Below are positions 1-64,000 of a DNA stretch of 64,000 bases, one piece after another (position 1 is the stretch's first letter; every line of letters starts with the position of its first letter). Location of the stretch: NCBI GenBank assembly GCA_902384795.1, contig CABMDC010000012.1:1-64000 (forward strand), in the 5' to 3' direction. Both the position numbers and the translations under genes were made by a program. Below the pieces are notes generated by a model that saw nothing but the letters and a program-made list of their open reading frames with translations, did not search any database and was not told the origin of the DNA. This stretch comes from Candidatus Gugararchaeum adminiculabundum. GTDB taxonomy: Archaea > Micrarchaeota > Micrarchaeia > Burarchaeales > Gugararchaeaceae.

Positions 1-189
1 AGCGCGCGCTGTTCCGCAGGTGAATAGGATTGGCTTGCAGAATTTCTTCGCCGCGCAGGCGAGAACTGTGCTGTCAAGCCCGCCGGAGAACATTATGCCT
101 AGGGGTTGGCCTCTTGCTGCCTCTTCTTTTACTGAATCGGAGATCGCAAGCGCGAGCAGCTGCAGTTTTTTTTCGTAGTTGTCGTTCAT
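1..189 (-). CDS. PP-loop ATP pyrophosphatase, C-terminal part cut off
   Basis: Reading the minus strand from an ATG at 187-189 gives 63 codons that run off the left edge without a stop. Residues 37-43 read SGGLDST, the PP-loop that binds the pyrophosphate of ATP in asparagine synthetase, tRNA-thiolation and NAD synthetase relatives. The preceding helix and the hydrophobic strand GIMF fit this fold. Which substrate is adenylated cannot be told from this fragment; an asparagine-synthetase-like or tRNA-modifying PP-loop enzyme is likely. It lies just downstream of tRNA-Arg on the same strand. Confidence 0.75.
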   Translation of the reverse strand, partial: MNDNYEKKLQLLALAISDSVKEEAARGQPLGIMFSGGLDSTVLACAAKKFCKPILFTCGTARA

Positions 190-216
190 CTGGCGCACCT
201 GAAATAAAAAAGTGAG

Positions 217-291
217 CGGGACCGGAGGGATTTGAACCCTCGACCTTTGCCTTAGGAGGGCACCGCTCCATCCAAGCTGAGCTACGGCCCC
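217..291 (-). tRNA. tRNA-Arg(CCT)
   Basis: The minus strand folds into a full cloverleaf of 75 nt. The acceptor stem GGGGCCG pairs with CGGTCCC (one G-T), the D stem is GCTC/GAGC, and the T arm is GAGGG-TTCAAAT-CCCTC. The seven-base anticodon loop CTCCTAA gives anticodon CCT, which reads AGG. The top pair of the anticodon stem (G27/A43) is mismatched. Discriminator G, no encoded CCA, no intron. AGG is a heavily used Arg codon in the neighbouring genes. Confidence 0.93.
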
Positions 292-373
292 GCGTTATGG
301 TGGATTATCTATTGGGCAGTTAAATTATTTAAGTTAGACAACCATAAGAATAGGTGCAGAATGGGCGGAGATT

Positions 374-624
374 ATGGCTGAAACCCAGAAGAAGGCCGGA
401 GAAAAAACTAATTTTGACGAGATGATTGCAAAAAAGGCGTTCGTAAAATTCCAGCCCATGAGCGGCGGCCCAACGATGATCGGCTATGTTGTCGGAAGGG
501 ATGCTGACAAAAAACTTATTGTGAAAATCAAGGAACATAACAGGCTGCTGAGATTATTCAAGAAAACCAGGCACGAATACAGGGTGGAGGAGCAGCTGGT
601 GAAGCCCTTGGAGAAGCCGGCAGT
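374..624 (+). repeat. 5' gene-domain duplication, copy 1
   Basis: About 250 bp starting at the ATG is nearly identical at DNA level to 1727-1974 (one 3-bp length difference and a few substitutions, many silent positions unchanged). Homology ends sharply in the Pro/Glu linker. DNA identity this high beside much more diverged downstream domains suggests recent duplication or ongoing gene conversion. Confidence 0.9.
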
Positions 625-1702
625 GGCTGAAGAAAAGCCAAGAGAAGAGGCGCCAAAACCGCCCGAAGAAAAACCAGTGCAGTCCGCAGCCCCAAGGCAG
701 TGGACAGAGAAGCAAAAAACAATTTTGTTCACTTACAAGTTGATTGTCAAGGGCATGAACGATGCGGAAAAATATACATTCCTAGGATATTTGAGCGAAA
801 CAGACAGGATCCTTACTGATAGCAAGGAGCTAGGGGAAACGCTTGACAGGTGGAAGAACCTGGCGGAGGACAAAGAGTTTATCAAGCGATACCCGGAGAT
901 TGGAGTGGCGTGGAAAGCATTCATGAAAACAGAGGAATATGACGTAGCCAAGGTATTGCGCAAAAGGCCGGTAGTTACTGAAGAACAAAAACAGCATATG
1001 TTTAGGCAGATGAGGTCCGGCCTTGAGAGGCGGGTGGATCCGAAGATAGCGAAAAACAAAATTGCGATTTTGATAGACATACCGTCCCACTCGCTCCACA
1101 TACTTAAAAACGGGAAAATTGCTGAAAGCTACGAGGTGGCGGTTGCGGATAAAGAGGATGGCAGGACGCCGGTCGGCCTGTTCAGAATAGCGGAGAAAAC
1201 AAAGGATCCCTGGTGGAACCTGACGGACGGCGAGGTGGCGGATGCGAAGAGAGAAGGGTGGTGGACCGGGACAAGGAGGATTCCCCCGAGCCCGGATAAT
1301 CCTATGGGACCGTACGATATGAGGCTCAAACAGTGGGGCGGGAGTTCGACAAATTATTTTATCCACGGGACGGATTCGAGGCATACGGATTATTCAACGC
1401 GCGGCTGCGTGAGCGTGTGGCGGGATGACAAATACATAGAGCACATCTTCAAACTGGTCCCCCGTGGCACGCCGGTGCAGATTGCCTATGAAAGCATCTA
1501 TGTTTCAGCTGACAAAAGCAAATTGTACATATTTGCGGACATATACGGGAGAGGAATAGATACTGCGGCGCGGATTTATGAGAAGCTGAAAAATGCCGGG
1601 GTTAGGATTACTCCGGAGATAGACAAGGGGGTCAAGGATGCGCTTTCCCGTGTCGGAAGTGACATTAGGGATGAACCATGGATGGCCGTAGCGTTGAAAT
1701 AA
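374..1702 (+). CDS. L,D-transpeptidase (YkuD) domain protein
   Basis: 442 residues. Residues 1-85 are a basic, mixed alpha/beta domain nearly identical to the start of the next gene. A Pro/Glu/Lys-rich linker follows (about 75-115), then a helical domain (about 120-200) also shared with the neighbour. Residues 228-365 look like a YkuD L,D-transpeptidase: a start of the IDIPSHSLHILKNGK type, a TPVGLFRI stretch, IHGT with His331, and STRGC with candidate nucleophile Cys345. In bacteria this fold cross-links peptidoglycan or attaches proteins to it. No signal peptide is visible, so the product may be cytosolic or exported another way. The consensus SHGC is STRGC here, so activity is not certain. 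The start has GGAG four bases upstream. Confidence 0.72.
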   Translation: MAETQKKAGEKTNFDEMIAKKAFVKFQPMSGGPTMIGYVVGRDADKKLIVKIKEHNRLLRLFKKTRHEYRVEEQLVKPLEKPAVAEEKPREEAPKPPEEKPVQSAAPRQWTEKQKTILFTYKLIVKGMNDAEKYTFLGYLSETDRILTDSKELGETLDRWKNLAEDKEFIKRYPEIGVAWKAFMKTEEYDVAKVLRKRPVVTEEQKQHMFRQMRSGLERRVDPKIAKNKIAILIDIPSHSLHILKNGKIAESYEVAVADKEDGRTPVGLFRIAEKTKDPWWNLTDGEVADAKREGWWTGTRRIPPSPDNPMGPYDMRLKQWGGSSTNYFIHGTDSRHTDYSTRGCVSVWRDDKYIEHIFKLVPRGTPVQIAYESIYVSADKSKLYIFADIYGRGIDTAARIYEKLKNAGVRITPEIDKGVKDALSRVGSDIRDEPWMAVALK

Positions 1703-1726
1703 GATGAAAAATGGAAAGTGATGTTT

Positions 1727-1974
1727 ATGGCTGAAACCCAGAAGAAGGCTGAAAAAACTAATTTTGAAGAGATGATTGCTAAAAAGGCGTTCGTAAAATT
1801 CCAGCCCATGAGCGGCGGCCCAACGATGATCGGCTATGTTGTCGGAAGGGATGCTGACAAAAAACTTATTGTGAAAATCAAGGAACATAACAAGCTGAAG
1901 AGATTGCTCAGGAAAACCAGGCACGAATACAGGGTGGAGGAGCAGCTGGTGAAGCCCTTGGAGAAGCCGGCAGT
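1727..1974 (+). repeat. 5' gene-domain duplication, copy 2
   Basis: Second copy of the block at 374-624, encoding the first ~80 residues of the TPR paralogue. Codons for the stretch from KAFVKFQPMSGG onward match copy 1 almost base for base. Confidence 0.9.
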
Positions 1975-3148
1975 TGTGAAGACCAAGCCTGCCGAGGGAA
2001 AGCCAGGGGAAGAGGTGGCGCCGCCAAAACCTCCCGAAGAAAAGCCAATGCAGCCAGCAGCAGGAAAACAATGGAGAGAGGAGGAGAAGGAGATTCTGGC
2101 GGCTTACCCGTCACTTGCCGGGGATATGAGTGATGCGGAAAAATATGCTTTCACGAGATTTGTCAGTGGAACAAGGAATAGCCTGGGGGACGTGAATACG
2201 CTGGCGAAAAAAATCAATGGATGGCAGAAACTTGCAAAGGACGGAAAATATGCCGCGCAATATCCTGATTTTATTGTGGCCTGGGAAGCTTTTAGAAAAA
2301 CAGGCGAATATGGGAGCGCTGTGAAATTGCTCGGGGAAAGGGGAAAGAAAAAGGAGAGGCCAACTGTGGGAAAAAAGCCTGAGGGGAAGAGGCTTGTGGA
2401 AATCCCCCCGGAGCCGCCGGAAGTAAAGGTGCCGAAAGTGCCTGAACTGGAAAAAGCTCCCCCAAGAAAGATAGTGAGCGAAAGCGACAGGGCCGAGGCA
2501 CGGAGGCAGTACAGGGCCGGTGTTGGCTATGGCAAGCAGGAGAATGCGCTGGTGTGCTTTACCAAGGCGATAGCATTGGATCCGAATTATAAGGAGGCAT
2601 ACAGGGGAAGAGGGCTTGTGCTCATGGGCAAGATGAAATACAGTGAGGCGCTTGCGGACTTTAACATGGCGCTGAGAATAGATCCCAACTATTCATTGGC
2701 CAGGAAAAACAAGGCCGCTGCGGAAAAGGAGATTGGCGAGTATAAGGTGGCGGACAAAAAGATAACGCTGCAGGCGATCGACCCTTACATTCAGTTTGGC
2801 CAGTTTGCTGACGCTGAAAAGGAAATCGGAAGGGCATTGAAGAACGGGTGGATTTCGCAAAAGCAGGCGAACACAAAACGCGCGGAAATACACCTTAGGA
2901 AAGGAACTGATTACACCCTGAGGGGGGACAAGGCAAGTGAAGGGAAGAAAATGGGATTGTATACGAGTGCTGAATCGGAGTTTACACAGTCCATAAACCT
3001 GAACCCAACGCGGGAGGCGTACACTGGCAGGGGCTATGTCAGGGGCCGGATGTCCAAACTTACTTCATTTGCCCATCCGGGCATAAAAACTAAGTATGGC
3101 ATTGGCGCGATAGAGGATGGCGCAAAGGGGAAGAAGGCCGGGAAGTAG
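1727..3148 (+). CDS. TPR protein, paralogue of the upstream YkuD protein
   Basis: 473 residues from ATG 1727; an in-frame GTG/ATG pair at 1718-1723 is possible, but the ATG at 1727 matches the paralogue's start exactly. Order: shared N-terminal domain (1-80), Pro/Glu/Lys linker, shared helical domain (about 115-190, with DAEKY and VAW..F motifs), a second Pro-rich linker, then a tetratricopeptide region from about 255. The TPRs are clear in ALVCFTKAIALDPNYKEA and ALADFNMALRIDPNYSLA, with a further degenerate unit near the C-terminus. TPRs bind protein partners. The common N-terminus suggests both proteins go to the same site or complex, one bearing an enzyme and one a scaffold. No signal peptide seen. 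Confidence 0.7.
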   Translation: MAETQKKAEKTNFEEMIAKKAFVKFQPMSGGPTMIGYVVGRDADKKLIVKIKEHNKLKRLLRKTRHEYRVEEQLVKPLEKPAVVKTKPAEGKPGEEVAPPKPPEEKPMQPAAGKQWREEEKEILAAYPSLAGDMSDAEKYAFTRFVSGTRNSLGDVNTLAKKINGWQKLAKDGKYAAQYPDFIVAWEAFRKTGEYGSAVKLLGERGKKKERPTVGKKPEGKRLVEIPPEPPEVKVPKVPELEKAPPRKIVSESDRAEARRQYRAGVGYGKQENALVCFTKAIALDPNYKEAYRGRGLVLMGKMKYSEALADFNMALRIDPNYSLARKNKAAAEKEIGEYKVADKKITLQAIDPYIQFGQFADAEKEIGRALKNGWISQKQANTKRAEIHLRKGTDYTLRGDKASEGKKMGLYTSAESEFTQSINLNPTREAYTGRGYVRGRMSKLTSFAHPGIKTKYGIGAIEDGAKGKKAGK

Positions 3149-3198
3149 CGTCCGGCCGGCTGTTCTGCTTTTAATTCTTTTTTATCAAAATCATACCC

Positions 3199-4263
3199 AT
3201 GGCTAAGACCTATCATATCGGACTCGTGGGCGGAGACGGAGTTGGCCCTGAAGTTTTGCGCGAGGGAAAAAAGGTAGTGGATGCTGCGACGCGCGGATTC
3301 AAGATCGACTGGGTGGACTACCCCTATGGCGGGGAGCACTACATGAAAACCGGCGAGCTTTTGCCTGATGCGGCAATCGAGGAAATGAGGAAACTGGATG
3401 CCATTTATTTGGGCGCAGTGGGCCACCCGAAAGTGAAAACCGGGATTATTGAGAAAGGATTGCTATTGAAAATGAGGTTTGCGCTTGACTTGTATGTGAA
3501 TTTGCGGCCCGTGAAATTGTACGAAAATGTGCCGACAGTTCTGGCTGGCAAGGGGCCCAAGGATATCAACTTCTATGTGGTGCGCGAGAACACCGAGGAC
3601 TTCTATATTGGGTCCGGCGGGACTGTGCACGAGGGGACGGAGGACGAGGTTGCGTTCCAAATCGGGACCGTGAGCTACAAGGGAAGCAAGAGGATTATGG
3701 AATACGCGTTTGAATTGTGCAAGGAGAAAGGGATGAACCGCGTGACCGCAGTGGACAAGGCAAATGTGTTGACGTACGTTTACGGATTATGGAGAAGGGT
3801 GTTTGAGGAAGTGGGCGCGAAATACCCGAACATTGAAAAGGAGAATAATTTCGTTGATGCGATCACCCAGTGGTTTGTGCGCAAGCCCGAGTGGTACCAG
3901 GTTGTGGTGACCCCGAACATGTTCGGTGATATTATCACGGATTTGGCTGCGGCGATACAGGGAGGAATGGGCATGGCTGCCGGCGGGAACATCAACCCTG
4001 GAAAGGTGTCCATGTTCGAGCCGATTCACGGAAGCGCCCCTAAATATACCAATCAGAATGTCATCAACCCGATCGCTGCCATACTCGCGGGTGGGATGAT
4101 GCTGGAGCACATTGGGGAGAAGAAAGCTGGCGCCAATATTGAAAGGGCAGTGGAAGAAGTGATGAAGGACGGAAAAGTCAGGACCAAGGATTTGAACGGC
4201 ACCAGCAAGACCAGCGAAGTGGGCGATGAAGTGGCAAGGAAAGTTGCAAAGCTGGTTGGCTAA
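3199..4263 (+). CDS. leuB: isocitrate/isopropylmalate dehydrogenase family enzyme
   Basis: 354 residues, the usual length of the family of Mg- and NAD(P)-dependent beta-hydroxyacid oxidative decarboxylases. Seen: N-terminal [12 protein letters not shown], the [10 protein letters not shown] segment near 130, the conserved Lys/Asn site in TAVDKANVL, the metal-binding aspartates in [11 protein letters not shown], and the nucleotide-binding [10 protein letters not shown]. The substrate could be 3-isopropylmalate (leucine), isocitrate, homoisocitrate or tartrate. The length and EPIHGSAP favour a LeuB-like enzyme, but leuA/leuC/leuD are not nearby, so the symbol is tentative. The next gene begins one base after the stop, suggesting co-transcription. 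Confidence 0.8.
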
Positions 4264-4914
4264 ATGGAAAACTCCAAGGCTGCAAAAATCATTTACTCCG
4301 CGTTTGTTATTGTCCTTATCCTGTGGATTGCGAGCATTGTTGGCGCGGCGTATATTGCAAAAGGAGGGGATACGACCACGGCAGGAGTGATTTATGCGTT
4401 TCACCGGCCGCTGTGCCACCAGCTTCCTGAGAGGTCGATCTGCGTTTTTGATTCGGGAAGAATCGGGGAATGTGCACCCAATGGCGAGGCGCAGCTGGCG
4501 GGCGGGGAAATCGTTTATGCCGGGTTTGACCAATTCACCATGAGGCCGCGCGAAGTGGTCTGGCAGGATGGCGAGCGGGGTTATGAGTTTGCGGAATGCG
4601 CGCGCGATACCGCAATCTATGTTGGCGTGCTGCTTGGATTTTTGATTCTGCCGCTTATCAAAAAAATTGACTCGCTCTATGTGCCCAGGGTCTGGCCGCT
4701 TATTCTGGCGATGGTTCCGATCGGGATGGATGGCGGCACGCAGTTGCTGGGCTGGAGGGAGAGCACGGACACGCTCCGCATAATAACAGGATTGATTGTT
4801 GGAATCGTGCTCCCGTTTTACATCATGCCCATGGCGAACAGGCTCGCGCTTGGCTTATTTTCCAAAAAATCCGGGAAAAACGGTTCGGAAAAGATTAATA
4901 AGGAAGGGAAATAA
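4264..4914 (+). CDS. DUF2085-type membrane protein
   Basis: 216 residues. An N-terminal membrane helix (about 10-32) is followed by the signature HRPLCHQLPERSICVF, which matches the DUF2085 family of predicted membrane proteins. The spacing CHQ-PERS with further Cys residues suggests metal binding or disulfides facing outward. Three more hydrophobic segments follow (about 117-135, 140-160, 170-192), then a basic tail. Function of the family is not known. It abuts the dehydrogenase stop directly, so it probably shares that transcript. Confidence 0.75.
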   Translation: MENSKAAKIIYSAFVIVLILWIASIVGAAYIAKGGDTTTAGVIYAFHRPLCHQLPERSICVFDSGRIGECAPNGEAQLAGGEIVYAGFDQFTMRPREVVWQDGERGYEFAECARDTAIYVGVLLGFLILPLIKKIDSLYVPRVWPLILAMVPIGMDGGTQLLGWRESTDTLRIITGLIVGIVLPFYIMPMANRLALGLFSKKSGKNGSEKINKEGK

Positions 4915-4947
4915 TCACTTAACAAATAATTATTGAGAGGGATGATA

Positions 4948-5388
4948 ATGGCAGGATTCTTAGACCAGTTTAAGCCGTACAAGAATGACGGGGTTGCGGG
5001 CGGAATGCTCGGCGCTGTTTTCCTGGCGGCAACTCCGCTTTGCTGCATTGCGCCGCTGATTGGCGGGTTCCTTTCCACCATTATAATGCGCAGAAGCGGG
5101 GACAGGAGCGTAACCAATGACAGCGGAACACGGACAGGCGCGGTTGCGGGAATGGTGACTGCGTTCGCAGCGCTTCCCATAATGCTGGTCTGGAGCGTAT
5201 TCGGATTCTCCGCATTGGGGGAGCAGCTTGCGGTCGCCAATTCCAATCTTGGCTTCCTCGGGGGGAATGTCAGCGGGCTTTACGGAATTGTCGGAATTGT
5301 AGTTTACCTTATAGGCGCGGTGATACTCTTCCCGATTCTTGGGGCCATTGGCGGCGGAATTGGAGCGGCGTTGGCAAACAGGAAATAA
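4948..5388 (+). CDS. small polytopic membrane protein
   Basis: 146 residues from ATG 4948, chosen because GAGAGGG lies just upstream; TTG 4933 and ATG 4942 are in-frame alternatives. After a short polar start come Gly/Ala-rich hydrophobic segments: one with a CC pair (about 15-40), one near 60-85, and one near the C-terminus ending GGIGAALANRK. This resembles small glycine-rich archaeal membrane proteins of the DUF5518 kind, but I do not recognise it with certainty. The same-strand DUF2085 gene ends 33 bp upstream. Confidence 0.65.
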   Translation: MAGFLDQFKPYKNDGVAGGMLGAVFLAATPLCCIAPLIGGFLSTIIMRRSGDRSVTNDSGTRTGAVAGMVTAFAALPIMLVWSVFGFSALGEQLAVANSNLGFLGGNVSGLYGIVGIVVYLIGAVILFPILGAIGGGIGAALANRK

Positions 5389-5648
5389 GAGCGTACCGTG
5401 TTTACCAGAGCCGCTCTTATGAGTTTCAGAATACAAAGCGAAACTGGCAAACGGATGGATGAAGGACTCGCGCGGCAAAGCGCGCTCGCCTTCATCCTAA
5501 AATACGATTATAGAATGGAGAAGAATAAAATGAAACCTTCCAACCGTAGCTTAGTACCGGGCATTGATTCGGCAATCATATCGGGGGAGGGTCAGGAGGA
5601 ACCTCAAACTGGGGAGGGGCGCTCCCCTCCGCGGTTCGGAATGATGCT
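5389..5648 (+). other. structured intergenic region before tyrA
   Basis: 260 bp with two strong hairpins. One is at 5457-5497 (outer arms GGATGAAGG/CCTTCATCC, inner arms CGCGC/GCGCG). The other is at 5613-5630 (GGAGGGG/CCCCTCC, four-base loop), ending 18 bases before the tyrA ATG. An 84-codon frame (5398-5652) crosses it and ends with TGA overlapping the tyrA ATG, but its composition does not look like a protein. It may be a structured leader, a small RNA, or terminator plus leader. Confidence 0.5.
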
Positions 5649-6953
5649 ATGAAAATAGCGATTATCGGCGGAAGCGGGGAGTTTGGAAGCTTCTACGCGA
5701 AACTTTTTCAGGAAGCCGGCTTTGATGTGACCATTACTGGAAGGGACCAACAAAAGTGCAAAAAAGTCGCGCGCGAAAACGGGGTGAAGTGCGCGGGCTC
5801 GAATGCCGAGGCGTGCGCGGATGCGGATGTGGTGATTATTTCTGTTCCCATTAAGGAAACGGTCAGCGTTGCCAAGGAAATTGCGGAAATCGCGCCCAAG
5901 GATTGCCTATTGATGGATTTTGCCAGCGTGAAAGTCCCGGTTGTGAAAGAGCTGAAAAAGGCGAAGTGCTCGGAAATTGCCGGCTGCCACCCGATGCATG
6001 GGCCGCGGATTTCCAGCCTCGCTGGGCAATCGGTAATTTTTGTGCCCGTGAAAAAAGGCGGGAAATACGAGAAGATTGTGAAATTCTTTGCTGACCGGGG
6101 CGCGCGGATTTTTGAAACCACTGCCGAGGAGAACGATAAGATTTTGGGAATGGTACAGCTGCTCACGCACTATGTGTATATTGCAACCGCCTCCACTGCG
6201 CGCGCGCTGGATATTGATGTGAAGAAATCAAGGAAATTCGCAAGCCCGATTTATGAAATGACCATTGACATGATTGCGAGGATCATCGGGCAGAATCCCT
6301 ATTTGTACGCGCAGATTCAGATGAGCAACCCCTATTCCAGGGAAGTGCACGAGGCTTTCATAAAAGAGGCGCAGAAGCTCGCCAAGGCCGTGGAGGAGAA
6401 TAACGAGGGGGAATTCGTCAAAATAATGAAGAATGCCGCAACGCACTTCGGAAATTTCGAGGATGCCATGGCGCGCAGCGACAAGCTGATTGATGCGCTG
6501 AACGAGGAAATCAGGGAGTTGAAGGGGAGCGTTGGCAGCGAGGTTGTGCTTCAGAATATTTATTCTGGAACGGTGCACGAGGGGAGATTGGCCAGCGTTG
6601 ATCCGGAATTTGTTGAATTGGAAGTGGGAAAGAAAAAAAGCAAAATCAAGAGCTCGAACATCAGATTGCTTTCCGGCGAGAAATTGCGCGAATGGAAAAT
6701 GAACGATGCGGTGAGCAGGGATTACTCGTTCGTTTTCGAAAAATGCGATGCCAAGGAGGTGGTTGCCTGCGCGCAAAATATTGATGGGGAAAATGGCGAC
6801 ATCCTGCAGGTAAAGGCGATTGACGAGTATGCGCTGGATGGCGGGAAAAAGAGCGTCACGCTTAGGTTCTGGTTTTACAAGAATGCGGACGTCAAGGGGC
6901 TGGAGAGGAAGGTGCTGGCCAGGTTTGCGGGGATAGGGGCGAAACAGAGGTAA
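5649..6953 (+). CDS. tyrA: prephenate dehydrogenase, archaeal two-domain form
   Basis: 434 residues. Residues 1-165 form a Rossmann fold (GGSGEFG start) that binds NAD(P). GCHPMHGPR near 115 is the TyrA active-site region, where His binds the prephenate hydroxyl. Residues about 165-285 form the helical dimerisation domain. The enzyme oxidatively decarboxylates prephenate to 4-hydroxyphenylpyruvate for tyrosine. The last ~145 residues are an extra domain also found in long archaeal TyrA proteins: a small beta-rich part (VVLQNIYSGTVHEGRL) and a ferredoxin-like end (VTLRFWFYKNADVKG), perhaps regulatory. No aro genes are nearby. The start follows the structured region; the ribosome-binding site is weak. 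Confidence 0.82.
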   Translation: MKIAIIGGSGEFGSFYAKLFQEAGFDVTITGRDQQKCKKVARENGVKCAGSNAEACADADVVIISVPIKETVSVAKEIAEIAPKDCLLMDFASVKVPVVKELKKAKCSEIAGCHPMHGPRISSLAGQSVIFVPVKKGGKYEKIVKFFADRGARIFETTAEENDKILGMVQLLTHYVYIATASTARALDIDVKKSRKFASPIYEMTIDMIARIIGQNPYLYAQIQMSNPYSREVHEAFIKEAQKLAKAVEENNEGEFVKIMKNAATHFGNFEDAMARSDKLIDALNEEIRELKGSVGSEVVLQNIYSGTVHEGRLASVDPEFVELEVGKKKSKIKSSNIRLLSGEKLREWKMNDAVSRDYSFVFEKCDAKEVVACAQNIDGENGDILQVKAIDEYALDGGKKSVTLRFWFYKNADVKGLERKVLARFAGIGAKQR

Positions 6954-6979
6954 AGGAGCTGGTGGGACAAAAGTAAATC

Positions 6980-6987
6980 TTTAAATT
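6980..6987 (+). promoter_or_regulatory. TATA box for the gene at 7012
   Basis: TTTAAATT centred about 28 bp before ATG 7012. With a TATA-to-start distance of ~25 bp the transcript would be essentially leaderless; no ribosome-binding site precedes the ATG. Confidence 0.6.
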
Positions 6988-7011
6988 AGAGTTCCACTGA
7001 AATCCTAGGCT

Positions 7012-8475
7012 ATGTACAAAAAACTCTCATTTGCAGTATTGGCATTAGTACTGATTAGTACAGCGGTTTTCGGGGGCTGGGCGGAAAGGCTCAAGGTTGA
7101 AGTGACAGGGAACAACAGCATTCCGATTTCCGATGTGGACGTAAAAGTGACCCACCAGTGGAGCGACTACCTGAGCAGGTGCGACTCAAAACTCACCGGA
7201 AAAACGGACGAGAACGGAATCTATGAAACCCAGGTGTTGAACGAGGTCGTGACACCGGATGAATGTGTTTACAGCGGGACTTTCATCTGCAGGATGTCGG
7301 ACCCGTGCCTGGAAGTGTTTTACCAGATCGCGGTGACAGCGCCAGGGGTCAGCAGCGAACCTATTCTCACTAAATTCGGCTGGGGAAAAGATGCGGACGG
7401 GGTGCATATTGAGAGATTCAGATCCACCAGCGCTTACCAGCGGGTGAACGTCACGGTAAAAAACCAGATCGGCCTGCCGATTTACAATGTGACAGTGAAG
7501 ATAACCGGCCCGATCCAGGCGACCAAATTTACTGATGAAAACGGGCAGGTGAAATTCACTGCCCAGAAGAGCTCCCAGGTGATTGTGGGAGTTGTGCAGG
7601 GAACAAAGACGACCGAATACAGGCAGACTGTTGGAACCCATGACATTGAGATACCGGCCATGGTTTTCCAGTTTGACGGAACTTTGATGATCAGGGTGGT
7701 GGGCGAGGACAAGGTGGCGGCGGAAAATGCCGAAGTGGCCATAGCCTATGGAAATGAAACCCAGGTCGGAAGCACTGATGACCAGGGTGTTGTCGAGTTC
7801 AAGGATGTAAACGCCCTGGACAGCATCGCCATTTCTGCAAGGCTCAATGACATTACGCTGAATAAGACGATAAAATTGGACAATGTGAGCGAAAGCGACC
7901 TGGTTTTCTTCTTTGAGAACCCGACCAGGTTCAGCAATGTGAGCGCCAAGGAGAGCGGGTGCAATGTGACGTTCTACGCGAATTTGCAGAGCCCCAGGTC
8001 AAAGGAGGAGGCGCTGAAGGCGAAAGTTGAATACAACACTTCCGAGGGGGAAGTCGGAACCATTGACATGAACTGGAATGGAAGCGTTTTCTCTGCGGCC
8101 AAGTGCATTAACACCTCGACTGTCCAGTGGAAAGTGAGCGCCCAGGATAGTTATGGCACAAAGAACTCCGCTTCCATGGCGCTTAATCATACCATGACCG
8201 GAACGGGGATACAGGGGGGAAACCAGGGTGGGAATCAGGGGCAACAGGGAACAGGAAAAGTGAATAACAGCCAGGGGGCGGGGATAGTCCAGCAGCTGGC
8301 AAAGGAAACCGGCTCCGAAGCAACCGCCTATGCGGTGATAATCTCCATCATACTGGTTGTGATAATCTCCATTGTGGCGGTCGGGATACTTTTCACAGGC
8401 TCCAAGAAAAGAAGCGGAGGAGAAAGCTCTGACCTGGGCGGGATGCTAAGGCTTAGGAGAAAGGATGAGTTCTGA
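7012..8475 (+). CDS. secreted, membrane-anchored Ig-like repeat protein
   Basis: 487 residues. A signal peptide (positive MYKK then a hydrophobic run to about residue 21) is followed by several beta-sandwich modules of the carboxypeptidase-regulatory/Ig kind. Repeated elements are V-VTGNNSIPISDVDV, NVTVKNQIGLPIYNVTV and MIRVVGEDKVAAENAEV, each followed by D-x-G. A Gly/Gln/Asn-rich linker leads to one membrane helix at about 440-463 and a short basic cytoplasmic tail. Many N-x-S/T sites suggest glycosylation. It is probably a surface or S-layer-associated protein. The next gene overlaps by 11 bp, so they are co-translated. Confidence 0.75.
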   Translation: MYKKLSFAVLALVLISTAVFGGWAERLKVEVTGNNSIPISDVDVKVTHQWSDYLSRCDSKLTGKTDENGIYETQVLNEVVTPDECVYSGTFICRMSDPCLEVFYQIAVTAPGVSSEPILTKFGWGKDADGVHIERFRSTSAYQRVNVTVKNQIGLPIYNVTVKITGPIQATKFTDENGQVKFTAQKSSQVIVGVVQGTKTTEYRQTVGTHDIEIPAMVFQFDGTLMIRVVGEDKVAAENAEVAIAYGNETQVGSTDDQGVVEFKDVNALDSIAISARLNDITLNKTIKLDNVSESDLVFFFENPTRFSNVSAKESGCNVTFYANLQSPRSKEEALKAKVEYNTSEGEVGTIDMNWNGSVFSAAKCINTSTVQWKVSAQDSYGTKNSASMALNHTMTGTGIQGGNQGGNQGQQGTGKVNNSQGAGIVQQLAKETGSEATAYAVIISIILVVIISIVAVGILFTGSKKRSGGESSDLGGMLRLRRKDEF

Positions 8476-8995
8476 TCCCATGAAATTCGGACTGGCCGCA
8501 AAATGCATGGTTCTTTCGTTTTTTGTATTTTCTTCTTTCCTTATTTTCGGATGTTGCAGCATTTCCAAGGCCTCGGGCGAGGTGTGCCCGCGCCTGGGTG
8601 ACATAGAGGACAGGGAAGCGTGCTGGACCGGATTTGCCATCGCGGCAAAAGATGCGGTCGGATGCCTGAAGATTGAAACCCAGCAGACAAAGGTGGGCTG
8701 CTTTACCGGAGTGGCCGCGGTTAAAAAGAATTCCACGGTTTGCACCGATTATCTTGACGGGGCGGAAAGCGACAGCTGCGTTATCGGGGCTGCGACCACT
8801 GCGAAGAATGAGGCCATGTGCGCCGGAGCCGAGGATTTGGCAGTGAGGAGCGCGTGCCCGAGCATGGTTGAGGCTTCGATAAACGGCGATGAAAAGGCGT
8901 GCCTGAAGATTGAGCGCGTTGATTTGAAGACCGCCTGCGTGAAAGGGATTCTTGAAGCGAAAAAGGCAAAGGATTCCGCATTTAATTTCGGCTAG
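8465..8995 (+). CDS. lipoprotein with paired-cysteine repeats
   Basis: 176 residues from ATG 8465; ATG 8480 would give a tighter signal peptide. A hydrophobic segment ends in IFGCC, a lipobox-like site for lipid attachment. The mature part holds about six short helical units, each with two Cys roughly 15-20 residues apart (CPRLGDIEDREAC, CLKIETQQTKVGC, CTDYLDGAESDSC, CAGAEDLAVRSAC, CLKIERVDLKTAC). This pattern suggests a stack of disulfide-braced helical hairpins. I do not recognise a named family. The upstream surface protein overlaps it, so the two may form one envelope complex. Confidence 0.7.
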   Translation: MSSDPMKFGLAAKCMVLSFFVFSSFLIFGCCSISKASGEVCPRLGDIEDREACWTGFAIAAKDAVGCLKIETQQTKVGCFTGVAAVKKNSTVCTDYLDGAESDSCVIGAATTAKNEAMCAGAEDLAVRSACPSMVEASINGDEKACLKIERVDLKTACVKGILEAKKAKDSAFNFG

Positions 8996-9006
8996 AAAAA
9001 TAAGCG

Positions 9007-9786
9007 CTATAAAATAAATTTGCCTTTTTGGAATTCGCGCAAAATCACTTTTGCAGCCTCAAAAGTCGAGGCTTCGCCCCCTTTTTGCAGGAATCCCCTG
9101 CGCCTGGCGATTGATTCCAGAACCTTGTTAGCATCTGTGCTGATTGGAACCCGGTAGAAATGGAAAATCTCGTCATTGTTGGAATTGATGAAATTTTGGA
9201 TCAGCGTGAGCGCCAGTGATTCCGGGTCCGGGACGTTCTCTGCCGAAATTGCGCCCTTGAGCGCGATTGCTCCTTTTTTCTCCTCGAAATTCACCACACC
9301 CGGGGTGTCGCACAGGAAAATGTTCTGGTTTGCGATCTTGATCCAGTTGGATGAGCGCGTGATGCCAGGGAGGAAACCTGTTTTTGCGGCCTGTTTTCCG
9401 GTAAACGCGTTTATGAAGGAAGATTTGCCCACATTGGGAAAGCCGAAAACCACGATGCGTATTTCCCCGCCTGCCGGCTTTCTGGCGAGCTTTTCGCGCG
9501 CAGATGCGAGGACGGCATTTTTGAAGGCTGGAATTCCCTGCTTGGTCTTTGAGGAGATGAAAAAGCACCTTTGCTTGTCCGGGAGAATGAGGATGGATTT
9601 GAATTTCTCGCTGATTAAATCGCTCTTGTTTATGGCAAGGAACATTTTCTCGCGCATCCTCCTGTCGAAATTGAGAACTCTCGTTCCCTGGATGTCGCGC
9701 GCATCAAGCACCTCTATGGCTATGTCCGAGTCTGAGAGGAATTTCGCTATTTTCGGAAAATTGATTTTCTTGCGCAGTAGTGGCAT
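9007..9786 (-). CDS. circularly permuted GTPase of the YlqF/RbgA-YawG type
   Basis: 259 residues from ATG 9786 (MPLLRKK), chosen because a minus-strand TATA box (9808-9816) lies ~25 bp upstream; a longer frame to 9858 lies beyond it. GTPase motifs occur in permuted order: NKSD (G4) about residue 54, then GFPNVGKSS (G1) about 120, PGITRS (G2) and DTPG (G3). This order defines the family that matures ribosomal subunits or acts in nucleolar-type assembly. Short archaeal members such as this are usually annotated as GTPases of unknown ribosomal target. Confidence 0.85.
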   Translation of the reverse strand: MPLLRKKINFPKIAKFLSDSDIAIEVLDARDIQGTRVLNFDRRMREKMFLAINKSDLISEKFKSILILPDKQRCFFISSKTKQGIPAFKNAVLASAREKLARKPAGGEIRIVVFGFPNVGKSSFINAFTGKQAAKTGFLPGITRSSNWIKIANQNIFLCDTPGVVNFEEKKGAIALKGAISAENVPDPESLALTLIQNFINSNNDEIFHFYRVPISTDANKVLESIARRRGFLQKGGEASTFEAAKVILREFQKGKFIL

Positions 9787-9807
9787 AGAGGAATTTTGGC
9801 TGGGATG

Positions 9808-9816
9808 ATATAAATA
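9808..9816 (-). promoter_or_regulatory. TATA box for the permuted GTPase
   Basis: TATTTATAT on the minus strand, 22 bp before ATG 9786; indicates a leaderless transcript and argues against the longer frame. Confidence 0.6.
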
Positions 9817-9860
9817 GGGAAGGAATGGGTTAAATACACGTGAGTTCATAAAAAACAACT

Positions 9861-10547
9861 ATGATGAAGGGCAGAATTGTGTATGCACGGAATGCAATGC
9901 TTACGGACTATGGCACTAAGAGAGTAACGGAGCTTTACGCAAAATATGATGCGGCAACTATTGTACATATTCCCGGTATTGCTATCCATGGAACGACTAC
10001 GGGCTTCTTGAAGAAAAATGAGAATAGAATGAAAGACTATTTAAAACAGCCAAAAAAGCATAGAACTTTATTTTCGGACATGGAAGCAACGCAGAAAGCC
10101 ATGCCCTCTGGCCATGCATTCTTTCTGAGTGGAAAGTTTTTGGAGGAGATGCCACCTGAAGAGTTTTTTGAACGCCTTGCGATATCTGCGATTTCAGTCG
10201 CCAAATTCGCAGTGGGCTATGCCCAAAAAAACACTGGAAGCTGGATTGGCACTGAAAAGGATAGGCCAGCAGTGATTATTTTGATAAAAACAGGCGAATT
10301 GGAATTTCGAAAAGTTATGCAGTCAGAAATAGTTAGCTGCTTTAAGAGTGGTTATAAAGAATTTGATTCGATAAGGGGTAAAGTCGAGCAGTTCGTTCTG
10401 GATGAAAAGAAACATGCAAATGCCGATGACTCTTGCGCACTAGTCATCGATAAATTTGCGATAGCGATAGTCGAGCGCATATTTGAGATCGCAAAAGAGA
10501 ATGCCCAGGGAAAAATGCGTATGCGGGAGCCGCTTACGGATAAATAG
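9861..10547 (+). CDS. conserved-looking protein of unknown function
   Basis: 228 residues. TTAAATA at 9830-9836 lies ~25 bp before the tandem ATG ATG, so the mRNA is probably leaderless; the second ATG (9864) is an alternative start. The sequence is soluble, with alternating strands and helices (ATIVHIPGIAIHG, AVIILIKTGEL, FVLDEKKHAN, CALVIDKFAIAIVERI). There is no signal peptide or membrane segment. I recognise no family. The convergent FttA gene ends one base from its stop. Confidence 0.6.
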   Translation: MMKGRIVYARNAMLTDYGTKRVTELYAKYDAATIVHIPGIAIHGTTTGFLKKNENRMKDYLKQPKKHRTLFSDMEATQKAMPSGHAFFLSGKFLEEMPPEEFFERLAISAISVAKFAVGYAQKNTGSWIGTEKDRPAVIILIKTGELEFRKVMQSEIVSCFKSGYKEFDSIRGKVEQFVLDEKKHANADDSCALVIDKFAIAIVERIFEIAKENAQGKMRMREPLTDK

Positions 10548-10548
10548 A

Positions 10549-12453
10549 TTATTGCAGCCTAATCGCGTCCAGATTCATCGGCGCCCGGGATTCGAGGTTC
10601 AGGTACCTTGAAAGCGCGCGCGAAAGATCGTCGCACTTGGTCTCATCCCCGTGGCAGGTGAAAATCCTCTCAGGCTTGGGCGAAAGGTGCTTGGCAAAGC
10701 TCACCAATTGCAAACGGTCGGAGTGGCCGGAGAATCCTTCCACTGTTTCAACGCGCAGGTTGATTTTCATGGTGTTGATCCTTCCGTCGTCCCCGAGTGT
10801 CGGGATTTCCTTCAGCCCGCGCTGAATCTTTCTTCCCAATGAGAGCGAACTCTGGTAGCCTACGAACAGCAGTGCGCTGTTCGGGTCTTCTGCAAGCATT
10901 TTCAGGAATTCTAGCGAAGGGCCTCCGGAAAGCATTCCTGCCGGCGCGAGCAAAATTGCGGGCGGGCCGGCAACGATTTCCTTCCTGTCCTGCTTCACTG
11001 GCTCGAAAATCTTGCTTTCAAACGGTGAATCATTGGATAGAATCCTGCGCTGCACATTGTGCTTCAGGTATTCAGGATAGGCGGTGTGGATTGCGCTTGC
11101 CTCCAGCACCATTCCGTCTATGTAAACAGGAACATTCACGTCCTTGAGGTTCGGGTTGATTTTGAATTGCTCCTCTAGAACCAGCATGAGCTCCTGGGCA
11201 CGGCCCACTGCGAAAACCGGAATCAGAACTTTGCCGCCTTTCTTTATCACTTCGGCGCAGATGTCGCCGATGCGGTTTTCCGCATCGTTCCTCTTGGGCG
11301 AAATATCGTTTGCGCCGCCGTAGGTGCTTTCCATGAATAATGTTTCAAGCCTTGGGAAGCGGTTGTGGCAGTTGTCAAACAATTTCGTGAATCCGTATTT
11401 CATGTCCCCGGTGTAGACCAGATTGTGAAGCCCCTCGCCGATGTGCAAATGCACCATGGATGAGCCGAGTATATGGCCCGCATTGTGGAACGTGAGTTTT
11501 ATTTCGCTGGAAATGTCCGTGACCTCCTCGTAATCGCGCACAATCATCCTGCTCATCATTTTGCGCACATCGTTCTTGGTGTAGGGGCAGGTCATGCCCG
11601 GGGTCTTGTTCAAAATGTCGACGTAATCGAACTGAAGCAGGACTGCGAGGTCGCGCGTTGGCGGGGTGCAGTAGATCGGCCCGTCGTACCCATAGGCATA
11701 CAAATAGGGAATGAAACCGCAGTGGTCCAGGTGGGCGTGGGTTAAAATGACCGCGTCCAATTGCTCAAGCGAAAGGTTCATGGCGTTCAGGTAGGGGAAG
11801 CTCTTCTGCGCGTCAGTGGATTCTGGATTGATGCCGCAGTCGATCAGAATCTTGTCATTGGGGGTTTGCACCAGCATGCAAGTTCTTCCCACTTCCTTGA
11901 AGCCGCCTAGTGCCGTAACTTTCACCCAGTCGCTTTTTGCCGCTGGGATTGAGCTGATCTTTTTTCCGAGCGTGACCAGGAATTTTTTCCTGTCACCTGA
12001 TTCTTTTATGAGCGCGTCGCGCACTCCGCGGATTGTGCGCGAAGGCATTGTAGGGGTTCGGAGAATCTTTGGGGTCCAGCTTGTCCTGGTGATTATCTGC
12101 TTCAGGGTCATTCCGCCTTTGCCGATTACCAGGCCTGGCTTCATTGCCTCGATGTTCACTTCGCAGAAATCCGCGTTGAACGCTAGGTTGTTTATGCCTG
12201 CCTCGGGCGGGACCACTGATTCGATTATCTTTTTGGCTTCCTCCGCCGGAAGCAGTGAAGAGGGATCGCTGCGGATGATGATGCGCTTCCTCAATGCCGC
12301 GGCCAGCTTGCGGATGAGGTTTTCATCTGCATAGAAGCTCTGGATGCTTCGCATGTACACTACCACGTCCGGGCCTTCGAATTCCAATTTTGTGAACTGG
12401 CATGCAGCCGGAAGCAGTTCAGAAACTTTTTTCTCCATTTCTTTTATAGTCAA
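10549..12453 (-). CDS. fttA: FttA/aCPSF1 transcription-termination ribonuclease
   Basis: 634 residues, the usual length. Two N-terminal KH domains (about 1-145; the second has GLVIGKGGMTLK) precede a metallo-beta-lactamase domain with LTHAHLDHCGFIPYL as the HxHxDH zinc motif, which is interrupted by a beta-CASP domain (STYGG, PVFAVGRAQELM). The C-terminal part carries further metal ligands (GYQSSLSLGR, FSGHSDRLQL). In archaea this enzyme, a relative of CPSF73, cleaves nascent RNA and triggers transcription termination. The start is TTG 12453 with GAGGAG five bases upstream; ATG 12438 is the alternative. Confidence 0.93.
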   Translation of the reverse strand: MTIKEMEKKVSELLPAACQFTKLEFEGPDVVVYMRSIQSFYADENLIRKLAAALRKRIIIRSDPSSLLPAEEAKKIIESVVPPEAGINNLAFNADFCEVNIEAMKPGLVIGKGGMTLKQIITRTSWTPKILRTPTMPSRTIRGVRDALIKESGDRKKFLVTLGKKISSIPAAKSDWVKVTALGGFKEVGRTCMLVQTPNDKILIDCGINPESTDAQKSFPYLNAMNLSLEQLDAVILTHAHLDHCGFIPYLYAYGYDGPIYCTPPTRDLAVLLQFDYVDILNKTPGMTCPYTKNDVRKMMSRMIVRDYEEVTDISSEIKLTFHNAGHILGSSMVHLHIGEGLHNLVYTGDMKYGFTKLFDNCHNRFPRLETLFMESTYGGANDISPKRNDAENRIGDICAEVIKKGGKVLIPVFAVGRAQELMLVLEEQFKINPNLKDVNVPVYIDGMVLEASAIHTAYPEYLKHNVQRRILSNDSPFESKIFEPVKQDRKEIVAGPPAILLAPAGMLSGGPSLEFLKMLAEDPNSALLFVGYQSSLSLGRKIQRGLKEIPTLGDDGRINTMKINLRVETVEGFSGHSDRLQLVSFAKHLSPKPERIFTCHGDETKCDDLSRALSRYLNLESRAPMNLDAIRLQ

Positions 12454-12598
12454 AAAAACTCCTCAAAAATTTTCTAGTATTATTTTCTATTTTCTAGTAT
12501 GATGGTTATGGACACACTATTTAGTCGCCCAAAAACCGCGCTCTGGTTGCGCGGATTGCTGTTTTGTTGTTTGTTCGGTTTGCAATCAATTTGCTTGT
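12454..12598. other. AT-rich spacer between fttA and psmB
   Basis: 145 bp without a gene. It contains two copies of ATTTTCTAGTAT 22 bp apart (from about 12468) and a GC hairpin near 12537-12558 (CCGCGC/GCGCGG), which could act as a psmB terminator or part of the fttA leader. Confidence 0.35.
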
Positions 12599-13261
12599 TT
12601 ATTTCACTTGAGCTGGTTTCTTCGCCTTTTGCGCAGAGGTAAGGGTCGCAATTTCATCCTTGCTGTACTCCTTTACCCCGTCCTTGGTTATCGTGAAAAG
12701 CGTTATGCCATCGCCGCTGGCGCAGTCGCGCTTCATGGCTACCGAGAGCGCCCTGAGTGCGAGCGGAATCGAATCCTTTACCGAGGTGTTGTCCTCGTAG
12801 GCGTCTTCCAATAAACCATAAGCCATGGGCGAGCCGCTTCCTGTGGAAACGAACTTTTCCTCGGTCACTCCGCCGACCATGTCCAAATTGAATACCCTTG
12901 GCTTTTCGTCATAGCCGCCAACCAGCAGCTGGACGAAATAGGGGTAGAACTTGTAATTCTGAAGGATGTTTGCGAGCAGGGTTGTTGCCGCCCCTACGCT
13001 CATGGGCTTTCCGTTCTTGAGCCTGAAGAGCTGGGCTTCGGCTGTGACCAATCGGACGAGGGTCTGGGCATCGCCCACTGAGCCGGCGATGGTCATTGCC
13101 AGGTTGTCTGCGATCTTGAACACCTTCTGCGCCTCCTTGTTGGCAATGAAATAGCCCATGGATGCGCGCTTGTCCGATGCCAAAATCACTCCGTCGCTGC
13201 ATACCAGGCCGACCGTGGTCGTTCCGGTTTTCAGCTTTTTCGTTAAAGTTTCTTCGTCCAA
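12599..13261 (-). CDS. psmB: proteasome beta subunit
   Basis: 220 residues from TTG 13261, chosen because AGAGG sits nine bases upstream and the TATA box (about 13311-13317) is too close for the longer TTG start at 13300. There is a short propeptide ending KLKTG, then mature TTTVGL. The N-terminal Thr is the nucleophile; the partners D (DKRAS) and K about 33 residues on are in place, as is SGSGSPMAYG. It forms the catalytic inner rings of the 20S proteasome with an alpha subunit encoded elsewhere. A Lys-rich C-terminal tail extends beyond the usual end. Confidence 0.93.
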   Translation of the reverse strand: MDEETLTKKLKTGTTTVGLVCSDGVILASDKRASMGYFIANKEAQKVFKIADNLAMTIAGSVGDAQTLVRLVTAEAQLFRLKNGKPMSVGAATTLLANILQNYKFYPYFVQLLVGGYDEKPRVFNLDMVGGVTEEKFVSTGSGSPMAYGLLEDAYEDNTSVKDSIPLALRALSVAMKRDCASGDGITLFTITKDGVKEYSKDEIATLTSAQKAKKPAQVK

Positions 13262-13420
13262 ACAAATCAACCTCTTAAACGTATTTGCGGTTTCAAACAA
13301 AAATCCAACAGTTATAAGGCTGGCATAATGGTTAAAAATTGCAAAATACGCTCGCCTTGTATTCGCTTGTAAATATGAAAATATATAAAGGTTAGTGGCG
13401 CCTTCGCCCGAAGTTCAGGC

Positions 13421-13660
13421 CTAGGCCTTTGCCACTTGGCTGATTCCGTCTAACTGGGAATTCTTTGGTTTTTTGAATAGCGCTGCGATTGCGGCTTTTC
13501 CGGCTACGGAATCGGCCGCGGATTTTGCGGAGTTTCCGAGCGAATGGAGCGGCTCGAGATTTAATTGCGCGATAATCAATTTGGTTTCCTCGGATGGGCG
13601 CGGCAACTCGATGGATGGCCCGGATTTTAACACTGGTTGCTTTACTCCTTGTTCTGCCAT
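13421..13660 (-). CDS. small soluble protein of unknown function
   Basis: 79 residues, ATG 13660. A minus-strand TATA box (TTTAAA, 13683-13688) lies 23 bp upstream, giving a leaderless transcript, which supports the gene. Pro-rich N-terminus (GPSIELPRPSEETK), then a helix-forming region (ETKLIIAQLNLEPLHSLG) and an Ala-rich end. No recognised motif. It is the last host gene before the mobile island; the island's direct repeat begins 36 bp upstream of its ATG, just beyond its promoter. Confidence 0.55.
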   Translation of the reverse strand: MAEQGVKQPVLKSGPSIELPRPSEETKLIIAQLNLEPLHSLGNSAKSAADSVAGKAAIAALFKKPKNSQLDGISQVAKA

Positions 13661-13696
13661 AGATTGATTATGGGTTTTGGAGTTTAAATAGGTTCG

Positions 13697-13705
13697 GGCA
13701 TCCCG
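13697..13705 (+). repeat. target-site duplication, left copy
   Basis: GGCATCCCG directly outside the left inverted repeat; repeated exactly at 19628-19636 in the same orientation. The match even continues three bases (AGC) because the left repeat begins with AGC. Confidence 0.85.
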
Positions 13706-13721
13706 AGCTTTGCTACTAAAA
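13706..13721 (+). repeat. left terminal inverted repeat
   Basis: AGCTTTGCTACTAAAA; exact reverse complement of 19612-19627. Confidence 0.88.
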
Positions 13722-13738
13722 GGGCGAAAATCACGGGT

Positions 13739-13771
13739 ATTAGGAGCAAGTGAGGGAATTTAGGAGCAAAA
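13739..13771 (+). repeat. left subterminal repeats
   Basis: Two copies of the motif (T)TTAGGAGCAA at 13740-13749 and 13759-13771, about 20 bp apart. They match the right-end repeats in direct orientation, although the left terminal repeat itself is inverted. Probable transposase-binding sites. Confidence 0.7.
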
Positions 13772-13775
13772 CTAT

Positions 13776-14297
13776 CTAGCGATTCTGATAAGAATACCGC
13801 GCTTTTTTAAGCGTATATGTTTTCCAAAATTCGTCTATTATTTCCAAAGCTTCTGTCCCTGCTTTAATTCGCGCACTAGTTAAACCTTTTAGATGTGGAT
13901 TTTGTGCATATGTTTCTTTTTGCTCTGGAGAAGTAAAAATATGGCAACTATACGGAGTTTTATTTGCTAACCAAATAGCATAGAATATACGCCTACAAAA
14001 TAAGTCATCTGTAGGATGAGTTTCTTCTGGTAGCACCTCTTTCACTGAATCATGAATATATGTTTCTTCTTTAAATGCAGCACGTAAATAGTTTTCATTC
14101 ATATTTTTTTGTTCAAGTAAGTCTTTTACATCAAAATCAAGCATTATATTATGGTCTCCTTTATGTTCTTCTGAACTACTTTTTATGAACATTAATTTTT
14201 TGAAGCCACTTATTTTTGAATTTTGTTCAGATGCCAAAAGCCATTTTACAAAATATTTATCACAAAGAATACGGGAAGAATATCTGGTTCGCACCAT
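13776..14297 (-). CDS. unknown island protein, possible toxin of a TA pair
   Basis: 173 residues, codon use AT-rich like the rest of the island. It begins 4 bp after the stop of the 88-residue gene upstream, so the two form a tight operon. Soluble, mixed charge; central DLLEQKNMNENYLRAAFKEE and a C-terminal helical part with Tyr/Lys. I see no PIN, RelE or HEPN active-site pattern that I would trust. The small-gene-then-larger-gene layout inside a mobile element resembles toxin-antitoxin or abortive-infection pairs; that role is inference only. Confidence 0.5.
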   Translation of the reverse strand: MVRTRYSSRILCDKYFVKWLLASEQNSKISGFKKLMFIKSSSEEHKGDHNIMLDFDVKDLLEQKNMNENYLRAAFKEETYIHDSVKEVLPEETHPTDDLFCRRIFYAIWLANKTPYSCHIFTSPEQKETYAQNPHLKGLTSARIKAGTEALEIIDEFWKTYTLKKARYSYQNR

Positions 14298-14301
14298 GCA
14301 C

Positions 14302-14568
14302 TCACTGAAGTTCTTTAATAAGTAATTCGTCTGTAACGATTTCTACAGAAAGTATTTTAGTGAATGAACCTATCTCTTTGCTTACTTTGAGTAATTCTCC
14401 TTTTGGAGCTTCAAGAATTTTCTTCTTCAATTCTTCACTACAAGTAACATCAGCATTTACTTTAATAAATTCCTGCACATCCTCTGTTAAATCAATATCC
14501 ACAATTTTGACTGCCATTCTAATCGCCAATTTACTTATTTGACCAAACTTGTATTTATCAATTCCCAT
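14302..14568 (-). CDS. small acidic partner protein, possible antitoxin
   Basis: 88 residues, ATG 14568. Start MGIDKYKFGQISKLAIRMAV, then an acidic central part (DIDLTEDVQEFIKV) and alternating Lys/Glu helices. A TATA-like TTTATAAATG about 45 bp upstream gives a short leader. First gene of a two-gene operon; the partner begins 4 bp after its stop. Size, charge and position fit an antitoxin or immunity protein, but no DNA-binding fold is obvious, so the function is not known. Confidence 0.5.
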   Translation of the reverse strand: MGIDKYKFGQISKLAIRMAVKIVDIDLTEDVQEFIKVNADVTCSEELKKKILEAPKGELLKVSKEIGSFTKILSVEIVTDELLIKELQ

Positions 14569-14615
14569 ATCTTCTTACGTCGAAAGAACACTCTGTAACT
14601 GAATGAACCATACAT

Positions 14616-15821
14616 TTATAAACCTTTCGTCTTTCTAAAATTACTCTCAAACTCAATCTTTACTCCCAGTTCAAAGCTCTCATGTATCAGCACAACAATA
14701 TTATGGGCTATGAACTTGCAGAGCAGTTCATTCTCCCGCGCTACCTTGTTCTTGCTCCTCACCTTGTCCCCGAACTTAGCCTTTACCATGTTAAAGGTAG
14801 ATTCCACATTGCTCCTCTTGTGGTAGTGCTGGTAAAACTCCTCCTGATTCAGTTGGAAATACAGGAACATCTTTCTCCACAGCATAGAACCGCCAGCCTT
14901 GCCCGTTGAGTTGGATTTAAACGGGATATAGGCTTGTCCCCCTGCCTCTTTCACAGCCTTGTAGTTATCACGGCTGGAATACGCTTTATCGGCTGATACT
15001 TCATTCATTGTAAAACCCTGTTCATGCGTTGTAGCCACAAGAGGGGCGAACTGCGGGCAGTCTGCGCCATTCTCCGCAGTTACCTCAATCGCAGTAACCA
15101 CATTGGTTTTTACCCCTGTGCAGATATGCGCCTTAATCCACTGGTGCGACCTGTTAAGCTCGTATTTGTCCTCAGCGTATTCTCCGAAGCTTCTGGTGCG
15201 GAAGCCTGAGCTATCCACTGCAAACTGTGTTTCTACTGCTTTCAGGGGCAGAGCAGAGAGGACTATCAGTTCGTGAAGGATAGGGGTTAAATCAGCCTGA
15301 TTAAGCAGTTTGTTTATTGCGTTGTAATTCGGAGTTTTGCTTATCTGTTCCTTGCCTTCTGCGTTCTTGTAAAGGGAGTATGCCCGTCTGCTAGACAACT
15401 GCGAATAAACCTTCTGTATGGCGCAGAAAACGCTTTCATTCAGGCTTAAACGTGGTCTGCCCCTGCCCTGCTCAGGCTCTTCTATCCCGTTCACTAAGTC
15501 CATTAGAAGCTCATCAAACATCTTTACCTCGCTGTTTTGAGCCTGTGTGTAAGCTTTCCATGCTTGGGGTCGGGAAATGCGCTTTTCCTTCACTACCTTG
15601 CCCTGCGGGGTGTCTATTTCGGTTTTGAGGTAGTAGCGGACAGCATAGGCGTGCTTGCAGGTTGTCTTTCGTTTCTGGCTGTCCGGGCAGGTGCATGAGA
15701 ACATCTCATCCACGATATAGAATCCATCCTCAGACTGCGAAGGAACTCTCCAGCCGTCGGTGGTTTTCTTTATCTTCCCTTCCCGTGCGATTTCCATTCC
15801 TCTTATTTGCCTCATTTCCAT
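14616..15821 (-). CDS. DDE transposase with N-terminal SWIM zinc finger
   Basis: 401 residues from ATG 15821 (AAGGAG nine bases upstream; a TTG at 15830 is less likely). Residues about 40-65 hold a SWIM zinc finger, CTC then CKH ten residues later. The rest is a transposase of the IS4/IS5 superfamily: first Asp in FAVDSSGFRTRS, second in VSADKAYSSRDNY, Glu in KRSNVESTFNMVKAKFG, which is the expected DDE triad. It is full length with all three acids, so it is probably active. It has no inverted repeats of its own that I can find; the nearest pair are the island ends, so it may mobilise the whole island. Confidence 0.82.
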   Translation of the reverse strand: MEMRQIRGMEIAREGKIKKTTDGWRVPSQSEDGFYIVDEMFSCTCPDSQKRKTTCKHAYAVRYYLKTEIDTPQGKVVKEKRISRPQAWKAYTQAQNSEVKMFDELLMDLVNGIEEPEQGRGRPRLSLNESVFCAIQKVYSQLSSRRAYSLYKNAEGKEQISKTPNYNAINKLLNQADLTPILHELIVLSALPLKAVETQFAVDSSGFRTRSFGEYAEDKYELNRSHQWIKAHICTGVKTNVVTAIEVTAENGADCPQFAPLVATTHEQGFTMNEVSADKAYSSRDNYKAVKEAGGQAYIPFKSNSTGKAGGSMLWRKMFLYFQLNQEEFYQHYHKRSNVESTFNMVKAKFGDKVRSKNKVARENELLCKFIAHNIVVLIHESFELGVKIEFESNFRKTKGL

Positions 15822-15874
15822 ACCAATCAACTCCTTAACTACATAACTACTTATCTATATATGAACCTACAAGC

Positions 15875-15883
15875 TTATAAATA
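15875..15883 (+). promoter_or_regulatory. TATA box of the RHH/RM operon
   Basis: TTATAAATA ends 20 bp before ATG 15903; the transcript would start at or within a base or two of the ATG. Confidence 0.65.
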
Positions 15884-15900
15884 GATATGTTGTTATCTAT
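15881..15900 (+). promoter_or_regulatory. palindromic operator overlapping the promoter
   Basis: ATAGATA-N6-TATCTAT, a perfect 7-bp inverted repeat beginning inside the TATA box and ending just before the ATG. TATCTAT recurs at 15852-15858. The position would block TBP/RNA polymerase, and the first gene of the operon is a ribbon-helix-helix protein, so autoregulation is likely. Confidence 0.6.
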
Positions 15901-15902
15901 AT

Positions 15903-16067
15903 ATGGCAGTTTTGAACCAAAACCTACCCGATGACCTCACGAGCAAATTCAACGAGGCAGCACGGGAAAAATTCGGCGATAAGAAGGGCTGCAAAAGAAG
16001 CGCACTAATCGAAGCTATTGGAGACTGGCTAAAAAAAGAGAAGATTACTAACAAGGTGAAAAAATGA
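15903..16067 (+). CDS. ribbon-helix-helix regulator of the RM operon
   Basis: 54 residues, ATG 15903. A short N-terminal strand (AVLNQNLPDDL), helix 1 (TSKFNEAAREKFG) and helix 2 (KRSALIEAIGDWLKKE) give the MetJ/Arc ribbon-helix-helix pattern of small DNA-binding dimers. The stop codon overlaps the methylase start (ATGA), so translation is coupled. By position it acts like a control (C) protein of a restriction-modification system, or as an antitoxin-like repressor, binding the palindrome on its own promoter. Confidence 0.75.
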   Translation: MAVLNQNLPDDLTSKFNEAAREKFGDKKGCKRSALIEAIGDWLKKEKITNKVKK

Positions 16068-17851
16068 GCAAGGAGAAGCACGATTCTATTTTTATGAGGA
16101 ATGTCCAGCGAGGGATAGACAAGGGAATAATCACGGTAACAGATGACGATTCAAAAATAACCTATCATTGCAAGAGGGATTATTCTGTTTCTTTCAAAAA
16201 TCCCGAGGAAAAAGTAAGGGCTTCCTATTTCTGTGAGCTTGTTTTGGATTACGATTACCCCACCAAAAATATTGATATTGAGGTTACTGTCCCAAGAAGA
16301 ACGCCAGAAGACAGGGCGGACATAGTTGTTTACGAGGAGGGGGGGGGCGAATATCTAGTTATCGAATGTAAAAAAGACGGAATTACTGATGCAGAATTTA
16401 AGCAGGCGATTGAGCAGGCTTTTGGGAACGCTAACAGTTTGAGGGCGAAGTTTGCTTCTGTTGTTGCAGGAATTACCAAGACAGCTTTTGATGTTTCGGG
16501 CTTTAAGCAAAGTGAAAGAGAAAAAAATGTTATTTCTGATATTCCTAAAAAATACGGGAAAACCCCGAAATACAAGTTTATCAAAGGGGATAAAGACAAG
16601 GACTTAAAAGAAGTTTCAAGAGAGGAATTAATCAGGGCTTTGGAGAAATCCCACGACACGATTTGGCAGGGGGGTAAATTAGCCCCGACCACTGCCTTTG
16701 ATGAAGTGTCAAAATTGCTTTTCTGCAAATTGAGGGATGAAAAAACAACGGAAAAAGGCGAAACTTACAACTTTCAGATTGGAACGCACGAAACAGCCGA
16801 AGAAGTTTTTGAGAGAGTGAACGCAATTTATCTAGAAGCCAAAAAAGAAGACGCAGAAGTCTTTAAGGAAGATATTAGGCTAGACCCAAAAATCGTATAT
16901 AACGTCGTTGAACACTTGCAGGAGTTGGCGATTAACAAGATTGATTTAGACACCAAAGGAGTGGCATTTGAGAGGTTTATGGAGGACTTTTTCAAAGGAA
17001 AGATGGGGCAATTTTTCACTCCAAGGGAGATAATCTCCTTCTGCATTAAAATGATGGAGATAAAGAAAAGCGATTTGGTGATAGACCCTGCCTGTGGCTC
17101 TGGCGGATTTCTGCTTAACACCCTTGACACGATTAGGAAGTCGGTTGAAGGGAGTTATGACGAAAAAGACGCATGGGGGCACTGGCACAAATTCGCCATG
17201 AATAACCTTTATGGAATCGAGATAAACGACCAGATAGCCAGAATCTGCAAAATGAACATGATTATCCATGATGACGGGCACACGAATGTTATCAGCACGG
17301 ATTCGTTGAGGAATATTGATGAGATTACGAAAATCCACAAGGAATTCAAGAAGAATCATTTTGACATTCTCCTGACAAACCCGCCATTTGGAGCAACAGT
17401 AAAATCAACGGAAAAAGATTATTTAGGCAAATACGAATTAGGCGAAGGAAAAAAGAACCAGCAAACAGAGATACTGTTTATAGAAAGATGCCTGGAATTT
17501 TTGAACGAGGGAACTGGCAAAATGGCGATAGTTCTCCCTGATGGAGTTTTAACAAATTCTTCTCTGCAATACGTCAGGGATTTCTTAATGGAAAAAGCGC
17601 AGATTCTGGCGGTTGTTTCACTGCCACAGTTTGCCTTCTCTCATTTTGGAGCCGGAGTAAAAAGTTCTCTCGTTTTTGTAAGAAAAAAGGAAAACAAAGA
17701 AAAGACAGGCGATTACCCGATTTTTATGGCGATAGCTGAACACATTGGCTACGACGCAACTGGAAGAAAAGACCAGACAAATGATTTGAATACGATATAC
17801 GACGAATACCAGAAATTCAGAGAAAACCCGAAAAATTACAAAGGCTGTTAG
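16064..17851 (+). CDS. hsdM: nuclease-methylase fusion (HSDR_N + HsdM)
   Basis: 595 residues. The N-terminal ~180 residues resemble the nuclease domain at the start of type I R subunits: D86 in RADIVVY, then E101-C-K103 in VIECKK, a complete PD-(D/E)xK site. From about 200 on it is an N6-adenine DNA methylase of type I M-subunit form, with the SAM motif DPACGSGGF at 341-349 and the catalytic NPPF at 439-442. No helicase-motor gene lies nearby. Nuclease plus methylase in one chain with a separate S subunit is the BcgI (type IIB) plan. A G9 tract at 16339-16347 lies between the two halves of the nuclease site. It overlaps the RHH gene by 4 bp. Confidence 0.82.
   Translation: MSKEKHDSIFMRNVQRGIDKGIITVTDDDSKITYHCKRDYSVSFKNPEEKVRASYFCELVLDYDYPTKNIDIEVTVPRRTPEDRADIVVYEEGGGEYLVIECKKDGITDAEFKQAIEQAFGNANSLRAKFASVVAGITKTAFDVSGFKQSEREKNVISDIPKKYGKTPKYKFIKGDKDKDLKEVSREELIRALEKSHDTIWQGGKLAPTTAFDEVSKLLFCKLRDEKTTEKGETYNFQIGTHETAEEVFERVNAIYLEAKKEDAEVFKEDIRLDPKIVYNVVEHLQELAINKIDLDTKGVAFERFMEDFFKGKMGQFFTPREIISFCIKMMEIKKSDLVIDPACGSGGFLLNTLDTIRKSVEGSYDEKDAWGHWHKFAMNNLYGIEINDQIARICKMNMIIHDDGHTNVISTDSLRNIDEITKIHKEFKKNHFDILLTNPPFGATVKSTEKDYLGKYELGEGKKNQQTEILFIERCLEFLNEGTGKMAIVLPDGVLTNSSLQYVRDFLMEKAQILAVVSLPQFAFSHFGAGVKSSLVFVRKKENKEKTGDYPIFMAIAEHIGYDATGRKDQTNDLNTIYDEYQKFRENPKNYKGC
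16339..16347 (+). repeat. G9 homopolymer inside the nuclease-methylase gene
   Basis: Nine G in a row encode the glycines of EEGGGEY between nuclease residues D86 and E101. Such tracts slip during replication, and a change in length would frameshift the gene; it stands out in an otherwise AT-rich reading frame. Confidence 0.7.
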
Positions 17852-17852
17852 A

Positions 17853-19238
17853 ATGGAATGTTTCACAGTTTATAGAAATGAGATTGAGAGAAGAATAGAC
17901 CCACATTATCTGTTAAATAAAAATATCCTAGAAAAATCAGAAACCAAATTTAGGTTAGCAGAATTAGGGAGTATTTTAAAAAAACCAGTTCAATATGGCG
18001 CGAATGAGAGTGCAATAGAAGGTAATCCCAAAACGGATACTAGATACATCAGGATAACTGACATAGATAGTTTTGGAAATCTTAAAGATGATGATTGGAA
18101 AACAGCACAGAAAATAGACGATAAATATACGCTTGAGGATGATGACGTATTATTTGCAAGAAGCGGAGCAACTGCTGGAAAATGTTTTATTTATAAAAAA
18201 GATTATGGAAAATCTATATTCGCAGGGTATTTAATCCGTTTCATTTTTGATACGAAAAAAGTAAATCCAAAATATGTTTTTTACTACGCTCAGCAAGAGC
18301 GTTACAAACTTTGGGTTAATTCTATCCAAAGACCATCGGGACAGCCAAACATTAATTCCGAAGAATTCAAATCCTTCAAAATCCCTCTGCCCCCGTTAGA
18401 GTTCCAAAACAAAATAGTCAAATTGATGGAAAATGCCTATTCTAAAAAGAAACAAAAAGAAATTGAAGCCCAACAACTTATAGATTCGCTAGACGATTAT
18501 ATCCTCCAAGAGTTAGGAATAGAACTGCCCGAATTAAAGAATAAGATGGTTTATGTTGTGAATTCTGAGGAAATTACAGATAAACGATGCGATGCGTATT
18601 ATTTCCAGCCGAAATTTGAAGAAGTCGAGAAAGCGATTAAGAAAGGAAAGTATAAGTCTGTTTTTTTGAAAGATATTGCGGAAGAAATTTTAAGTGGACA
18701 AAGACCGAAAGGCGGAGTTAGGCAAATTTCAGAAGGTATCCCAAGTCTAGGCGGAGAGCATGTTTTAGATGATGGTTCAATAGAAGCACATGATTTGAGA
18801 TTTATCCCTTTTGATTTTCATAAATCTCATTTAAAGAGTAAAGCGCAGAAAAAAGACATAATCATTGTTAAAGATGGAGCAACAACTGGGAAGGTTGGCA
18901 TCATCCCAGAGAACTATCCACATGCGGAGATAAATATTAACGAGCATGTTTTTTTGATAAGATGTAAAAAAGAAATTGAGCCATACTTCTTATTCTCTTT
19001 ACTTAAATCCAGTTTCTGTCAATTACAGATAAACCGAGAAATAACTGGTGGCACTATCATGGGGATAATAAGAAAATCCATCGAAGATACTGAAATCCCT
19101 CTTCCGCCTCTTGCTGTTCAGAATAAAATAGCTGCCGAAGTTAAGGCAAAAATGCAGAAAGCCGAGCAATTACAGAAAGAAGCCAAAGAAGGGCTAGAAA
19201 AAGCTAAAAAAGAAGTTGAAAGTTTGATTTTAGGCTGA
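17853..19238 (+). CDS. hsdS: type I-like specificity subunit
   Basis: 461 residues; begins 1 bp after the methylase stop. Two target-recognition domains (about 20-165 and 240-410) each end in the typical IPLPPLEFQNKI / IPLPPLAVQNKI motif. They are separated and followed by helical spacers rich in Lys/Glu/Gln (KKKQKEIEAQQLIDSLDDY and the C-terminal coiled coil from about 420). Each domain should read one half of a split DNA site for the neighbouring nuclease-methylase. The two domains differ from each other, predicting an asymmetric recognition sequence. Confidence 0.88.
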   Translation: MECFTVYRNEIERRIDPHYLLNKNILEKSETKFRLAELGSILKKPVQYGANESAIEGNPKTDTRYIRITDIDSFGNLKDDDWKTAQKIDDKYTLEDDDVLFARSGATAGKCFIYKKDYGKSIFAGYLIRFIFDTKKVNPKYVFYYAQQERYKLWVNSIQRPSGQPNINSEEFKSFKIPLPPLEFQNKIVKLMENAYSKKKQKEIEAQQLIDSLDDYILQELGIELPELKNKMVYVVNSEEITDKRCDAYYFQPKFEEVEKAIKKGKYKSVFLKDIAEEILSGQRPKGGVRQISEGIPSLGGEHVLDDGSIEAHDLRFIPFDFHKSHLKSKAQKKDIIIVKDGATTGKVGIIPENYPHAEININEHVFLIRCKKEIEPYFLFSLLKSSFCQLQINREITGGTIMGIIRKSIEDTEIPLPPLAVQNKIAAEVKAKMQKAEQLQKEAKEGLEKAKKEVESLILG

Positions 19239-19263
19239 AATTTTATGAGCAAACGGGATAAAA

Positions 19264-19566
19264 GTGGTTACAAAAAAATCGTTTGGTAAAAAATTTTCCA
19301 TAGTCGTTACTAACATAGTTGCCACCTCTGCGGTTGATTTTCAGGTTGATTTGAATAAATTCGCAGAACTCAATGGGTTTACGATTGATGAAGATTATCC
19401 AATAGGAGTTCACTGCCGAAGCGATAAAATTGCAGGAATAGTAACTGTTTTCCGCACTGGAAAAATGATTAGTGTTGGAAGTCGAACAATCGAGCAGACC
19501 AAGAAAAACCTAAGTTTTATTCAAAATCTCCTGAAAGAGCAGAGAAAACAGCTAGAAATCATCTAA
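19264..19566 (+). CDS. single-repeat TBP-like protein
   Basis: 100 residues, GTG 19264, 25 bp after hsdS. The sequence follows one repeat of TATA-binding protein: a first strand IVVTNIVATSAVDFQVDLNK, then the GVHCRSDKIAGIVTVFRTGKMISVGSR hairpin region, then the helix IEQTKKNLSFIQNLLKE. The TGKMISVGS core corresponds to the SGKMVCTGA element of archaeal TBP. A complete TBP has two such repeats; this protein has one and would have to dimerise to form the DNA saddle. Single TBP-fold repeats are known in some glycosylases and RNase HIII. Its place at the end of the RM operon suggests DNA binding or promoter control. Confidence 0.68.
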   Translation: MVTKKSFGKKFSIVVTNIVATSAVDFQVDLNKFAELNGFTIDEDYPIGVHCRSDKIAGIVTVFRTGKMISVGSRTIEQTKKNLSFIQNLLKEQRKQLEII

Positions 19567-19573
19567 TTTTCGA

Positions 19574-19607
19574 TTTTAGGAGCAACTTTAACCTTTTAGG
19601 AGCAAAA
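19574..19607 (+). repeat. right subterminal repeats
   Basis: TTTTAGGAGCAA at 19574-19585 and TTTTAGGAGCAAAA at 19594-19607, followed by the related terminal repeat TTTTAGTAGCAAAGCT. The spacing of 18-20 bp places the sites about two helical turns apart, as expected for an array bound by transposase. Confidence 0.72.
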
Positions 19608-19611
19608 CCGA

Positions 19612-19627
19612 TTTTAGTAGCAAAGCT
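19612..19627 (+). repeat. right terminal inverted repeat
   Basis: TTTTAGTAGCAAAGCT, the exact complement of the left end at 13706-13721. Confidence 0.88.
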
Positions 19628-19636
19628 GGCATCCCG
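19628..19636 (+). repeat. target-site duplication, right copy
   Basis: GGCATCCCG directly abutting the right inverted repeat; same as 13697-13705. Confidence 0.85.
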
Positions 19637-19697
19637 AGCGAGAGGGAATACTCATCATAATGTTAATATATGCCCGAAGAGCAAATGAGATGGGTTG

Positions 19698-20303
19698 ATG
19701 CCTATGCCAAAGAATGAAGCTGGAGAGGATATGCCGGACAAGCTCGCGGAAGAGATGATTGAAAAGGCAAAGGAAGCCTGCGACTGCGAAGAGTGCGACC
19801 GGGCATTGGAAGCCGCATCCGACCTTTTGGAAATCGACCCGAACGACGGGATTTCCTGGTATATCATGGCCCGCGCGCTCATGTGCGCTGGCAATTTCGA
19901 TGACGCGCTTGAGGCGGTTGACAGGGCGATTGAAATGGACAGCTCGCTCGTTGGCCCCCTGAGGCTGAAGGGGCACATCCTGTTCGCCATGGGAAATTTC
20001 ACCGAGGCGACCGAACCGCTCCTTAGGGTAATGGCCAAGGATTCGAAGGATCTGGAAGCCGCTTACCTGCTTTCATCGTGCTACCTATTGCTAGGCGACG
20101 AGGTGAAGGCAAAACAGTTCGCGATTGCAGCTGCGAAAATCGATTTGGGCGGAACAGTTGCCGCTGCCAAGAAATTCTACGAAACCATTTTCATCCAGAG
20201 CACGAATGTGAGCCAGGACCAGAAGAACAGGACGCTGAAAACACTGAACGAGCTGGAAGCTGTGGTGAAAGCCAAGGGTGGAAAGAAAGGCGACGAAGAA
20301 TAA
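19698..20303 (+). CDS. TPR-repeat protein
   Basis: 201 residues from ATG 19698; TTAATATAT at 19661-19669 is the probable TATA box, giving a leaderless or nearly leaderless mRNA. ATG 19704 is also possible. Three or four tetratricopeptide units: CDRALEAASDLLEIDPNDG, FDDALEAVDRAIEMDSSLV, FTEATEPLLRVMAKDSKDL and a partial fourth. Lys-rich C-terminal tail. No signal peptide, so a cytosolic adaptor is likely. It is the first host gene right of the island, and its promoter lies 25 bp beyond the duplicated target site. Confidence 0.75.
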   Translation: MPMPKNEAGEDMPDKLAEEMIEKAKEACDCEECDRALEAASDLLEIDPNDGISWYIMARALMCAGNFDDALEAVDRAIEMDSSLVGPLRLKGHILFAMGNFTEATEPLLRVMAKDSKDLEAAYLLSSCYLLLGDEVKAKQFAIAAAKIDLGGTVAAAKKFYETIFIQSTNVSQDQKNRTLKTLNELEAVVKAKGGKKGDEE

Positions 20304-20336
20304 TAGGATAAGGGAACGAGTGAAAGGAAGCGGAGA

Positions 20337-21134
20337 TTAGGGACTGCCGCTGCCCAAATGGTTCTGCAGATAGTTCATTGCCTCGTTCTGGAACATCATT
20401 CTTGAGGGATACCCCAAATTCTTGTATTCGTCCAAAAGGTAGGGGTGTGGGGCAAAATGCGCGACGGTCAGCACATAGCCTTCGAAATCAGACATGCCAA
20501 TCTTTAGCTCTCCGCCGGGCGCGCCCGGAGCGCCACTAGAACTTCTTCCATAAATTTCCTCCATTTTTCCGCTTTCTTTTAGTGACTCTTTGCGAACGAA
20601 TGCATGGTCGGTTTTGTTGTGCACAAAAGTGAACTTGTAGGTGTGTGATGCGCTTTCCTTGGTTGCCATGTTTATGCCTGATTTTTTCACATTGTCAACC
20701 TGGATCATGACGCTGGCAGGCTTGATTGTGGCCTTGAATTCGTTCTTGGTGAAATGGACCAGATGATAGGAAGAGAGCCATTCTTCGCCCCCTCCTGAAG
20801 CGACTGATTTGGAAAAGAGGAGAAGATTGCCGTCGACAAATGCGATGGCGCGCGTGAAATCATGCGCCCAGTCACCCCGTTGCCGCGTGCCATCCACGAA
20901 TAGGTTCTGGTAATAGTTGGTCGGGACCGCGTAGGCTGTGCGCGTTTCAAAAAGCGGGAAATCGATTTCCAATGGCCACTCGATGCTTGAAAAAACCGCG
21001 TCTGCCAGGATGCGGTTTCCCTCGTCAATTTTCCGGGCTGTGACCGCCATGCGCTTTATGTCCCTGTCCATCCAGCTGTTTATCTTTGCCAGATAGTCGC
21101 TGGCAGAGGAGACTTTGGAGCAAAAATCACACAT
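20337..21134 (-). CDS. protein of unknown function
   Basis: 265 residues, ATG 21134, with a CDFC motif right at the N-terminus. The body is beta-rich (RAIAFVDGNLLLFSKS, SYHLVHFTKNEFKAT, HTYKFTFVHNKT) with a Gly/Ala/Ser-rich loop near 200 (SSSGAPGAPGGEL). No signal peptide or membrane helix. A TATA-like TTTATTTAC lies ~25 bp upstream on the minus strand. I do not recognise a family. It is divergent from the methyltransferase gene 55 bp away. Confidence 0.6.
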   Translation of the reverse strand: MCDFCSKVSSASDYLAKINSWMDRDIKRMAVTARKIDEGNRILADAVFSSIEWPLEIDFPLFETRTAYAVPTNYYQNLFVDGTRQRGDWAHDFTRAIAFVDGNLLLFSKSVASGGGEEWLSSYHLVHFTKNEFKATIKPASVMIQVDNVKKSGINMATKESASHTYKFTFVHNKTDHAFVRKESLKESGKMEEIYGRSSSGAPGAPGGELKIGMSDFEGYVLTVAHFAPHPYLLDEYKNLGYPSRMMFQNEAMNYLQNHLGSGSP

Positions 21135-21189
21135 GGGCTAAACGAGGGCAACAAAAGTAAATAAAACTTGCCAAGCCAAAGGGTAGACC

Positions 21190-21792
21190 ATGGACCAAAA
21201 GATTGCTTCTTTGCTCGAATGGAAGAATGGGGAGCTCAAGAGGAGATTCGCTGCCGCCTCCGGAAAAAAGTATTCCGAAGAAGGCGCGCAGATTGACGAG
21301 CGGGCGGAGAAGAGAGTGAGGGAAGTTGACAAGGTGAACAAGATTGCGCTTGAGCTGGTGGAAAAGCAGGCGAGGAAAGGGCAGGTAATTTTGGATGTGG
21401 GATGCGGAACCGGCGTTTTCTCAGTCCTGCTTGCGAAGAAAGGAATGGATGTTTACGGGATTGACATTAGCGACTGGAAAGAGGCGTTTGAAAAATTGAA
21501 GGGGAAATTTGGAGTTGCGAATGCGTGGTTTTCACAATTCGATGCGCTGGAGCTGAATGCGCGCGAAGTGTTTGATGGCGCGAGCGTGATTGGGCTCGGA
21601 AGCGCGAAGAATTTGGATTTTGAAAAAGTTGTTTCGAATATTTCTGCGAGCATAAAAAAGGGCGGATGGCTGCTGCTTGCTGATTTGGCAGTGGACAAGG
21701 GAATTAATGCTGCCAAGAAAAACGGCTTCAAACTGGAGAAACGGGTTGAAGCGTATGAGTGGGCGGAAGTAGTGCTGCTGAAGAAAAACTAA
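21190..21792 (+). CDS. class I SAM-dependent methyltransferase
   Basis: 200 residues. After an N-terminal helical cap (about 1-60, with Arg/Glu-rich RAEKRVREVDK) comes motif I VILDVGCGTGVFS, then the acidic ribose-binding end of strand 2, VYGIDIS, and a Rossmann-like fold to the C-terminus. There is no clear NPPF/DPPY motif, so the substrate is not obviously a DNA or RNA base; a small molecule, lipid or protein is possible. Divergently transcribed from 20337-21134. Confidence 0.78.
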   Translation: MDQKIASLLEWKNGELKRRFAAASGKKYSEEGAQIDERAEKRVREVDKVNKIALELVEKQARKGQVILDVGCGTGVFSVLLAKKGMDVYGIDISDWKEAFEKLKGKFGVANAWFSQFDALELNAREVFDGASVIGLGSAKNLDFEKVVSNISASIKKGGWLLLADLAVDKGINAAKKNGFKLEKRVEAYEWAEVVLLKKN

Positions 21793-21865
21793 TTTTAGAT
21801 AGGAGAAATAAAAAGAAAACTAAAAAGAGAGAATAAAATAGAAAAAGAAAGGCTGAACTAATTCT
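21793..21865 (-). terminator. T-rich terminator of the FKBP gene
   Basis: On the minus strand the 70 bp after the FKBP stop are very rich in T runs (TTTCTTTTT, CTCTTTTTAG, TTCTTTTTA), the usual form of archaeal terminators; no stem-loop is needed or seen. Confidence 0.5.
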
Positions 21866-22570
21866 TTACTGCTTCTTGCCTGCTTCGCCCTCTTTCACAA
21901 AATCCTCGATGAAGCGCACTTTCTTTGCTTCGGGGATATTTGCGAGAACCGAGGCAATGAAGCCCGCCTTGCCAAAGAAGTAATTGATGTCCTGGTTTGG
22001 CGCAGGGGAATTGATGATTTCAACCGTGCCGTCGCTTTTGACCGAGGGCTTTCCGCCAATCCTGTTCCTTTCAAGAAGCGCCGAGACCTTTTCCTCAACC
22101 TTGGTGATTTTGCCAATGACTTTCAATTCATAAACCAATTTCTCGCCTGCAAGCGGGTGGTTCATGTCAACCATGACCCTGCCGCTGGAAACGCTTTTCA
22201 CGCGCGCCTCTTTCCCGTCAAGGGTCACAACTAAACCGGGTACGGGATTGATTTCGCGCTTGTGGAATTCGGTGAGCGGGATTACGCTCACTAAACTTGG
22301 GTCCTTGGCGCCGAATCCTTTCTCAGGGGAAACCTCGACTGTTTTGGATTCGCCCACTGATGCGCCGATGAGCGCCTCGTCGATTCCCTTAATCGCATAG
22401 CCCTTTCCCACTACTATTAATTGGGGAAGATATTTCATCTGCGGGTTGAACAGCTTGTTCGCCTTTGCCACTTCCTCGCTGGTGGTGTCAAAGTACTTGC
22501 CGCTTGACGCCAGCTTTCCGCTGTATTCCAGCTTTATGAAATCTCCTTCCTTTAATTTTTCTTCTGCCAT
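21866..22570 (-). CDS. FKBP-type peptidyl-prolyl isomerase, SlyD-like
   Basis: 234 residues. The start KEGDFIKLEYSGKLASSG and later GKGYAIKGIDEALIGASVGE belong to the FKBP domain; the insert-in-flap domain follows (about 85-130, GFGAKDPSLVSVIPL, NHPLAGEKLVYELKV). This is the long archaeal type, with an additional ~75-residue C-terminal part (KVEEKVSALLERNRIGG onward). It isomerises Xaa-Pro bonds and acts as a chaperone for nascent proteins. No signal peptide, so cytosolic. Confidence 0.88.
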   Translation of the reverse strand: MAEEKLKEGDFIKLEYSGKLASSGKYFDTTSEEVAKANKLFNPQMKYLPQLIVVGKGYAIKGIDEALIGASVGESKTVEVSPEKGFGAKDPSLVSVIPLTEFHKREINPVPGLVVTLDGKEARVKSVSSGRVMVDMNHPLAGEKLVYELKVIGKITKVEEKVSALLERNRIGGKPSVKSDGTVEIINSPAPNQDINYFFGKAGFIASVLANIPEAKKVRFIEDFVKEGEAGKKQ

Positions 22571-22644
22571 GTAAATTCACCTTTTGAACAACCCGAACAA
22601 AATTGAACGGATTTAAAGCTTTTCTACTCCTAAGAATAAGCTTA

Positions 22645-23907
22645 ATGACTAACTACTTTGACAAGAAAAATTTAATAATGCTCGGAGCGCTCGTGATAGT
22701 GCTGGCCTTCCTGATAGAGCCTCTTGCGTCCAGCCCAAGGAATGGAAGCGGGACGGGCGTAACCACAGGAACGGGCACGCAACTTAATGCTTCTGCAAAA
22801 AAAATCGCTGGAATCGCGCTGGTGAACGCCACTGTCACCGAATACCAGCCTTCGATCAGGGTGGTTAATTACGCGCAGGTGAAGGGCGAGATAAAGAAAC
22901 TGCAGGACGAGGGCATCGCCACTTATACCACGCCGGTTTCTGCAAATGAGATAATTGTCAATTTGGTAAAAGGGGACGATGTGCCGGCTGCCGCGCTCCG
23001 CCTGCAAAAGGAGAATGTGACTACGCTTGCCTCGGTTATACTCACTCCGCCTTCTTCGTTTGAAGTGACTACGGTGCAGGGCAAGATGAACGCATCAACT
23101 GAAATGATAAGCGGCGAGATTGACGCAACTGTCCCCATTGGAGAACAATTGCAGCTGAGATTGGCGGGGAATGTGCAGGATGGGGTTTTGATGGATATCG
23201 CGAGCATTGACCTCATACCTGTCAGGAAAAACATCGCCCTCAGGGCGACGCTGAAGGAAAAGAGCCGGCTGAACGAACAGATTGGCGTGGCTTGGGAAAA
23301 AAGGGATCAGTTCACGGATAACAGCATTAGCGCGCTAGTGACCGGCGAATTGGACAACGCAACGGTCAAAACATATATTTCTGATGCGGTTGCGTTCAAA
23401 GCTCCGATGCCGAGCAACAAAACCCTGCTTTCGATTTTGGCAAGCAATTACACCTGGATTGAGAAGATTAATGTAAGCGGAAAGGAAGTGCTTGGAGTCG
23501 GGGACAGGGGAATTGCTGTTTATCATAATTTTACTGACAAGCAGAAAATCATTGATGATTTGGCGATTTATAATGTGACGGTCAGCTTCCCGGAGACAGT
23601 GGTGGAAGTGAATTATTCGGCATCGGGAAATGAAAGCAAGACTCTTTCGCAGGTGCTGACCGAGGCCAACATTTCAACGACAGTGCAGACCCAGGGCGTT
23701 GTCGGGAAGATGGAGATTGCCAATGATGTGATTACGGATGAAACTGGAAGGGATTACATTGTCGGGCAAAAGGAATTCGAGAGTGTGATTCCAGCGGACA
23801 CCGCGATCGGGCAGAGCGTTGCCTTTAGCATGGAGGTTAATGTTGTTGCCAACAGGATAGTCAAGATCAACAGCGCTGACTTCATGGGCAGACTGGGAAC
23901 TGGCTAA
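22645..23907 (+). CDS. membrane-anchored extracellular protein, unknown family
   Basis: 420 residues from ATG 22645; GATTTAAAG at 22610-22618 is a TATA box ~27 bp upstream, which rules out the longer frame. One N-terminal signal-anchor helix (about 8-28: LIMLGALVIVLAFLI). The rest is predicted outside: a Ser/Gly/Thr linker, then long alternating beta strands with many N-x-S/T sites. An element of the form KLQDEGIATYTTPVSANE / LRLQKENVTTLASV recurs. I recognise no enzyme motif. It is probably a cell-surface structural or binding protein. Confidence 0.65.
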   Translation: MTNYFDKKNLIMLGALVIVLAFLIEPLASSPRNGSGTGVTTGTGTQLNASAKKIAGIALVNATVTEYQPSIRVVNYAQVKGEIKKLQDEGIATYTTPVSANEIIVNLVKGDDVPAAALRLQKENVTTLASVILTPPSSFEVTTVQGKMNASTEMISGEIDATVPIGEQLQLRLAGNVQDGVLMDIASIDLIPVRKNIALRATLKEKSRLNEQIGVAWEKRDQFTDNSISALVTGELDNATVKTYISDAVAFKAPMPSNKTLLSILASNYTWIEKINVSGKEVLGVGDRGIAVYHNFTDKQKIIDDLAIYNVTVSFPETVVEVNYSASGNESKTLSQVLTEANISTTVQTQGVVGKMEIANDVITDETGRDYIVGQKEFESVIPADTAIGQSVAFSMEVNVVANRIVKINSADFMGRLGTG

Positions 23908-23910
23908 AAT

Positions 23911-25110
23911 CTAAATTAGGTCGAGAATTTTTGAAGCGAGCATTTGCTTGCTTCCGAAAAAATTCTCTTTTGCGCCTTTTTCTGTGAGAATTAGGATTGA
24001 AGCTTCGTCTTTTGCAAAGGTCGAGGATGCATGATTTGCGATTACCATCTGGGATTTGCTGAAAGCCAGCAATTCCTTTGCCGATTTTTCTATTTCGCCT
24101 TCAGTGCCTTCCTCTGCCTTGAATGCCACCAGGAAAGCGCGGGAGTTTGCCGAGCGGATGTCTGCGAGGATCTTTTTCGCGGGAGTTAGTTCAAGGGTGA
24201 GCTTTTTAGATGAATCCAATTTGCCGGGAGATTTGGAAGTGGTGAAATCTCCCACTGCCGCGGACATTAGGATGATGTCGCTTGCCCTGGCGCGGGAAAC
24301 CAGCTCGCTTCGCATTTGCTCAATTGACTCTGCCAGGATGGAGGATAAGTACGAGGGAACAGCGCGATCAAGCTTGCCTGCGACCAGGGTGACCTCCCCT
24401 CCGCGCAGCCAGGCTTCGCGCGCGAGCGCGATTCCGAATGCTCCGCTTGCGGAGTTTGAAATGAAGCGCACATTGTCTATGAATTCACGCGTTGCCCCTG
24501 CTGAAATCAGAATCTTCTTGCCCTTTAGGCTGGATTTTTTTTTACTGCAGGCGCGCACAGCGTAATCAACCATTTCCGAAACTCCTGCCATTTTTCTTTT
24601 TCCCTCTGAAATTACCGGTGGAATCACTTCCGCTCCGGCCATTTTCTTTAGCTTTTCCAAATTTTCAGTAACGAATGGATTTTGGAGCGAATCGTGCATT
24701 GCTGGCGCAAAGATGACCGGAATTTGCGAACCCAGAGCCGTGGCGATAACTGAAGTGACTGCCGTGTCGTCTATGCCCAATGCTGCCTTGCTAATGGTAT
24801 TGGCAGTTGCTGGCGCGACCAGGATTAGGTCGCACGCGCCCTCTACTTTTGCCGCGAGCTTGATGTGTTCCAGCTCGCCCGTGAGTTTTGTGACAACCTT
24901 GTTTCCCGATGCCCATTCCAGCAGATCAGGCTTGATTAGCTCCTGTGCAGCCGGGCTCATTACGCAGAAAACCTCGGCTCCGCGCCTCATCAGTTCGCGC
25001 ACCAGTTCAACGGAATGCATGACCGCAACGCTGCCGCAAACGCACAGGCAGACCTTTTTTCCTTTAAGCTCGTCTCCCTTTGACCCAATGATGTCCTTTG
25101 ACGGGTGCAT
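23911..25110 (-). CDS. coaBC: CoaBC: phosphopantothenoylcysteine synthetase/decarboxylase
   Basis: 399 residues from ATG 25110 (a TATA-like CTTTATTCC lies about 25 bp upstream, which excludes the longer frame). The N-terminal half is the FMN-dependent decarboxylase (CVCGSVAVMHS, the HFCD-type core, APAMHDSLQNPFV, IPPVISEGKRKMAGVSEM); the C-terminal half is the CTP-dependent ligase (ISAGATREFIDNVRFISN, AAVGDF, KLTLELTPAKKIL). Together they make phosphopantetheine from phosphopantothenate and cysteine in CoA synthesis. The usual catalytic His near the start of CoaC is not obvious (ASGNKV region), so the assignment rests on overall family match. Confidence 0.88.
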   Translation of the reverse strand: MHPSKDIIGSKGDELKGKKVCLCVCGSVAVMHSVELVRELMRRGAEVFCVMSPAAQELIKPDLLEWASGNKVVTKLTGELEHIKLAAKVEGACDLILVAPATANTISKAALGIDDTAVTSVIATALGSQIPVIFAPAMHDSLQNPFVTENLEKLKKMAGAEVIPPVISEGKRKMAGVSEMVDYAVRACSKKKSSLKGKKILISAGATREFIDNVRFISNSASGAFGIALAREAWLRGGEVTLVAGKLDRAVPSYLSSILAESIEQMRSELVSRARASDIILMSAAVGDFTTSKSPGKLDSSKKLTLELTPAKKILADIRSANSRAFLVAFKAEEGTEGEIEKSAKELLAFSKSQMVIANHASSTFAKDEASILILTEKGAKENFFGSKQMLASKILDLI

Positions 25111-25247
25111 TGGTAGAATTAGGGCTGAAAAGGAATAAAGGGGTATTGCTTCGACAACTGGCAAGGGGAGAGATTAAAAGCATTAATTGCCATAAATAAT
25201 GACAACGAGTCGATTGCTTTATGGGGAATATTTCTATTAGGAGAAAT

Positions 25248-25511
25248 ATGATTGAACGTACACCTAGTGATGGGAATAGAGTTGCCTCCAAATCGCCATC
25301 TCCGTTTTATCATAAGCTTCTGATTGGAGGCGCGCTAATGTTGATGACGGCTGGCTTTGCGCTGGGGATTACAACTGGCTGCGCGAAAAAACCTGCGCCC
25401 ACGCCCAGGGCGAAACCGGCCGCAGGAGCCAGACAAAAGCCTCCGAAAAATTCCAAAGTAGAAAAATCTTGGTTGGTCCGGGAAGTTGAGGGGTTTTCTG
25501 AAAAGTTCTAG
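25248..25511 (+). CDS. lipoprotein start, ends at an in-frame TAG before a TPR frame
   Basis: 87 residues from ATG 25248, which has AGGAGA four bases upstream (ATG 25221 is also in frame). A hydrophobic helix ends GITTGC, a lipobox, followed by a Pro/Lys/Ala-rich linker. The frame stops at TAG 25509-25511 and then stays open without another stop through the TPR gene to 26429. As it stands this encodes a small lipid-anchored stub. The N-terminus would be the natural anchor for the downstream coiled-coil/TPR part. Confidence 0.55.
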   Translation: MIERTPSDGNRVASKSPSPFYHKLLIGGALMLMTAGFALGITTGCAKKPAPTPRAKPAAGARQKPPKNSKVEKSWLVREVEGFSEKF

Positions 25512-25577
25512 ATAGCCATAGATCGCCGTTATGGCGGTAGGGAAAAGAAGAAACTCGCGGAAGAGAGAGACAGGGCG

Positions 25578-26429
25578 GTGGAGATAGAGAGAATTGCAAA
25601 GGAGAGAGACAAACTTTTACAAAAACAGAATGACCTTTTGAGAAAAAGGGACAGGCTTTTGGATGAGCAAAAGGAGCTCAAGGCAAAGGCGGTGGAGAAT
25701 CTCCTGAAAGCAGGAAAAATATTCATAGACAAGGAAGACTGGCCGAATGCCATGGATGCGTACAACAAAGTTTTGGAAATTGACCATAAAAATTCTGAAG
25801 CCCACGGCAAAAGGGCGTTTGTTCTTATGAGCATTGACCAGTTCGGGATAGCGCGGTTGGAGCTGGACCTGGCGCTGAGGCTGGATCCGAAAAACGCGGA
25901 TGCATATTTGACCAGAAGCGGATGGTATGTCAATTTTGACAGGTATAATGAAGGCCTGGCTGATGCAAAGAAAGCGGTTGCACTGGACCCGAAAAATGCA
26001 ATGGCGCACTATGCCCTGGGGGAGATTTATGGCGGGCTGAAAGATTTCAAAAACGCGCTGAAACAACTTGACATTGCGATAAAACTGAATCCGAATGATC
26101 CGGACTTTTTCGAGGCCGAGGCAATTGTATATTTTGCAACAGGGAAGATGGAAAAGGCAATTGAGAGGATGGATAGGGCGATAGAGCTAGATCCGACTAA
26201 TGCTGACTTCTATGATACCAGGGCACTCATTTACCGCAAGCTTGGAAACGAGGAAAAGGCGCAGGCTGATTTTAGGAAAACAAAAGAACTGGTGGACCAA
26301 TGGAAAAAGCAGGAGCAGCTCAAAAAGAAACAGAAGGATGAGAAAGAAAAACAAAAGAAGCAAAAGCCGAAATTTAAAACACCGCCGGGAAAACTGCTTC
26401 CAACGGATGACTCGCTCTATGGCGCGTGA
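25578..26429 (+). CDS. TPR protein with N-terminal coiled coil, same frame as the lipoprotein
   Basis: 283 residues if started at GTG 25578, which lacks a convincing ribosome-binding site. The open frame reaches back to the TAG at 25509-25511 and includes a basic stretch (RRYGGREKKKLAEERD). An N-terminal coiled coil (about 1-45, many K/E/R) is followed by five or six TPRs with D-P-x-N/K-A turns (AYNKVLEIDHKNSEA, ELDLALRLDPKNADA, DAKKAVALDPKNAMA, QLDIAIKLNPNDPDF, RMDRAIELDPTNADF). A very Lys-rich tail follows. It is either a nonsense-split gene, a separate gene, or a readthrough product of the upstream lipoprotein. Confidence 0.62.
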   Translation: MEIERIAKERDKLLQKQNDLLRKRDRLLDEQKELKAKAVENLLKAGKIFIDKEDWPNAMDAYNKVLEIDHKNSEAHGKRAFVLMSIDQFGIARLELDLALRLDPKNADAYLTRSGWYVNFDRYNEGLADAKKAVALDPKNAMAHYALGEIYGGLKDFKNALKQLDIAIKLNPNDPDFFEAEAIVYFATGKMEKAIERMDRAIELDPTNADFYDTRALIYRKLGNEEKAQADFRKTKELVDQWKKQEQLKKKQKDEKEKQKKQKPKFKTPPGKLLPTDDSLYGA

Positions 26430-26435
26430 GCGCAA

Positions 26436-27713
26436 TTATTCGCTGTCCCTGCCAACGGCGAATGCTATTGATTCCTGGAAGCCGTAGAGCTTGGCAAAAA
26501 TCCTTGCATCCTGCTGGTTCCAGGCGCCCTTGCTGTCGCGCCTTCCCAAATAAGCGTCATAGAGCGCGTGCCTGCTCTTTCTGGAAACCACGCTTGCGCT
26601 TCCCTTATAAAGCTCCACTTCAACCGAGCCGTCAACCGATTTCTGCGTGGAATCAATAAAGCCTTCCAAATCCTCGCGCAGGCGCGAGAACCAGAGACCG
26701 TCGTAGACTACGCGCGTCCACAGATGATCGATGTAATCCTTCACATCCAGCTGCTTGCTGGTGAGCGTGATTTTCTCCAAGTCCTTGTGCGCGATGTTGA
26801 GAATTAATGCAGCCGGAGCCTCGTAGGCTTCTGCCTGTTTTAATCCCACGACCTTGTCCTCAATGCTGTGGAACCTGCCGACCCCGTGCTTTCCGCCGAC
26901 CTTGTTCAGGAGCGCTACAACTTCGGCGACCCCTTTTGCCGACTCGCTTTCTTTCCCCTGGGATTTGCCTTTTACAAAAGCTGAAACAGGAACGCCGTTG
27001 TCAAAGCCGATGATTACGCGCTCCGGAGAATTGGGGGCTGAAACCGGATTGACGGTCCACTTGTAAGTTTCCTCGGGAATTTCCTGGTCCTGCTCATCTA
27101 TTATTCCGCAGCGGATTATCCTGCCCCATAAGTTCTCATCGAATGAGTATGGCTTTTCCTGGGTCGCGTCAACGGAAAGCCCTTTTGATTTTGCATAGTC
27201 GATTTCCTCGTCCCGTTTCAAATCCCAGTCGCGCACCGGGGCGATGGAATGTAAATCTGGCGCGAGCACGCGGAAAGCCAGGTCCATCCTTAGCTGATCA
27301 TTGCCATAGCCGGTGCTTCCGTGCACCAGGCAGTCGCACCTGTTTTCCCGCGCAACCTCGACCAGCGTGCTTGCGATCACCGGGCGCGAGAGGCCTTCTG
27401 CGTTCAGGTGCCCTTCGGAAAATGTGTTCGCCTTCACCCCCCGCGCGATGTTTGAGGCGAATGAATTTTTGTTGTCAACAACGATGCATTTGAGCCCGAG
27501 CTCTTTTGCTCGGCCTTTTGCTTTTTCGATTGTCTGCTGCGACTGGCCCAGGTCCAGGATTACCAGGAGCACGTCTTTCTTGAACTCGTCCGCTAGGAAT
27601 GATGAGATTACGACCGCCTCGAGGCCTCCGGAAAAAGCGACAGCGCATTTTTTTATGCCGTCGTATTCGCCTGAAGCGGCTTCCTTGACTTTTTGCACCA
27701 GGGAATTTTTCAC
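26436..27713 (-). CDS. argG: argininosuccinate synthase family protein with altered ATP motif
   Basis: 425 residues, close to family length. Matches to ArgG include HGSTGYGNDQLRMDL, KPYSFDENLWGRII, the FDNGVPV region and KHGVGRFHSIEDKVVGLK. ArgG joins citrulline and aspartate using ATP to give argininosuccinate. Two core motifs differ: the PP-loop reads SGGLEAVV where SGGLDTS is usual, and the substrate loop LGTSLARP reads NAEGLSRP. These changes affect ATP and citrulline binding, so another substrate or loss of activity is possible. No argH or other arginine gene is nearby. The upstream stretch 27714-27785 is A-rich on this strand. Confidence 0.75.
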   Translation of the reverse strand: MKNSLVQKVKEAASGEYDGIKKCAVAFSGGLEAVVISSFLADEFKKDVLLVILDLGQSQQTIEKAKGRAKELGLKCIVVDNKNSFASNIARGVKANTFSEGHLNAEGLSRPVIASTLVEVARENRCDCLVHGSTGYGNDQLRMDLAFRVLAPDLHSIAPVRDWDLKRDEEIDYAKSKGLSVDATQEKPYSFDENLWGRIIRCGIIDEQDQEIPEETYKWTVNPVSAPNSPERVIIGFDNGVPVSAFVKGKSQGKESESAKGVAEVVALLNKVGGKHGVGRFHSIEDKVVGLKQAEAYEAPAALILNIAHKDLEKITLTSKQLDVKDYIDHLWTRVVYDGLWFSRLREDLEGFIDSTQKSVDGSVEVELYKGSASVVSRKSRHALYDAYLGRRDSKGAWNQQDARIFAKLYGFQESIAFAVGRDSE

Positions 27714-27785
27714 AGGATCACTTCCCTAAATATTTCCATTTTTTCTTTTCTTCTTCTTTTGTTCCAATTTTTCATTTTCTGTTTC

Positions 27786-29597
27786 CTATTTTTTGTTTTC
27801 GTTCAACTTCTGCAGGAACAGCATGACGAAAACAGCAGCCAGCATTATGCCGGTGAGCAGGATGCCAACGAGCAGCCCGGAGCCTTGCCCGCCCTGTATC
27901 GCAGAACCTGCGCCAGGTTTGCTGTTTGAATCTCCGCCCTTCAGGCCCAAGCTGTTGTTTGCCAGCTCGGATTTAATATCCTTTGCTGAGGTTTCCAGGG
28001 CGTCGGAAAACCTGCTCAAGCCGTAGGAGGCGACCCTGGTGCCTAAGCTACCGGAAGCATTCCCTTCATTGTAGATGAAAGCCGCCTGGCCGCCATAGGC
28101 GCGGGCCCAGAAGGAGGAATAGCGCTTCTTTGGAACCAGGTCGATGTCCGCACTAAGGGAATCGGAATTTGCCGAGAGTTCCTTTAGCGAATCAACGGAG
28201 GAGATAACATAGGACGAATCAATCACGCTTGCGATGTAATCGCCCTGCTGGTAAAGCGCGTTTGCGGATTCGTAGTGCCAGGTGAGGTCGTCGGAAGCGT
28301 CCGGAGAGCCGCCCTGGTCGATTTTTGCCTTTGCCTGCTGCAGCTTGCCACGCGCATAGGATTCAAGCGTTGACTCATCGATGGGCGCGCCTTGCGGAAT
28401 GTTGCTCTGGGAAAGCTCCCGGGAAACGTCGCACCAGGCCCGGGCATAGAGGAGCTCGCGGTAGTCTGAAATTATGTCCTCGGTTTTGGATGAAATGCGG
28501 TCCTTCACTTCGCCTATTTTCTTGGAAGCCCATTCCTTTCTTACCTGCGCGCCTGCGATGTACTCGAAATTGCCCGTGCCCTTTTCAGGGAAGTCCAGGG
28601 AGTTCACGCACCTCTCGGTCTCGTTCACAAAATCCTGCAAATCGTCTTTGGACGAGTTGATTGCGAGCAGGAGCTTTGCATCAATCAGGGCAGTGAATGC
28701 GGTGTTTGCCGAAGTGTAATAGTAATTCTTGCCGAGCTCTATTTGCGCGTTGCCCAGCTCGTTTGCGAAATAATCATGGAACTGCTTTCGCGCGGGGTCG
28801 TTGGATTCCAGTTGTTTCACGGTTGTGTTGAAATCGGCCAGCAGGCGCCCGGTGATGGCGGCGAATGCCTGCATGTCAACGGAATTGTCTGCAATGAAAT
28901 CCGTCACATTGGGCCTGGGGGAAAGCGCTATGGTTATTTTCGAGTCCAGTTTGGAACCCTCCTGGGAGAACGCGATTGCCGCCACATCGCTGATTTTTGA
29001 GACCTCGATGATGGACATGTTCTGCTCCTCAGCCACCGAGATCAGGCGCATTTTTTCATAAACAGGCTGGGAAGGGACTGCGAAAACTTTCACCCCGCGC
29101 GCCGCGGCCGCCCGCGCCTTGGGGACCACTCCGCCGATTTCGCCAACAATTCCATTGTCCTCAATGGTACCCGTGATGCTGAAATCGCGGCGGATGGTTT
29201 TTCCCTCTAAATTGGAAAGCGTGAGCACGGTGAGGGCTGCGCCTGCGCTCGGGCCGTCAACCTGGTAGGTGCCGCTCGGGTCTATTATTTTGAAAAAGTA
29301 ATCGCAGTCATTCTTGTTTGCGCCTGCTATTTCCGCTGCGGCTGCGACCGCCTTTTTCTCGCTTGCCTGAGTGTTGAACCCGACCAGGGGCTCGGTGGAA
29401 ACGAAAATCGTGCCAGTGCCTGCGCGCGTCTCGGCCTCTATTATTAATAGCACTCCGACTTCGGCGCCATCATTGGTTGAACCAACTGCTGGTGCGTATA
29501 AAGCTGATTTGCCTGCAGTGCAGTCTGCGAAAGCTGTGGCTGACAAAAGCGCTAGAAAAACCACTGCTAAAAATAAATTTCTGGCTGAAAAAAACAT
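27786..29597 (-). CDS. extracytoplasmic Lon-like (S16) serine protease, membrane-anchored
   Basis: 603 residues. The signal peptide (about 1-24, ending AFADC) is followed by a Lon-type proteolytic domain: catalytic Ser in DGPSAGAALTVL and catalytic Lys in GGVVPKARAAAARG, the Ser-Lys dyad of the S16 family. There is no AAA ATPase domain. A long helical region (about 240-540) follows, then a Gly/Ser/Gln-rich linker and one C-terminal membrane helix (about 573-595) with a short basic tail. This is the archaeal secreted Lon-like group (COG1750 type). It would cleave unfolded or surface proteins outside the membrane without ATP. Confidence 0.83.
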   Translation of the reverse strand: MFFSARNLFLAVVFLALLSATAFADCTAGKSALYAPAVGSTNDGAEVGVLLIIEAETRAGTGTIFVSTEPLVGFNTQASEKKAVAAAAEIAGANKNDCDYFFKIIDPSGTYQVDGPSAGAALTVLTLSNLEGKTIRRDFSITGTIEDNGIVGEIGGVVPKARAAAARGVKVFAVPSQPVYEKMRLISVAEEQNMSIIEVSKISDVAAIAFSQEGSKLDSKITIALSPRPNVTDFIADNSVDMQAFAAITGRLLADFNTTVKQLESNDPARKQFHDYFANELGNAQIELGKNYYYTSANTAFTALIDAKLLLAINSSKDDLQDFVNETERCVNSLDFPEKGTGNFEYIAGAQVRKEWASKKIGEVKDRISSKTEDIISDYRELLYARAWCDVSRELSQSNIPQGAPIDESTLESYARGKLQQAKAKIDQGGSPDASDDLTWHYESANALYQQGDYIASVIDSSYVISSVDSLKELSANSDSLSADIDLVPKKRYSSFWARAYGGQAAFIYNEGNASGSLGTRVASYGLSRFSDALETSAKDIKSELANNSLGLKGGDSNSKPGAGSAIQGGQGSGLLVGILLTGIMLAAVFVMLFLQKLNENKK

Positions 29598-29660
29598 GGC
29601 TAGAACAGGGAATAGAATGTATAATAAGCATTGCTTTTTGTTTGGAATTCCGTTTGGAAT

Positions 29661-30605
29661 TCAGTGTTTTACCGAGGCAACTCCGGCAACCCTCAGCCCT
29701 GCTTCCGGCCTTGCCAAAAGGAGCTTTTCGCCCGCCTCGAATCCCGCGGGCTTTTCCAGCTCGATTTCTATTTCGCCTTTTCCGCCAGCCGGAATCGGAG
29801 TGGAGGTGTGCACTGTGGCAGGAACGAATTGCAGGCCGATGCAGGCCATGAACTTTGCGCCTTCAGCGATTCCGCCCTTGAAGAATTTGGAAATGGAGAC
29901 ATGGCACTTGAATTTTGTTGCGGATGTGAGGCCGTTGGATGAAGAAAGGAAACAGCCCTTGGGAATGTCGTCCACTTCCGCGCCCTTGAAGCAGAGCCCG
30001 ACACGCGAACCGGAATCTGCTTGTTTAACATCCTCATCCTGCACCTGGAGCGATTTTACAGAAACGTTCTTGCCCCCTGGGAAAACCGAGAGCTCGTCGT
30101 GAACTTTCACCACTCCTTTCTTGATTACTCCAAGCGCGACCGTGCCAACGCTTTTCACTGCAAAGCAGCGGTCAATGAGAATTTTGAGCGGGGAATCTGC
30201 GCGCGTGAATTGGGTTGTGAGCAGTTTTTCCCTGAGCGCGATGGGCTCGTATTCCAGGGTTTGGTATTTTTCCAGATGGGTTCCCTTGATCAGGGGTGCG
30301 AGCTCTTCCTGGCTCACTCCGTCCAATATTAGATAGCCGGGAATCCCGAGCAAATCAAGGGCGATTATTTGCTCGCCTAAAAATTTGTCAATGGAGCGGA
30401 CCACGAGAATTGCCATGTCGCACAGATTTAAACAATAGAGAAGTGGCTGGAGCTTTTCCGGGTAAAGGGTGGGCTCGTAGAGAGAAAGCACGCTGTCGCC
30501 CTTTTTGAAATTGTAGATGGTGAAATCGGTCTCGCTGCCCTTCTTGCCCAGCTCGCCGGAGAGTTTCTTTGCCGGGTCTAAAATCGCGACATTTATGTGA
30601 AGCAT
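29661..30605 (-). CDS. SelB/EF-Tu-like protein with degenerate G domain
   Basis: 314 residues. Domain II and III of translation GTPases are recognisable from about 150 on (SVGTVALGVIKKGVVKVHDEL, then VGLCFKGAEVDDIPKG, the typical G-V-x-x-D-I-x-K-G of EF-Tu/SelB). The N-terminal ~110 residues keep the fold (MAILVVRSID) but have lost the P-loop, the DTPG motif, and NKxD (LDGV in its place). So it should not hydrolyse GTP. Archaea carry such SelB-like paralogues of unknown function; binding to tRNA or ribosome is inference. tRNA-Gly starts 55 bp away on the other strand. Confidence 0.72.
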   Translation of the reverse strand: MLHINVAILDPAKKLSGELGKKGSETDFTIYNFKKGDSVLSLYEPTLYPEKLQPLLYCLNLCDMAILVVRSIDKFLGEQIIALDLLGIPGYLILDGVSQEELAPLIKGTHLEKYQTLEYEPIALREKLLTTQFTRADSPLKILIDRCFAVKSVGTVALGVIKKGVVKVHDELSVFPGGKNVSVKSLQVQDEDVKQADSGSRVGLCFKGAEVDDIPKGCFLSSSNGLTSATKFKCHVSISKFFKGGIAEGAKFMACIGLQFVPATVHTSTPIPAGGKGEIEIELEKPAGFEAGEKLLLARPEAGLRVAGVASVKH

Positions 30606-30660
30606 GCATGGATTTGGTGGAAAAAAGCTATTAACTATTCACAGTGAAAATAAGACACAT

Positions 30661-30733
30661 GCGCATGTAGTCTAGCCTGGTAGGATCTGAGCTTCCCAAG
30701 CTCGAGGCCCGGGTTCAAATCCCGGCGTGCGCA
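30661..30733 (+). tRNA. tRNA-Gly(CCC)
   Basis: 73-nt cloverleaf. Acceptor GCGCATG with CGTGCGC, anticodon stem TGAGC/GCTCG around the loop TTCCCAA with anticodon CCC, and T arm CCGGG-TTCAAAT-CCCGG. Discriminator A, no CCA, no intron. Confidence 0.92.
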
Positions 30734-30736
30734 CTT

Positions 30737-30865
30737 CTATTTCTTGCTTTCTTCCTGGTTCAGGTGGTGCATTCGCTTTTCCTTCGAGCGCTCGGAAACA
30801 AGGTGCACGTCCTTGCCTTTTTGCCTGGCCTGCCATTCCGCTTTTCTTCCTGTTTGTTTTTTCAT
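30737..30865 (-). CDS. 42-residue basic protein
   Basis: Short frame from ATG 30865 to TAG 30737, preceded by a strong ribosome-binding site AGGAGGGTG seven bases upstream, better than most genes here. The product is very basic (MKKQTGRKAEWQARQKGKD start, RSKEKRMHHLNQEESKK end) with a single Trp and no membrane segment. It ends three bases beyond the convergent tRNA-Gly. Size and charge fit a small nucleic-acid-binding or ribosome-associated protein; no family recognised. Confidence 0.65.
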   Translation of the reverse strand: MKKQTGRKAEWQARQKGKDVHLVSERSKEKRMHHLNQEESKK

Positions 30866-30903
30866 GAGAACACCCTCCTGCTTTCCATCTTTTTATTGGA
30901 AAA

Positions 30904-31125
30904 CTAATCACGAGAATCCATGGGTTTAGATGTCACCAGCCATAGACCAAAACCAGAGAAAACTACTGCGATCACAATTTCCGCAATTAAATCATTAACC
31001 AGAGAAATCGGTTTGCCTTCTTTTGAAAGAGTGCCTAATCGGTACAGGGTAAACAGGGCAAAACCTATTCCTAGGGCTATAAGGATGAACCCCTGAATTT
31101 TAGCGTTTGATTCCCAGAATGTCAT
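30904..31125 (-). CDS. small two-helix membrane protein
   Basis: 73 residues from ATG 31125, set by GGGAGG seven bases upstream; the longer frame to 31209 overlaps the zinc-ribbon gene. Two membrane helices (about 11-29 and 47-65) joined by a basic loop (YRLGTLSKEGKPIS). No known family. It lies 19 bp downstream of the zinc-ribbon gene on the same strand, so it is likely in its operon, followed by the 42-residue gene. Confidence 0.65.
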   Translation of the reverse strand: MTFWESNAKIQGFILIALGIGFALFTLYRLGTLSKEGKPISLVNDLIAEIVIAVVFSGFGLWLVTSKPMDSRD

Positions 31126-31144
31126 ATGAAACCTCCCATAATTT

Positions 31145-31492
31145 TTAGGATGAAAATTTCGTGCCGCAAGCCGGGCACTGGAGCATATAATAGTCCGCCA
31201 GATAGCCACAGATAGGGCACCGATATTTCTGCCTGCCTCCGCCTGCCGAGGACTTCTGCTTGAAGTTCGTGCCGCAGTATTTGCAGGATTCGTCCTTTAG
31301 CCCGATTTCCTTCTTGCAGTTCGGGCAGGTCACTTTGAACATGGAACTGAGATGGACCCCGCATTTCGGGCATCTTTCCATTTCCGAATTGACCTTTTCC
31401 TTGCAGTTCGGGCAGGTAAGCGTCATTCCCGAGCCGCGGCTGCCTGTGACCATTGATTTTCCTGCCTTTTTCAAAGCGTCAATAATGCCCAT
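31145..31492 (-). CDS. triple zinc-ribbon protein
   Basis: 115 residues. Three treble-clef/zinc-ribbon units, each with paired CxxC: CPNC...CPKC (about 27-45), CPNC...CYC-type CKYC (about 56-74) and CPIC...CPAC (about 92-110). The spacing fits rubredoxin-like knuckles binding three zinc ions. A short amphipathic N-terminal helix (MGIIDALKKAGKS) precedes them. Such proteins usually act as protein- or nucleic-acid-binding adaptors. It is the first gene of a minus-strand set with a small membrane protein. Confidence 0.78.
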   Translation of the reverse strand: MGIIDALKKAGKSMVTGSRGSGMTLTCPNCKEKVNSEMERCPKCGVHLSSMFKVTCPNCKKEIGLKDESCKYCGTNFKQKSSAGGGRQKYRCPICGYLADYYMLQCPACGTKFSS

Positions 31493-31560
31493 GGGGATTA
31501 CCAGCTAGAAACATGGTGCAGGTTTTATTAATTGGTTTCCTTTAAGTTTCCCTGAACCCT

Positions 31561-32640
31561 ATGGCAGTTGATTTCGTAACCCACCTGATTTCATCCCTTG
31601 ATTACGGGGTTGTTACCACTCTTGCGGCATTCGTGCACCAGTTCGTGCTCCCTATCATTTTCACGCTGGTGATTGCCAGCTGGCTGGTTTTCAAGGAGAA
31701 AAAGGAAAGGATGCATTCGCTGGCAATCGCCGCGGTCATTGGCTTCCTGTTCTATTTTTCTGTGAAATCCCTGGCGAACGTGCCAAGGCCGTGCGTTGAA
31801 TTGGGCGGGAAAATAACGTGCCCGGTCGACTCCTCGTTCCCGAGCGGCCATACGCTCGCGGCTGCGATGGCGGCCATTGGGATGATTGCATCGCCCCTGT
31901 TCTATGCTTTCCTGGTGTTCGTGCTTTTCACCGCATTCAGCAGAATCTATCTGGGAGTGCACACGCTCGCCGATGTTTCCGCAGGGCTCGCGCTGGGGCT
32001 CGCATGTTTTGAAATAGGCCAGAGTGTTCTTGGAATCCAGTGGCTATGGAAGGAAAGGGAAAAGGAAAAGAACCCGAAAAGGGAATTCGGAAGGCAGGCG
32101 GTGCACCTATTGCTCGGACTGGGGCTAGCCTTGGTTTGCCTGGTTGCACAGAAACCGATTGCCGAACTGGTGCTCATCTGCGGAATCGTTGCCGCATTGG
32201 TCGTAATGCACATGAAAATCAACGGGCAAAAATTGCCGCTTGTTGACGGGATATTTCACACTTTTGAAAGGGAGGGAGTCTTGCCTGGAAGCGGGACACT
32301 CTGGTATCTGGTCGGATTGTTGGCGATTGTTTCATTTGCGAAATCCCCTGCCATGGGCATTGGGCTGGTTTTGATAATCGGAATCGGGGACGGGTTTTCC
32401 TCCATAATCGGGGTGAATTGGGGAAACCATAAGCTGCCCTGGAATCCGAAAAAAAGCCTTGAGGGAAGCGCGGCATTTTTTGTGACCGCCCTTAGTTCGG
32501 CAATTTTCATTTCGCCCCTGTTCGCAATTGCGCTTTCATTTTTAGGGGCGGTTGTGGAAAGCCTGCCGCTTAAGATTGATGATAATGTGAGCGTGTCGCT
32601 GGTGCTGATCGCGGGAGCGGCTGCGCTGGGAATTTTGTAA
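31561..32640 (+). CDS. PAP2 phosphatase fused to dolichol/phytol-kinase-like domain
   Basis: 359 residues, highly hydrophobic. The N-terminal half (about 1-165) is a PAP2-type lipid phosphatase: KSLANVPRPC (motif 1), FPSGHTLAAA (motif 2 with acid His) and SRIYLGVHTLADV (motif 3). The C-terminal half (about 180-359) resembles polyprenol/phytol kinases: GIGDGFSSIIG, KSLEGSAAFF and the end ESLPLKIDDNVSVSL. One chain would thus both remove and add phosphate on isoprenoid lipids, perhaps recycling the glycan carrier or making archaeal lipid precursors. The fusion is read from the sequence; the joint role is inferred. Confidence 0.8.
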   Translation: MAVDFVTHLISSLDYGVVTTLAAFVHQFVLPIIFTLVIASWLVFKEKKERMHSLAIAAVIGFLFYFSVKSLANVPRPCVELGGKITCPVDSSFPSGHTLAAAMAAIGMIASPLFYAFLVFVLFTAFSRIYLGVHTLADVSAGLALGLACFEIGQSVLGIQWLWKEREKEKNPKREFGRQAVHLLLGLGLALVCLVAQKPIAELVLICGIVAALVVMHMKINGQKLPLVDGIFHTFEREGVLPGSGTLWYLVGLLAIVSFAKSPAMGIGLVLIIGIGDGFSSIIGVNWGNHKLPWNPKKSLEGSAAFFVTALSSAIFISPLFAIALSFLGAVVESLPLKIDDNVSVSLVLIAGAAALGIL

Positions 32641-32671
32641 AAACGCGGAATTAGAAATAGATGCAAAAAAA

Positions 32672-33907
32672 TTACTGTTGCTGGTTCTCTTCCCCATCGC
32701 CCTTGGAAACAGAAATGCTCACTCCGCCTTTCGGAGTGCCGGAAATTTTCAGGTCCAGATTGGAACTGCCGACCAATTGCATCAGTTCGGAATAGGAATA
32801 TTCGTTGAGCGTCTTCTGCGTGCCGGCGGGCGCCTTTGTTTCCAGAATCTTGTTCCTCTTCTGGATTATTTTGTCAAACGGAATTTCATCATACTGGAGC
32901 GCAATCTTGTCCCCTGTTTTCTGCGAATCGCCATCAAACAGGCTTTCAATGTTGAAGGGCGCTTTTTTCAATTGCGAGCCGGTTGACTGGTAGATGAATT
33001 TCTGCACGCGCTCGAATTCGGTGGAAACTTCGGATAGCACTGTCTCGGTCTCGTTCTTGCCTCCGCCAACCACGAATTCGCCCTCGCCGATGTAGCCAAC
33101 GAAACCGTTCCTGCTTTCCCATTCCTGCACCTTGTCCTGCAAAATTTGGGAGACCAGGCGCACGATCATTTTCCTGCTTGACTCGCCGTATTCGGACTCG
33201 AATCCCTTGAGGTTGTGGATGCGCAAATTGTACAATTCGAAATTGGTGTTGTTGGTGAGCGCGTCATCAATCAGTTTTGAAAGCCTTTTCTCATCCGGAA
33301 GGTCAACCAGCGGGTCGAATTTCTTTCCTTTCTTTTTCAGGAAGATGTTCACCAAAGAGCGGAGCTCGCGGGTGTTGAACGGCTTGCGGATGTAGTAGTC
33401 TGCGCCGTATTTTATGCTCGAAAAGCGGTTCTTCACCGCATCTGCCGCCGAGACTATGACTATGACCGTGTTCTTGAGCTCCGGGTCTGCCTTCACCCTG
33501 CCGCAAATTTCCAGGCCGTGCATGCCCGGGAGCATCAGGTCAAGGATGATCAGATCCTGGCGGAACTCGCGCACCATTTTCATCGCTTCGTTTCCCTCGA
33601 ACGCTTTCTGTATCTGGTAATCCTTGCCGATGGTGAGCTCCATTAGTTTGTTGATGTCCGCATCGTCTTCCACTATTAGGACTTTCTTTTGCGTGCCTGT
33701 CTGGAGCGGGTAATAGTTCACTGAGTTTGCGACCTTGCGCACCTCGATCGCCCCCGACTGGTTAAGGAGCTGGAGCGATGCCGATACCTCGTCCTTGCTT
33801 ATGCTCAACTCTTCGGAAAGCTCGTGCGCGCTCAGGCCGTCGGGCTTGCGCTCAAGCAGTGAAAGAACTCCTGCCTCTACCGAGACTTTCCTTTGTTCCT
33901 CTGGCAT
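32672..33907 (-). CDS. response regulator with N-terminal winged helix and GGDEF-like end
   Basis: 411 residues. Residues about 5-68 form a winged-helix DNA-binding domain (LSAHELSEELSISKDEV). Residues 74-190 are a receiver domain with the acid pair D81/D82, phospho-acceptor D123 (LILDLMLP... region) and K175 in YIRKPF, all conserved. Residues about 200-300 look like a worn diguanylate-cyclase fold: helices, then GYIGEGEFVV at 271-280 where GGDEF would be. The signature is GEGEF, so cyclase activity is doubtful. The remaining ~110 residues are unassigned. The large histidine kinase at 35534 is a likely partner. Confidence 0.78.
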   Translation of the reverse strand: MPEEQRKVSVEAGVLSLLERKPDGLSAHELSEELSISKDEVSASLQLLNQSGAIEVRKVANSVNYYPLQTGTQKKVLIVEDDADINKLMELTIGKDYQIQKAFEGNEAMKMVREFRQDLIILDLMLPGMHGLEICGRVKADPELKNTVIVIVSAADAVKNRFSSIKYGADYYIRKPFNTRELRSLVNIFLKKKGKKFDPLVDLPDEKRLSKLIDDALTNNTNFELYNLRIHNLKGFESEYGESSRKMIVRLVSQILQDKVQEWESRNGFVGYIGEGEFVVGGGKNETETVLSEVSTEFERVQKFIYQSTGSQLKKAPFNIESLFDGDSQKTGDKIALQYDEIPFDKIIQKRNKILETKAPAGTQKTLNEYSYSELMQLVGSSNLDLKISGTPKGGVSISVSKGDGEENQQQ

Positions 33908-33965
33908 GTGTTTAAAATTGGGCGAGGAGGTATTTAATCGTTCGGATTACCGCAGCAGTAGAACT

Positions 33966-35357
33966 CTAAAAGCCAAACTCGCGCTTGCGCTTAGTGACAT
34001 CTTCCTCTAGGAGCGGGATTTCTTTCGCAAGTTCGCCTAGGCGCGCTAGGCCGCGTTCTCTGGCCTCTTTGTAGAATGTGAGGTTGGCCTCTGTCCCGGC
34101 CATGTTCCTGCGTTCGCCCTCTGGTTTTTGTTGTTCCTGTTCCAGCGCTTTTTCTGCGCGCTCGATGACTCTGGCGTTTTCATCAAGGCTACCGGCGTAT
34201 CTAGATTCCTCTTCCTTAAGCTTGCCCAGTTTTTGCTGAAGCGGGTAGAGCTCTGCGAATCTCTCCGCCTGTTTTTGGGAAGGGATTTCCCAGGCCCTCT
34301 TTTCGGCCTGCTTCGCCATGCGATATGCGAAATCGTTCCTCGCGTCTATCCATGCCTGGAGGAATTGTTTGTATTGCTCGTAGGAATATTTGGCAGGAGT
34401 GGGTTTCTGCATTATATGGCCTATTTCGCGATACCCGGGGAAAAGAAGCGCTGCCATGGCTCGCGGCCCGTTGGTTTCGCCCATGTCGCACAGGTTGCCA
34501 ATCGCGCCATCGAGTTCCCTTAGGATCACATCGATAATTTTCGGATTTCTACTGCCGCCTGTGATAGAACTGCCATCGGTGATATACATTTTGTCGTTCT
34601 CGGAGAACACTGTTTCTCGCCTAAGCTCATGCTCATAGGTAAAAGCTGCGTGGGAGATTAAGCCGATGTGCAATTCAGGAATGTCTGCGGAATGAAGAAA
34701 GTTGCGTGCTTCCTGGTCCTGGAAAACTTCAAGCCATTTTGGCTGCTTTTTTTCCTCTTTTGCAGCTTCAACAGGGGAAGCTGAAAGTGACACTGGGAGA
34801 GTGGCGGGTATTACGTCTGGAGGAAGAAGCTGGAACTGGGAAACTTGGTCTGCTGGGAATGGAATGCGTTTGCCCGAAGGCGCGTCTGGCAGGCATATTT
34901 TCCAAATCTGTTCCCATACTTCATTGCGGACCAGGGCAAAGAAGTCCTGGGTAAGATACTGCTTTTGGTAAATTGTTAAGTAATCGACTGCGACCTCGAG
35001 CGCCTTAAAGGCATAGAAAGCGGCAATCATGGATTTCGTTTTTGCCTGTTTTTCGCCGGCAAGCGCAAGTGCAGCCGCATGTTTAACAAGGTCTGACTTC
35101 TCGCGCACCCTGAATCCTGCAAGAACTGCACATACGGAATCTCCGGCGAGTCTGCGCGCAATCGCTTCGGGCGCTTGGCGCGATTTGAATGCCGCGGGAG
35201 TATAGTAGGAATTATTCAACTCGCCCAGTGCCGCCAACCGGCTGAATTCCTTCGCGGTTACGCCCGCATATCTCGCAAGGGCCGTGGCTATTAGCATGTC
35301 GGCTTTAGCCGTAAACTGCAGTTTCTCCTGCTGCCTGGGAGTTAGGTTTTCAGCCAT
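33966..35357 (-). CDS. unknown protein with C-terminal coiled coil
   Basis: 463 residues. The N-terminal half is helical and Ala/Lys-rich (about 1-160), then a Pro/Ser linker (about 170-215), a mixed domain with ITDGSSITGGSRNP near 275, and a long charged coiled coil from about 345 to the end. No signal peptide or membrane segment. Start ATG 35357; a TATA-like run (TATATAAA, minus strand) lies upstream near 35388-35395. I recognise no family; neighbours are signalling genes. Confidence 0.6.
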   Translation of the reverse strand: MAENLTPRQQEKLQFTAKADMLIATALARYAGVTAKEFSRLAALGELNNSYYTPAAFKSRQAPEAIARRLAGDSVCAVLAGFRVREKSDLVKHAAALALAGEKQAKTKSMIAAFYAFKALEVAVDYLTIYQKQYLTQDFFALVRNEVWEQIWKICLPDAPSGKRIPFPADQVSQFQLLPPDVIPATLPVSLSASPVEAAKEEKKQPKWLEVFQDQEARNFLHSADIPELHIGLISHAAFTYEHELRRETVFSENDKMYITDGSSITGGSRNPKIIDVILRELDGAIGNLCDMGETNGPRAMAALLFPGYREIGHIMQKPTPAKYSYEQYKQFLQAWIDARNDFAYRMAKQAEKRAWEIPSQKQAERFAELYPLQQKLGKLKEEESRYAGSLDENARVIERAEKALEQEQQKPEGERRNMAGTEANLTFYKEARERGLARLGELAKEIPLLEEDVTKRKREFGF

Positions 35358-35533
35358 GTTTATCGCTAGTAATTAGGGATTTTGAGCTTTATATATGTTT
35401 CTATTTATGTTTAATTGTGGTTTTTAGCCAGGGGGCGGGCGTACGGGAAAAGAGGCTTTGCTGACGGAGGAAAAACCAGGGGCGAGAAAACCATTATATA
35501 TGGGGATTCGCCTTAGTTGACCAAGTTGATTTG

Positions 35534-38020
35534 ATGCAGGGCGACCAAAAACTTGCACTCAAGGAGGATAGCGCCAGCTTGGCTCATCTGAATCCGCTCC
35601 TGCTCACCATATCGTCGGTGGACGGGGTTTCCGCAATCCTCCAGTGCCTGGCAAAGGAACTCCCGAAAATTGTGCCCTGCGAAAAAGTCGGCTTTTGCAC
35701 CAGGATAGGGCACGATAAATTGGAGTACCTGGAGCTGGCGGCGGACTCGGGCGAAACCAAAAGAACCGAGCTGCCGCTCATGGGAAGCTCGCTGGGCCAG
35801 TCGATTTTGCAGGGCGCGGTGATGATTGACAACCAGACCGGGCATCTTTCTGTTTTCTTTGATTCGCGCGAACTGTTTGAACACGGGTTTGAGGCGTTCG
35901 CCGATTTGCCGCTGGTGCGGAACGGGAAGGTTTTCGCAGCCCTGCGCGTTGCCGCGCGCAATGCGAATTCGTTCAGGCAAAGGGAGGAGCATTTGCTGGA
36001 ACTCCTGCGCGACCATGCGAGCAATATTTTCTACAACGCGATCACCATTGAAAGGCTGGCTGACACGGAAAAGATTTTCGGCCAGGTGTTTGAGAATTCA
36101 CATGACGCGGTGTTCATAGTCAACCCGTTGAACGGGGCAATCGCCGCGGTGAATTCCAAGGCCGAGGAGCTGACAGGAAAAAGCAGGAGGGAACTGCTGG
36201 AGGAAAGAATCTGCTGCATTTTCACTAGCCAGGGGGACGCGGACGCGCTGCTGAAAAAAATCGTGCGCGAGAACACGGGCAAAATGGAGATCATGGAATA
36301 TGTCAATGGAAAAAGGGAAAGGGGGATTCTGCAGATTACGCCAAAACAGATTCACTTGGAAAGGGGAATGCTGCTGGAGCTCTCGTGCAAGGATGTGACC
36401 AAGGAGCTGGAAATCAAGGACAGCTATACCGATTTGATGGAAAGCATCAGCGACATCGTGCTTTCGCTCAATGACAAATATGAGTTTGTGAGCATCAATG
36501 ACGGGATGGAAAAAATCCTGGGCTATGGAAAAACCGCGCTTGTTGGAACGCAGTTCGCCAGCATTGTCTATGATGCGGATTTGGGAAAACTCGTGGAAGC
36601 ATTTGAAAAATTGCGGATGCCCTCGGTGAGGAATGTGAAATCAGTGGAGCTCAGGCTTTACACTGCAAAAAGGACCAACAAATACTTTGAGTTTTCCGGG
36701 AAGGGGTACTATGACTCGCTTGGGAACCTTATCAAAGTGAATGTGGTGCTCAAGGACATTGATGAAAGCATGAAAGGAAGGCAGCTGCAGGAAATGCTTT
36801 CCAGGGTTTTGACCGAATCGAGCGATGCGGTATTCCGCTATGACCAGCAGGGAAGAATACAGTCCTGGAATGGGGGGGCAAACCGGATTTTCGGCTATAG
36901 CGAGCAGGAAGTTATTGAAAAAGAAGTGACGAAATTATATCCGCCGGGATGGGAGAGCGGATTTGAATCCGAAATGGCGCAATTGCGGACAAGCGGAAAA
37001 ATAGATGGGTTTGAATCGACTAGGATGAGAAAAGACGGCACGCAATTCCCTGCGCGCATCTCGGCCAATACGCTCAGGGACCAGACCGGGAAGGAAATCG
37101 GCTATGTGGGGATTGTGAAGGACCTGAGCGACAAGGAAACGATTAGGATGAACGCAAAGGAGAGGGAGGAGCTGGAAAGAAGAAACAAGGAAATGGCAAA
37201 TGAGGAAAAAAGAAGGGCCTATTACATTTCCAGCGTTTCCCATGAGCTCAGGACCCCGCTGACAAATATTCACGGCTATTCGCAATTGCTTTTTGACGAG
37301 ATTCCCGGAAAATTGAACATTGACCAGAAAGGGCAGCTGCAGGTCATCTGCAATGAAACCACCAGGCTCACAAAACTTATCAATGACATCCTTGATTTCT
37401 CCAAACTGGAAAGCAACAAGTTCAAGCTGAACTTGCGCTACTTTGATTTGCGCGATTTGGAAAGCAAGTGCTCGTGCCTGGCGATGGCCGAGAGGAAAGG
37501 ACTCTATGTGAATTGGGAACTGGGCGATGAGCCTTTGCAGGTTTACGGGGATCCGAACAGGATTGCCCAGGTGTTCATAAACCTGATTTCCAATTCCATC
37601 AAGTTCACTGAAAAGGGCGGGATTACCGTAAGGGCGGAGAGGAGGGGCAGGAAAGGGAAAGTTATTAGGATTGAAGTCACTGACACCGGGGCGGGGATAG
37701 CGCAGGAGGAATGGAAGAACATTTTCAAGAAATTCTACCAGGTGGGAAGGGAGGAAGGAAAGAGCGCAGGGACCGGGCTGGGCCTGACTATCAGCAGGGA
37801 GATTGTGAAGCTGCATGGCGGGGAGATGGGAGTGACCTGGAGTGAGAAGGACAGGGGAACCACGATTGAATTCACGCTAAGGACAGAACCCAAGAAGAAA
37901 AAGGAAAAAAGGGCCGACAAGCCGGGAGGGGAGGAACAGCAATTAAAAGATGCGATGGAGGAAGAGAAAGAGGATATCGAGGATAGCGAAAAGGCCGAAG
38001 CCGCGGAGAAGGCCGGATAA
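35534..38020 (+). CDS. multi-PAS histidine kinase
   Basis: 828 residues from ATG 35534 (TATATATGG at about 35495 is the TATA box; TTG 35531 is less likely). Order: GAF-like sensor (about 15-165), three PAS domains (about 175-290, 300-415 and 420-540; the third has SDAVFRYDQQGRIQSWNGG), a linker coiled coil, HisKA with phospho-acceptor His570 in SVSHELRTPL, and an HATPase domain (NLISNSIKFTEKGG, DTGAGI, GTGLGLTIS). The tail of ~45 residues is Lys then Glu rich. There is no membrane segment, so it is a cytosolic sensor, perhaps of redox or ligand state. The probable partner is the receiver protein 1.6 kb upstream on the opposite strand. Confidence 0.9.
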   Translation: MQGDQKLALKEDSASLAHLNPLLLTISSVDGVSAILQCLAKELPKIVPCEKVGFCTRIGHDKLEYLELAADSGETKRTELPLMGSSLGQSILQGAVMIDNQTGHLSVFFDSRELFEHGFEAFADLPLVRNGKVFAALRVAARNANSFRQREEHLLELLRDHASNIFYNAITIERLADTEKIFGQVFENSHDAVFIVNPLNGAIAAVNSKAEELTGKSRRELLEERICCIFTSQGDADALLKKIVRENTGKMEIMEYVNGKRERGILQITPKQIHLERGMLLELSCKDVTKELEIKDSYTDLMESISDIVLSLNDKYEFVSINDGMEKILGYGKTALVGTQFASIVYDADLGKLVEAFEKLRMPSVRNVKSVELRLYTAKRTNKYFEFSGKGYYDSLGNLIKVNVVLKDIDESMKGRQLQEMLSRVLTESSDAVFRYDQQGRIQSWNGGANRIFGYSEQEVIEKEVTKLYPPGWESGFESEMAQLRTSGKIDGFESTRMRKDGTQFPARISANTLRDQTGKEIGYVGIVKDLSDKETIRMNAKEREELERRNKEMANEEKRRAYYISSVSHELRTPLTNIHGYSQLLFDEIPGKLNIDQKGQLQVICNETTRLTKLINDILDFSKLESNKFKLNLRYFDLRDLESKCSCLAMAERKGLYVNWELGDEPLQVYGDPNRIAQVFINLISNSIKFTEKGGITVRAERRGRKGKVIRIEVTDTGAGIAQEEWKNIFKKFYQVGREEGKSAGTGLGLTISREIVKLHGGEMGVTWSEKDRGTTIEFTLRTEPKKKKEKRADKPGGEEQQLKDAMEEEKEDIEDSEKAEAAEKAG

Positions 38021-38076
38021 AGCTAGATAAATGGTGCGTTTGCAAATTGGATGCGAAGAACAGGGATGGGAAGAAT

Positions 38077-39132
38077 ATGGGGATGATTTCGGGCATAATG
38101 GTCGGCTTTGTTGTGCTGCTTCTCTCGCTATCGATCACTTTCACGCTGCTGTCTTTCAACACCAACGGGACCTTGCTGAATCCGGATTATTACAGGAACC
38201 AGCTTTTGCAGAACAACATGTATGACAAGATAAGCGATGAAGTGGTGGGCACGGTCACGGCGCAGCTGATTGAGCAGGTGCCTTCCGGGTATAAGTCAAT
38301 GATCGAGGATAGGATGAAGGAGGAGCTGAAGAAAATTTTCAGGGCCAAGGTCATACAGGCGAAAATAGAGCCGCTGATTGAGAACACTTTGCATTACCTG
38401 ACTTCCAAGGATGACACCATTGATTTGACCGTTGACTTAAGGGATGTGAAAGAATCGATAATGACCTCCGCAAAAAAGATTGCCCGGCAGGAGGCGATGA
38501 ACACCCTTACGGACGAGCAAAGGGGGATGATCTGGGCGACGTATCTCAACCCGGGAGGATGCACGACCTCTGCTGAATGCATCGCCTACTGCGCGGACAC
38601 TGCGCATTTCGATGAGTGTGATTTTGGGCAGTATATCGACCAGATTCAGGATAACCAGTTCTCCTCTGTAGGGGACAGCATTCCGGACAGTATTGACCTG
38701 GCAAGCCAGATGGCACAGGTAAACGGGGGGATGACGGTGGAGCAGGTTCTTTCCATGCCCCGCTTTGTGCTTACAATTGTCACCTACCTTCCCTGGGTCG
38801 GACTGTTCATTATGTTCGGGCTGATGGGAGCAGTCATGGTGCTGGGGCTGATCAGGCTGAACGTCCACTCCATACCGCGGAACATCGGAATCGCGTGCGT
38901 CCTTTCCGGAATCACGCTGGTTGTGCTGGGAATGTTCGGCCAGATGATTTCCCCTGCCATTGCCGGCTCGGTTGTGCAGGATGTGCCCCAGGAAATGATG
39001 AAATTCGTAGGTGACTTCATCGGGGGGGTTTTCAGCGGATTGATGTGGCCGGGGATATTCACGCTCGCACTGGGGATTGGATTGATAATCGCCAGTTTTG
39101 CCATGGGGAAGAAAAGACTGCTGATTGTTTGA
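38077..39132 (+). CDS. membrane protein with large external domain
   Basis: 351 residues from ATG 38077, preceded by GGGATGGGA; TTG 38047 is an alternative. One N-terminal membrane helix (about 3-25), then a ~220-residue outside domain with a Cys cluster (CTTSAECIAYCADTAHFDEC), then three C-terminal helices (about 240-262, 272-300, 320-345). The external domain is helical and acidic (YDKISDEVVGTVTAQLIEQ). The layout recalls a DUF-type sensor or transporter accessory protein; I cannot name it. It follows the histidine kinase by 56 bp and may share its transcript. Confidence 0.65.
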   Translation: MGMISGIMVGFVVLLLSLSITFTLLSFNTNGTLLNPDYYRNQLLQNNMYDKISDEVVGTVTAQLIEQVPSGYKSMIEDRMKEELKKIFRAKVIQAKIEPLIENTLHYLTSKDDTIDLTVDLRDVKESIMTSAKKIARQEAMNTLTDEQRGMIWATYLNPGGCTTSAECIAYCADTAHFDECDFGQYIDQIQDNQFSSVGDSIPDSIDLASQMAQVNGGMTVEQVLSMPRFVLTIVTYLPWVGLFIMFGLMGAVMVLGLIRLNVHSIPRNIGIACVLSGITLVVLGMFGQMISPAIAGSVVQDVPQEMMKFVGDFIGGVFSGLMWPGIFTLALGIGLIIASFAMGKKRLLIV

Positions 39133-39140
39133 TTAGTTGA

Positions 39141-40907
39141 TTATTCGACCGTGACACTTTTTGCTAAATTCCTCGGCTTGTCAGGATCTTTGCCCCTGAG
39201 AACTGAAAGATAATAGGCAGCGAGCTGGAGCGGAATTATTGCCAGCGCCGGGGAAACCAGAGGGTCGACTTTTGGAACAGAAAAAACTATCTGAGCCTCA
39301 TTGGCAATCTCCTTGTTGTCGGTTACTGCGATTATTTTTGCGCCCCTTGCTTTGCACTCGCGCATGTTGCCCACCATTTTGTGCGCAGTCTCATCGCTTG
39401 CGGAGATGGCAATAACCGGAATTCCCTTTTCCAGAAGGCTTAGGGTGCCGTGCTTCAGTTCTCCTGCAGGGTAGGATTCGGCGTGTAAATAGGTGATTTC
39501 CTTTAATTTGAGCGCGCCCTCAAGCGCGGTTGCATAGGAAACCCCGCGGCCGATGAAAAAGAAATCATGGCTGCCTTCCAGCGATTCGGCCAGCTTTTTC
39601 ACATCCTCGTCTTTTGCGAGCATTTCCTTTACCTTGTGGCTCAGGTCGCTGAGTTCCAGAAGCAGCCGCTGGTTGCCTGCTGTGCTGAAAGCCATTTTCA
39701 GGAGGACGATTATCTGCGAAGTGAAAGTCTTGGTCGCCACCACCGCTATCTCCGGCCCTGCTCCCATGAAAACGCTCACATCGCTTTCGCGCGTGATCGT
39801 GCTGCCGACCACGTTGGTGAGCGCGATTATTTTGCACCCTGCCCTTTTCGCTTCGCGCAGGGCGTTCAGAGTGTCCGCTGTTTCTCCTGACTGGGAAATT
39901 GCCAAAATTAAATTGCTCTTGTCAATGAGCGCGTTGCTCACGTATTCGCTGGCAATGAAAACATCAACCGGGATTTTTGCGTGCTTCTGGAGAGCCAGTT
40001 TGAAAACAAGCCCTGCGTGAAACGAGGAGCCCGCGCCAATCACGTGCACGCGCTGCGTGTTCTTGAGAAGCACCACTGCCTTGGAAACATCGGAAGCGGC
40101 TGCTGACCTGAATGAATGCGCCTGCTCGTGGATTTCCTTTAGCATGAAATGTGGATAGCCATCCTTTCGTGCCATTTCCGGAGCCCAATCCACTGTCTGC
40201 TTTTTCTTTTCGATTTTTTTGCCGGTTGAATCATAGACTGAAAATGAATTTTTGGAGATGATGGCCGAATCGCCGTCATCCAGATAGATGAACTCGCGCG
40301 TGTGCGAAAGCACTGCCGGCACGTCGCTGGCGCAGAAATTCTCTCCCTTGCCTATTCCTAAAACCAGGGGGCTTCCCTTGCGCGCGCAGAAAAGCCTCTC
40401 TTCTTTTTCCCCTGCGAAAATTGCCGCCACCGCATAGCTGCCGCGCAGCTTGTTGATTGCGAACAAAAATGCCTTCCAGGAATCCGCGCCAGACTTAATT
40501 TCATCTTCAATCAAATGGGCGATTATTTCGGTGTCTGTTTCGCTTTCGAATTTGTGCCCCTTGAGCTGGAGCTGTTCCTTGAGAAGCGCGTAATTTTCAA
40601 TCACTCCGTTGTGGACCACCGCGATTTTTTTAGTGCAGTCAGTGTGCGGGTGCGCATTGTCCCTGCTTGGCTCCCCGTGCGTTGCCCAGCGCGTGTGGCC
40701 GATGCCGATTGTTCCCCTGAGCGATGAAAGTTTCTTCTTTTCCTCAATGCTCTCAATCCTGCCCGCATCCTTGCGCACTTCGATTTTGCCCGAAGAAAAG
40801 GTTGCGATTCCCGCGCTGTCATAACCGCGGTAGTCAAGCTGCTTAAGAGCCTCAAGAATTATTGGGCCGCATTCTTTTGTTCCGGCATAGCCGACGATTC
40901 CGCACAT
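39141..40907 (-). CDS. glmS: glutamine-fructose-6-phosphate aminotransferase
   Basis: 588 residues. It begins MCGIVGYAG, placing the N-terminal nucleophile Cys2 for glutamine hydrolysis; GHTRWATHGEPS and the CGIV-type amidotransferase core follow to about 215. Two SIS isomerase domains (about 265-400 and 430-560) carry GAGSSFHAGL, ISQSGETADTLNAL and the C-terminal end KPRNLAKSVTVE, including the family's K-S-V-T-V-E tail. It makes glucosamine-6-phosphate, the entry to UDP-GlcNAc and surface glycans. Complete, no oddities. Confidence 0.95.
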   Translation of the reverse strand: MCGIVGYAGTKECGPIILEALKQLDYRGYDSAGIATFSSGKIEVRKDAGRIESIEEKKKLSSLRGTIGIGHTRWATHGEPSRDNAHPHTDCTKKIAVVHNGVIENYALLKEQLQLKGHKFESETDTEIIAHLIEDEIKSGADSWKAFLFAINKLRGSYAVAAIFAGEKEERLFCARKGSPLVLGIGKGENFCASDVPAVLSHTREFIYLDDGDSAIISKNSFSVYDSTGKKIEKKKQTVDWAPEMARKDGYPHFMLKEIHEQAHSFRSAAASDVSKAVVLLKNTQRVHVIGAGSSFHAGLVFKLALQKHAKIPVDVFIASEYVSNALIDKSNLILAISQSGETADTLNALREAKRAGCKIIALTNVVGSTITRESDVSVFMGAGPEIAVVATKTFTSQIIVLLKMAFSTAGNQRLLLELSDLSHKVKEMLAKDEDVKKLAESLEGSHDFFFIGRGVSYATALEGALKLKEITYLHAESYPAGELKHGTLSLLEKGIPVIAISASDETAHKMVGNMRECKARGAKIIAVTDNKEIANEAQIVFSVPKVDPLVSPALAIIPLQLAAYYLSVLRGKDPDKPRNLAKSVTVE

Positions 40908-41008
40908 AAAAATCTCGAGTAAACCTAGGAGTATAAAAGAATAAAAAGAGGCAGCGTTGGCTGCCCTGGAAGTTAGTTTGGAGAAATCTTCTCCGATTGA
41001 TTCCAGGC

Positions 41009-41254
41009 TCAGTCGTCCGCAGGGCCATCGAGCGATTCTGCCGATGCCGGGCCGGCCACTTCGCCAGTGGCAAAGGTCCTCATTACTCCGGTAACCCTGA
41101 TCCTCACCTTGTCGCCCATCTTGGCGTTGGGGATGAAGACCACAAAGCCCTGGATATGGGCAATGCCGTCGCCCTTGCTTCCCTGGGCGTCTATGGTCAC
41201 GTCATATTCCTTGTCTTTTTCCACTGGAACTGGTTTTCCTATGTTATCTGACAT
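41009..41254 (-). CDS. TRAM-domain protein
   Basis: 81 residues, with AAGGTGAG just before ATG 41254. The sequence KEYDVTIDAQGSKGDGIAHI, then FVVFIPNAKMGDKVRIRVTGV, is a complete TRAM beta-barrel, the RNA-binding module of RumA/MiaB enzymes and of small archaeal RNA chaperones. A short acidic Ala/Ser tail follows. Free-standing TRAM proteins in archaea act as cold-shock-like RNA chaperones. Confidence 0.9.
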   Translation of the reverse strand: MSDNIGKPVPVEKDKEYDVTIDAQGSKGDGIAHIQGFVVFIPNAKMGDKVRIRVTGVMRTFATGEVAGPASAESLDGPADD

Positions 41255-41356
41255 TCGCTCACCTTCTTCATGCTTTAATTTGTTTATCGTTTTATCGTTT
41301 TTACATTTTTATCATTAAGCCTGTAGGCTATGCCCGCTTTCTCCCGTCGGAAAAAA

Positions 41357-41749
41357 CTACCTGGAATTCGCCTTGGAGATCTCGATCTTAGGCGGAATCA
41401 TCGGCGGGCTCAGGTTAACCGGCCGCACAACAAGAGTTCCGTTCGAGCCGCAGGTGAAATTGATCGTGTTGAGCACGAGTTCTGCGAAGTCGTCCGGAAG
41501 CTTTCTTTCCGCTTTCCAGCTTTTCTCGATCTCCTTTGCCCTTGTCGGGTCTTCCTTGGCGAACATGGCGCCGCCGATCTTCAGCTCGCCCACGTCCTCG
41601 GCATAGGTCACGGTATAAGTGTATTCGACTGAAATGTCGTTTCCCTTTACGGTCACGTTGTCCAGCCCGATGTTGATGCTCAAGCCAGAAATAGGGCCTT
41701 CGTTTTTCCTAGAAGCCTCAACCTTGTCAATTCTTCCGCCTGTAATCAT
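41357..41749 (-). CDS. small beta-rich protein, possibly SecB-like
   Basis: 130 residues from ATG 41749 (GGAGGTG seven bases upstream fixes the start). Long beta strands (ISGLSINIGLDNVTV, ISVEYTYTVTYAED, VGELKIGGAMFAKE) are followed by a helix (EKSWKAERKLPDDFAELVL) and the end NLSPPMIPPKIEIS. The order of strands, long helix and Pro-rich end recalls SecB-type export chaperones, for which archaeal relatives exist, but the similarity is only at pattern level. It is upstream of the TRAM gene on the same strand. Confidence 0.55.
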   Translation of the reverse strand: MITGGRIDKVEASRKNEGPISGLSINIGLDNVTVKGNDISVEYTYTVTYAEDVGELKIGGAMFAKEDPTRAKEIEKSWKAERKLPDDFAELVLNTINFTCGSNGTLVVRPVNLSPPMIPPKIEISKANSR

Positions 41750-42188
41750 ACTCGCACCTCCGACTAATCGCAAGAAGTTATGCTTGCTGACTATCTATAA
41801 ACGAGCACGATTTAAATAGGTTGCGCATGTGGGACGGGGATAATTACGGATATAAACAGAAATGGCGCCGGCAGCAGCAAAGGCGCTGCTTCCAACACTT
41901 CTGGTGGCGCCGCCAAAAACAGCGCTGCCGCCACTAACAGCGCCACGCCGCAGTGAAAGCGGCTTCGGGAGCCGCTTTCAGTCCACCAGCGCTGGTGGAC
42001 CTGCGCGCCTCGAGGCGCACAGCTGCTCGTTGGCGGTGGCGCTGGGCGCAGCGCTGCCGAACGCGGCGCCACCTCTGCTGTGGAAGGTGACAGCGCCAGT
42101 AGTTTCGGCGCATTTCAAACGAGTGAATAAATTTATATAGGAGAACGAATGATAAACTGGAACATTAACCGGAAAATCCGGCAGTATA
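41750..42188. other. 438-bp gene-free region with palindromes
   Basis: Contains the ribosome-binding site of the minus-strand gene at its left end, the hairpin cluster at 41863-42110, and TTTATATAG (42132-42140), a TATA box for 42189. Ala/Pro-rich frames on both strands across the cluster are by-products of the repeats and not coding. Confidence 0.6.
41863..42110. repeat. cluster of GC palindromes and hairpins
   Basis: Stem-loops in series: GAAAGCGGC/GCCGCTTTC with a 7-base loop (41955-41979), a perfect 20-bp palindrome GTCCACCAGCGCTGGTGGAC (41981-42000), a perfect 14-bp palindrome GCGCCTCGAGGCGC (42005-42018), and GCGCTG/CAGCGC (42039-42054). GGCGCTG/CAGCGCC units recur on both sides. It is much GC-richer than the flanking bases. 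Confidence 0.75.
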
Positions 42189-42656
42189 ATGGGTGATTAT
42201 TTGGCAGTGAAGAAACAACAAGCAGCACCGGTCCAACAGGATTCCGGCACCAGTGCGGTGACTGAATTTTGGGCGAATGCTACTCAATTCGAGAAGATGG
42301 CAATAGGCGGAATAGTGGTCTGCCTGATTGGGCTTTTCCTCCCGTGGGTGACCGTGAACGCAGGAGCCTGGGGGACTGTTAATGCAAGCGGGATGAATGA
42401 CAGCGGTGCAGTGCTCGGTGTGATTATAGGCGCTGCCGGAATCGTCCTCTTGGCAACAAAGAACAAGGATGGCGCATGGGCGGTTGCAGCAGGAGGAGTG
42501 CTGGGCCTGCTCATGGGAATCAAGAACTACCTGGATATCAACAATATTTCCGGGTTCGGGGTTTCTGCAGGATTTGGGCTGTACATCTACATCGTTGGCG
42601 CGGCCGTTCTCTGCTATGGAGCGTACATGATTCTCAAGGACAAGAAGCTGATTTAA
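42189..42656 (+). CDS. four-helix membrane protein
   Basis: 155 residues. A hydrophilic Gln-rich start (KKQQAAPVQQDSG) is followed by four membrane helices (about 33-52, 70-90, 96-113, 128-148) with short Gly/Asn loops. No charged or catalytic residues inside the membrane. No family recognised. TATA box TTTATATAG about 50 bp upstream; a long T-rich tract follows the stop. Confidence 0.65.
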   Translation: MGDYLAVKKQQAAPVQQDSGTSAVTEFWANATQFEKMAIGGIVVCLIGLFLPWVTVNAGAWGTVNASGMNDSGAVLGVIIGAAGIVLLATKNKDGAWAVAAGGVLGLLMGIKNYLDINNISGFGVSAGFGLYIYIVGAAVLCYGAYMILKDKKLI

Positions 42657-42660
42657 GCTA

Positions 42661-42722
42661 AATCGGCTTTTTCTTTTTTTTATTTTCTTTTTCTTCTTTT
42701 AATTTATTTTTCTTTTGTCTTA
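42661..42722 (+). terminator. T-rich terminator
   Basis: After the stop at 42656 the plus strand has several T runs (TTTTTCTTTTTTTTATTTTC and onward), the typical archaeal termination signal. Confidence 0.6.
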
Positions 42723-42737
42723 TTGAAAAATAGTTTT

Positions 42738-43403
42738 TCAAATCTCTATCTCATCCCCTACTCCCAGGACAGCGAGCTGCGCGCTCCCCAAATCATTCAG
42801 CTCCTCCACATCCGCGTTTATCTTGGGGTAGGTGTTGTAGTGGATCGGGATGACCAGTTTCGGCTTGATGGCTTTCACCGCCTTGCACGCGGAAATCGTG
42901 TCCATTGTTTCCGAGCCGCCGATCGGTAAAATTGCAATATCGCACCTGATGTCGCCCATGCCGTAGAATTCGTAGGTCGCGCCTGCGAAATAAATCGAGC
43001 GCCTTCCGTGGCGCACCACATAGCCGACCGGGGAAGCGCTTTGCGGAGAGCTGGAGGAAACGACTTCCACATCGACCCCTTTCGCCTGGAACTTGTCTCC
43101 CGGGTGCGCGTCAACGCGGAATTTTTCATTGAGCTTTAATTTTGCGAGAGCTGGAGGCGGGGCTACAACCGTGGCATAGCACCTTTCCGAGATTGTGCGC
43201 ACATGCTCCGCATCGCAGTGGTCCTCGCGCTCGTTGGAAATGAAAATAAGGTCGGCCTTGCGGATTTCATCCGGGAAGATGGCGCAGGGTATCATGCGCT
43301 TGTTATTGCGTATGGCATTGCCGAAGAACGGGTCAAAATAGATGTGATAATCAGCCAGCGAGAGCTCCATGCTGGAATGGCCGAGATAGCGGAGATAGTC
43401 CAT
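42738..43403 (-). CDS. metallo-beta-lactamase-fold hydrolase (UlaG/UPF0173-like)
   Basis: 221 residues. LRYLGHSSMELSLADYHIYFDPF is the N-terminal pattern of the UlaG/YtnP-type lactamase-fold group. HCDAEHV supplies the HxxxxH-type metal ligands; GSETMDTISACKAVKAIKPK and PIHYNT give the distal ligands. The canonical HxHxDH is reduced (SNEREDHCDAEH), as usual for this group. Substrate unknown; many members are generic metal-dependent hydrolases. Confidence 0.82.
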   Translation of the reverse strand: MDYLRYLGHSSMELSLADYHIYFDPFFGNAIRNNKRMIPCAIFPDEIRKADLIFISNEREDHCDAEHVRTISERCYATVVAPPPALAKLKLNEKFRVDAHPGDKFQAKGVDVEVVSSSSPQSASPVGYVVRHGRRSIYFAGATYEFYGMGDIRCDIAILPIGGSETMDTISACKAVKAIKPKLVIPIHYNTYPKINADVEELNDLGSAQLAVLGVGDEIEI

Positions 43404-43480
43404 AAAACCACTCTAAACGCAATAATTGGCAGGGGAATTATAAATATATATAGCAGTAAAACGGGTTTAATAGTGATTTT

Positions 43481-44311
43481 ATGAATTTGAAGCTGATTTC
43501 GGTCGTTGCAGTGCTGCTATTTGCCGCTGCGCTCGTGAGTGCGAGCTTTGAGATAACAAAGCTGAACATGACCATTGAGCCGAACAAGGACGGGAGCGCG
43601 CATGTGAAGGAGATTTACGAGCTCACCATAAGCAGCAGCGAATCGATCAACTACTATGAGAACGCCCTGCGCATGACCCCGCACAACGATGTGGGCGCCT
43701 GGAGAAAGGCGCTCGGGCTGGAGAATTTCGCGCACCACATGGATACCGGGGTGGCGCAGATTTCCGGCACAACCATACAGCCGATCCTTGCTCCGAACAC
43801 CTGCGGAAAAACCGACGTGGTTTGCAGAACAACCATTGCCATGGAGTATGATGCCAAGGCTTACCAGAACGGGACCGCGAGCAAGGGAATTTTTGAGGTG
43901 CAGAAAATCGGGCCAAGGACCAGGGGATACACGTTCAACCCGGCGGTGCTCGGATTCCCGAAAAACGAAAGGGAGGACATCACAATTCCTGATGGAACGA
44001 GCATTACGATCACAGTGCCGGAGAATGCCATCATCAAAAGGCTCAAGCCAAAGCCGCCGGAAATGGGAAACCCCGATCTGCCCCTGACAAAGGTCCAGCA
44101 GGTCGTGTGGAACGGGCCGTATCTGCTGAGCCAGATGGAATTCTACTATGAGACCGAGGATTCCATGGACACGGAAGTGGCGGAATTCTTCACCGAGGTA
44201 AAAACCGACCTTACAAATTTCGCCTATTCCCAGGAGGGCGCGGCCGCTTTCCTGATTTTGCTTATTATAGGAGTGTCGGTTTACGCGCTCAAGACAAGGA
44301 AGACGGAGTAA
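43481..44311 (+). CDS. secreted protein with C-terminal membrane anchor
   Basis: 276 residues. Signal peptide about 1-20 (LISVVAVLLFAAALVSA). The outside part is beta-rich with one Cys pair (CGKTDVVC, about 108-115) and N-x-S/T sites, and a Pro-rich stretch (LKPKPPEMGNPDLP). One membrane helix near the end (about 252-269) precedes the basic tail KTRKTE. Type I membrane topology. TATA-like AATATATATAG lies ~35 bp upstream. No family recognised; probably a surface or envelope protein. Confidence 0.65.
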   Translation: MNLKLISVVAVLLFAAALVSASFEITKLNMTIEPNKDGSAHVKEIYELTISSSESINYYENALRMTPHNDVGAWRKALGLENFAHHMDTGVAQISGTTIQPILAPNTCGKTDVVCRTTIAMEYDAKAYQNGTASKGIFEVQKIGPRTRGYTFNPAVLGFPKNEREDITIPDGTSITITVPENAIIKRLKPKPPEMGNPDLPLTKVQQVVWNGPYLLSQMEFYYETEDSMDTEVAEFFTEVKTDLTNFAYSQEGAAAFLILLIIGVSVYALKTRKTE

Positions 44312-44340
44312 TATATCTCGCAATGGATGCATGTGATTAG

Positions 44341-45780
44341 ATGGGCAACCAGAATCTTCACCAGTATGAGACAGGCGTTTTGCGCGCATTGCAGAAATCT
44401 GGCACAGGAAGAAATGTTTCGCTGGACGAGCTGGGCAGGGAAAGCGGGCTAGGAGCCGATTCGTGCATGCGCGCCTGCTTCTGGCTCCAGGAGAAAAAAT
44501 TCATAACCATGAAAGAGGAAGTTGACAAGGCAATCGCATTGACAAAGGAGGGGCATGAGTATTTGCAGAACGGATTTCCCGAGGAGACCGTGCTCAAAAA
44601 GGGGATGCAGGCCGGCGGGATTGCGGTTTCGAAACTGGCGCAGCTGGAAAAAGGAATCGGAATCCCCTGGGCCAAAAAGAACGAGTGGATTGAACTGGCG
44701 GACGGGAAAATTACTGCCACTGAAAAGGGAAGGGTTGAGGCAGGCGGCTATTCTTTGCGCGAGGCGCTTGCAAGAATTTCCAAGGGGGCGAAAGCCACGG
44801 AAGAGGAAGTGGAGCTCCTGCGAAAAAGGGGAAGCATTGCGGTGAATGAAAAAAAGAAATTCTTCGTAGCGCTTACCAAAGACGGGGAAAAAGCGGCTGG
44901 AGAAATAAAAGAAGGAGCAGGCATAGGGGCACACGCAACTGGCGCGAATTCAAGGGCCTATGATGTGGAGGCGCCGGGCCAGAAAATCTTCTGCGCAAAA
45001 AGGCACCCGCTGGCGCAGATGAGCAGGAAGATATCGGATATTTTTGTCTCCATGGGATTCGAGGAGATGAAAGGGGAGATAATTGAAAGTTCGTTCTGGG
45101 TTTTTGACGCGCTGTTCCAGCCCCAGGACCATCCGGCAAGGGAAATGGCCGACACTTTTTATTTGAAAATGAGGGAGCAGGATTTGCCCAGCAAGAAAAT
45201 TGTTGCCAAAATAAAGGAGGCGCACGAGGATGGCTGGGGCTATGAGTGGAAGGAGGAGAATGCGAAAAGGCCGGTCCTCAGAACCCATACGACCGCTGTG
45301 AGCGCAAGGCATGTGAGCGAAACGGGCGAGGGAAAAAGGAAAACCCCTGCGAAATATTTCGGAATCGGGAGGGTGTTCAGGAACGAGGCGACTGATTACA
45401 AGCACCTTGCGGAATTCCACCAGGTCGAGGGGATAGTGATTTGGGAGGATGCGACTTTCGGCGATTTGCTCGGGCTGCTCAAGGAATTCTACAGGAAGCT
45501 GGGATTTGAGAAAATAAGGTTCAGGCCGAGCTTTTTCCCATATACGGAGCCTTCGCTGGAAATTGAAGTTTACTTTGAAGAAAAGAAAGCATGGATGGAG
45601 CTCGGGGGCGCGGGAATTTTCAGGCCTGAAGTCTGCCTGCCGCTCTGGGGAAAGTATCCGGTGCTGGCCTGGGGGCTGAGCCTGGAAAGGCCGCTCATGC
45701 TGCTCCAGGAGAACAAGGATATCCGGGTGCTTTACAGGAATGACTTGAGCTGGCTGAGGAATTGCAAGAATATACGGTGA
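44341..45780 (+). CDS. pheS: phenylalanyl-tRNA synthetase alpha chain
   Basis: 479 residues, archaeal/eukaryotic-length PheS. An N-terminal winged-helix/coiled region of ~200 residues (QYETGVLRALQKSG start) binds tRNA. The class II catalytic core follows: motif 2 FRNEATDYKHLAEFHQVEG, the Phe-binding FRPSFFPYTEPSLEIEVYFE, and motif 3 GLSLERPLMLL with Arg. It activates Phe together with PheT. The pheT ATG is 61 bp after the stop, so the two are one operon. Confidence 0.95.
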   Translation: MGNQNLHQYETGVLRALQKSGTGRNVSLDELGRESGLGADSCMRACFWLQEKKFITMKEEVDKAIALTKEGHEYLQNGFPEETVLKKGMQAGGIAVSKLAQLEKGIGIPWAKKNEWIELADGKITATEKGRVEAGGYSLREALARISKGAKATEEEVELLRKRGSIAVNEKKKFFVALTKDGEKAAGEIKEGAGIGAHATGANSRAYDVEAPGQKIFCAKRHPLAQMSRKISDIFVSMGFEEMKGEIIESSFWVFDALFQPQDHPAREMADTFYLKMREQDLPSKKIVAKIKEAHEDGWGYEWKEENAKRPVLRTHTTAVSARHVSETGEGKRKTPAKYFGIGRVFRNEATDYKHLAEFHQVEGIVIWEDATFGDLLGLLKEFYRKLGFEKIRFRPSFFPYTEPSLEIEVYFEEKKAWMELGGAGIFRPEVCLPLWGKYPVLAWGLSLERPLMLLQENKDIRVLYRNDLSWLRNCKNIR

Positions 45781-45840
45781 AGAAAGAGGAATGGAATGAA
45801 CAGAATGAAAATGCAGGAAGAAATGATGGTGAAATGATCC

Positions 45841-47490
45841 ATGGCAACTGTGACCTACTCAAACAATGAATTGTGCAAGCTTGCTGGCAAAAAGATTTCC
45901 CTAAAGGATATGGAAGAGAACATCACCATGATTGGAATGCCGGTGGACGAGGTCACAAAAGAAGGCGAATTGGTGATTGATGTCACGCCGAACAGGCTGG
46001 ACCTGCTTTCCATTGAGGGGATGGCGCGCGCTGTTTCCAGTTTTGCAGGAGTGAAAAAAGGGCTTAGGAATTATGAGGCAAAGGCGCCGGGGAAGGAAAA
46101 TAAAATAGACGTGGACAAGAGCGTGGATGAGGTAAGGCCGTTTATTGTGAGTGCGATTGTCAGCGGGATTAAGGTTGATGACGAGATTCTCAAGGCGCTG
46201 CTGGATTTCCAGGAAAAGCTGCATGGAACTTTTGGAAGAAAAAGGAAGAAGATTGCCATCGGGGTGCATGACCTTTCAAAAGTGAAATTGCCCTTGAAAT
46301 ATGCGGCAGTGAAACCTGAGAGCGTTTCCTTTGTTCCGCTGGATAAGACGCAGAAAATGAATCTGCGCGAAATCCTTGAGAAGCACGAGAAGGGAAAGGA
46401 GTATGCCGGAATTCTGGAAAAGGCGAAAAATTACCCATTGATTACCGATGCCAATGGCGAAGTGGTTTCTTTCCCGCCAATCATCAATGCTGATAAAACC
46501 AAGGTGGCAGTTGGAACAAAGGAATTGCTGATTGAAATGACCGGCACCAATGAGCGCGCCTTGAATGAGGGCTTGAATGTCCTGTGCTGCGCGCTTGCTG
46601 ACAGGGGCGGGAAAATCACGCAAATGGACTGCGGGGGGAAGAAAACCCCGAACCTTGCGCCCGGGAAAAGGAACCTGAAAATCAGCGAAGTGAATGATTT
46701 GCTGGGAACGAAAATCGGGGATAAGCAGGCGTGCGAGCTGCTTGAGAAAATGGGCTATGGCGCAAAAGTGAAGGGCAAAACAGGGGAATTGGAAGTGCTG
46801 GTGCCTGCCTACAGAAATGATGTTTTGCACGAAGTGGACCTGATTGAGGATGTGGCGATTGCCTTTGACTATAACAATATAGAGAAGACCCTGCCGAGCT
46901 TCACAGCGGTTGGCGGAAAGGCAACCGGGGATTTCCTGCAGGAAATGATGGTCGGGCTGGGGTTCAGCGAGGTATACACGAATATCCTGACAAACAGGAA
47001 GCAGAATTTTGAGTCGGTGAAGCTGAAAAACGGGGAGTGCGTTGAAATCCTAAACCCGCTGACCGAGGAGTTCACGATTGTGCGCACCTGGCTTTTGCCG
47101 TCTTTGCTTGCGGTTCTGAGGAATAACAAGAGCCAGCCGTTCCCGCAGAAATTGTTCGAATACGGGGATGCGGAAGAGGGGGGCACTGGAAAAATGAAAA
47201 AAAAGCTGGCCTGCGTTTCAAGGCATGCGAAAGCCGATTACAGCGAAATAAAATCAGTGCTGGAAACCCTGCTCACTGAACAGGGGATTAAATTCGAGAT
47301 AAAAACTTTTGAGCACCCGGCGTTTTTCAAGGGAAGATGCGCCCAGGTGAAAGTTGACGGGAAGCACATCGGGGTGCTGGGCGAGATTGACCCGCAGGTG
47401 ATGGAGAATTTCGGGCTGGACAATGTGGAGCTGTTCGCGCAGAATTCCCCGCTCAGGAAACCAGTTGCGGCGTTTGAGATTGAGATCTAA
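45841..47490 (+). CDS. pheT: phenylalanyl-tRNA synthetase beta chain
   Basis: 549 residues, the short archaeal form of PheT. B3/B4 editing domain about 90-230, B5 domain with ISEVNDLLGTKIGDKQA near 285, and a catalytic-like domain with the motif VDLIEDVAIAFDYNNI. The C-terminal part (EYGDAEEGGTGK, the LACVSRHAKADYSE region, then GQVKVDGKHIGVLGEIDP-type end) is complete. It works as the (alpha-beta)2 partner of PheS, editing Tyr-tRNA and binding tRNA-Phe. Confidence 0.95.
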   Translation: MATVTYSNNELCKLAGKKISLKDMEENITMIGMPVDEVTKEGELVIDVTPNRLDLLSIEGMARAVSSFAGVKKGLRNYEAKAPGKENKIDVDKSVDEVRPFIVSAIVSGIKVDDEILKALLDFQEKLHGTFGRKRKKIAIGVHDLSKVKLPLKYAAVKPESVSFVPLDKTQKMNLREILEKHEKGKEYAGILEKAKNYPLITDANGEVVSFPPIINADKTKVAVGTKELLIEMTGTNERALNEGLNVLCCALADRGGKITQMDCGGKKTPNLAPGKRNLKISEVNDLLGTKIGDKQACELLEKMGYGAKVKGKTGELEVLVPAYRNDVLHEVDLIEDVAIAFDYNNIEKTLPSFTAVGGKATGDFLQEMMVGLGFSEVYTNILTNRKQNFESVKLKNGECVEILNPLTEEFTIVRTWLLPSLLAVLRNNKSQPFPQKLFEYGDAEEGGTGKMKKKLACVSRHAKADYSEIKSVLETLLTEQGIKFEIKTFEHPAFFKGRCAQVKVDGKHIGVLGEIDPQVMENFGLDNVELFAQNSPLRKPVAAFEIEI

Positions 47491-47492
47491 AA

Positions 47493-48656
47493 TTAGTTAG
47501 CGCGCCCGCGGGAGTCTATTTCTAATGGATAGGTGACATCTCCACGGACATAGCCGCGCGTGGTCGTTTCAAGCCCCTTGGCATCGGTCAGGTCTGCCCC
47601 GATTAAAATGGTTTTCTTTACTATGGCCGAGGTTACATTGGCCCTGATTAAAATGGCGTCCGTTGCATTGGCTCCGACTAGAAGGGCTCCGGCCAGAATG
47701 GCATCGGTGAAATCTGCCCCGATTAAAATGGCGCTGCACAAATTGGCAGCGGATAAATTGGCTCTGATTAGGATGGCCCCGATTAATTTGACATTGAACA
47801 GATTGGCATCGGTCAGATCCGCTTCGGTCAAATCGGCATTGCTCATGTTTGCGTTGACCAAATAGGTGTGGGTCATGTCGGCCTTGGTTAAAATGACATG
47901 GGATAGATCAACCGAACTTAGGTCGAGTTTGGAAAGGAACGCCCCGCTCAAATCGATTCTTCCATCTGCATCCTTGAACGCCTCTTTGCGGAAAAGCGCA
48001 TTGTCAAAAGTGCGGTCACGGCTGCGGTATTTGCCAGACCTGAGGGCTTCGATGGTCTCCTCTTTGGTCAATGTGACCGTGGTTTTTTTAGCCGATTTGG
48101 CCTTGGTTTTCTTAGTCTGTGAAATGATGGCTTCTTCTGCTTGCCCCATCTCCTTGTTCTGGGCGTCCGGGGGCAGGACTCCGATGAAATACGGAAACGT
48201 TTTTAATTCGTGGACCGGAGTGAGTGTCAGGATGTAAAGACCGGCATGCCCTGAACTCCGGAATTCATCCGCTATTCCTTGGTTTAGTGTTGCTAAAAGT
48301 GAAGTTGGAAATATTTGGAAAATGATGGAATTGCGGTCGCCAAATGATTTTTGGCGGTCTACTTCTTCGGTTGCGGCCGCAGCGGCGCGCTTGAGAGTGG
48401 CTTCAACCGAAGACAGGGTGATATCCGAGGCAACGAACAATTGGTAGAATTTGATTGGTTTGCCTGTTTCATTTTTGGTTTCCGTTATTAAAACGGCGAT
48501 GGTGGAGATGGACGACTCTTTTTTGAGCCCGAACTGCAGCGCATTGAGATTTCTGAAAAAACGGAGCAGAATGGGATCCGCATGGTCTATCCGGCTTAGT
48601 GATTGGCCGGTCACAATGGATTGTGTCTTTCCTGAACCCTGAGTGATAGAAAGCAT
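47493..48656 (-). CDS. pentapeptide-repeat protein
   Basis: 387 residues. From about 225 to 375 the chain consists of A(D/N)LxxA-type five-residue units (LSGAFLSKLDLSSVDLS, NANMSNADLTEADLTDANL, NLCSAILIGADFTDAIL), which form a right-handed square beta helix, about 30 coils. The N-terminal ~200 residues are a separate mixed domain with an Arg/Lys-rich linker (KKTKAKSAKKTTVTLTKEE). Such helices often mimic DNA (gyrase protection) or act as scaffolds; here the partner is unknown. Convergent with pheT, 2 bp away. Confidence 0.85.
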   Translation of the reverse strand: MLSITQGSGKTQSIVTGQSLSRIDHADPILLRFFRNLNALQFGLKKESSISTIAVLITETKNETGKPIKFYQLFVASDITLSSVEATLKRAAAAATEEVDRQKSFGDRNSIIFQIFPTSLLATLNQGIADEFRSSGHAGLYILTLTPVHELKTFPYFIGVLPPDAQNKEMGQAEEAIISQTKKTKAKSAKKTTVTLTKEETIEALRSGKYRSRDRTFDNALFRKEAFKDADGRIDLSGAFLSKLDLSSVDLSHVILTKADMTHTYLVNANMSNADLTEADLTDANLFNVKLIGAILIRANLSAANLCSAILIGADFTDAILAGALLVGANATDAILIRANVTSAIVKKTILIGADLTDAKGLETTTRGYVRGDVTYPLEIDSRGRAN

Positions 48657-48816
48657 CGGAACACCATTGGCAATATTTGGAAAAACATGTTTATATACTT
48701 TTTACTCCTTGCCTGTGGCGGGATTGCGAATGGCCCGCGCACGCCCGATTGGCTTGCGGCGGGCGGGAGCCGATTAACCTTTTATTCTTTGGCTTCTTGT
48801 TCTTGTTGGTTTTGCC

Positions 48817-49650
48817 ATGAACATTGTCGACGAGCTCCAGCAATTTTACTATGACTGCATTAGGATGAGTCCGAGGAAGGGAAACCCGCTGGAGAAAAAG
48901 ATGTGCGAGGTTCTTTTTGGGAAGCAGGATGCGGACGGAATTACGGTTGTTGCAGTGCAGAAAAAGGGCGGATTCGAGTATGAAATGGTGAAGATGGAGA
49001 GGGTGAACGGAAAATTGACAACTCCTGAAAAAGAGCTTGACGGGCTGCTTGCAAAAAGCGCTGGCAAGATTTACTATCTGGAGATTTCCAAGAAAAAAAA
49101 CATCAAGAACCTTCCGTTCCATTTGGATGAAAAGCTTGAGGGCGGGGAGTTCAACATCAAAACAGGAAGGATCAAAATCAGGGGTAAATACACAAAAGAT
49201 GATTTGGAAAAGCTCGCGCTGGACATGTTCCGAAGCCAGCTTGTGTCCAAGGCGGTGCTGCAGCATTTCTGCTCGTTTTCAAAGCATGTGAGGGAGATTG
49301 CGGACCACAGGGGAGTTTTCATAACTGTCCCGATAGTCGATGAGGTGGGCGCGTATCTGGGGTGCTTCTGGTCCAGCATGGAATTCGGGAAAGACGAAAA
49401 AAGGGAGATACGTGTTTATGATTTGGAAAAAGGCGGGCTTGTGCCCCTGAGCCATGGGATTAAGGACTTGGGGGAAAAGGCGAAAATTGTAGGAGATGAG
49501 GCGCGCGTCTTCTATATTAGTGAACAGCTTGCCTCGCAGGCAAAGGGGCTTTTGCCATTGACAGTGAGGCATGAATCCGTGAAAGCCACGATGGTCGTGA
49601 ACCTGAAGACAGGCGAGCGCTCGCGGCTCATGCCCTGCAAGTTCCACTAA
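48817..49650 (+). CDS. protein of unknown function
   Basis: 277 residues, ATG 48817, with TTTTATTC about 35 bp upstream. Soluble and mixed alpha/beta: a Lys-rich N-terminal region (RMSPRKGNPLEKKMCE), strands such as GITVVAVQKKGGFEYEMV, a central GRIKIRGKYTKDDLEKLALDMF, and a Cys-containing end. No signal peptide or membrane helix, no known motif. The 160 bp upstream hold GC-rich inverted stretches (48730-48770) of unclear role. Confidence 0.6.
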   Translation: MNIVDELQQFYYDCIRMSPRKGNPLEKKMCEVLFGKQDADGITVVAVQKKGGFEYEMVKMERVNGKLTTPEKELDGLLAKSAGKIYYLEISKKKNIKNLPFHLDEKLEGGEFNIKTGRIKIRGKYTKDDLEKLALDMFRSQLVSKAVLQHFCSFSKHVREIADHRGVFITVPIVDEVGAYLGCFWSSMEFGKDEKREIRVYDLEKGGLVPLSHGIKDLGEKAKIVGDEARVFYISEQLASQAKGLLPLTVRHESVKATMVVNLKTGERSRLMPCKFH

Positions 49651-49689
49651 AACACAAGTATATATTTCTGGCTCCTTCTAATCGATAGC

Positions 49690-50283
49690 ATGGCACAGGC
49701 TGAGATAGGGCAATTGAGGCAGCTGAGCAGGGCTGACTTTAGGACCAAGGGTCCGCTGGCCGATGCTTATTTGCAGAATTCGCAGATTTTCAAAATGACT
49801 ACTGGCGGGAGGGTTAAGCCTTTGCCCGGGCCGAGCTATAGGGTGAGTTTGCCCTATGAAGAGCCGGATCAGAAATTAAAGGGAAGAATGGAACCGGCTA
49901 GCTATAGGAACGCGGCCGTGTTGCGCGAGACCAGCGGTGAGATGATTGCCGCGACCACTGCTGCCACTGTTGTTACCGGGGGAGTTGCCGTTGCCTCGCT
50001 TCCCGCCTCATTCCTGCTTTTCCCAGCCATGGGAGCTGGCGCTCTTGTTTTGGGGTTTTTAGGGCTTTTCCTAGGGCTTGCCGCATTCCTTTTTTCGCTT
50101 GGAAGCAGGGAATTTCTTGTTTTCAATAACAGGCAGCTCGGGCACGTGAAACCAAGGAGGCTGAATCTTATAGTTAATAATGAACAGCAGGAGCTTGAAG
50201 GGAGGATAAAAGAAGCCGAGCAGGAAACTGCTGCGGGAAATGAGAAGGTGCGGAAAATAGTGGTGTTGAAACGCGCTGCTTGA
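49690..50283 (+). CDS. protein with a central membrane hairpin
   Basis: 197 residues; TATA-like AGTATATATTT about 25-30 bp before the ATG. A soluble N-terminal part (about 1-75) with Arg/Gln-rich stretches precedes two adjacent membrane helices (about 83-104 and 109-135) that form a tight hairpin. A soluble tail rich in charged residues ends with NEQQELEGRIKEAEQETAAG. Both ends would face the same side, probably the cytoplasm. No family recognised. Confidence 0.6.
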   Translation: MAQAEIGQLRQLSRADFRTKGPLADAYLQNSQIFKMTTGGRVKPLPGPSYRVSLPYEEPDQKLKGRMEPASYRNAAVLRETSGEMIAATTAATVVTGGVAVASLPASFLLFPAMGAGALVLGFLGLFLGLAAFLFSLGSREFLVFNNRQLGHVKPRRLNLIVNNEQQELEGRIKEAEQETAAGNEKVRKIVVLKRAA

Positions 50284-50299
50284 ATTTGGCGCCTGCTGC

Positions 50300-50962
50300 C
50301 TAGAGATTTCTTGCCATATCCCGGAGAAGCGCTTTTGGATCTTTTGCTTTCACATAGGCGCTTGCGAGCAAAACTCCGCACGTGCCGAGCTCGATTGCCT
50401 TTTTCACGTCAGCGCCGGTGGAAATTCCCGCGCCGCATAAAACTGCCACGTCCGCTACCTGCTTCACTGCTTTCACGCTTCCTGTGACCACTTCTGGTTT
50501 TGCGCTGGAAACGCTGATTCCCGAGCCGATTAGCTCAGGCGGCTCAACGGCTACGAAATTCGGCCTGAAGCCCGCTAAAATTTTTGACTCTTCGATGTCT
50601 GCCGAGCAGGCGAGCGATTCGAGCTGGAGCGCGCGCATTTTGTCAATCGCCTCTTTCACCAAATTGTGCGGCTGCTTTTTTTCAGCGTGATTTATGAGCG
50701 AGCCTTTTGCACCTGCGGATTTGATTGCCTCAACGGTTGTGCTGCCTGTGAAAGCTCCCTGCTTGTTTGCATCAACATGTTGGGCGAAAACATCGATTCC
50801 TTTTATTTTGCAGACTGCCGCCAGATCGACTGTTTGCGGGCAGATTACGATTCGCGCGCCTGTTTCGTGCGCGACTTCGGCCGCGATGAGCGCGAGATTC
50901 AGGCCTCCCTGGCCCAGGCTCTCGGAATAGACTTTCAGGTTAAGTGCAATCAGGTTTTTCAT
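50300..50962 (-). CDS. tpiA: triosephosphate isomerase, archaeal short type
   Basis: 220 residues from ATG 50962, fixed by the minus-strand TATA box at 50987-50993. A TIM barrel of the short tetrameric archaeal kind: NLKVYSES holds the substrate Lys, INHAEKK the catalytic His, and AVEPPELIGSG the catalytic Glu followed by the flexible loop. ITGSVK-type phosphate-binding strands (VLCGAGISTGADV, GVLLASAYVK) complete the site. It interconverts DHAP and glyceraldehyde-3-phosphate. Confidence 0.93.
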   Translation of the reverse strand: MKNLIALNLKVYSESLGQGGLNLALIAAEVAHETGARIVICPQTVDLAAVCKIKGIDVFAQHVDANKQGAFTGSTTVEAIKSAGAKGSLINHAEKKQPHNLVKEAIDKMRALQLESLACSADIEESKILAGFRPNFVAVEPPELIGSGISVSSAKPEVVTGSVKAVKQVADVAVLCGAGISTGADVKKAIELGTCGVLLASAYVKAKDPKALLRDMARNL

Positions 50963-50986
50963 GGGAAAAGATAGGAAAAGAAAAAC

Positions 50987-50993
50987 TATAAAT
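50987..50993 (-). promoter_or_regulatory. TATA box for tpiA
   Basis: ATTTATA on the minus strand, 25 bp before ATG 50962; implies a leaderless mRNA and rejects the longer frame to 51058. Confidence 0.65.
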
Positions 50994-51072
50994 GGTGCGC
51001 TTTGGGCAATGGGCGGATTGTTATTGTTTATGTACGAACAAGATTTAAAGTATTTCAATCATTATTATTGTG

Positions 51073-52053
51073 ATGGACAGCAGAAAACTGAATTTGCAGG
51101 TTGTGTGCGATACGGCCGTTGCCGCGGCTAAAAAGCATGACGCCAGGCTTTTGGCAGATATGCTGCTTTTGCTTCAGAAAGTTGAGCTTAATCCGCTTGT
51201 GGAACAGCTGATGAAAATTCCGCTCAGCCTGTTTTTGGAGGAATTAAGGGCTGCCGGGTTCCAGGGAAAAAAGGAATTCTGCGAAAAGCTGCTGGAGCTG
51301 GAAAAGGAGCTCGAAGCCGAGCCCGGGCACAAGAAATATTTTTGGAAGGTTTTTTTGGCAGCTGCAAATGATTTGGGGGAAGTGGAGAAAGTAATCTCGC
51401 TCATGGAGCGCGTGATTAGGCAAAGAGAAACCGACGCGGAGCTTTTCAAAACACAGGTGGAATTTACTGCGATTCCCAATGGAAACCAAATGCTGGTGGC
51501 ACTGGTGGATTTGGAGAACAGAGCAAAAGGGAGGGAGGATTGGCCGTTGTTTAGGATGGCATTGCAGGCTCATCTGGCGGAAGCTGAATCCAGGAATGAG
51601 ATTCTTCTGGCAGTGTGTTTTATTGAGGACGGGAAAAGCATTCAGTTGGCAGTAAAGGCGATTGCGGATACAGTTTGGAACACATTTGTGGGAACACAGG
51701 AAGAGCAAAAAAAGATTTTTGACTCGCTTGTTTGGACAGAAGGAAAAAACAGGCAATTGACCAGTGAGGAGTTGAAAGGATTCGAATTTTATGCTTTGAG
51801 CGAAGTTTTGGCTGATAGGGTCGGGAAGGCGTGCACAATGCTGCAATTCGCCCATTTTGCAGAGGAACGGCTGGTAAAAAGATGGGGGGAAGTTGAAGGA
51901 ATGAAAGATGCGAAATACTGGCACCTGGACATTATTTCAGCGGCCAAGAATATCAGCGAGTGCGTGGATTGCCTGGGGCGGGGATACGCGCCAGAGGAGC
52001 TGGGGCTGATAGCCGTTCAGTTCAGAAGGAGCTATTCGGACATCGTACGCTAG
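51073..52053 (+). CDS. helical protein of unknown function
   Basis: 326 residues from ATG 51073; TTTAAAG near 51045-51051 lies ~25 bp upstream, so the mRNA is leaderless. Almost entirely alpha-helical with Leu/Glu/Lys heptads (LLADMLLLLQKVELNPLVEQ, CEKLLELEKELEAE), reminiscent of HEAT/TPR-like superhelical scaffolds but without a clean repeat. No membrane segment. Not recognised. Confidence 0.6.
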   Translation: MDSRKLNLQVVCDTAVAAAKKHDARLLADMLLLLQKVELNPLVEQLMKIPLSLFLEELRAAGFQGKKEFCEKLLELEKELEAEPGHKKYFWKVFLAAANDLGEVEKVISLMERVIRQRETDAELFKTQVEFTAIPNGNQMLVALVDLENRAKGREDWPLFRMALQAHLAEAESRNEILLAVCFIEDGKSIQLAVKAIADTVWNTFVGTQEEQKKIFDSLVWTEGKNRQLTSEELKGFEFYALSEVLADRVGKACTMLQFAHFAEERLVKRWGEVEGMKDAKYWHLDIISAAKNISECVDCLGRGYAPEELGLIAVQFRRSYSDIVR

Positions 52054-52181
52054 TTCAAAGATATTTAATGCTTGTTAACTCTAAATTAGGAGTACGCATT
52101 CCCACGAAGGAGAGTGGGGGTGCGGGCATTGGATCTGGGGTTGATAAGGGCAGACTCCGGAAAAACATAGTATGCCCTTAT

Positions 52182-52295
52182 GCCGAGGTGGCAGAACCTG
52201 GTAACGCGCCAGACTCGAGATCCTGCTTTCGCAAGAAAGCAACCAAGTAATCTGGTGTCCTTCGGGACTTAAGAGTTCAAATCTCTTCCTCGGCG
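52182..52295 (+). tRNA. tRNA-Ser(CGA) with 30-nt intron
   Basis: Acceptor GCCGAGG pairs perfectly with CCTCGGC; discriminator G as usual for Ser. The loop CTCGAG(A) gives anticodon CGA (reads TCG). The anticodon stem CCAGA pairs with TCTGG only after removing 30 nt at about 52220-52249, the usual archaeal intron place after position 37. The intron folds with GCTTTC/GAAAGC. Long variable arm TGTCC-TTCG-GGACT as in Ser, T arm AAGAG/CTCTT. Confidence 0.9.
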
Positions 52296-52430
52296 TTGCG
52301 CTTTTTAGAAAAAAGCGCCCAAAAACCGACGGTACGGGGCTCCCGATTTTCGCCCGTGGCGAAAATGGGCGCATTTGCGCTCGGCGCAAATTGCGTTGCC
52401 CCGAAACCCCGCGCTTCAGCAAAAGCGCGA
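52296..52430 (+). other. hairpin-rich spacer between two tRNA genes
   Basis: 135 bp with four stem-loops in series: GCGCTTTTT/AAAAAGCGC, CCCGATTTTCGCC/GGCGAAAATGGG, TTTGCGC/GCGCAAA, and GCGCTT/AAGCGC directly before tRNA-Thr. It could be a processed spacer of a tRNA co-transcript or hold a small structured RNA. Confidence 0.45.
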
Positions 52431-52574
52431 GCCCCTGTAGCTCAGCGGTAGAGCGACAGTTTCGTAGCCTATCCTTTTTTCCAAAAAAGGCTCGGCGCTC
52501 CCAAAAAAGGAGATTGCTGGCTCGTGCCAGCAAGAAAAAACTGTAGGCCGAGGGTTCGATCCCCTCCAGGGGCT
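52431..52574 (+). tRNA. tRNA-Thr(CGT) with 72-nt intron
   Basis: Acceptor GCCCCTG/CAGGGGC, D arm GCTC/GAGC, T arm GAGGG-TTCGATC-CCCTC, discriminator T as in archaeal Thr tRNAs. The anticodon stem ACAGT/ACTGT and loop TT-CGT-A give anticodon CGT (reads ACG) once the intron at about 52467-52538 is removed. The intron starts after position 37 and contains its own hairpins, CCTTTTTT/AAAAAAGG and TGCTGG/CCAGCA. At 72 nt it is long for a tRNA intron. Confidence 0.9.
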
Positions 52575-52606
52575 TATAATATGCGGAATAAATTAATGGC
52601 GGTAAT

Positions 52607-53128
52607 ATGGTGGACCATACCATCGAAGTCAATGGCATCGTAGTAAACGGCACTAAAAATGACGTGTCTAAAGTCAGACAAGCTTTAGACCTTCTTGCAG
52701 AGAAAGCGCCAACTGAATTGAAATTTATCAAAAAATACATTAAGAAGATCACAATATCTAACGAACCGAGTGGTGTAGATATTTCTGAAAAAACATTCAA
52801 TATAAAACACTCTACATTATCCATTAGTTCTGTTGAATGGACGGCTTCGACAATTGCCCATGATGCAAAGCACTCCGGAATCTTTTGGGAGAAACCCTTG
52901 ACCAAATCGACAGGGGGGAAGAAAGTAACTAAACACATTACAGACAAGGAACGCATGGATAGCGAAGAAGTAATATGCTTGGGATACCAGTTGAAGGTCG
53001 GCATCAAAGTCGGTTTAGACAAAAGCACCCAAGGTTATCTCCAAGACCTAATCAAGAAACCAGATTATTGGGACGTGAACAAAGATAACAAATTTACTTA
53101 TGCAGATTATAAGCAAAGAAACTGGTGA
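52607..53128 (+). CDS. AT-rich orphan protein, possible zincin-like
   Basis: 173 residues, ATG 52607, 32 bp after tRNA-Thr. Base and codon use are AT-richer than the neighbours, which with its position beside a tRNA gene suggests acquired DNA. A central stretch AHDAKHS has His-x3-His spacing, followed about 35 residues on by DSEEV with acids that could complete a zincin-like metal site; this is pattern only. The N-terminal part has alternating strands (IEVNGIVVNGTKNDV) and a Lys-rich helix. Toxin, peptidase or unrelated protein are all open. Confidence 0.5.
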   Translation: MVDHTIEVNGIVVNGTKNDVSKVRQALDLLAEKAPTELKFIKKYIKKITISNEPSGVDISEKTFNIKHSTLSISSVEWTASTIAHDAKHSGIFWEKPLTKSTGGKKVTKHITDKERMDSEEVICLGYQLKVGIKVGLDKSTQGYLQDLIKKPDYWDVNKDNKFTYADYKQRNW

Positions 53129-53214
53129 GATCTTTAGTAAGTAAGGCTTTTTCCGAGAGTAAGAAAAATAAATCAAACTCAGAGTAATAGGCTCTCCAGG
53201 AGCTTTTTTCAGAA

Positions 53215-54519
53215 CTAGTCTTCCCAGGTGTAGAATTCAAGCGGCTTCAGTTTCGCCCATTTGGCCGCAAGCAGGTGCGGGAAAACTGCTATTTGCTTGT
53301 TGTAAAGAACGACCGAATCATTGTAATAGCTACGCGAGCCCGCGATTTCGCTTTCCATGCGCACCAGCTCGTCCTGCAATAATTTAAACTGCTCATTGGC
53401 CATCAGCTGAGGATAATTTTCCGCAATCGCGATAAGGGATTTGCTCGCGTCCGCAATGCGCTGGGAGCGCAAATCCGCGAGTTTCTTGAAAAGGGTTTTC
53501 TCGTGGATGGAATAGCTTTTCACAATCTCCACCAGCTCGGGAATCAAGTCATGCCTTTTCAGGAGCAGCGTGTCGATGTTGGCTTTCGCGCGCTCGCTAT
53601 TGTTTTTCAAAATCACCAGCCCGTTGTAAATTGCAAGAACCCAAATCTGAACCATCCACAGGTACATAAGAACGGTGATGAGCGCGGCCCCGAAGTACCA
53701 CTCGCCCCCCAGGCGGAACCGCGCAGCCATGATGATGGCGCCGGCCAGGAATGCCAGCGGGCCGCCGATGATTGAAATCTGGTATTCCCGCTTCACATGG
53801 GAAAGTGCGTCCTTTTCAGTGCCATCCGAAAGGCAGTAGAATTTCCTTTTCGGGTCGTCTTCGATGATTATTTCCGGATTCTGGTCGTCGGGATTGTACA
53901 TCCTGGCCGTGCCGAGCGCGTAAATCGGGTCGCCGTCCGCTATGAAAGTCTCCTCCACCTCAACCTTGTCATTGTAATTGGAAAGGGAGGGATAATTGTC
54001 GGCAATGAATTTGTGTATCGGGCTGTCGTCCTTCTGGGTTTTTTCCCCGAACAGCGCCTTGGAAATGAAATTCTGGCCGGTCATCACATGGCTGGCGAAC
54101 AGGTCGCGCTGGACCATTGAATCGACAGCCCCGCCTTTTGGCTGGATGGTTGGCCTGAGCAGCACTTTGCCCGTGTCATCCTGGAGGTAAAAGGGCTCGG
54201 TGGTCGCCCATGTTTTGACCAAATTGCGGCGCCGGTTCTTGCCCGAGCCCTGCCATTTGTAGAGCGAGGTGGAATAGAAAAGGCAGGGTTTGCCGGAATA
54301 GGGCGCAGTGTAAGTTTGCTTGTAGGGGCGGGCTTTGCCTGCGACTTCGGTTATGCCCGGGGCGACTGCGACCGCCTTGGAAGTGGGAGTGAATTCTATG
54401 GTCTTTTTCAGGTAGTAGTGCGCAAGCCCGCTCCTGTAGGCGAACAGGCCGACTCCGAGCAGGACCAGTCCCCAGGCCGCGGGGTCTCCGCTGCTTTTTA
54501 GGAGAATGAAGGGCCACAT
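53215..54519 (-). CDS. GIDE-LemA fusion membrane protein
   Basis: 434 residues. Signal-anchor helix at about 9-27, then a GIDE-type domain outside or inside the membrane (about 40-235: KARPYKQTYTAPYSGKPCLFYSTSLYK, a MVQRDLF region), two further helices (about 248-290), and a LemA domain from about 300 (YNGLVILKNNSERAKANIDTLLLKRHDLIPELVEIVKSY), complete to the end. LemA and GIDE/TPM-like proteins often appear together as separate genes or fused; they are thought to work in membrane quality control. The RING part of eukaryotic GIDE is absent here. Confidence 0.8.
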   Translation of the reverse strand: MWPFILLKSSGDPAAWGLVLLGVGLFAYRSGLAHYYLKKTIEFTPTSKAVAVAPGITEVAGKARPYKQTYTAPYSGKPCLFYSTSLYKWQGSGKNRRRNLVKTWATTEPFYLQDDTGKVLLRPTIQPKGGAVDSMVQRDLFASHVMTGQNFISKALFGEKTQKDDSPIHKFIADNYPSLSNYNDKVEVEETFIADGDPIYALGTARMYNPDDQNPEIIIEDDPKRKFYCLSDGTEKDALSHVKREYQISIIGGPLAFLAGAIIMAARFRLGGEWYFGAALITVLMYLWMVQIWVLAIYNGLVILKNNSERAKANIDTLLLKRHDLIPELVEIVKSYSIHEKTLFKKLADLRSQRIADASKSLIAIAENYPQLMANEQFKLLQDELVRMESEIAGSRSYYNDSVVLYNKQIAVFPHLLAAKWAKLKPLEFYTWED

Positions 54520-54572
54520 GAAAAGCTTAATGCTAAAGCCCCTTTATTAAAACTGCCTTTTTTAGGAATGGG

Positions 54573-55517
54573 CTAGGCTTGCGAAAGCGCGCCTGTCGAG
54601 AGCATGCTCACATCGATTGGAGCGGAGCCGAGAGTTAGTTTGCTGGTGCTTACAAAATCTGCGCCTGCGCGCAGGAAACTAGCTGCGTTCTTTTCATTGA
54701 TTCCTCCGCTTGCCTCAATTATTATTTGCCTGTTGATTTTGCGGATTGCGCGCACCAGGCTGCCGACTTTTGGCGGAGATAGGTTGTCCAGAAGGATTGC
54801 GTCCGCCTTTGCCTGCGCTGCCGCGAGCGCGCCGGATAAATTGCAGACTTCGACTTCAATGAAATGCGAAGCGCCTTTCTTTTTCCTGTCCTGCTTTGCG
54901 CGCTTCACCCCTTCTTTTATCGCATCTTCCCAGCTTCCCCTGATCTCCTTTTGAATCTGGCGGATGTTGTTTTCCTTTAGCAAATAGCCGTCGGATAGAT
55001 TGTAGCGGTGAGTAAGCGCGCCGCCAATGCGCAGTGCCCGCTTTTCGCTCCAGAGCATTCCGGGGTGCACTTTTCGCAATCCGGAGATTTGGCCCGGGAA
55101 TTTTTTGGAAAGAATTCTCGCAGAGGTTGCCACTCCGCTTAGAATTGACAGATAATCGAGCGCGGTTCTTTCAGCGCTGAGAATTGCGCGCGCATTGCCG
55201 GTTACTTTTGCAATCTTTGTGCCTGCTGGAACCAGCTGGCCTTCTTTCACAAAAAATTGCACTTTGATTGAGGGATCAGTGGCTTGGAAAGCTTCCTGCA
55301 CTTCGAACAGCCCGCAAGCCACGCCTTTTTGCTTGAAAGTGATGAACGAGATTTCCCTGAGGCGAGGCGAGATTGTTTTCGCAGTTATGTTGCCAAACGC
55401 TCCGTCCTGCGTGAGCGCGAGCTTTATGGATTCCCTGATTGAATCTTCCACAGCGCGCTTTTCCTTTGCTGAAGGCTGGCGGTTGAAGAGCTTTTGCACG
55501 CGGCCATTATTCGGCAT
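54573..55517 (-). CDS. nadC: nicotinate-nucleotide pyrophosphorylase
   Basis: 314 residues, somewhat longer than usual at the N-terminus. The type II phosphoribosyltransferase barrel includes the dimerisation/active-site stretch RTALDYLSILSGVATSARIL, LRKVHPGMLWSEKRALRIGG with substrate-binding His/Arg, HFIEVEVCNL, and EASGGINEKNAASFLRAGADFVSTSKL at the end. It converts quinolinate and PRPP to nicotinate mononucleotide in NAD synthesis. nadA/nadB are not in the window. Confidence 0.92.
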   Translation of the reverse strand: MPNNGRVQKLFNRQPSAKEKRAVEDSIRESIKLALTQDGAFGNITAKTISPRLREISFITFKQKGVACGLFEVQEAFQATDPSIKVQFFVKEGQLVPAGTKIAKVTGNARAILSAERTALDYLSILSGVATSARILSKKFPGQISGLRKVHPGMLWSEKRALRIGGALTHRYNLSDGYLLKENNIRQIQKEIRGSWEDAIKEGVKRAKQDRKKKGASHFIEVEVCNLSGALAAAQAKADAILLDNLSPPKVGSLVRAIRKINRQIIIEASGGINEKNAASFLRAGADFVSTSKLTLGSAPIDVSMLSTGALSQA

Positions 55518-55583
55518 GGTTAGGTTGTGGGTTGGCTAGGTTAAAAAGAGGTTAAGGCGGACGCGTGAAACTAAAGCGTTGGA

Positions 55584-56216
55584 TCACATGCACAATAGAG
55601 CTTCGATGTCGGCCAGGGTCATCGGTTCAGTGGTGTCAATTTTAGCTTTGCTTGCTTTGCTCGCAGTCTGCTTGGCCTTCTGAACCGGCTTGGGTTTGCT
55701 TGGTTCTCTGTTTTTGGGAGCATTCGCGTTTAACAGCGCATATTTGTACCCTCTGTTTTTCTCGCTGTGAGAATCGTTAAATATTAGCCTCTCGCCAATT
55801 TGCCGTTCTTCTGCAACGTCAATTTTTTTGCGCATTGTGTTTTCGGCTTTAGCGCCAGCATTCTGATGGGCAATTTCGATCTCGCGGCTTATTGCAACAT
55901 CGTGATGGAGCCGTTCACAGTCAATATTGACCCTTATTTTCTTCTCATGAACTATTGGCTCAGACTTGAAAAGATCTTCGAGATACTTGTTTTTTTCAGC
56001 AAGTGCCAGGGGCAGTGGCTCTGAGCCGAATATGACCCGCGCCCTGTCAGGCCCTTCGCCTGCCCATACGATTCTTACCGCGGTGTTGGATAGCATTGCT
56101 GATTGTGTCGCCCGTGGCAGTGTTGCCTGTTCGCGCAACTGACCGGGTACATCAGGCACTCTAACTATAGGTACGGTTGAAGAAAGAAGTTGGAATTGCT
56201 TGGGAGCTACGGCCAT
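55584..56216 (-). CDS. unknown protein with basic C-terminal tail
   Basis: 210 residues. N-terminal half with a beta-rich part (AVRIVWAGEGPDRARVIFG), then a charged helical stretch (about 80-140), and a Lys/Ala/Pro-rich tail (KPKPVQKAKQTASKASKAK) resembling a nucleic-acid-binding extension. The sequence is polar throughout, no membrane helix. No family recognised; composition is normal, so coding is likely but not certain. Confidence 0.5.
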   Translation of the reverse strand: MAVAPKQFQLLSSTVPIVRVPDVPGQLREQATLPRATQSAMLSNTAVRIVWAGEGPDRARVIFGSEPLPLALAEKNKYLEDLFKSEPIVHEKKIRVNIDCERLHHDVAISREIEIAHQNAGAKAENTMRKKIDVAEERQIGERLIFNDSHSEKNRGYKYALLNANAPKNREPSKPKPVQKAKQTASKASKAKIDTTEPMTLADIEALLCM

Positions 56217-56349
56217 GGTTGCACCAGTAACTGATATTGTGGGAATTCGTGAATATAAATGTTTAGGTGTATGGGCTGGCTTTGCGGGTTTCGGGGCCGG
56301 CCGCTGGGCTGGTATTCTCGCAACCTTAAAAAGAGGTTAAGCTATAGAT

Positions 56350-58614
56350 ATGACCATGGCTGAAGAGCGCTGGGAGTTCGCGATAAAGCAGGATGGGGAG
56401 GAAATTGTAATCGAGCTGGACTGCTCCGGCTCGCCCTATGGGTCCAGCATTGAGGAGAGCGAAGTGCTCCTGCAGAAAACCCTGGAAAAACTCGCCGAAG
56501 TGCCCGGAGCCACGAAAATCTCATTCTTGGACAAGAATATCACCGAATACGGGTGGCGCGAGACCAGGATGCTCAAGCAGCTGGTTCAGGTGCTGAGGAC
56601 CATTAAGGAGAGCTCGATTGTGCAGAGCGGCGCGCTGGAAAAGGCGGAGGAAGGCGCCGAGGCGATTGAGGAAGGGGGAATTCTGGCATTCACAAGAATC
56701 ACGCTTGCCTATTTGTTCAAGGACCCGATTGGCGGGTTTGTGGATTTGAGAAGGACCATTGTTGACGTTGGAAAACAGGAGAAGACGAATCCCACGAACG
56801 AAGTGAAAAAGAAAATGGAAGTGCTCAGGTTCATTGAAAAACAGATGGAGGAGCTCGAACTCATCAAAGTTGCACAGCCCTATTTGGCAGGGCATAAAGT
56901 TGGGGACAGGAGCATCTATGGGATGCTGTTTGCCCACACCAGCAGGCCGAATTTCTCGCTCACCAAATTCTACACCAATTTCCCGGCTGGCGGTGAAGTG
57001 ATCCAGGAGTATGATTTGCCAGAAGGGTCAAAGGTGAAAATTTTCTCCATCAGGAACAGGGCGAGAAAATTCTATCACGTGACTCCGCTGGAGCTTTCGC
57101 TTTCCCAGGAGGAATATGAGGCGGTTGATTTTGTAAGAAGGGTGCTCGCAAGCCACAGGCCGAAAAATGAATCGCTGCTGGATGCGCAGAGCCTGAGGCA
57201 CGTGTTCTATGAATTGTCCCGCGACCTATTGGAGGAATTTGCCAGAAGAAGCCAGGCAAAAATGGCTGGAGAAGAATTGGACAAGCTCGCGAAAATTCTG
57301 GTGAGATCAACTGCGGGCTATGGAGTGCTGGAGAGTTTGCTCGCGGATCCGAAAATACAGGATGTGAACTTGAACGCGCCAGTGGGCGCTTCGCCGGTCA
57401 GGATTTATCATGAGGAATTTGAGGAGTGCGATTCAAATATTGTGCCGAACTTGGACGAGGCAAAGAGTTGGGTCTCGCGCCTGAAATTGTCCAGCGGAAG
57501 GCCGCTTGACCAGGCGAACCCGGTGCTTGATACTTCCATTATTTTACAGGATACGACCGCGAGAATTGCCGCTGTCACGCGCCCGCTCTCGCCCGGCGGA
57601 ATCAGCTTTGCAATCAGGAAGCACAGGGAAGCGCCCTGGACTTTCCCGCTGCTGGTGAAAAACAAGATGATGAATTCCTATGCGGCCGGGCTGCTTTCAT
57701 TTGTGATTGACGGCGGAAGGACCATGCTGATTGCAGGGACAAGAGGCGCGGGAAAAACCAGTTTGCTGGGCGCGGCAATGCTGGAAGTGCTGAAAAAATA
57801 CAGGATGATTACTGTTGAGGATACGCTGGAATTGCCAGTGAATTATTTGGCGAGCGTTGGCTACGATATATTGCCGCTCAAAGTGAGATCGCCCATGAGC
57901 GAGGCGAGCGGGGAGATGAGCGCAGAGAGCGGAATCAGGACTGCGCTGAGGCTGGGGGATTCGTGCTTGATTGTCGGGGAAGTAAGGAGCAATGAAGCAA
58001 GGGCGCTTTATGAGGCTATGAGAGTCGGCGCCCTGGCAAATTTCGTAGGAGGAACAATTCACGGCGATACTCCCTACGGAGTTTTTGACAGGGTGGTTAA
58101 TGATTTGGGAGTGCCGCCGACTTCGTTCAAGGCCACGGATATTGTGGTGATTGCGAATACCATTAGGTCAGCGGATGGCATGAGCAGGGTGAGAAGAATC
58201 ACCAGCATAACCGAAGTGCGCAAGGAATGGAAGAGCGACCCGGCGAGCGAGAAGGGATTTGTTGAGCTCATGAGGTATGACGGGAAGAAAGGCGAGCTGG
58301 TGCCGACCGAAGCATTGCTGAACGGGCACTCGGAAATCCTCATGAAAATCGGAGAAAACGTGAGCGAGTGGATGGGCGATTACAACGCGATTCTGGAGAA
58401 CATCAAGCTGAGGGCAAAGGTGCGTGACCAGCTGATAAAATTCTCCAGCGTGTACAATGCGCCCGAGGCGTTGGAAGGCGATTTTGTAAGCGAGAGCAAT
58501 GCGCGCCTGCACCTGGCGATGCAGGAATCCAGGAAGGGCGGAGTGATTGATTCGGCTGCAGTGTTCCAGACCTGGAGCGACTGGGCGAAGAATGCGCTCA
58601 AGGGAAAAGAGTAG
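56350..58614 (+). CDS. type IV pilus/secretion ATPase (TadA/GspE superfamily)
   Basis: 754 residues; ATG 56350 or 56356. The N-terminal ~270 residues are a long adaptor region. The C-terminal ATPase has Walker A AGTRGAGKTSL (A462-L472, K469), the Asp box ITVEDTLELPV, the Walker B-like region LIVGEVRSNEARALYEAMRVG and the His box VGGTIHGDTPYGV. This is the archaeal assembly ATPase type that powers pilus or archaellum growth together with the membrane platform encoded next, 17 bp downstream. No archaellum-specific genes (flaH, flaF) are in view, so a pilus or type II-like export system is likelier. Confidence 0.87.
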   Translation: MTMAEERWEFAIKQDGEEIVIELDCSGSPYGSSIEESEVLLQKTLEKLAEVPGATKISFLDKNITEYGWRETRMLKQLVQVLRTIKESSIVQSGALEKAEEGAEAIEEGGILAFTRITLAYLFKDPIGGFVDLRRTIVDVGKQEKTNPTNEVKKKMEVLRFIEKQMEELELIKVAQPYLAGHKVGDRSIYGMLFAHTSRPNFSLTKFYTNFPAGGEVIQEYDLPEGSKVKIFSIRNRARKFYHVTPLELSLSQEEYEAVDFVRRVLASHRPKNESLLDAQSLRHVFYELSRDLLEEFARRSQAKMAGEELDKLAKILVRSTAGYGVLESLLADPKIQDVNLNAPVGASPVRIYHEEFEECDSNIVPNLDEAKSWVSRLKLSSGRPLDQANPVLDTSIILQDTTARIAAVTRPLSPGGISFAIRKHREAPWTFPLLVKNKMMNSYAAGLLSFVIDGGRTMLIAGTRGAGKTSLLGAAMLEVLKKYRMITVEDTLELPVNYLASVGYDILPLKVRSPMSEASGEMSAESGIRTALRLGDSCLIVGEVRSNEARALYEAMRVGALANFVGGTIHGDTPYGVFDRVVNDLGVPPTSFKATDIVVIANTIRSADGMSRVRRITSITEVRKEWKSDPASEKGFVELMRYDGKKGELVPTEALLNGHSEILMKIGENVSEWMGDYNAILENIKLRAKVRDQLIKFSSVYNAPEALEGDFVSESNARLHLAMQESRKGGVIDSAAVFQTWSDWAKNALKGKE

Positions 58615-58631
58615 GGTAGGGAGTAGTTGCT

Positions 58632-60743
58632 ATGGCCTATGAAAAAACTCCTGCTTGGAAAAAGATAATTGACGAGAAGGAGCTGGAGCAAAAAATCCTT
58701 GATTACCAGGGAAAAAAATCCGCCAAAATAAAGGTGCAGGAGGAGGCGGGGGCAGGGAAAAAGTTCTCCAGCGTTTACCAGCATTTCAAAAAAGAGGAGT
58801 ATGACGAGGCGCATCCGACCAAGTTGTTTGAAAAGGTGTGCGCGCCCGCAGAAGCGGTTCCGTTTGCAGCTCCGGAAATTGCCAGGAATTATTTGGAAAA
58901 GAACATTGAGCTCGCGGATTTGAAGGTCACTGCGAAATCCGTTTTTTACACTTCCATCGGGCTGTTCGCAATCACCATGCTCTTCGCGCTGGTGCTGTTT
59001 CTTTTTGGAGGGGTTTTCCAGCTGTGCATCCTGGTTCCGTTCGCAATCCTGTACTATTTGCTCACCTACCCGAGCTACAGGGCGACAACCAACACCATGC
59101 AGATGCAGAATGACATGCTGTTGGCTACGTTGTATATGGCAATTTACCTCAGGCTGAATCCGACCATGGAAGGAGCGACCGAATTTGCTTCAAAGCATTT
59201 GGAAGGCCCGCTGGCAACGGATTTCAAAAAAGCGCTCTGGGACGTGGATTGCAGGAAATATGCCAGCATTGATATGGCGCTTTCCGAAAGGTCTAAGAAA
59301 TGGCAGAAATGGGATGAGAATTTCGTGAGAACCCTGGACCTCCTGCGCTCGTCATTGCTGGAGAATGACCAGGAGAAGCGCCAGGATTTGATTAACAACG
59401 CGCTTGACTCGCAGCTTGAATCCACTTTTGTCAGGATGAAAACCTATGCGAACAAACTGAGCAACCCGATCCAGCTGATTTTCACCGTGTTCGTGATTGT
59501 GCCGCTCATGACGCTCACCGTGATTCCGATTGCAGGGATTTTCATGTCAGCGCAGATTTCCCCGCTGATTCTGATTGCGCTTTTCAATCTGATAATTCCC
59601 TTTGCCACGCTTTACTATTCGCTGAGGACTTTGTCAAAAAGGCCGGGGAGCTTTGCCATCAACATTTCCAAGCACCCGAAAGTTCCGCCCGAAGGGACGT
59701 TCAGGGCTTTTGGCTCGAATGTGCCGGTCTGGCCCGTGGCAGTGGTGATTGGGCTGATTTTTGCTTCGCTGGGATTGTTCAGCCTGAATGAGGTGTTCAC
59801 CTATTCAACGCAGAGCAATACCGGGAATATTTACGAGTATTTGTGGATGATGGCAAAGAGCTGGTCGCTTGCAGCCGGAGCCGCTGCTGCGCTTGCCTCC
59901 TACTTTTACCTTAGCTCTTTCCAGAGAGTGGAAATCAGGGATGAGATTAGGAAAATCGAGGATGAGTTCCGCTCTGGTTTGCGGGAATTGGGAGTTCTGC
60001 TAGACCAGAATATTCCGCTTGAATCCGCCATCAGCTCGCTGGTTGACGAGTACAGGCGGTTTAACATGGACAAATCCAGCATGGCTTCGTTCTTTTCCCA
60101 GATTATTGAAAGGGTGAAGGGGCTTGGGCTGACTTTCAGCAAGGCGCTTTTTGATGAGGAGAACGGAGTGATCCGCTCTTTCCCCTCGGTGATTATCGAG
60201 GATGTGATGAGGGCGATTGTCGAAAGCCTGGACAAGGGGCCGAAGCAGGTGGCGCTGGCTTGCAATACCATTTCGAAATATTTGGACAAGGTGAGCGAGA
60301 TTAACAAATTGGTTTACACGCTGCTCGCTGAGACGACTAATAGCATTTCACTCTTGACTGCGATGGTGATTCCGCTTATTGGCGCGGTGGCAGCAAGCAT
60401 GGGAACCCTGCTGACCAGATTTTTGCAGATGATTGCGGAGAGATTGCTCGAGCTTGCAAATTCATTTGGTTCTGCGTTTGGTGCGAGCTTTTCATTTGGA
60501 GAAGTGCTTCCCCTGAATTTGAAGGAAGTCATTCCGCCCACTGTTTTGCAGTTGATTGTTGGATTCTATGTGATTGAGATGATTATCATTCTTGCAATGC
60601 TGCAGGACGGGATTGAGAACGGCTATGACAGGACTACGCGTAATGTGAGGATTGGAAGGCAGCTTGCGAACGGGTTTGCAATCTATACTCTGCTGCTGTT
60701 TGCTTCAATCCTTTTCTTGAACATGCTGGCGATAGGAGTTTAG
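58632..60743 (+). CDS. archaeal pilus/secretion platform protein (TadC/GspF-like)
   Basis: 703 residues. Two related halves (T2SSF domains): a helical cytoplasmic bundle at about 140-230 and again at about 430-560, each followed by membrane helices; in all about seven hydrophobic segments (roughly 100-120, 125-145, 285-320, 360-382, 405-425, 560-590, 635-655 and 680-700). The duplicated T2SSF arrangement is standard for archaeal FlaJ/TadC proteins. It anchors the ATPase encoded just upstream. An N-terminal ~90 residues are soluble and Lys/Glu-rich. Confidence 0.85.
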   Translation: MAYEKTPAWKKIIDEKELEQKILDYQGKKSAKIKVQEEAGAGKKFSSVYQHFKKEEYDEAHPTKLFEKVCAPAEAVPFAAPEIARNYLEKNIELADLKVTAKSVFYTSIGLFAITMLFALVLFLFGGVFQLCILVPFAILYYLLTYPSYRATTNTMQMQNDMLLATLYMAIYLRLNPTMEGATEFASKHLEGPLATDFKKALWDVDCRKYASIDMALSERSKKWQKWDENFVRTLDLLRSSLLENDQEKRQDLINNALDSQLESTFVRMKTYANKLSNPIQLIFTVFVIVPLMTLTVIPIAGIFMSAQISPLILIALFNLIIPFATLYYSLRTLSKRPGSFAINISKHPKVPPEGTFRAFGSNVPVWPVAVVIGLIFASLGLFSLNEVFTYSTQSNTGNIYEYLWMMAKSWSLAAGAAAALASYFYLSSFQRVEIRDEIRKIEDEFRSGLRELGVLLDQNIPLESAISSLVDEYRRFNMDKSSMASFFSQIIERVKGLGLTFSKALFDEENGVIRSFPSVIIEDVMRAIVESLDKGPKQVALACNTISKYLDKVSEINKLVYTLLAETTNSISLLTAMVIPLIGAVAASMGTLLTRFLQMIAERLLELANSFGSAFGASFSFGEVLPLNLKEVIPPTVLQLIVGFYVIEMIIILAMLQDGIENGYDRTTRNVRIGRQLANGFAIYTLLLFASILFLNMLAIGV

Positions 60744-60761
60744 GCATTAAAAAAATAGAAG

Positions 60762-61103
60762 CTATTGCCTTCGCTTTGCGATTGCTTTTACTTTCATTTT
60801 TTCTTCTGCTTTGTCTGCGTGCTCTTTAATCAGCATAAGTTCCATCTGCATTAATTGCTTCACTATTGGTTCCTGCTGATTCAGCTGGTACAGACTAACA
60901 TTGCCGACTTTTCTGGTGACCTTGACCATGTTGAATTCCTCAAGCCTGTCCCAGTGATTGTATAACGTTGCCCAGCTGACATCCGACTGCTTAGCTATTT
61001 CGGTTTTCGTGAAATCCTCCAGCCGGTGCTCCAGCAGGAAATCTATCACGCGGTAGAACGGAGTGTCTCCGAAGAATTCCAGGAAAAAGGATTTTTCTGC
61101 CAT
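60762..61103 (-). CDS. winged-helix transcription regulator
   Basis: 113 residues from ATG 61103; a TTG at 61118 would add five residues. The wHTH core is FTKTEIAKQSDVSWATLYNHWDRLEEFNMVKVTRK, with the wing YQLNQQEPIVK, followed by a C-terminal helix for dimerisation. No metal or ligand motif seen. This form is common in archaeal regulators next to envelope or pilus genes. It is convergent with the platform protein, 18 bp away. Confidence 0.78.
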   Translation of the reverse strand: MAEKSFFLEFFGDTPFYRVIDFLLEHRLEDFTKTEIAKQSDVSWATLYNHWDRLEEFNMVKVTRKVGNVSLYQLNQQEPIVKQLMQMELMLIKEHADKAEEKMKVKAIAKRRQ

Positions 61104-61167
61104 TTCATCACTATTCAATTATTTGAATGAGCATGTTTAAAAAGATATATGCCTGCTGTTTGGAGAA

Positions 61168-61455
61168 TTACCAGAAAACCTTGCCGAGATATGCTTCGAC
61201 CAGCTGGGTGATTTCTTTTCTTGCTCTCGGATTCAGGGAAATGTGAATTTCACCGGTTTTCATAAGCCAGGTGAGAAGACCCTTGTTTGCCAAGCCTTTG
61301 GCCAGTTTTTCCGCCTTTCTTCGGCGGGAAGGCGGAAGGCCTGCGCGCACATAAATCAGGGAGGTGTGGCTTGCACCCCATTTTCCCCTTCTTGCCAGAG
61401 TATAGAGGATGTGGGCTTGAAGTTCTTCATCTCTGGGTTCTGCCTGAGTTTCCAT
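61168..61455 (-). CDS. small winged-helix-like DNA-binding protein
   Basis: 95 residues, ATG 61455. HILYTLARRGKWGASHTSLIYV and GLPPSRRRKAEKLAKGLANKGLLTW form two helices and a recognition helix; KTGEIHISLNPRAR is the wing. The region between it and ribB (111 bp) is a divergent promoter, so it may control the riboflavin operon, itself or both. It is not the known riboflavin-kinase-linked regulator RbkR, whose kinase domain is missing here. Confidence 0.65.
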   Translation of the reverse strand: METQAEPRDEELQAHILYTLARRGKWGASHTSLIYVRAGLPPSRRRKAEKLAKGLANKGLLTWLMKTGEIHISLNPRARKEITQLVEAYLGKVFW

Positions 61456-61513
61456 AGGAATTTGATTTTTCTGGTCGAATAAAAGGGAGGTTAAACCTTG
61501 GTTCCGGTGATAT

Positions 61514-61529
61514 TACCCATTTCTGGGTA
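61514..61529 (+). promoter_or_regulatory. candidate operator of the riboflavin operon
   Basis: TACCCA-TTTC-TGGGTA, a perfect inverted repeat directly upstream of the ribB TATA-like element CTATTTATTT (about 61535-61544). It lies between ribB and the divergent wHTH gene, a natural binding site for that protein. Confidence 0.5.
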
Positions 61530-61566
61530 GATAGCTATTTATTTGTAGGTTGCGACGATTAGTCTT

Positions 61567-62217
61567 ATGGGAGTGGACGAGGCAATAGCAGCTTTGAGGG
61601 CAGGAAAGCCCATTATTGTATTTGATTCAGGGGAGCGTGAGCGCGAGGCTGATTTGATGGTGCACGCGCAGTTCGCTGGGCCGGATAAAATTGAACTGCT
61701 TAGGAAAGACGGGGGCGGATTAATTTGTTTGGCTACGGACAGGAATGTTGCTGAAAAATTGAGCCTGCCGTTTTTGACTGACTTTTATTCTGAAAAAGGA
61801 AATGAAACCCTGAAAAAAATCGTTTACAACAAAACGCAGTATGGCGACAAGCCTTCGTTTTCCATTACCATTAATCACAACGACACTTATACCGGGATAA
61901 CGGATGATGACAGGTCAATGACTGCGCGCGAGTTTGCCAAATTAACGGCTGATGCGCAGAATGGAAAGGAAATTAGGGAAAAATTTGAAAGGGATTTCAA
62001 AGCTCCGGGGCATTTGCATTTGCTGATTGGAAAAACTTTGGCTGAAAGAAAGGGGCACACAGAGCTGGCGCTGGAATTGTGCAGGCGGGCGAAATTGCCG
62101 CCTGCAATGCTCCTGTGCGAAATGCTCGGGAAAGGAAAGGCGCTGAGCGTGGAGCAGGCGCGGGAATACGCGAAGAAAAATGGAATTCCGTTCGTAGTTG
62201 GAAGGGAGTTACTGTAG
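61567..62217 (+). CDS. ribB: 3,4-dihydroxy-2-butanone-4-phosphate synthase
   Basis: 216 residues, typical RibB. The N-terminal IVFDSGEREREADLMVHAQF carries the acid residues that bind Mg and ribulose 5-phosphate; TGITDDDRSMTAREFAKL and the loop FKAPGHLHLLIGKTLAERKGHTELALELC give the remaining active-site parts. It supplies the four-carbon unit for lumazine synthesis. First gene of ribB-ribC-ribH-ribA-ribD. The TATA box lies ~25 bp before the ATG, so a leaderless mRNA is likely. Confidence 0.95.
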   Translation: MGVDEAIAALRAGKPIIVFDSGEREREADLMVHAQFAGPDKIELLRKDGGGLICLATDRNVAEKLSLPFLTDFYSEKGNETLKKIVYNKTQYGDKPSFSITINHNDTYTGITDDDRSMTAREFAKLTADAQNGKEIREKFERDFKAPGHLHLLIGKTLAERKGHTELALELCRRAKLPPAMLLCEMLGKGKALSVEQAREYAKKNGIPFVVGRELL

Positions 62218-62246
62218 GATTGGAAAATGAGAGAAAGGTGAAACGC

Positions 62247-62369
62247 ATGGCTAAGAAATTGAAAATCGGATTGGCTGACACGACTTTTGCGCGCGCGGAC
62301 ATGGCTTCAGCCTCTCTTTCTTTTGGAAAAAGAAAGAGACCCCGAATGGAGAGAAAGAAAACGAATTGA
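62247..62369 (+). pseudogene. truncated duplicate of the ribC start
   Basis: 40 codons from ATG 62247. The first ~19 (KLKIGLADTTFARADM) are nearly identical, also at DNA level, to the start of ribC at 62382; then the match ends and a run of SLSFGKRKRPRMERKKTN follows. At the break the DNA forms a perfect 12-bp hairpin, TCTCTTTCTTTT / AAAAGAAAGAGA (about 62310-62336). It is a remnant of a partial duplication rather than a functional gene; the short frame may still be translated. Confidence 0.75.
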
Positions 62370-62381
62370 GAGGCGAAACAA

Positions 62382-62867
62382 ATGAACAAAAAACTAAGAA
62401 TCGGATTTGCGGATACGACTTTTGCGCGCGCGGACATGGTAGGATTTGCGATTGATGAGATTGAAAAGAAATTTCCTGAGCTGGAAAAGGAATTTGTCAG
62501 AAGGACTGTTCCGGGAGTAAAGGATTTGGGAGTTGAATGCAAGCTGCTCTATGAAAGGGATAAATGTGATATTGTAATGGCGTTTGGAATGGTTGGTGGA
62601 GCTGCAGTGGACAAGACCTGCGGCCATGAGGCATCGCTGGGAATCCAGATGGCAAAGATGCTTGCTAATAAGCACATAATTGAAGTGTTTGTGCATGAGG
62701 ATGAGGGGGAAAATGCCGCTGATTTGCTTTCGATTTTCGAGGATAGGTCAAGGAAGCATGCGGTGAACGCTGTGCTGATTGCCACTAATCAGAGTGAATT
62801 GACTAAGTTGGCGGGGAAAGGATTGCGACAGGGAAGGCAGCATGTTGGGGAATTGAAAAGAAATTAG
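62382..62867 (+). CDS. ribC: riboflavin synthase, archaeal type
   Basis: 161 residues, the short archaeal RibC, unrelated in fold to bacterial RibE. Family features: RIGFADTTFARADMVGFAIDEI, VPGVKDLGVECKLL, CDIVMAFGMVGG and KTCGHEASLGIQMAKML, then the DEGENAADLL segment. It dismutates 6,7-dimethyl-8-ribityllumazine to riboflavin. It sits 12 bp after the truncated duplicate and 40 bp before ribH. Confidence 0.93.
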   Translation: MNKKLRIGFADTTFARADMVGFAIDEIEKKFPELEKEFVRRTVPGVKDLGVECKLLYERDKCDIVMAFGMVGGAAVDKTCGHEASLGIQMAKMLANKHIIEVFVHEDEGENAADLLSIFEDRSRKHAVNAVLIATNQSELTKLAGKGLRQGRQHVGELKRN

Positions 62868-62907
62868 ATGGCAAAGAAGATGGGATGGATAGAAAGAGGG
62901 TGGATGA

Positions 62908-63309
62908 ATGACTAAAATGGCTTTGATTGTTTCTGAATTCAATTCTGAGATTACGGCACGGATGAAAATTGCGGCCGAGGAAAGGGCGAAGGAATTGGGA
63001 GCAGAGATAGTGGTTGTTTACTCGGTTCCCGGGGCGCTTGATTCTCCGTTCGCGCTAAAGAAAGCCCTGAAAAGAAAGGATGTGGACTGCGCTGCTGTGC
63101 TTGGCGCTGTGATCAAGGGGGAAACGGACCACGATGCGGTGGTGGCGAATACTGCCGCTGACAAAATTGTCCAGCTGAGTTTGGAATTTGAAAAGCCGGT
63201 CGGATTCGGGGTAATGGGCCCGAACTGCACCTGGGAAAAGGCTGAGGAAAGGGCTGAGGGCTATGGGAAAAGGGCAGTGGAAGCTGCGGTCAAGTTGTGT
63301 CGCCTATGA
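62908..63309 (+). CDS. ribH: 6,7-dimethyl-8-ribityllumazine synthase
   Basis: 133 residues. [18 protein letters not shown] gives the N-terminal substrate-binding Phe; [44 protein letters not shown] and [18 protein letters not shown] (catalytic His in the ETDHD region) complete the lumazine synthase fold. It joins the RibB product to the pyrimidine from RibA/RibD. The stop overlaps the ribA start (ATGA), so translation is coupled. Confidence 0.95.
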
Positions 63310-63884
63310 AAAAAGAAGTTAGCGATGTCAGGTTTCCGACCAGGTTCGGGGAATTCAAATTGAATTTGTTCACTGGAAGCGATGGGAAAGAGCATGTGGC
63401 GCTGGCGCGCGGGAATCCTAAAGGCAACACTCCGCTTGTCCGCGTCCATAGTGAATGTTTGACCGGGGATGTTTTCGGCTCAAAAAGATGCGACTGCAAT
63501 TCGCAGCTGCAGAGCTCTTTGCAGATGCTGGCGAATGAGGAGACGAGTGTGCTTGTTTATCTTAGGCAGGAAGGAAGAGGAATTGGTTTGCTGAATAAAA
63601 TCAAAGCCTATGCTCTGCAGGATGAGGGGCTGGACACAGTGCAGGCAAATGAAAAGCTTGGGTTCAAGGCTGATGAAAGGGATTACAAGCTGGCCGCTGA
63701 AATCCTGAAGGAGCTGGGGTTTGCAAAAATCAGGCTGCTTACAAATAATCCTGGGAAAATTTCCTCGCTTGAGGAAAACGGGATTGAGATTGCTGAAAGG
63801 GTGCCGCTGATTGTTGGCAGGACCGAGGAGAATGGAAAATACCTGAGAACTAAAAAGGAAAAACTTGGGCACCTGTTTGAATGA
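63306..63884 (+). CDS. ribA: GTP cyclohydrolase II
   Basis: 192 residues from ATG 63306 (GTG 63297 is less likely). [24 protein letters not shown] carries the three zinc-binding Cys (C-x-x-D-...-C-x-C arrangement), [21 protein letters not shown] the catalytic loop, and a C-terminal Arg-rich part. It opens GTP to 2,5-diamino-6-ribosylamino-pyrimidinone phosphate, the first step of the pathway in bacteria. Many archaea use a different enzyme (ArfA) for this step, so the bacterial-type RibA here is worth noting. Confidence 0.93.
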
Positions 63885-63910
63885 GATTGCATGAAAGTGA
63901 GATGTGAATT

Positions 63911-64000
63911 ATGGGCGAGAATGAAAGTGCTGATGAGAAATTCATGAAAGAGGCGATTGCGCTTGCAGCCAGTGCCAACCCGTTCCCAAACCCGCGCGTT
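63911..64000 (+). CDS. ribD: riboflavin deaminase/reductase RibD, start only
   Basis: 30 codons run off the right edge. After a polar start, EKFMKEAIALAASANPFPNPRV matches the N-terminus of the pyrimidine deaminase domain of RibD (M-x-x-A-I-x-L-A ... NPxxGxV-type pattern). Together with ribA it would complete the bacterial-style upper half of the pathway. The zinc site lies beyond the window. Confidence 0.82.
   Translation, partial: MGENESADEKFMKEAIALAASANPFPNPRV

Follow-up and report, generated by a model that had tools for sequence, protein, structure and literature searches.

The island at positions 13,697 to 19,636 of the window (the whole 64,000-nucleotide stretch of DNA that was analyzed) is, judging by its sequence and those of its relatives, a real mobile element with a past of movement and of cargo swapping, and it belongs to what is apparently a large transposon family that is new to the literature. 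We put the probability at about 90% that the island is a DDE transposon with passenger genes as its regular load and works by the full mechanism proposed below. It is also probable, if less firmly so, that such elements are obligate-cargo DDE transposons centered on the DPANN archaea, where they would be a main carrier of restriction-modification (R-M) systems, and that a swappable helical segment in the transposase reads a variable end word by a simple residue-to-base code held in common with IS903.

The two arms of the island, AGCTTTGCTACTAAAA and TTTTAGTAGCAAAGCT, are complementary at 16 of 16 positions, and directly outside both lies a perfect 9-bp direct repeat, GGCATCCCG; an earlier sequence-only reading of this DNA had these repeats correct to the base (Table 1). 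In an unbiased search near the transposase for inverted repeats with adjacent direct repeats, this end pair scores 25 and the next, unrelated pair 15. The interior is AT-richer, as had been noticed, with 39% GC inside against about 50% outside (0.389 and 0.502), and transcription does run outward, with three genes leftwards and four rightwards from about 15831-15902. This divergent region holds a TATA-like stretch and 13-bp direct repeats TTATCTATATATG (15851-15863 and 15893-15905), and it is a possible promoter/operator. The source genome is a Micrarchaeota MAG of 1.47 Mb in 26 contigs, 93% complete, in which the island is single-copy, no second copy being found there. The nearest named relatives of its transposase are likewise Micrarchaeota.

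Table 1. Features of the island, with positions in the window
Feature	Positions	Strand	Basis or remark
Target-site duplication, left copy, GGCATCCCG	13697..13705		repeat search
Terminal inverted repeat, right end (RE), downstream of transposase	13706..13721	+	100% complementary
RE: two inverted end-word copies, 13740-13750 and 13760-13770	13740..13770	-	13759-13772 = repeat family D4
173-aa cargo protein	13776..14297	-	ORF list
88-aa cargo protein	14302..14568	-	ORF list
Transposase, SWIM + helical segment + DDE_Tnp_1	14616..15830	-	Pfam
Divergent intergenic region	15831..15902		sequence, repeat family D1
54-aa small protein, RHH-like by pattern	15903..16067	+	pattern
R-M protein, HSDR_N_2 + N6 adenine methyltransferase, 595 aa	16064..17851	+	family and structure matches
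Specificity subunit, Methylase_S, 461 aa, two target-recognition domains	17853..19238	+	family matches
Single-repeat TBP-like protein, 100 aa	19264..19566	+	Pfam TBP E 5e-11
LE: two direct end-word copies, 19596-19606 and 19576-19586	19576..19606	-	19595-19608 = repeat family D4
Terminal inverted repeat, left end (LE), upstream of transposase	19612..19627	-	100% complementary
Target-site duplication, right copy, GGCATCCCG	19628..19636		repeat search

By its sequence, the transposase is an IS5-superfamily DDE enzyme of a type that usually carries a SWIM finger. Pfam recognizes DDE_Tnp_1 (E 5e-24) and an N-terminal SWIM finger (E 2e-5) in the window protein, whose first ATG lies at about 15821; the finger occupies about residues 45-64 and the helical segment about 134-181, with D206, D281, and E343 following and the motif Y(2)R(3)E(6)K starting at Y336. 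The nearest NCBIfam model is that of IS5 (NF033579), at 123.6 bits, below its cut-off of 140. Of the 49 transposases of the delimited family members, 48 have Y(2)R(3)E(6)K and 40 the C.C...C.H SWIM motif, which is not recognizable in the other 9. A structure model places helices of the helical segment at 147-159 and 169-176. Searched by fold, the transposase matched nothing more specific than the RNase H-like DDE fold in general (P element, TnsB, integrases), and no solved relative was found by sequence.

Relatives of this transposase occur in Micrarchaeota, Aenigmatarchaeota, and one Methanocellaceae MAG and, distantly, in some bacteria. They were found in 34 of 98 near relatives, in 61 of the 301 genomes of the window's phylum, in 21 of the 156 in the phylum to which L003 (an Aenigmatarchaeota MAG) belongs, and at 22 IMG/VR loci. 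From Micrarchaeota, Aenigmatarchaeota, and IMG/VR contigs we delimited 49 distinct elements: a first round, by script, gave 33 places that amount to 32 distinct elements (L041 being the same as L105), and a second added 6, together with 11 more that have perfect duplications and shorter arm matches. About half of the transposase loci, many at contig ends, could not be delimited; the host genomes are nearly all MAGs, in which the family assigned to a single contig may be in error, and the IMG/VR elements are known from contigs that carry no host assignment. The 9-bp duplication is present in all 49, perfect in 48 and with one mismatch in L095, and the ends read [A/G]GC(T/C)TTG. The elements measure 2571 to 9284 bp, with a median of 4729 (n=49). 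No element among the 49 is free of cargo, a bare copy of which would measure about 1.4 kb, and a search for bare copies by end motifs near the transposase that did not require a duplication found none.

The sequence-only reading of a transposon-like island with R-M cargo is borne out by the other 48 elements, which share its transposase type, its ends, and a 9-bp duplication. Such ends do stand beside this transposase in related genomes, with 9-bp duplications, and are not common unrelated sequence. The suggestion that the island may represent an undescribed type of element also holds up, as no paper describing the transposase family was found in the literature searched, which did not take in ISfinder, bioRxiv, or most subscription papers. 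What does not survive is the use of the gene set as the definition of that type, because the cargo differs in nearly every member; the family is defined by the transposase, by the end array, and in most members also by a small divergent gene adjoining the transposase.

At the LE, the terminal word is followed by two more direct copies in steps of about 20 bp, and at the RE by two in inverted orientation, which lie about 34 and 54 bp inward; in a few elements (L115, L116, L150, and L151) the two types are exchanged. The word varies among elements (TTTGCTCCTAAAG, TTTGCACCTAAAG, TTTGTATAAATAG, TTTGCAACGCAAT, and others, with TTTGCTACTAA and TTTGTTGAATA types included) and is repeated within each: with a copy counted at no more than 3 mismatches of 11 bases, subterminal regions hold on average 2.97 copies of an element's own word, compared with 0.88 of other elements' words and 0.35 in shuffled DNA. 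The exception is L044, which has two different end words, one fitting its own segment, whereas the opposite end, like the C-terminal part of the transposase gene, resembles L113, a mixture that suggests how modules may get exchanged.

Evidence of past movement comes from L041 and L105, which match at 100% over 3729 + 1908 bp and are one and the same element. The genomes that hold them belong to two families, the flanks are unrelated, and the duplications differ (GTACAGAGT and AGTTTTACC). L105 sits between genes reading like Nop5 and TFB, and the site is contiguous, with no element, in the sister species G221. Of the checks that had been proposed along with the sequence-only reading, the one for empty sites succeeded at the L105 locus, the site to which it was applied (the window copy having no close relative that would serve for its own site), and the one for copies at other loci failed in the island's own genome and succeeded with this pair. 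Cargo, moreover, turns over between close relatives. The transposase genes of L038, L040, and L106 are 81-84% identical and their outer 60 bp 84-86%, and the window island and L002 share 75% in the transposase gene and 84% in the outer 60 bp, with unrelated cargo in both cases. Insertion points lie inside ORFs of at least 90 aa in 13 of 41 cases versus 32 expected from ORF coverage, a scarcity that may reflect selection, and no target consensus is visible among the 9-bp duplications.

The transposase seems to read its ends by a short code, the basis of which is co-variation among related elements. Distance between words, taken over the six central bases, correlates with distance between the middle parts of the transposases at r 0.54, compared with 0.27 for the core and 0.11 for the SWIM part; given the core, the partial r is 0.48 for the middle (0 of 2000 permutations) and 0.01 for SWIM, and by this test the finger was rejected as reader of the end word. 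Sliding windows put the signal at about residues 147-186 (residue numbers of this analysis are the script numbers minus 4). At residue 147, the TTTGC elements (24 of 24) have S, G, T, or Q and the TTTGT elements (15 of 15) have L or C, so that this residue predicts one end base in 39/39, and residues 95, 154, 169, 170, 173, and 177 track the next bases. A tree from the remainder of the protein shows seven switches of residue 147 and seven of the base, always jointly; a tree of the segment (about 134-181) shows a single switch of the base. Within this set of sequences, the end word co-varies with the helical segment (about 134-181), not with the SWIM finger or the catalytic core. IS903B, which lies outside the family, served as a test: its end, GGCTTTGTTGAATAAATC, is of the L116 type, the two sharing the TTTGTTGAATAA end, and at the corresponding positions its transposase carries L and Y-S-C-V, the same as L116.

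The known system closest to these elements is IS903, of the IS5 family, which forms the ends of Tn903 and shares the DDE_Tnp_1 core, Y(2)R(3)E(6)K, and the matching recognition residues; its end is nearly identical to that of L116, and our family profile finds IS903B at E 3e-19. The IS903B transposase is nevertheless a protein of 322 aa with no SWIM finger, 20% identical over 240 aa. IS903 makes a 9-bp target duplication and is a single-gene IS that is not known to have cargo or iterated subterminal sites. Membership of the IS5/IS903 group applies in part: fold, motif, and ends agree (Y(2)R(3)E(6)K within a DDE_Tnp_1 core in 48 of 49, and GGCTTTG... ends with a 9-bp duplication, of which only the end was confirmed for IS903B), whereas the score stays under the NCBIfam IS5 cut-off, and the 49 elements, at 2.6-9.3 kb, are not compact transposase-only forms.

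Tn7-like elements, too, transport cargo between ends made of arrays of transposase sites, and R-M is their commonest defense cargo (PMC8649781), but they use several Tns proteins, whereas the elements described here have one transposase and no tns genes: TnsA, TnsB, and TnsC have no match among the window genes and are not among the families listed in the cargo tallies. Known immune systems are present in 26% of Tn7-like elements (PMC8649781), compared with DNA methyltransferases in 30 of our 49. The archaeal IS-like transposons surveyed in 2019 are DDE transposons as well but are described as having one or two genes (PMC6563490). Cas1, the mark of a casposon, is absent among the window genes, and with one transposase gene and 16-bp ends the island does not have the composite layout of two flanking insertion sequences. 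In another report, a plasmid-borne, IS-linked R-M system was mobilized by transposition in the laboratory (PMC3031569); there, R-M moved via a linked IS, and here it would move via a dedicated cargo element.

In the window element, the calls made from the letters for the transposase, the HSDR_N_2 + N6_Mtase protein, Methylase_S, and one TBP repeat agree with the ORF list and Pfam. The nuclease-methylase fusion, which carries the motifs ADIVV..IECKK, DPACGSGGF, and NPPF, has RM.BsaXI as its closest solved structure (PDB, E 1.3e-44), and together with the adjoining specificity gene it is therefore predicted to be BsaXI/BcgI-like. Type IIB/IIG systems such as BsaXI and BcgI have the same fusion of nuclease and N6 methylase plus a separate specificity subunit, but the window's pair sits inside a transposon and is followed by a gene for a single-repeat TBP. 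That protein had been listed as a half-TBP, and one might take it for a truncated oddity or a broken host gene; both readings are rejected, since the host's own TBP and many other Micrarchaeota TBPs are single-repeat too. Nor do family searches support the proposed toxin-antitoxin-like pair, as the 173-aa and 88-aa genes gave no usable match and no toxin or antitoxin homology, and the 173-aa protein has no relative in the other elements. For the 54-aa gene, read as RHH, the Pfam match is not significant and the likeness is one of pattern only.

Cargo across the family is far from random. In the 38 elements first scanned (ORFs of at least 100 aa), DNA methyltransferases make up 27 of 119 cargo ORFs versus 1 of 143 flanking ORFs (Fisher p 1.6e-9); they comprise N6, N4/N6, D12, and C5 types and are carried by 25 of these 38 elements and by 30/49 overall. 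Restriction partners include MamI-like proteins (three elements), a BstXI-like protein, HSDR_N_2, and an HNH protein, and other cargo includes AIPR/AbiU (L040), SocA-like, and NYN proteins. Just upstream of the transposase and divergent from it, 45 of 49 elements have an ORF of 43-117 aa, some of them by chance; these are of at least four kinds, assigned mostly by pattern (RHH-like, zinc-ribbon, MazE/AbrB-like, and a 'GTFRV' type), and the MazE/AbrB-like match is significant in L149.

Several other explanations deserve consideration. R-M islands are often transferred horizontally by many routes (PMC4176335), and this one could have been moved by recombination, an integrase, or a plasmid and have acquired its edge repeats by chance, but the same ends and 9-bp duplications surround the same transposase at 49 loci, many elements have no R-M genes, and the window element has no integrase or conjugation gene. 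The end-pair score and the family-wide duplications refute a chance-repeat R-M island, and we regard this explanation as extremely improbable. A closer contender is an ordinary IS5/IS903-type IS, a 'transporter IS' that occasionally gains passengers and has no special tie to cargo or defense; in its favor are the agreement with IS903B in the core, in Y(2)R(3)E(6)K, and in the GGCTTTGTTGAATAAAT end and the fact that the nearest NCBIfam model is that of IS5. It appears rather unlikely given that cargo-free elements number 0/49, even though short elements are the easiest to find, that cargo is non-random, that IS903B is devoid of a SWIM finger, and that the ends here are asymmetric multi-site arrays.

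It might also be argued that word and transposase co-vary through shared ancestry only, without contact between the word and any residue of the segment. Related transposases do have common words, as the r of 0.27 with the core indicates, yet the correlation is confined to the stretch of about 147-186 and survives correction for whole-protein distance, the seven switches coincide on the tree from the rest of the protein, and IS903B fits the code, so that we consider this quite unlikely. The role of the cargo is less clear-cut. R-M systems have been discussed as stabilizers of mobile elements (PMC4176335), and SocA_Panacea-type genes occur in two elements, both of which would suit addiction modules that retain the element in its host and do not serve anti-viral defense, whereas the AIPR/AbiU gene of L040 is another defense-like gene; sequence by itself does not separate addiction from defense, and we see addiction as a serious possibility to which we give somewhat less than even weight.

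Our results lead us to favor a DDE transposon that regularly carries passengers, working as follows. A single transposase, made up of SWIM finger, helical segment, and IS5-type DDE core, would bind some six short sites (at the LE three in direct orientation, at the RE the terminal one and two in inverted orientation), pair the ends, and excise or copy the element, by cut-and-paste or by copying, for insertion through 9-bp staggered breaks, mostly between genes. The helical segment, not the SWIM finger, would read the element-specific word, presumably by direct contact, and transposase and ends would therefore form a lock and key that switch as a unit; the SWIM finger would have a function other than word reading. 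Multiple sites could permit a multimeric complex that controls transposition, and the small divergent gene probably regulates the transposase, by repression. The DNA between the ends would be exchangeable and most often an R-M system, which would aid element and host against other DNA and stabilize the element after transfer. All the evidence for this explanation is sequence, from which anatomy, family, past mobility, cargo swapping, R-M enrichment, and co-variation are read directly and activity is inferred.

Surveys had detected in archaea neither passenger-carrying composite DNA transposons (2019; PMC6563490) nor a Tn7-like transposase (2021; PMC8649781), and here a family of cargo-bearing transposons is found in two phyla. 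Because words and residues vary naturally, swaps of residues offer a direct test of how a transposon's ends are recognized. Moreover, cargo dominated by R-M systems represents a concrete route for the exchange of defense among archaea with tiny genomes.

Several elements of this IS5-superfamily transposase family, designated here by L-numbers for their loci, differ in internal structure or carry recurring cargo. The element at L044 has two different end words (the short sequence repeated in the end arrays, normally the same at both ends) and is flanked by a perfect 9-bp duplication despite this difference, and its transposase gene looks like a recombinant with an L113-like element. The L041 element consists of the L105 element plus about 3.1 kb of additional internal DNA bordered by a 662-bp duplicated stretch, and this addition may reflect a nested insertion, recombination, or an assembly effect. 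Three different family transposases (L083, L087, and L102) lie on a single 122.8-kb IMG/VR contig, IMGVR_UViG_3300037083_000054, which is classed as viral.

Among the cargo, one protein of about 230 aa is common to three elements, and a second, of 194 to 218 aa, recurs in L003, L123, and L126. Short ORFs near the methyltransferase genes of L108 and L131 look, by eye, like putative Vsr-type endonucleases. L035 and L115 share a protein of 360 to 380 aa, for which a Pfam search of the L035 copy returned no match, and a neighboring partner of 102 to 173 aa; together, these are a candidate two-gene system of unnamed type.

Besides the single-repeat TBP-like protein encoded in the window element, the sole further TBP of the host is itself a single-repeat protein, of 105 aa. 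TBP matches in genomes of its order, Burarchaeales, are likewise single-repeat open frames of about 100 to 145 aa, while a number of Micrarchaeota outside it carry a pair of separate half-TBP genes and still others a normal two-repeat TBP.

Positions of the features discussed, by locus
Locus	Positions	Feature
L041	3754-12503	Element
L044	8791-11361	Element
L044	10593-11297	Cargo protein, about 230 aa
L116	8193-8900	Cargo protein, about 230 aa
L130	8039-8719	Cargo protein, about 230 aa
L035	11581-12726	Cargo protein, 360-380 aa
L115	1791-2879	Cargo protein, 360-380 aa
L108	12209-12583	Short ORF
L131	13188-13619	Short ORF
C1 (host genome; same TBP as at L185)	148754-148996	Host TBP
L185	1456-1773	Host TBP
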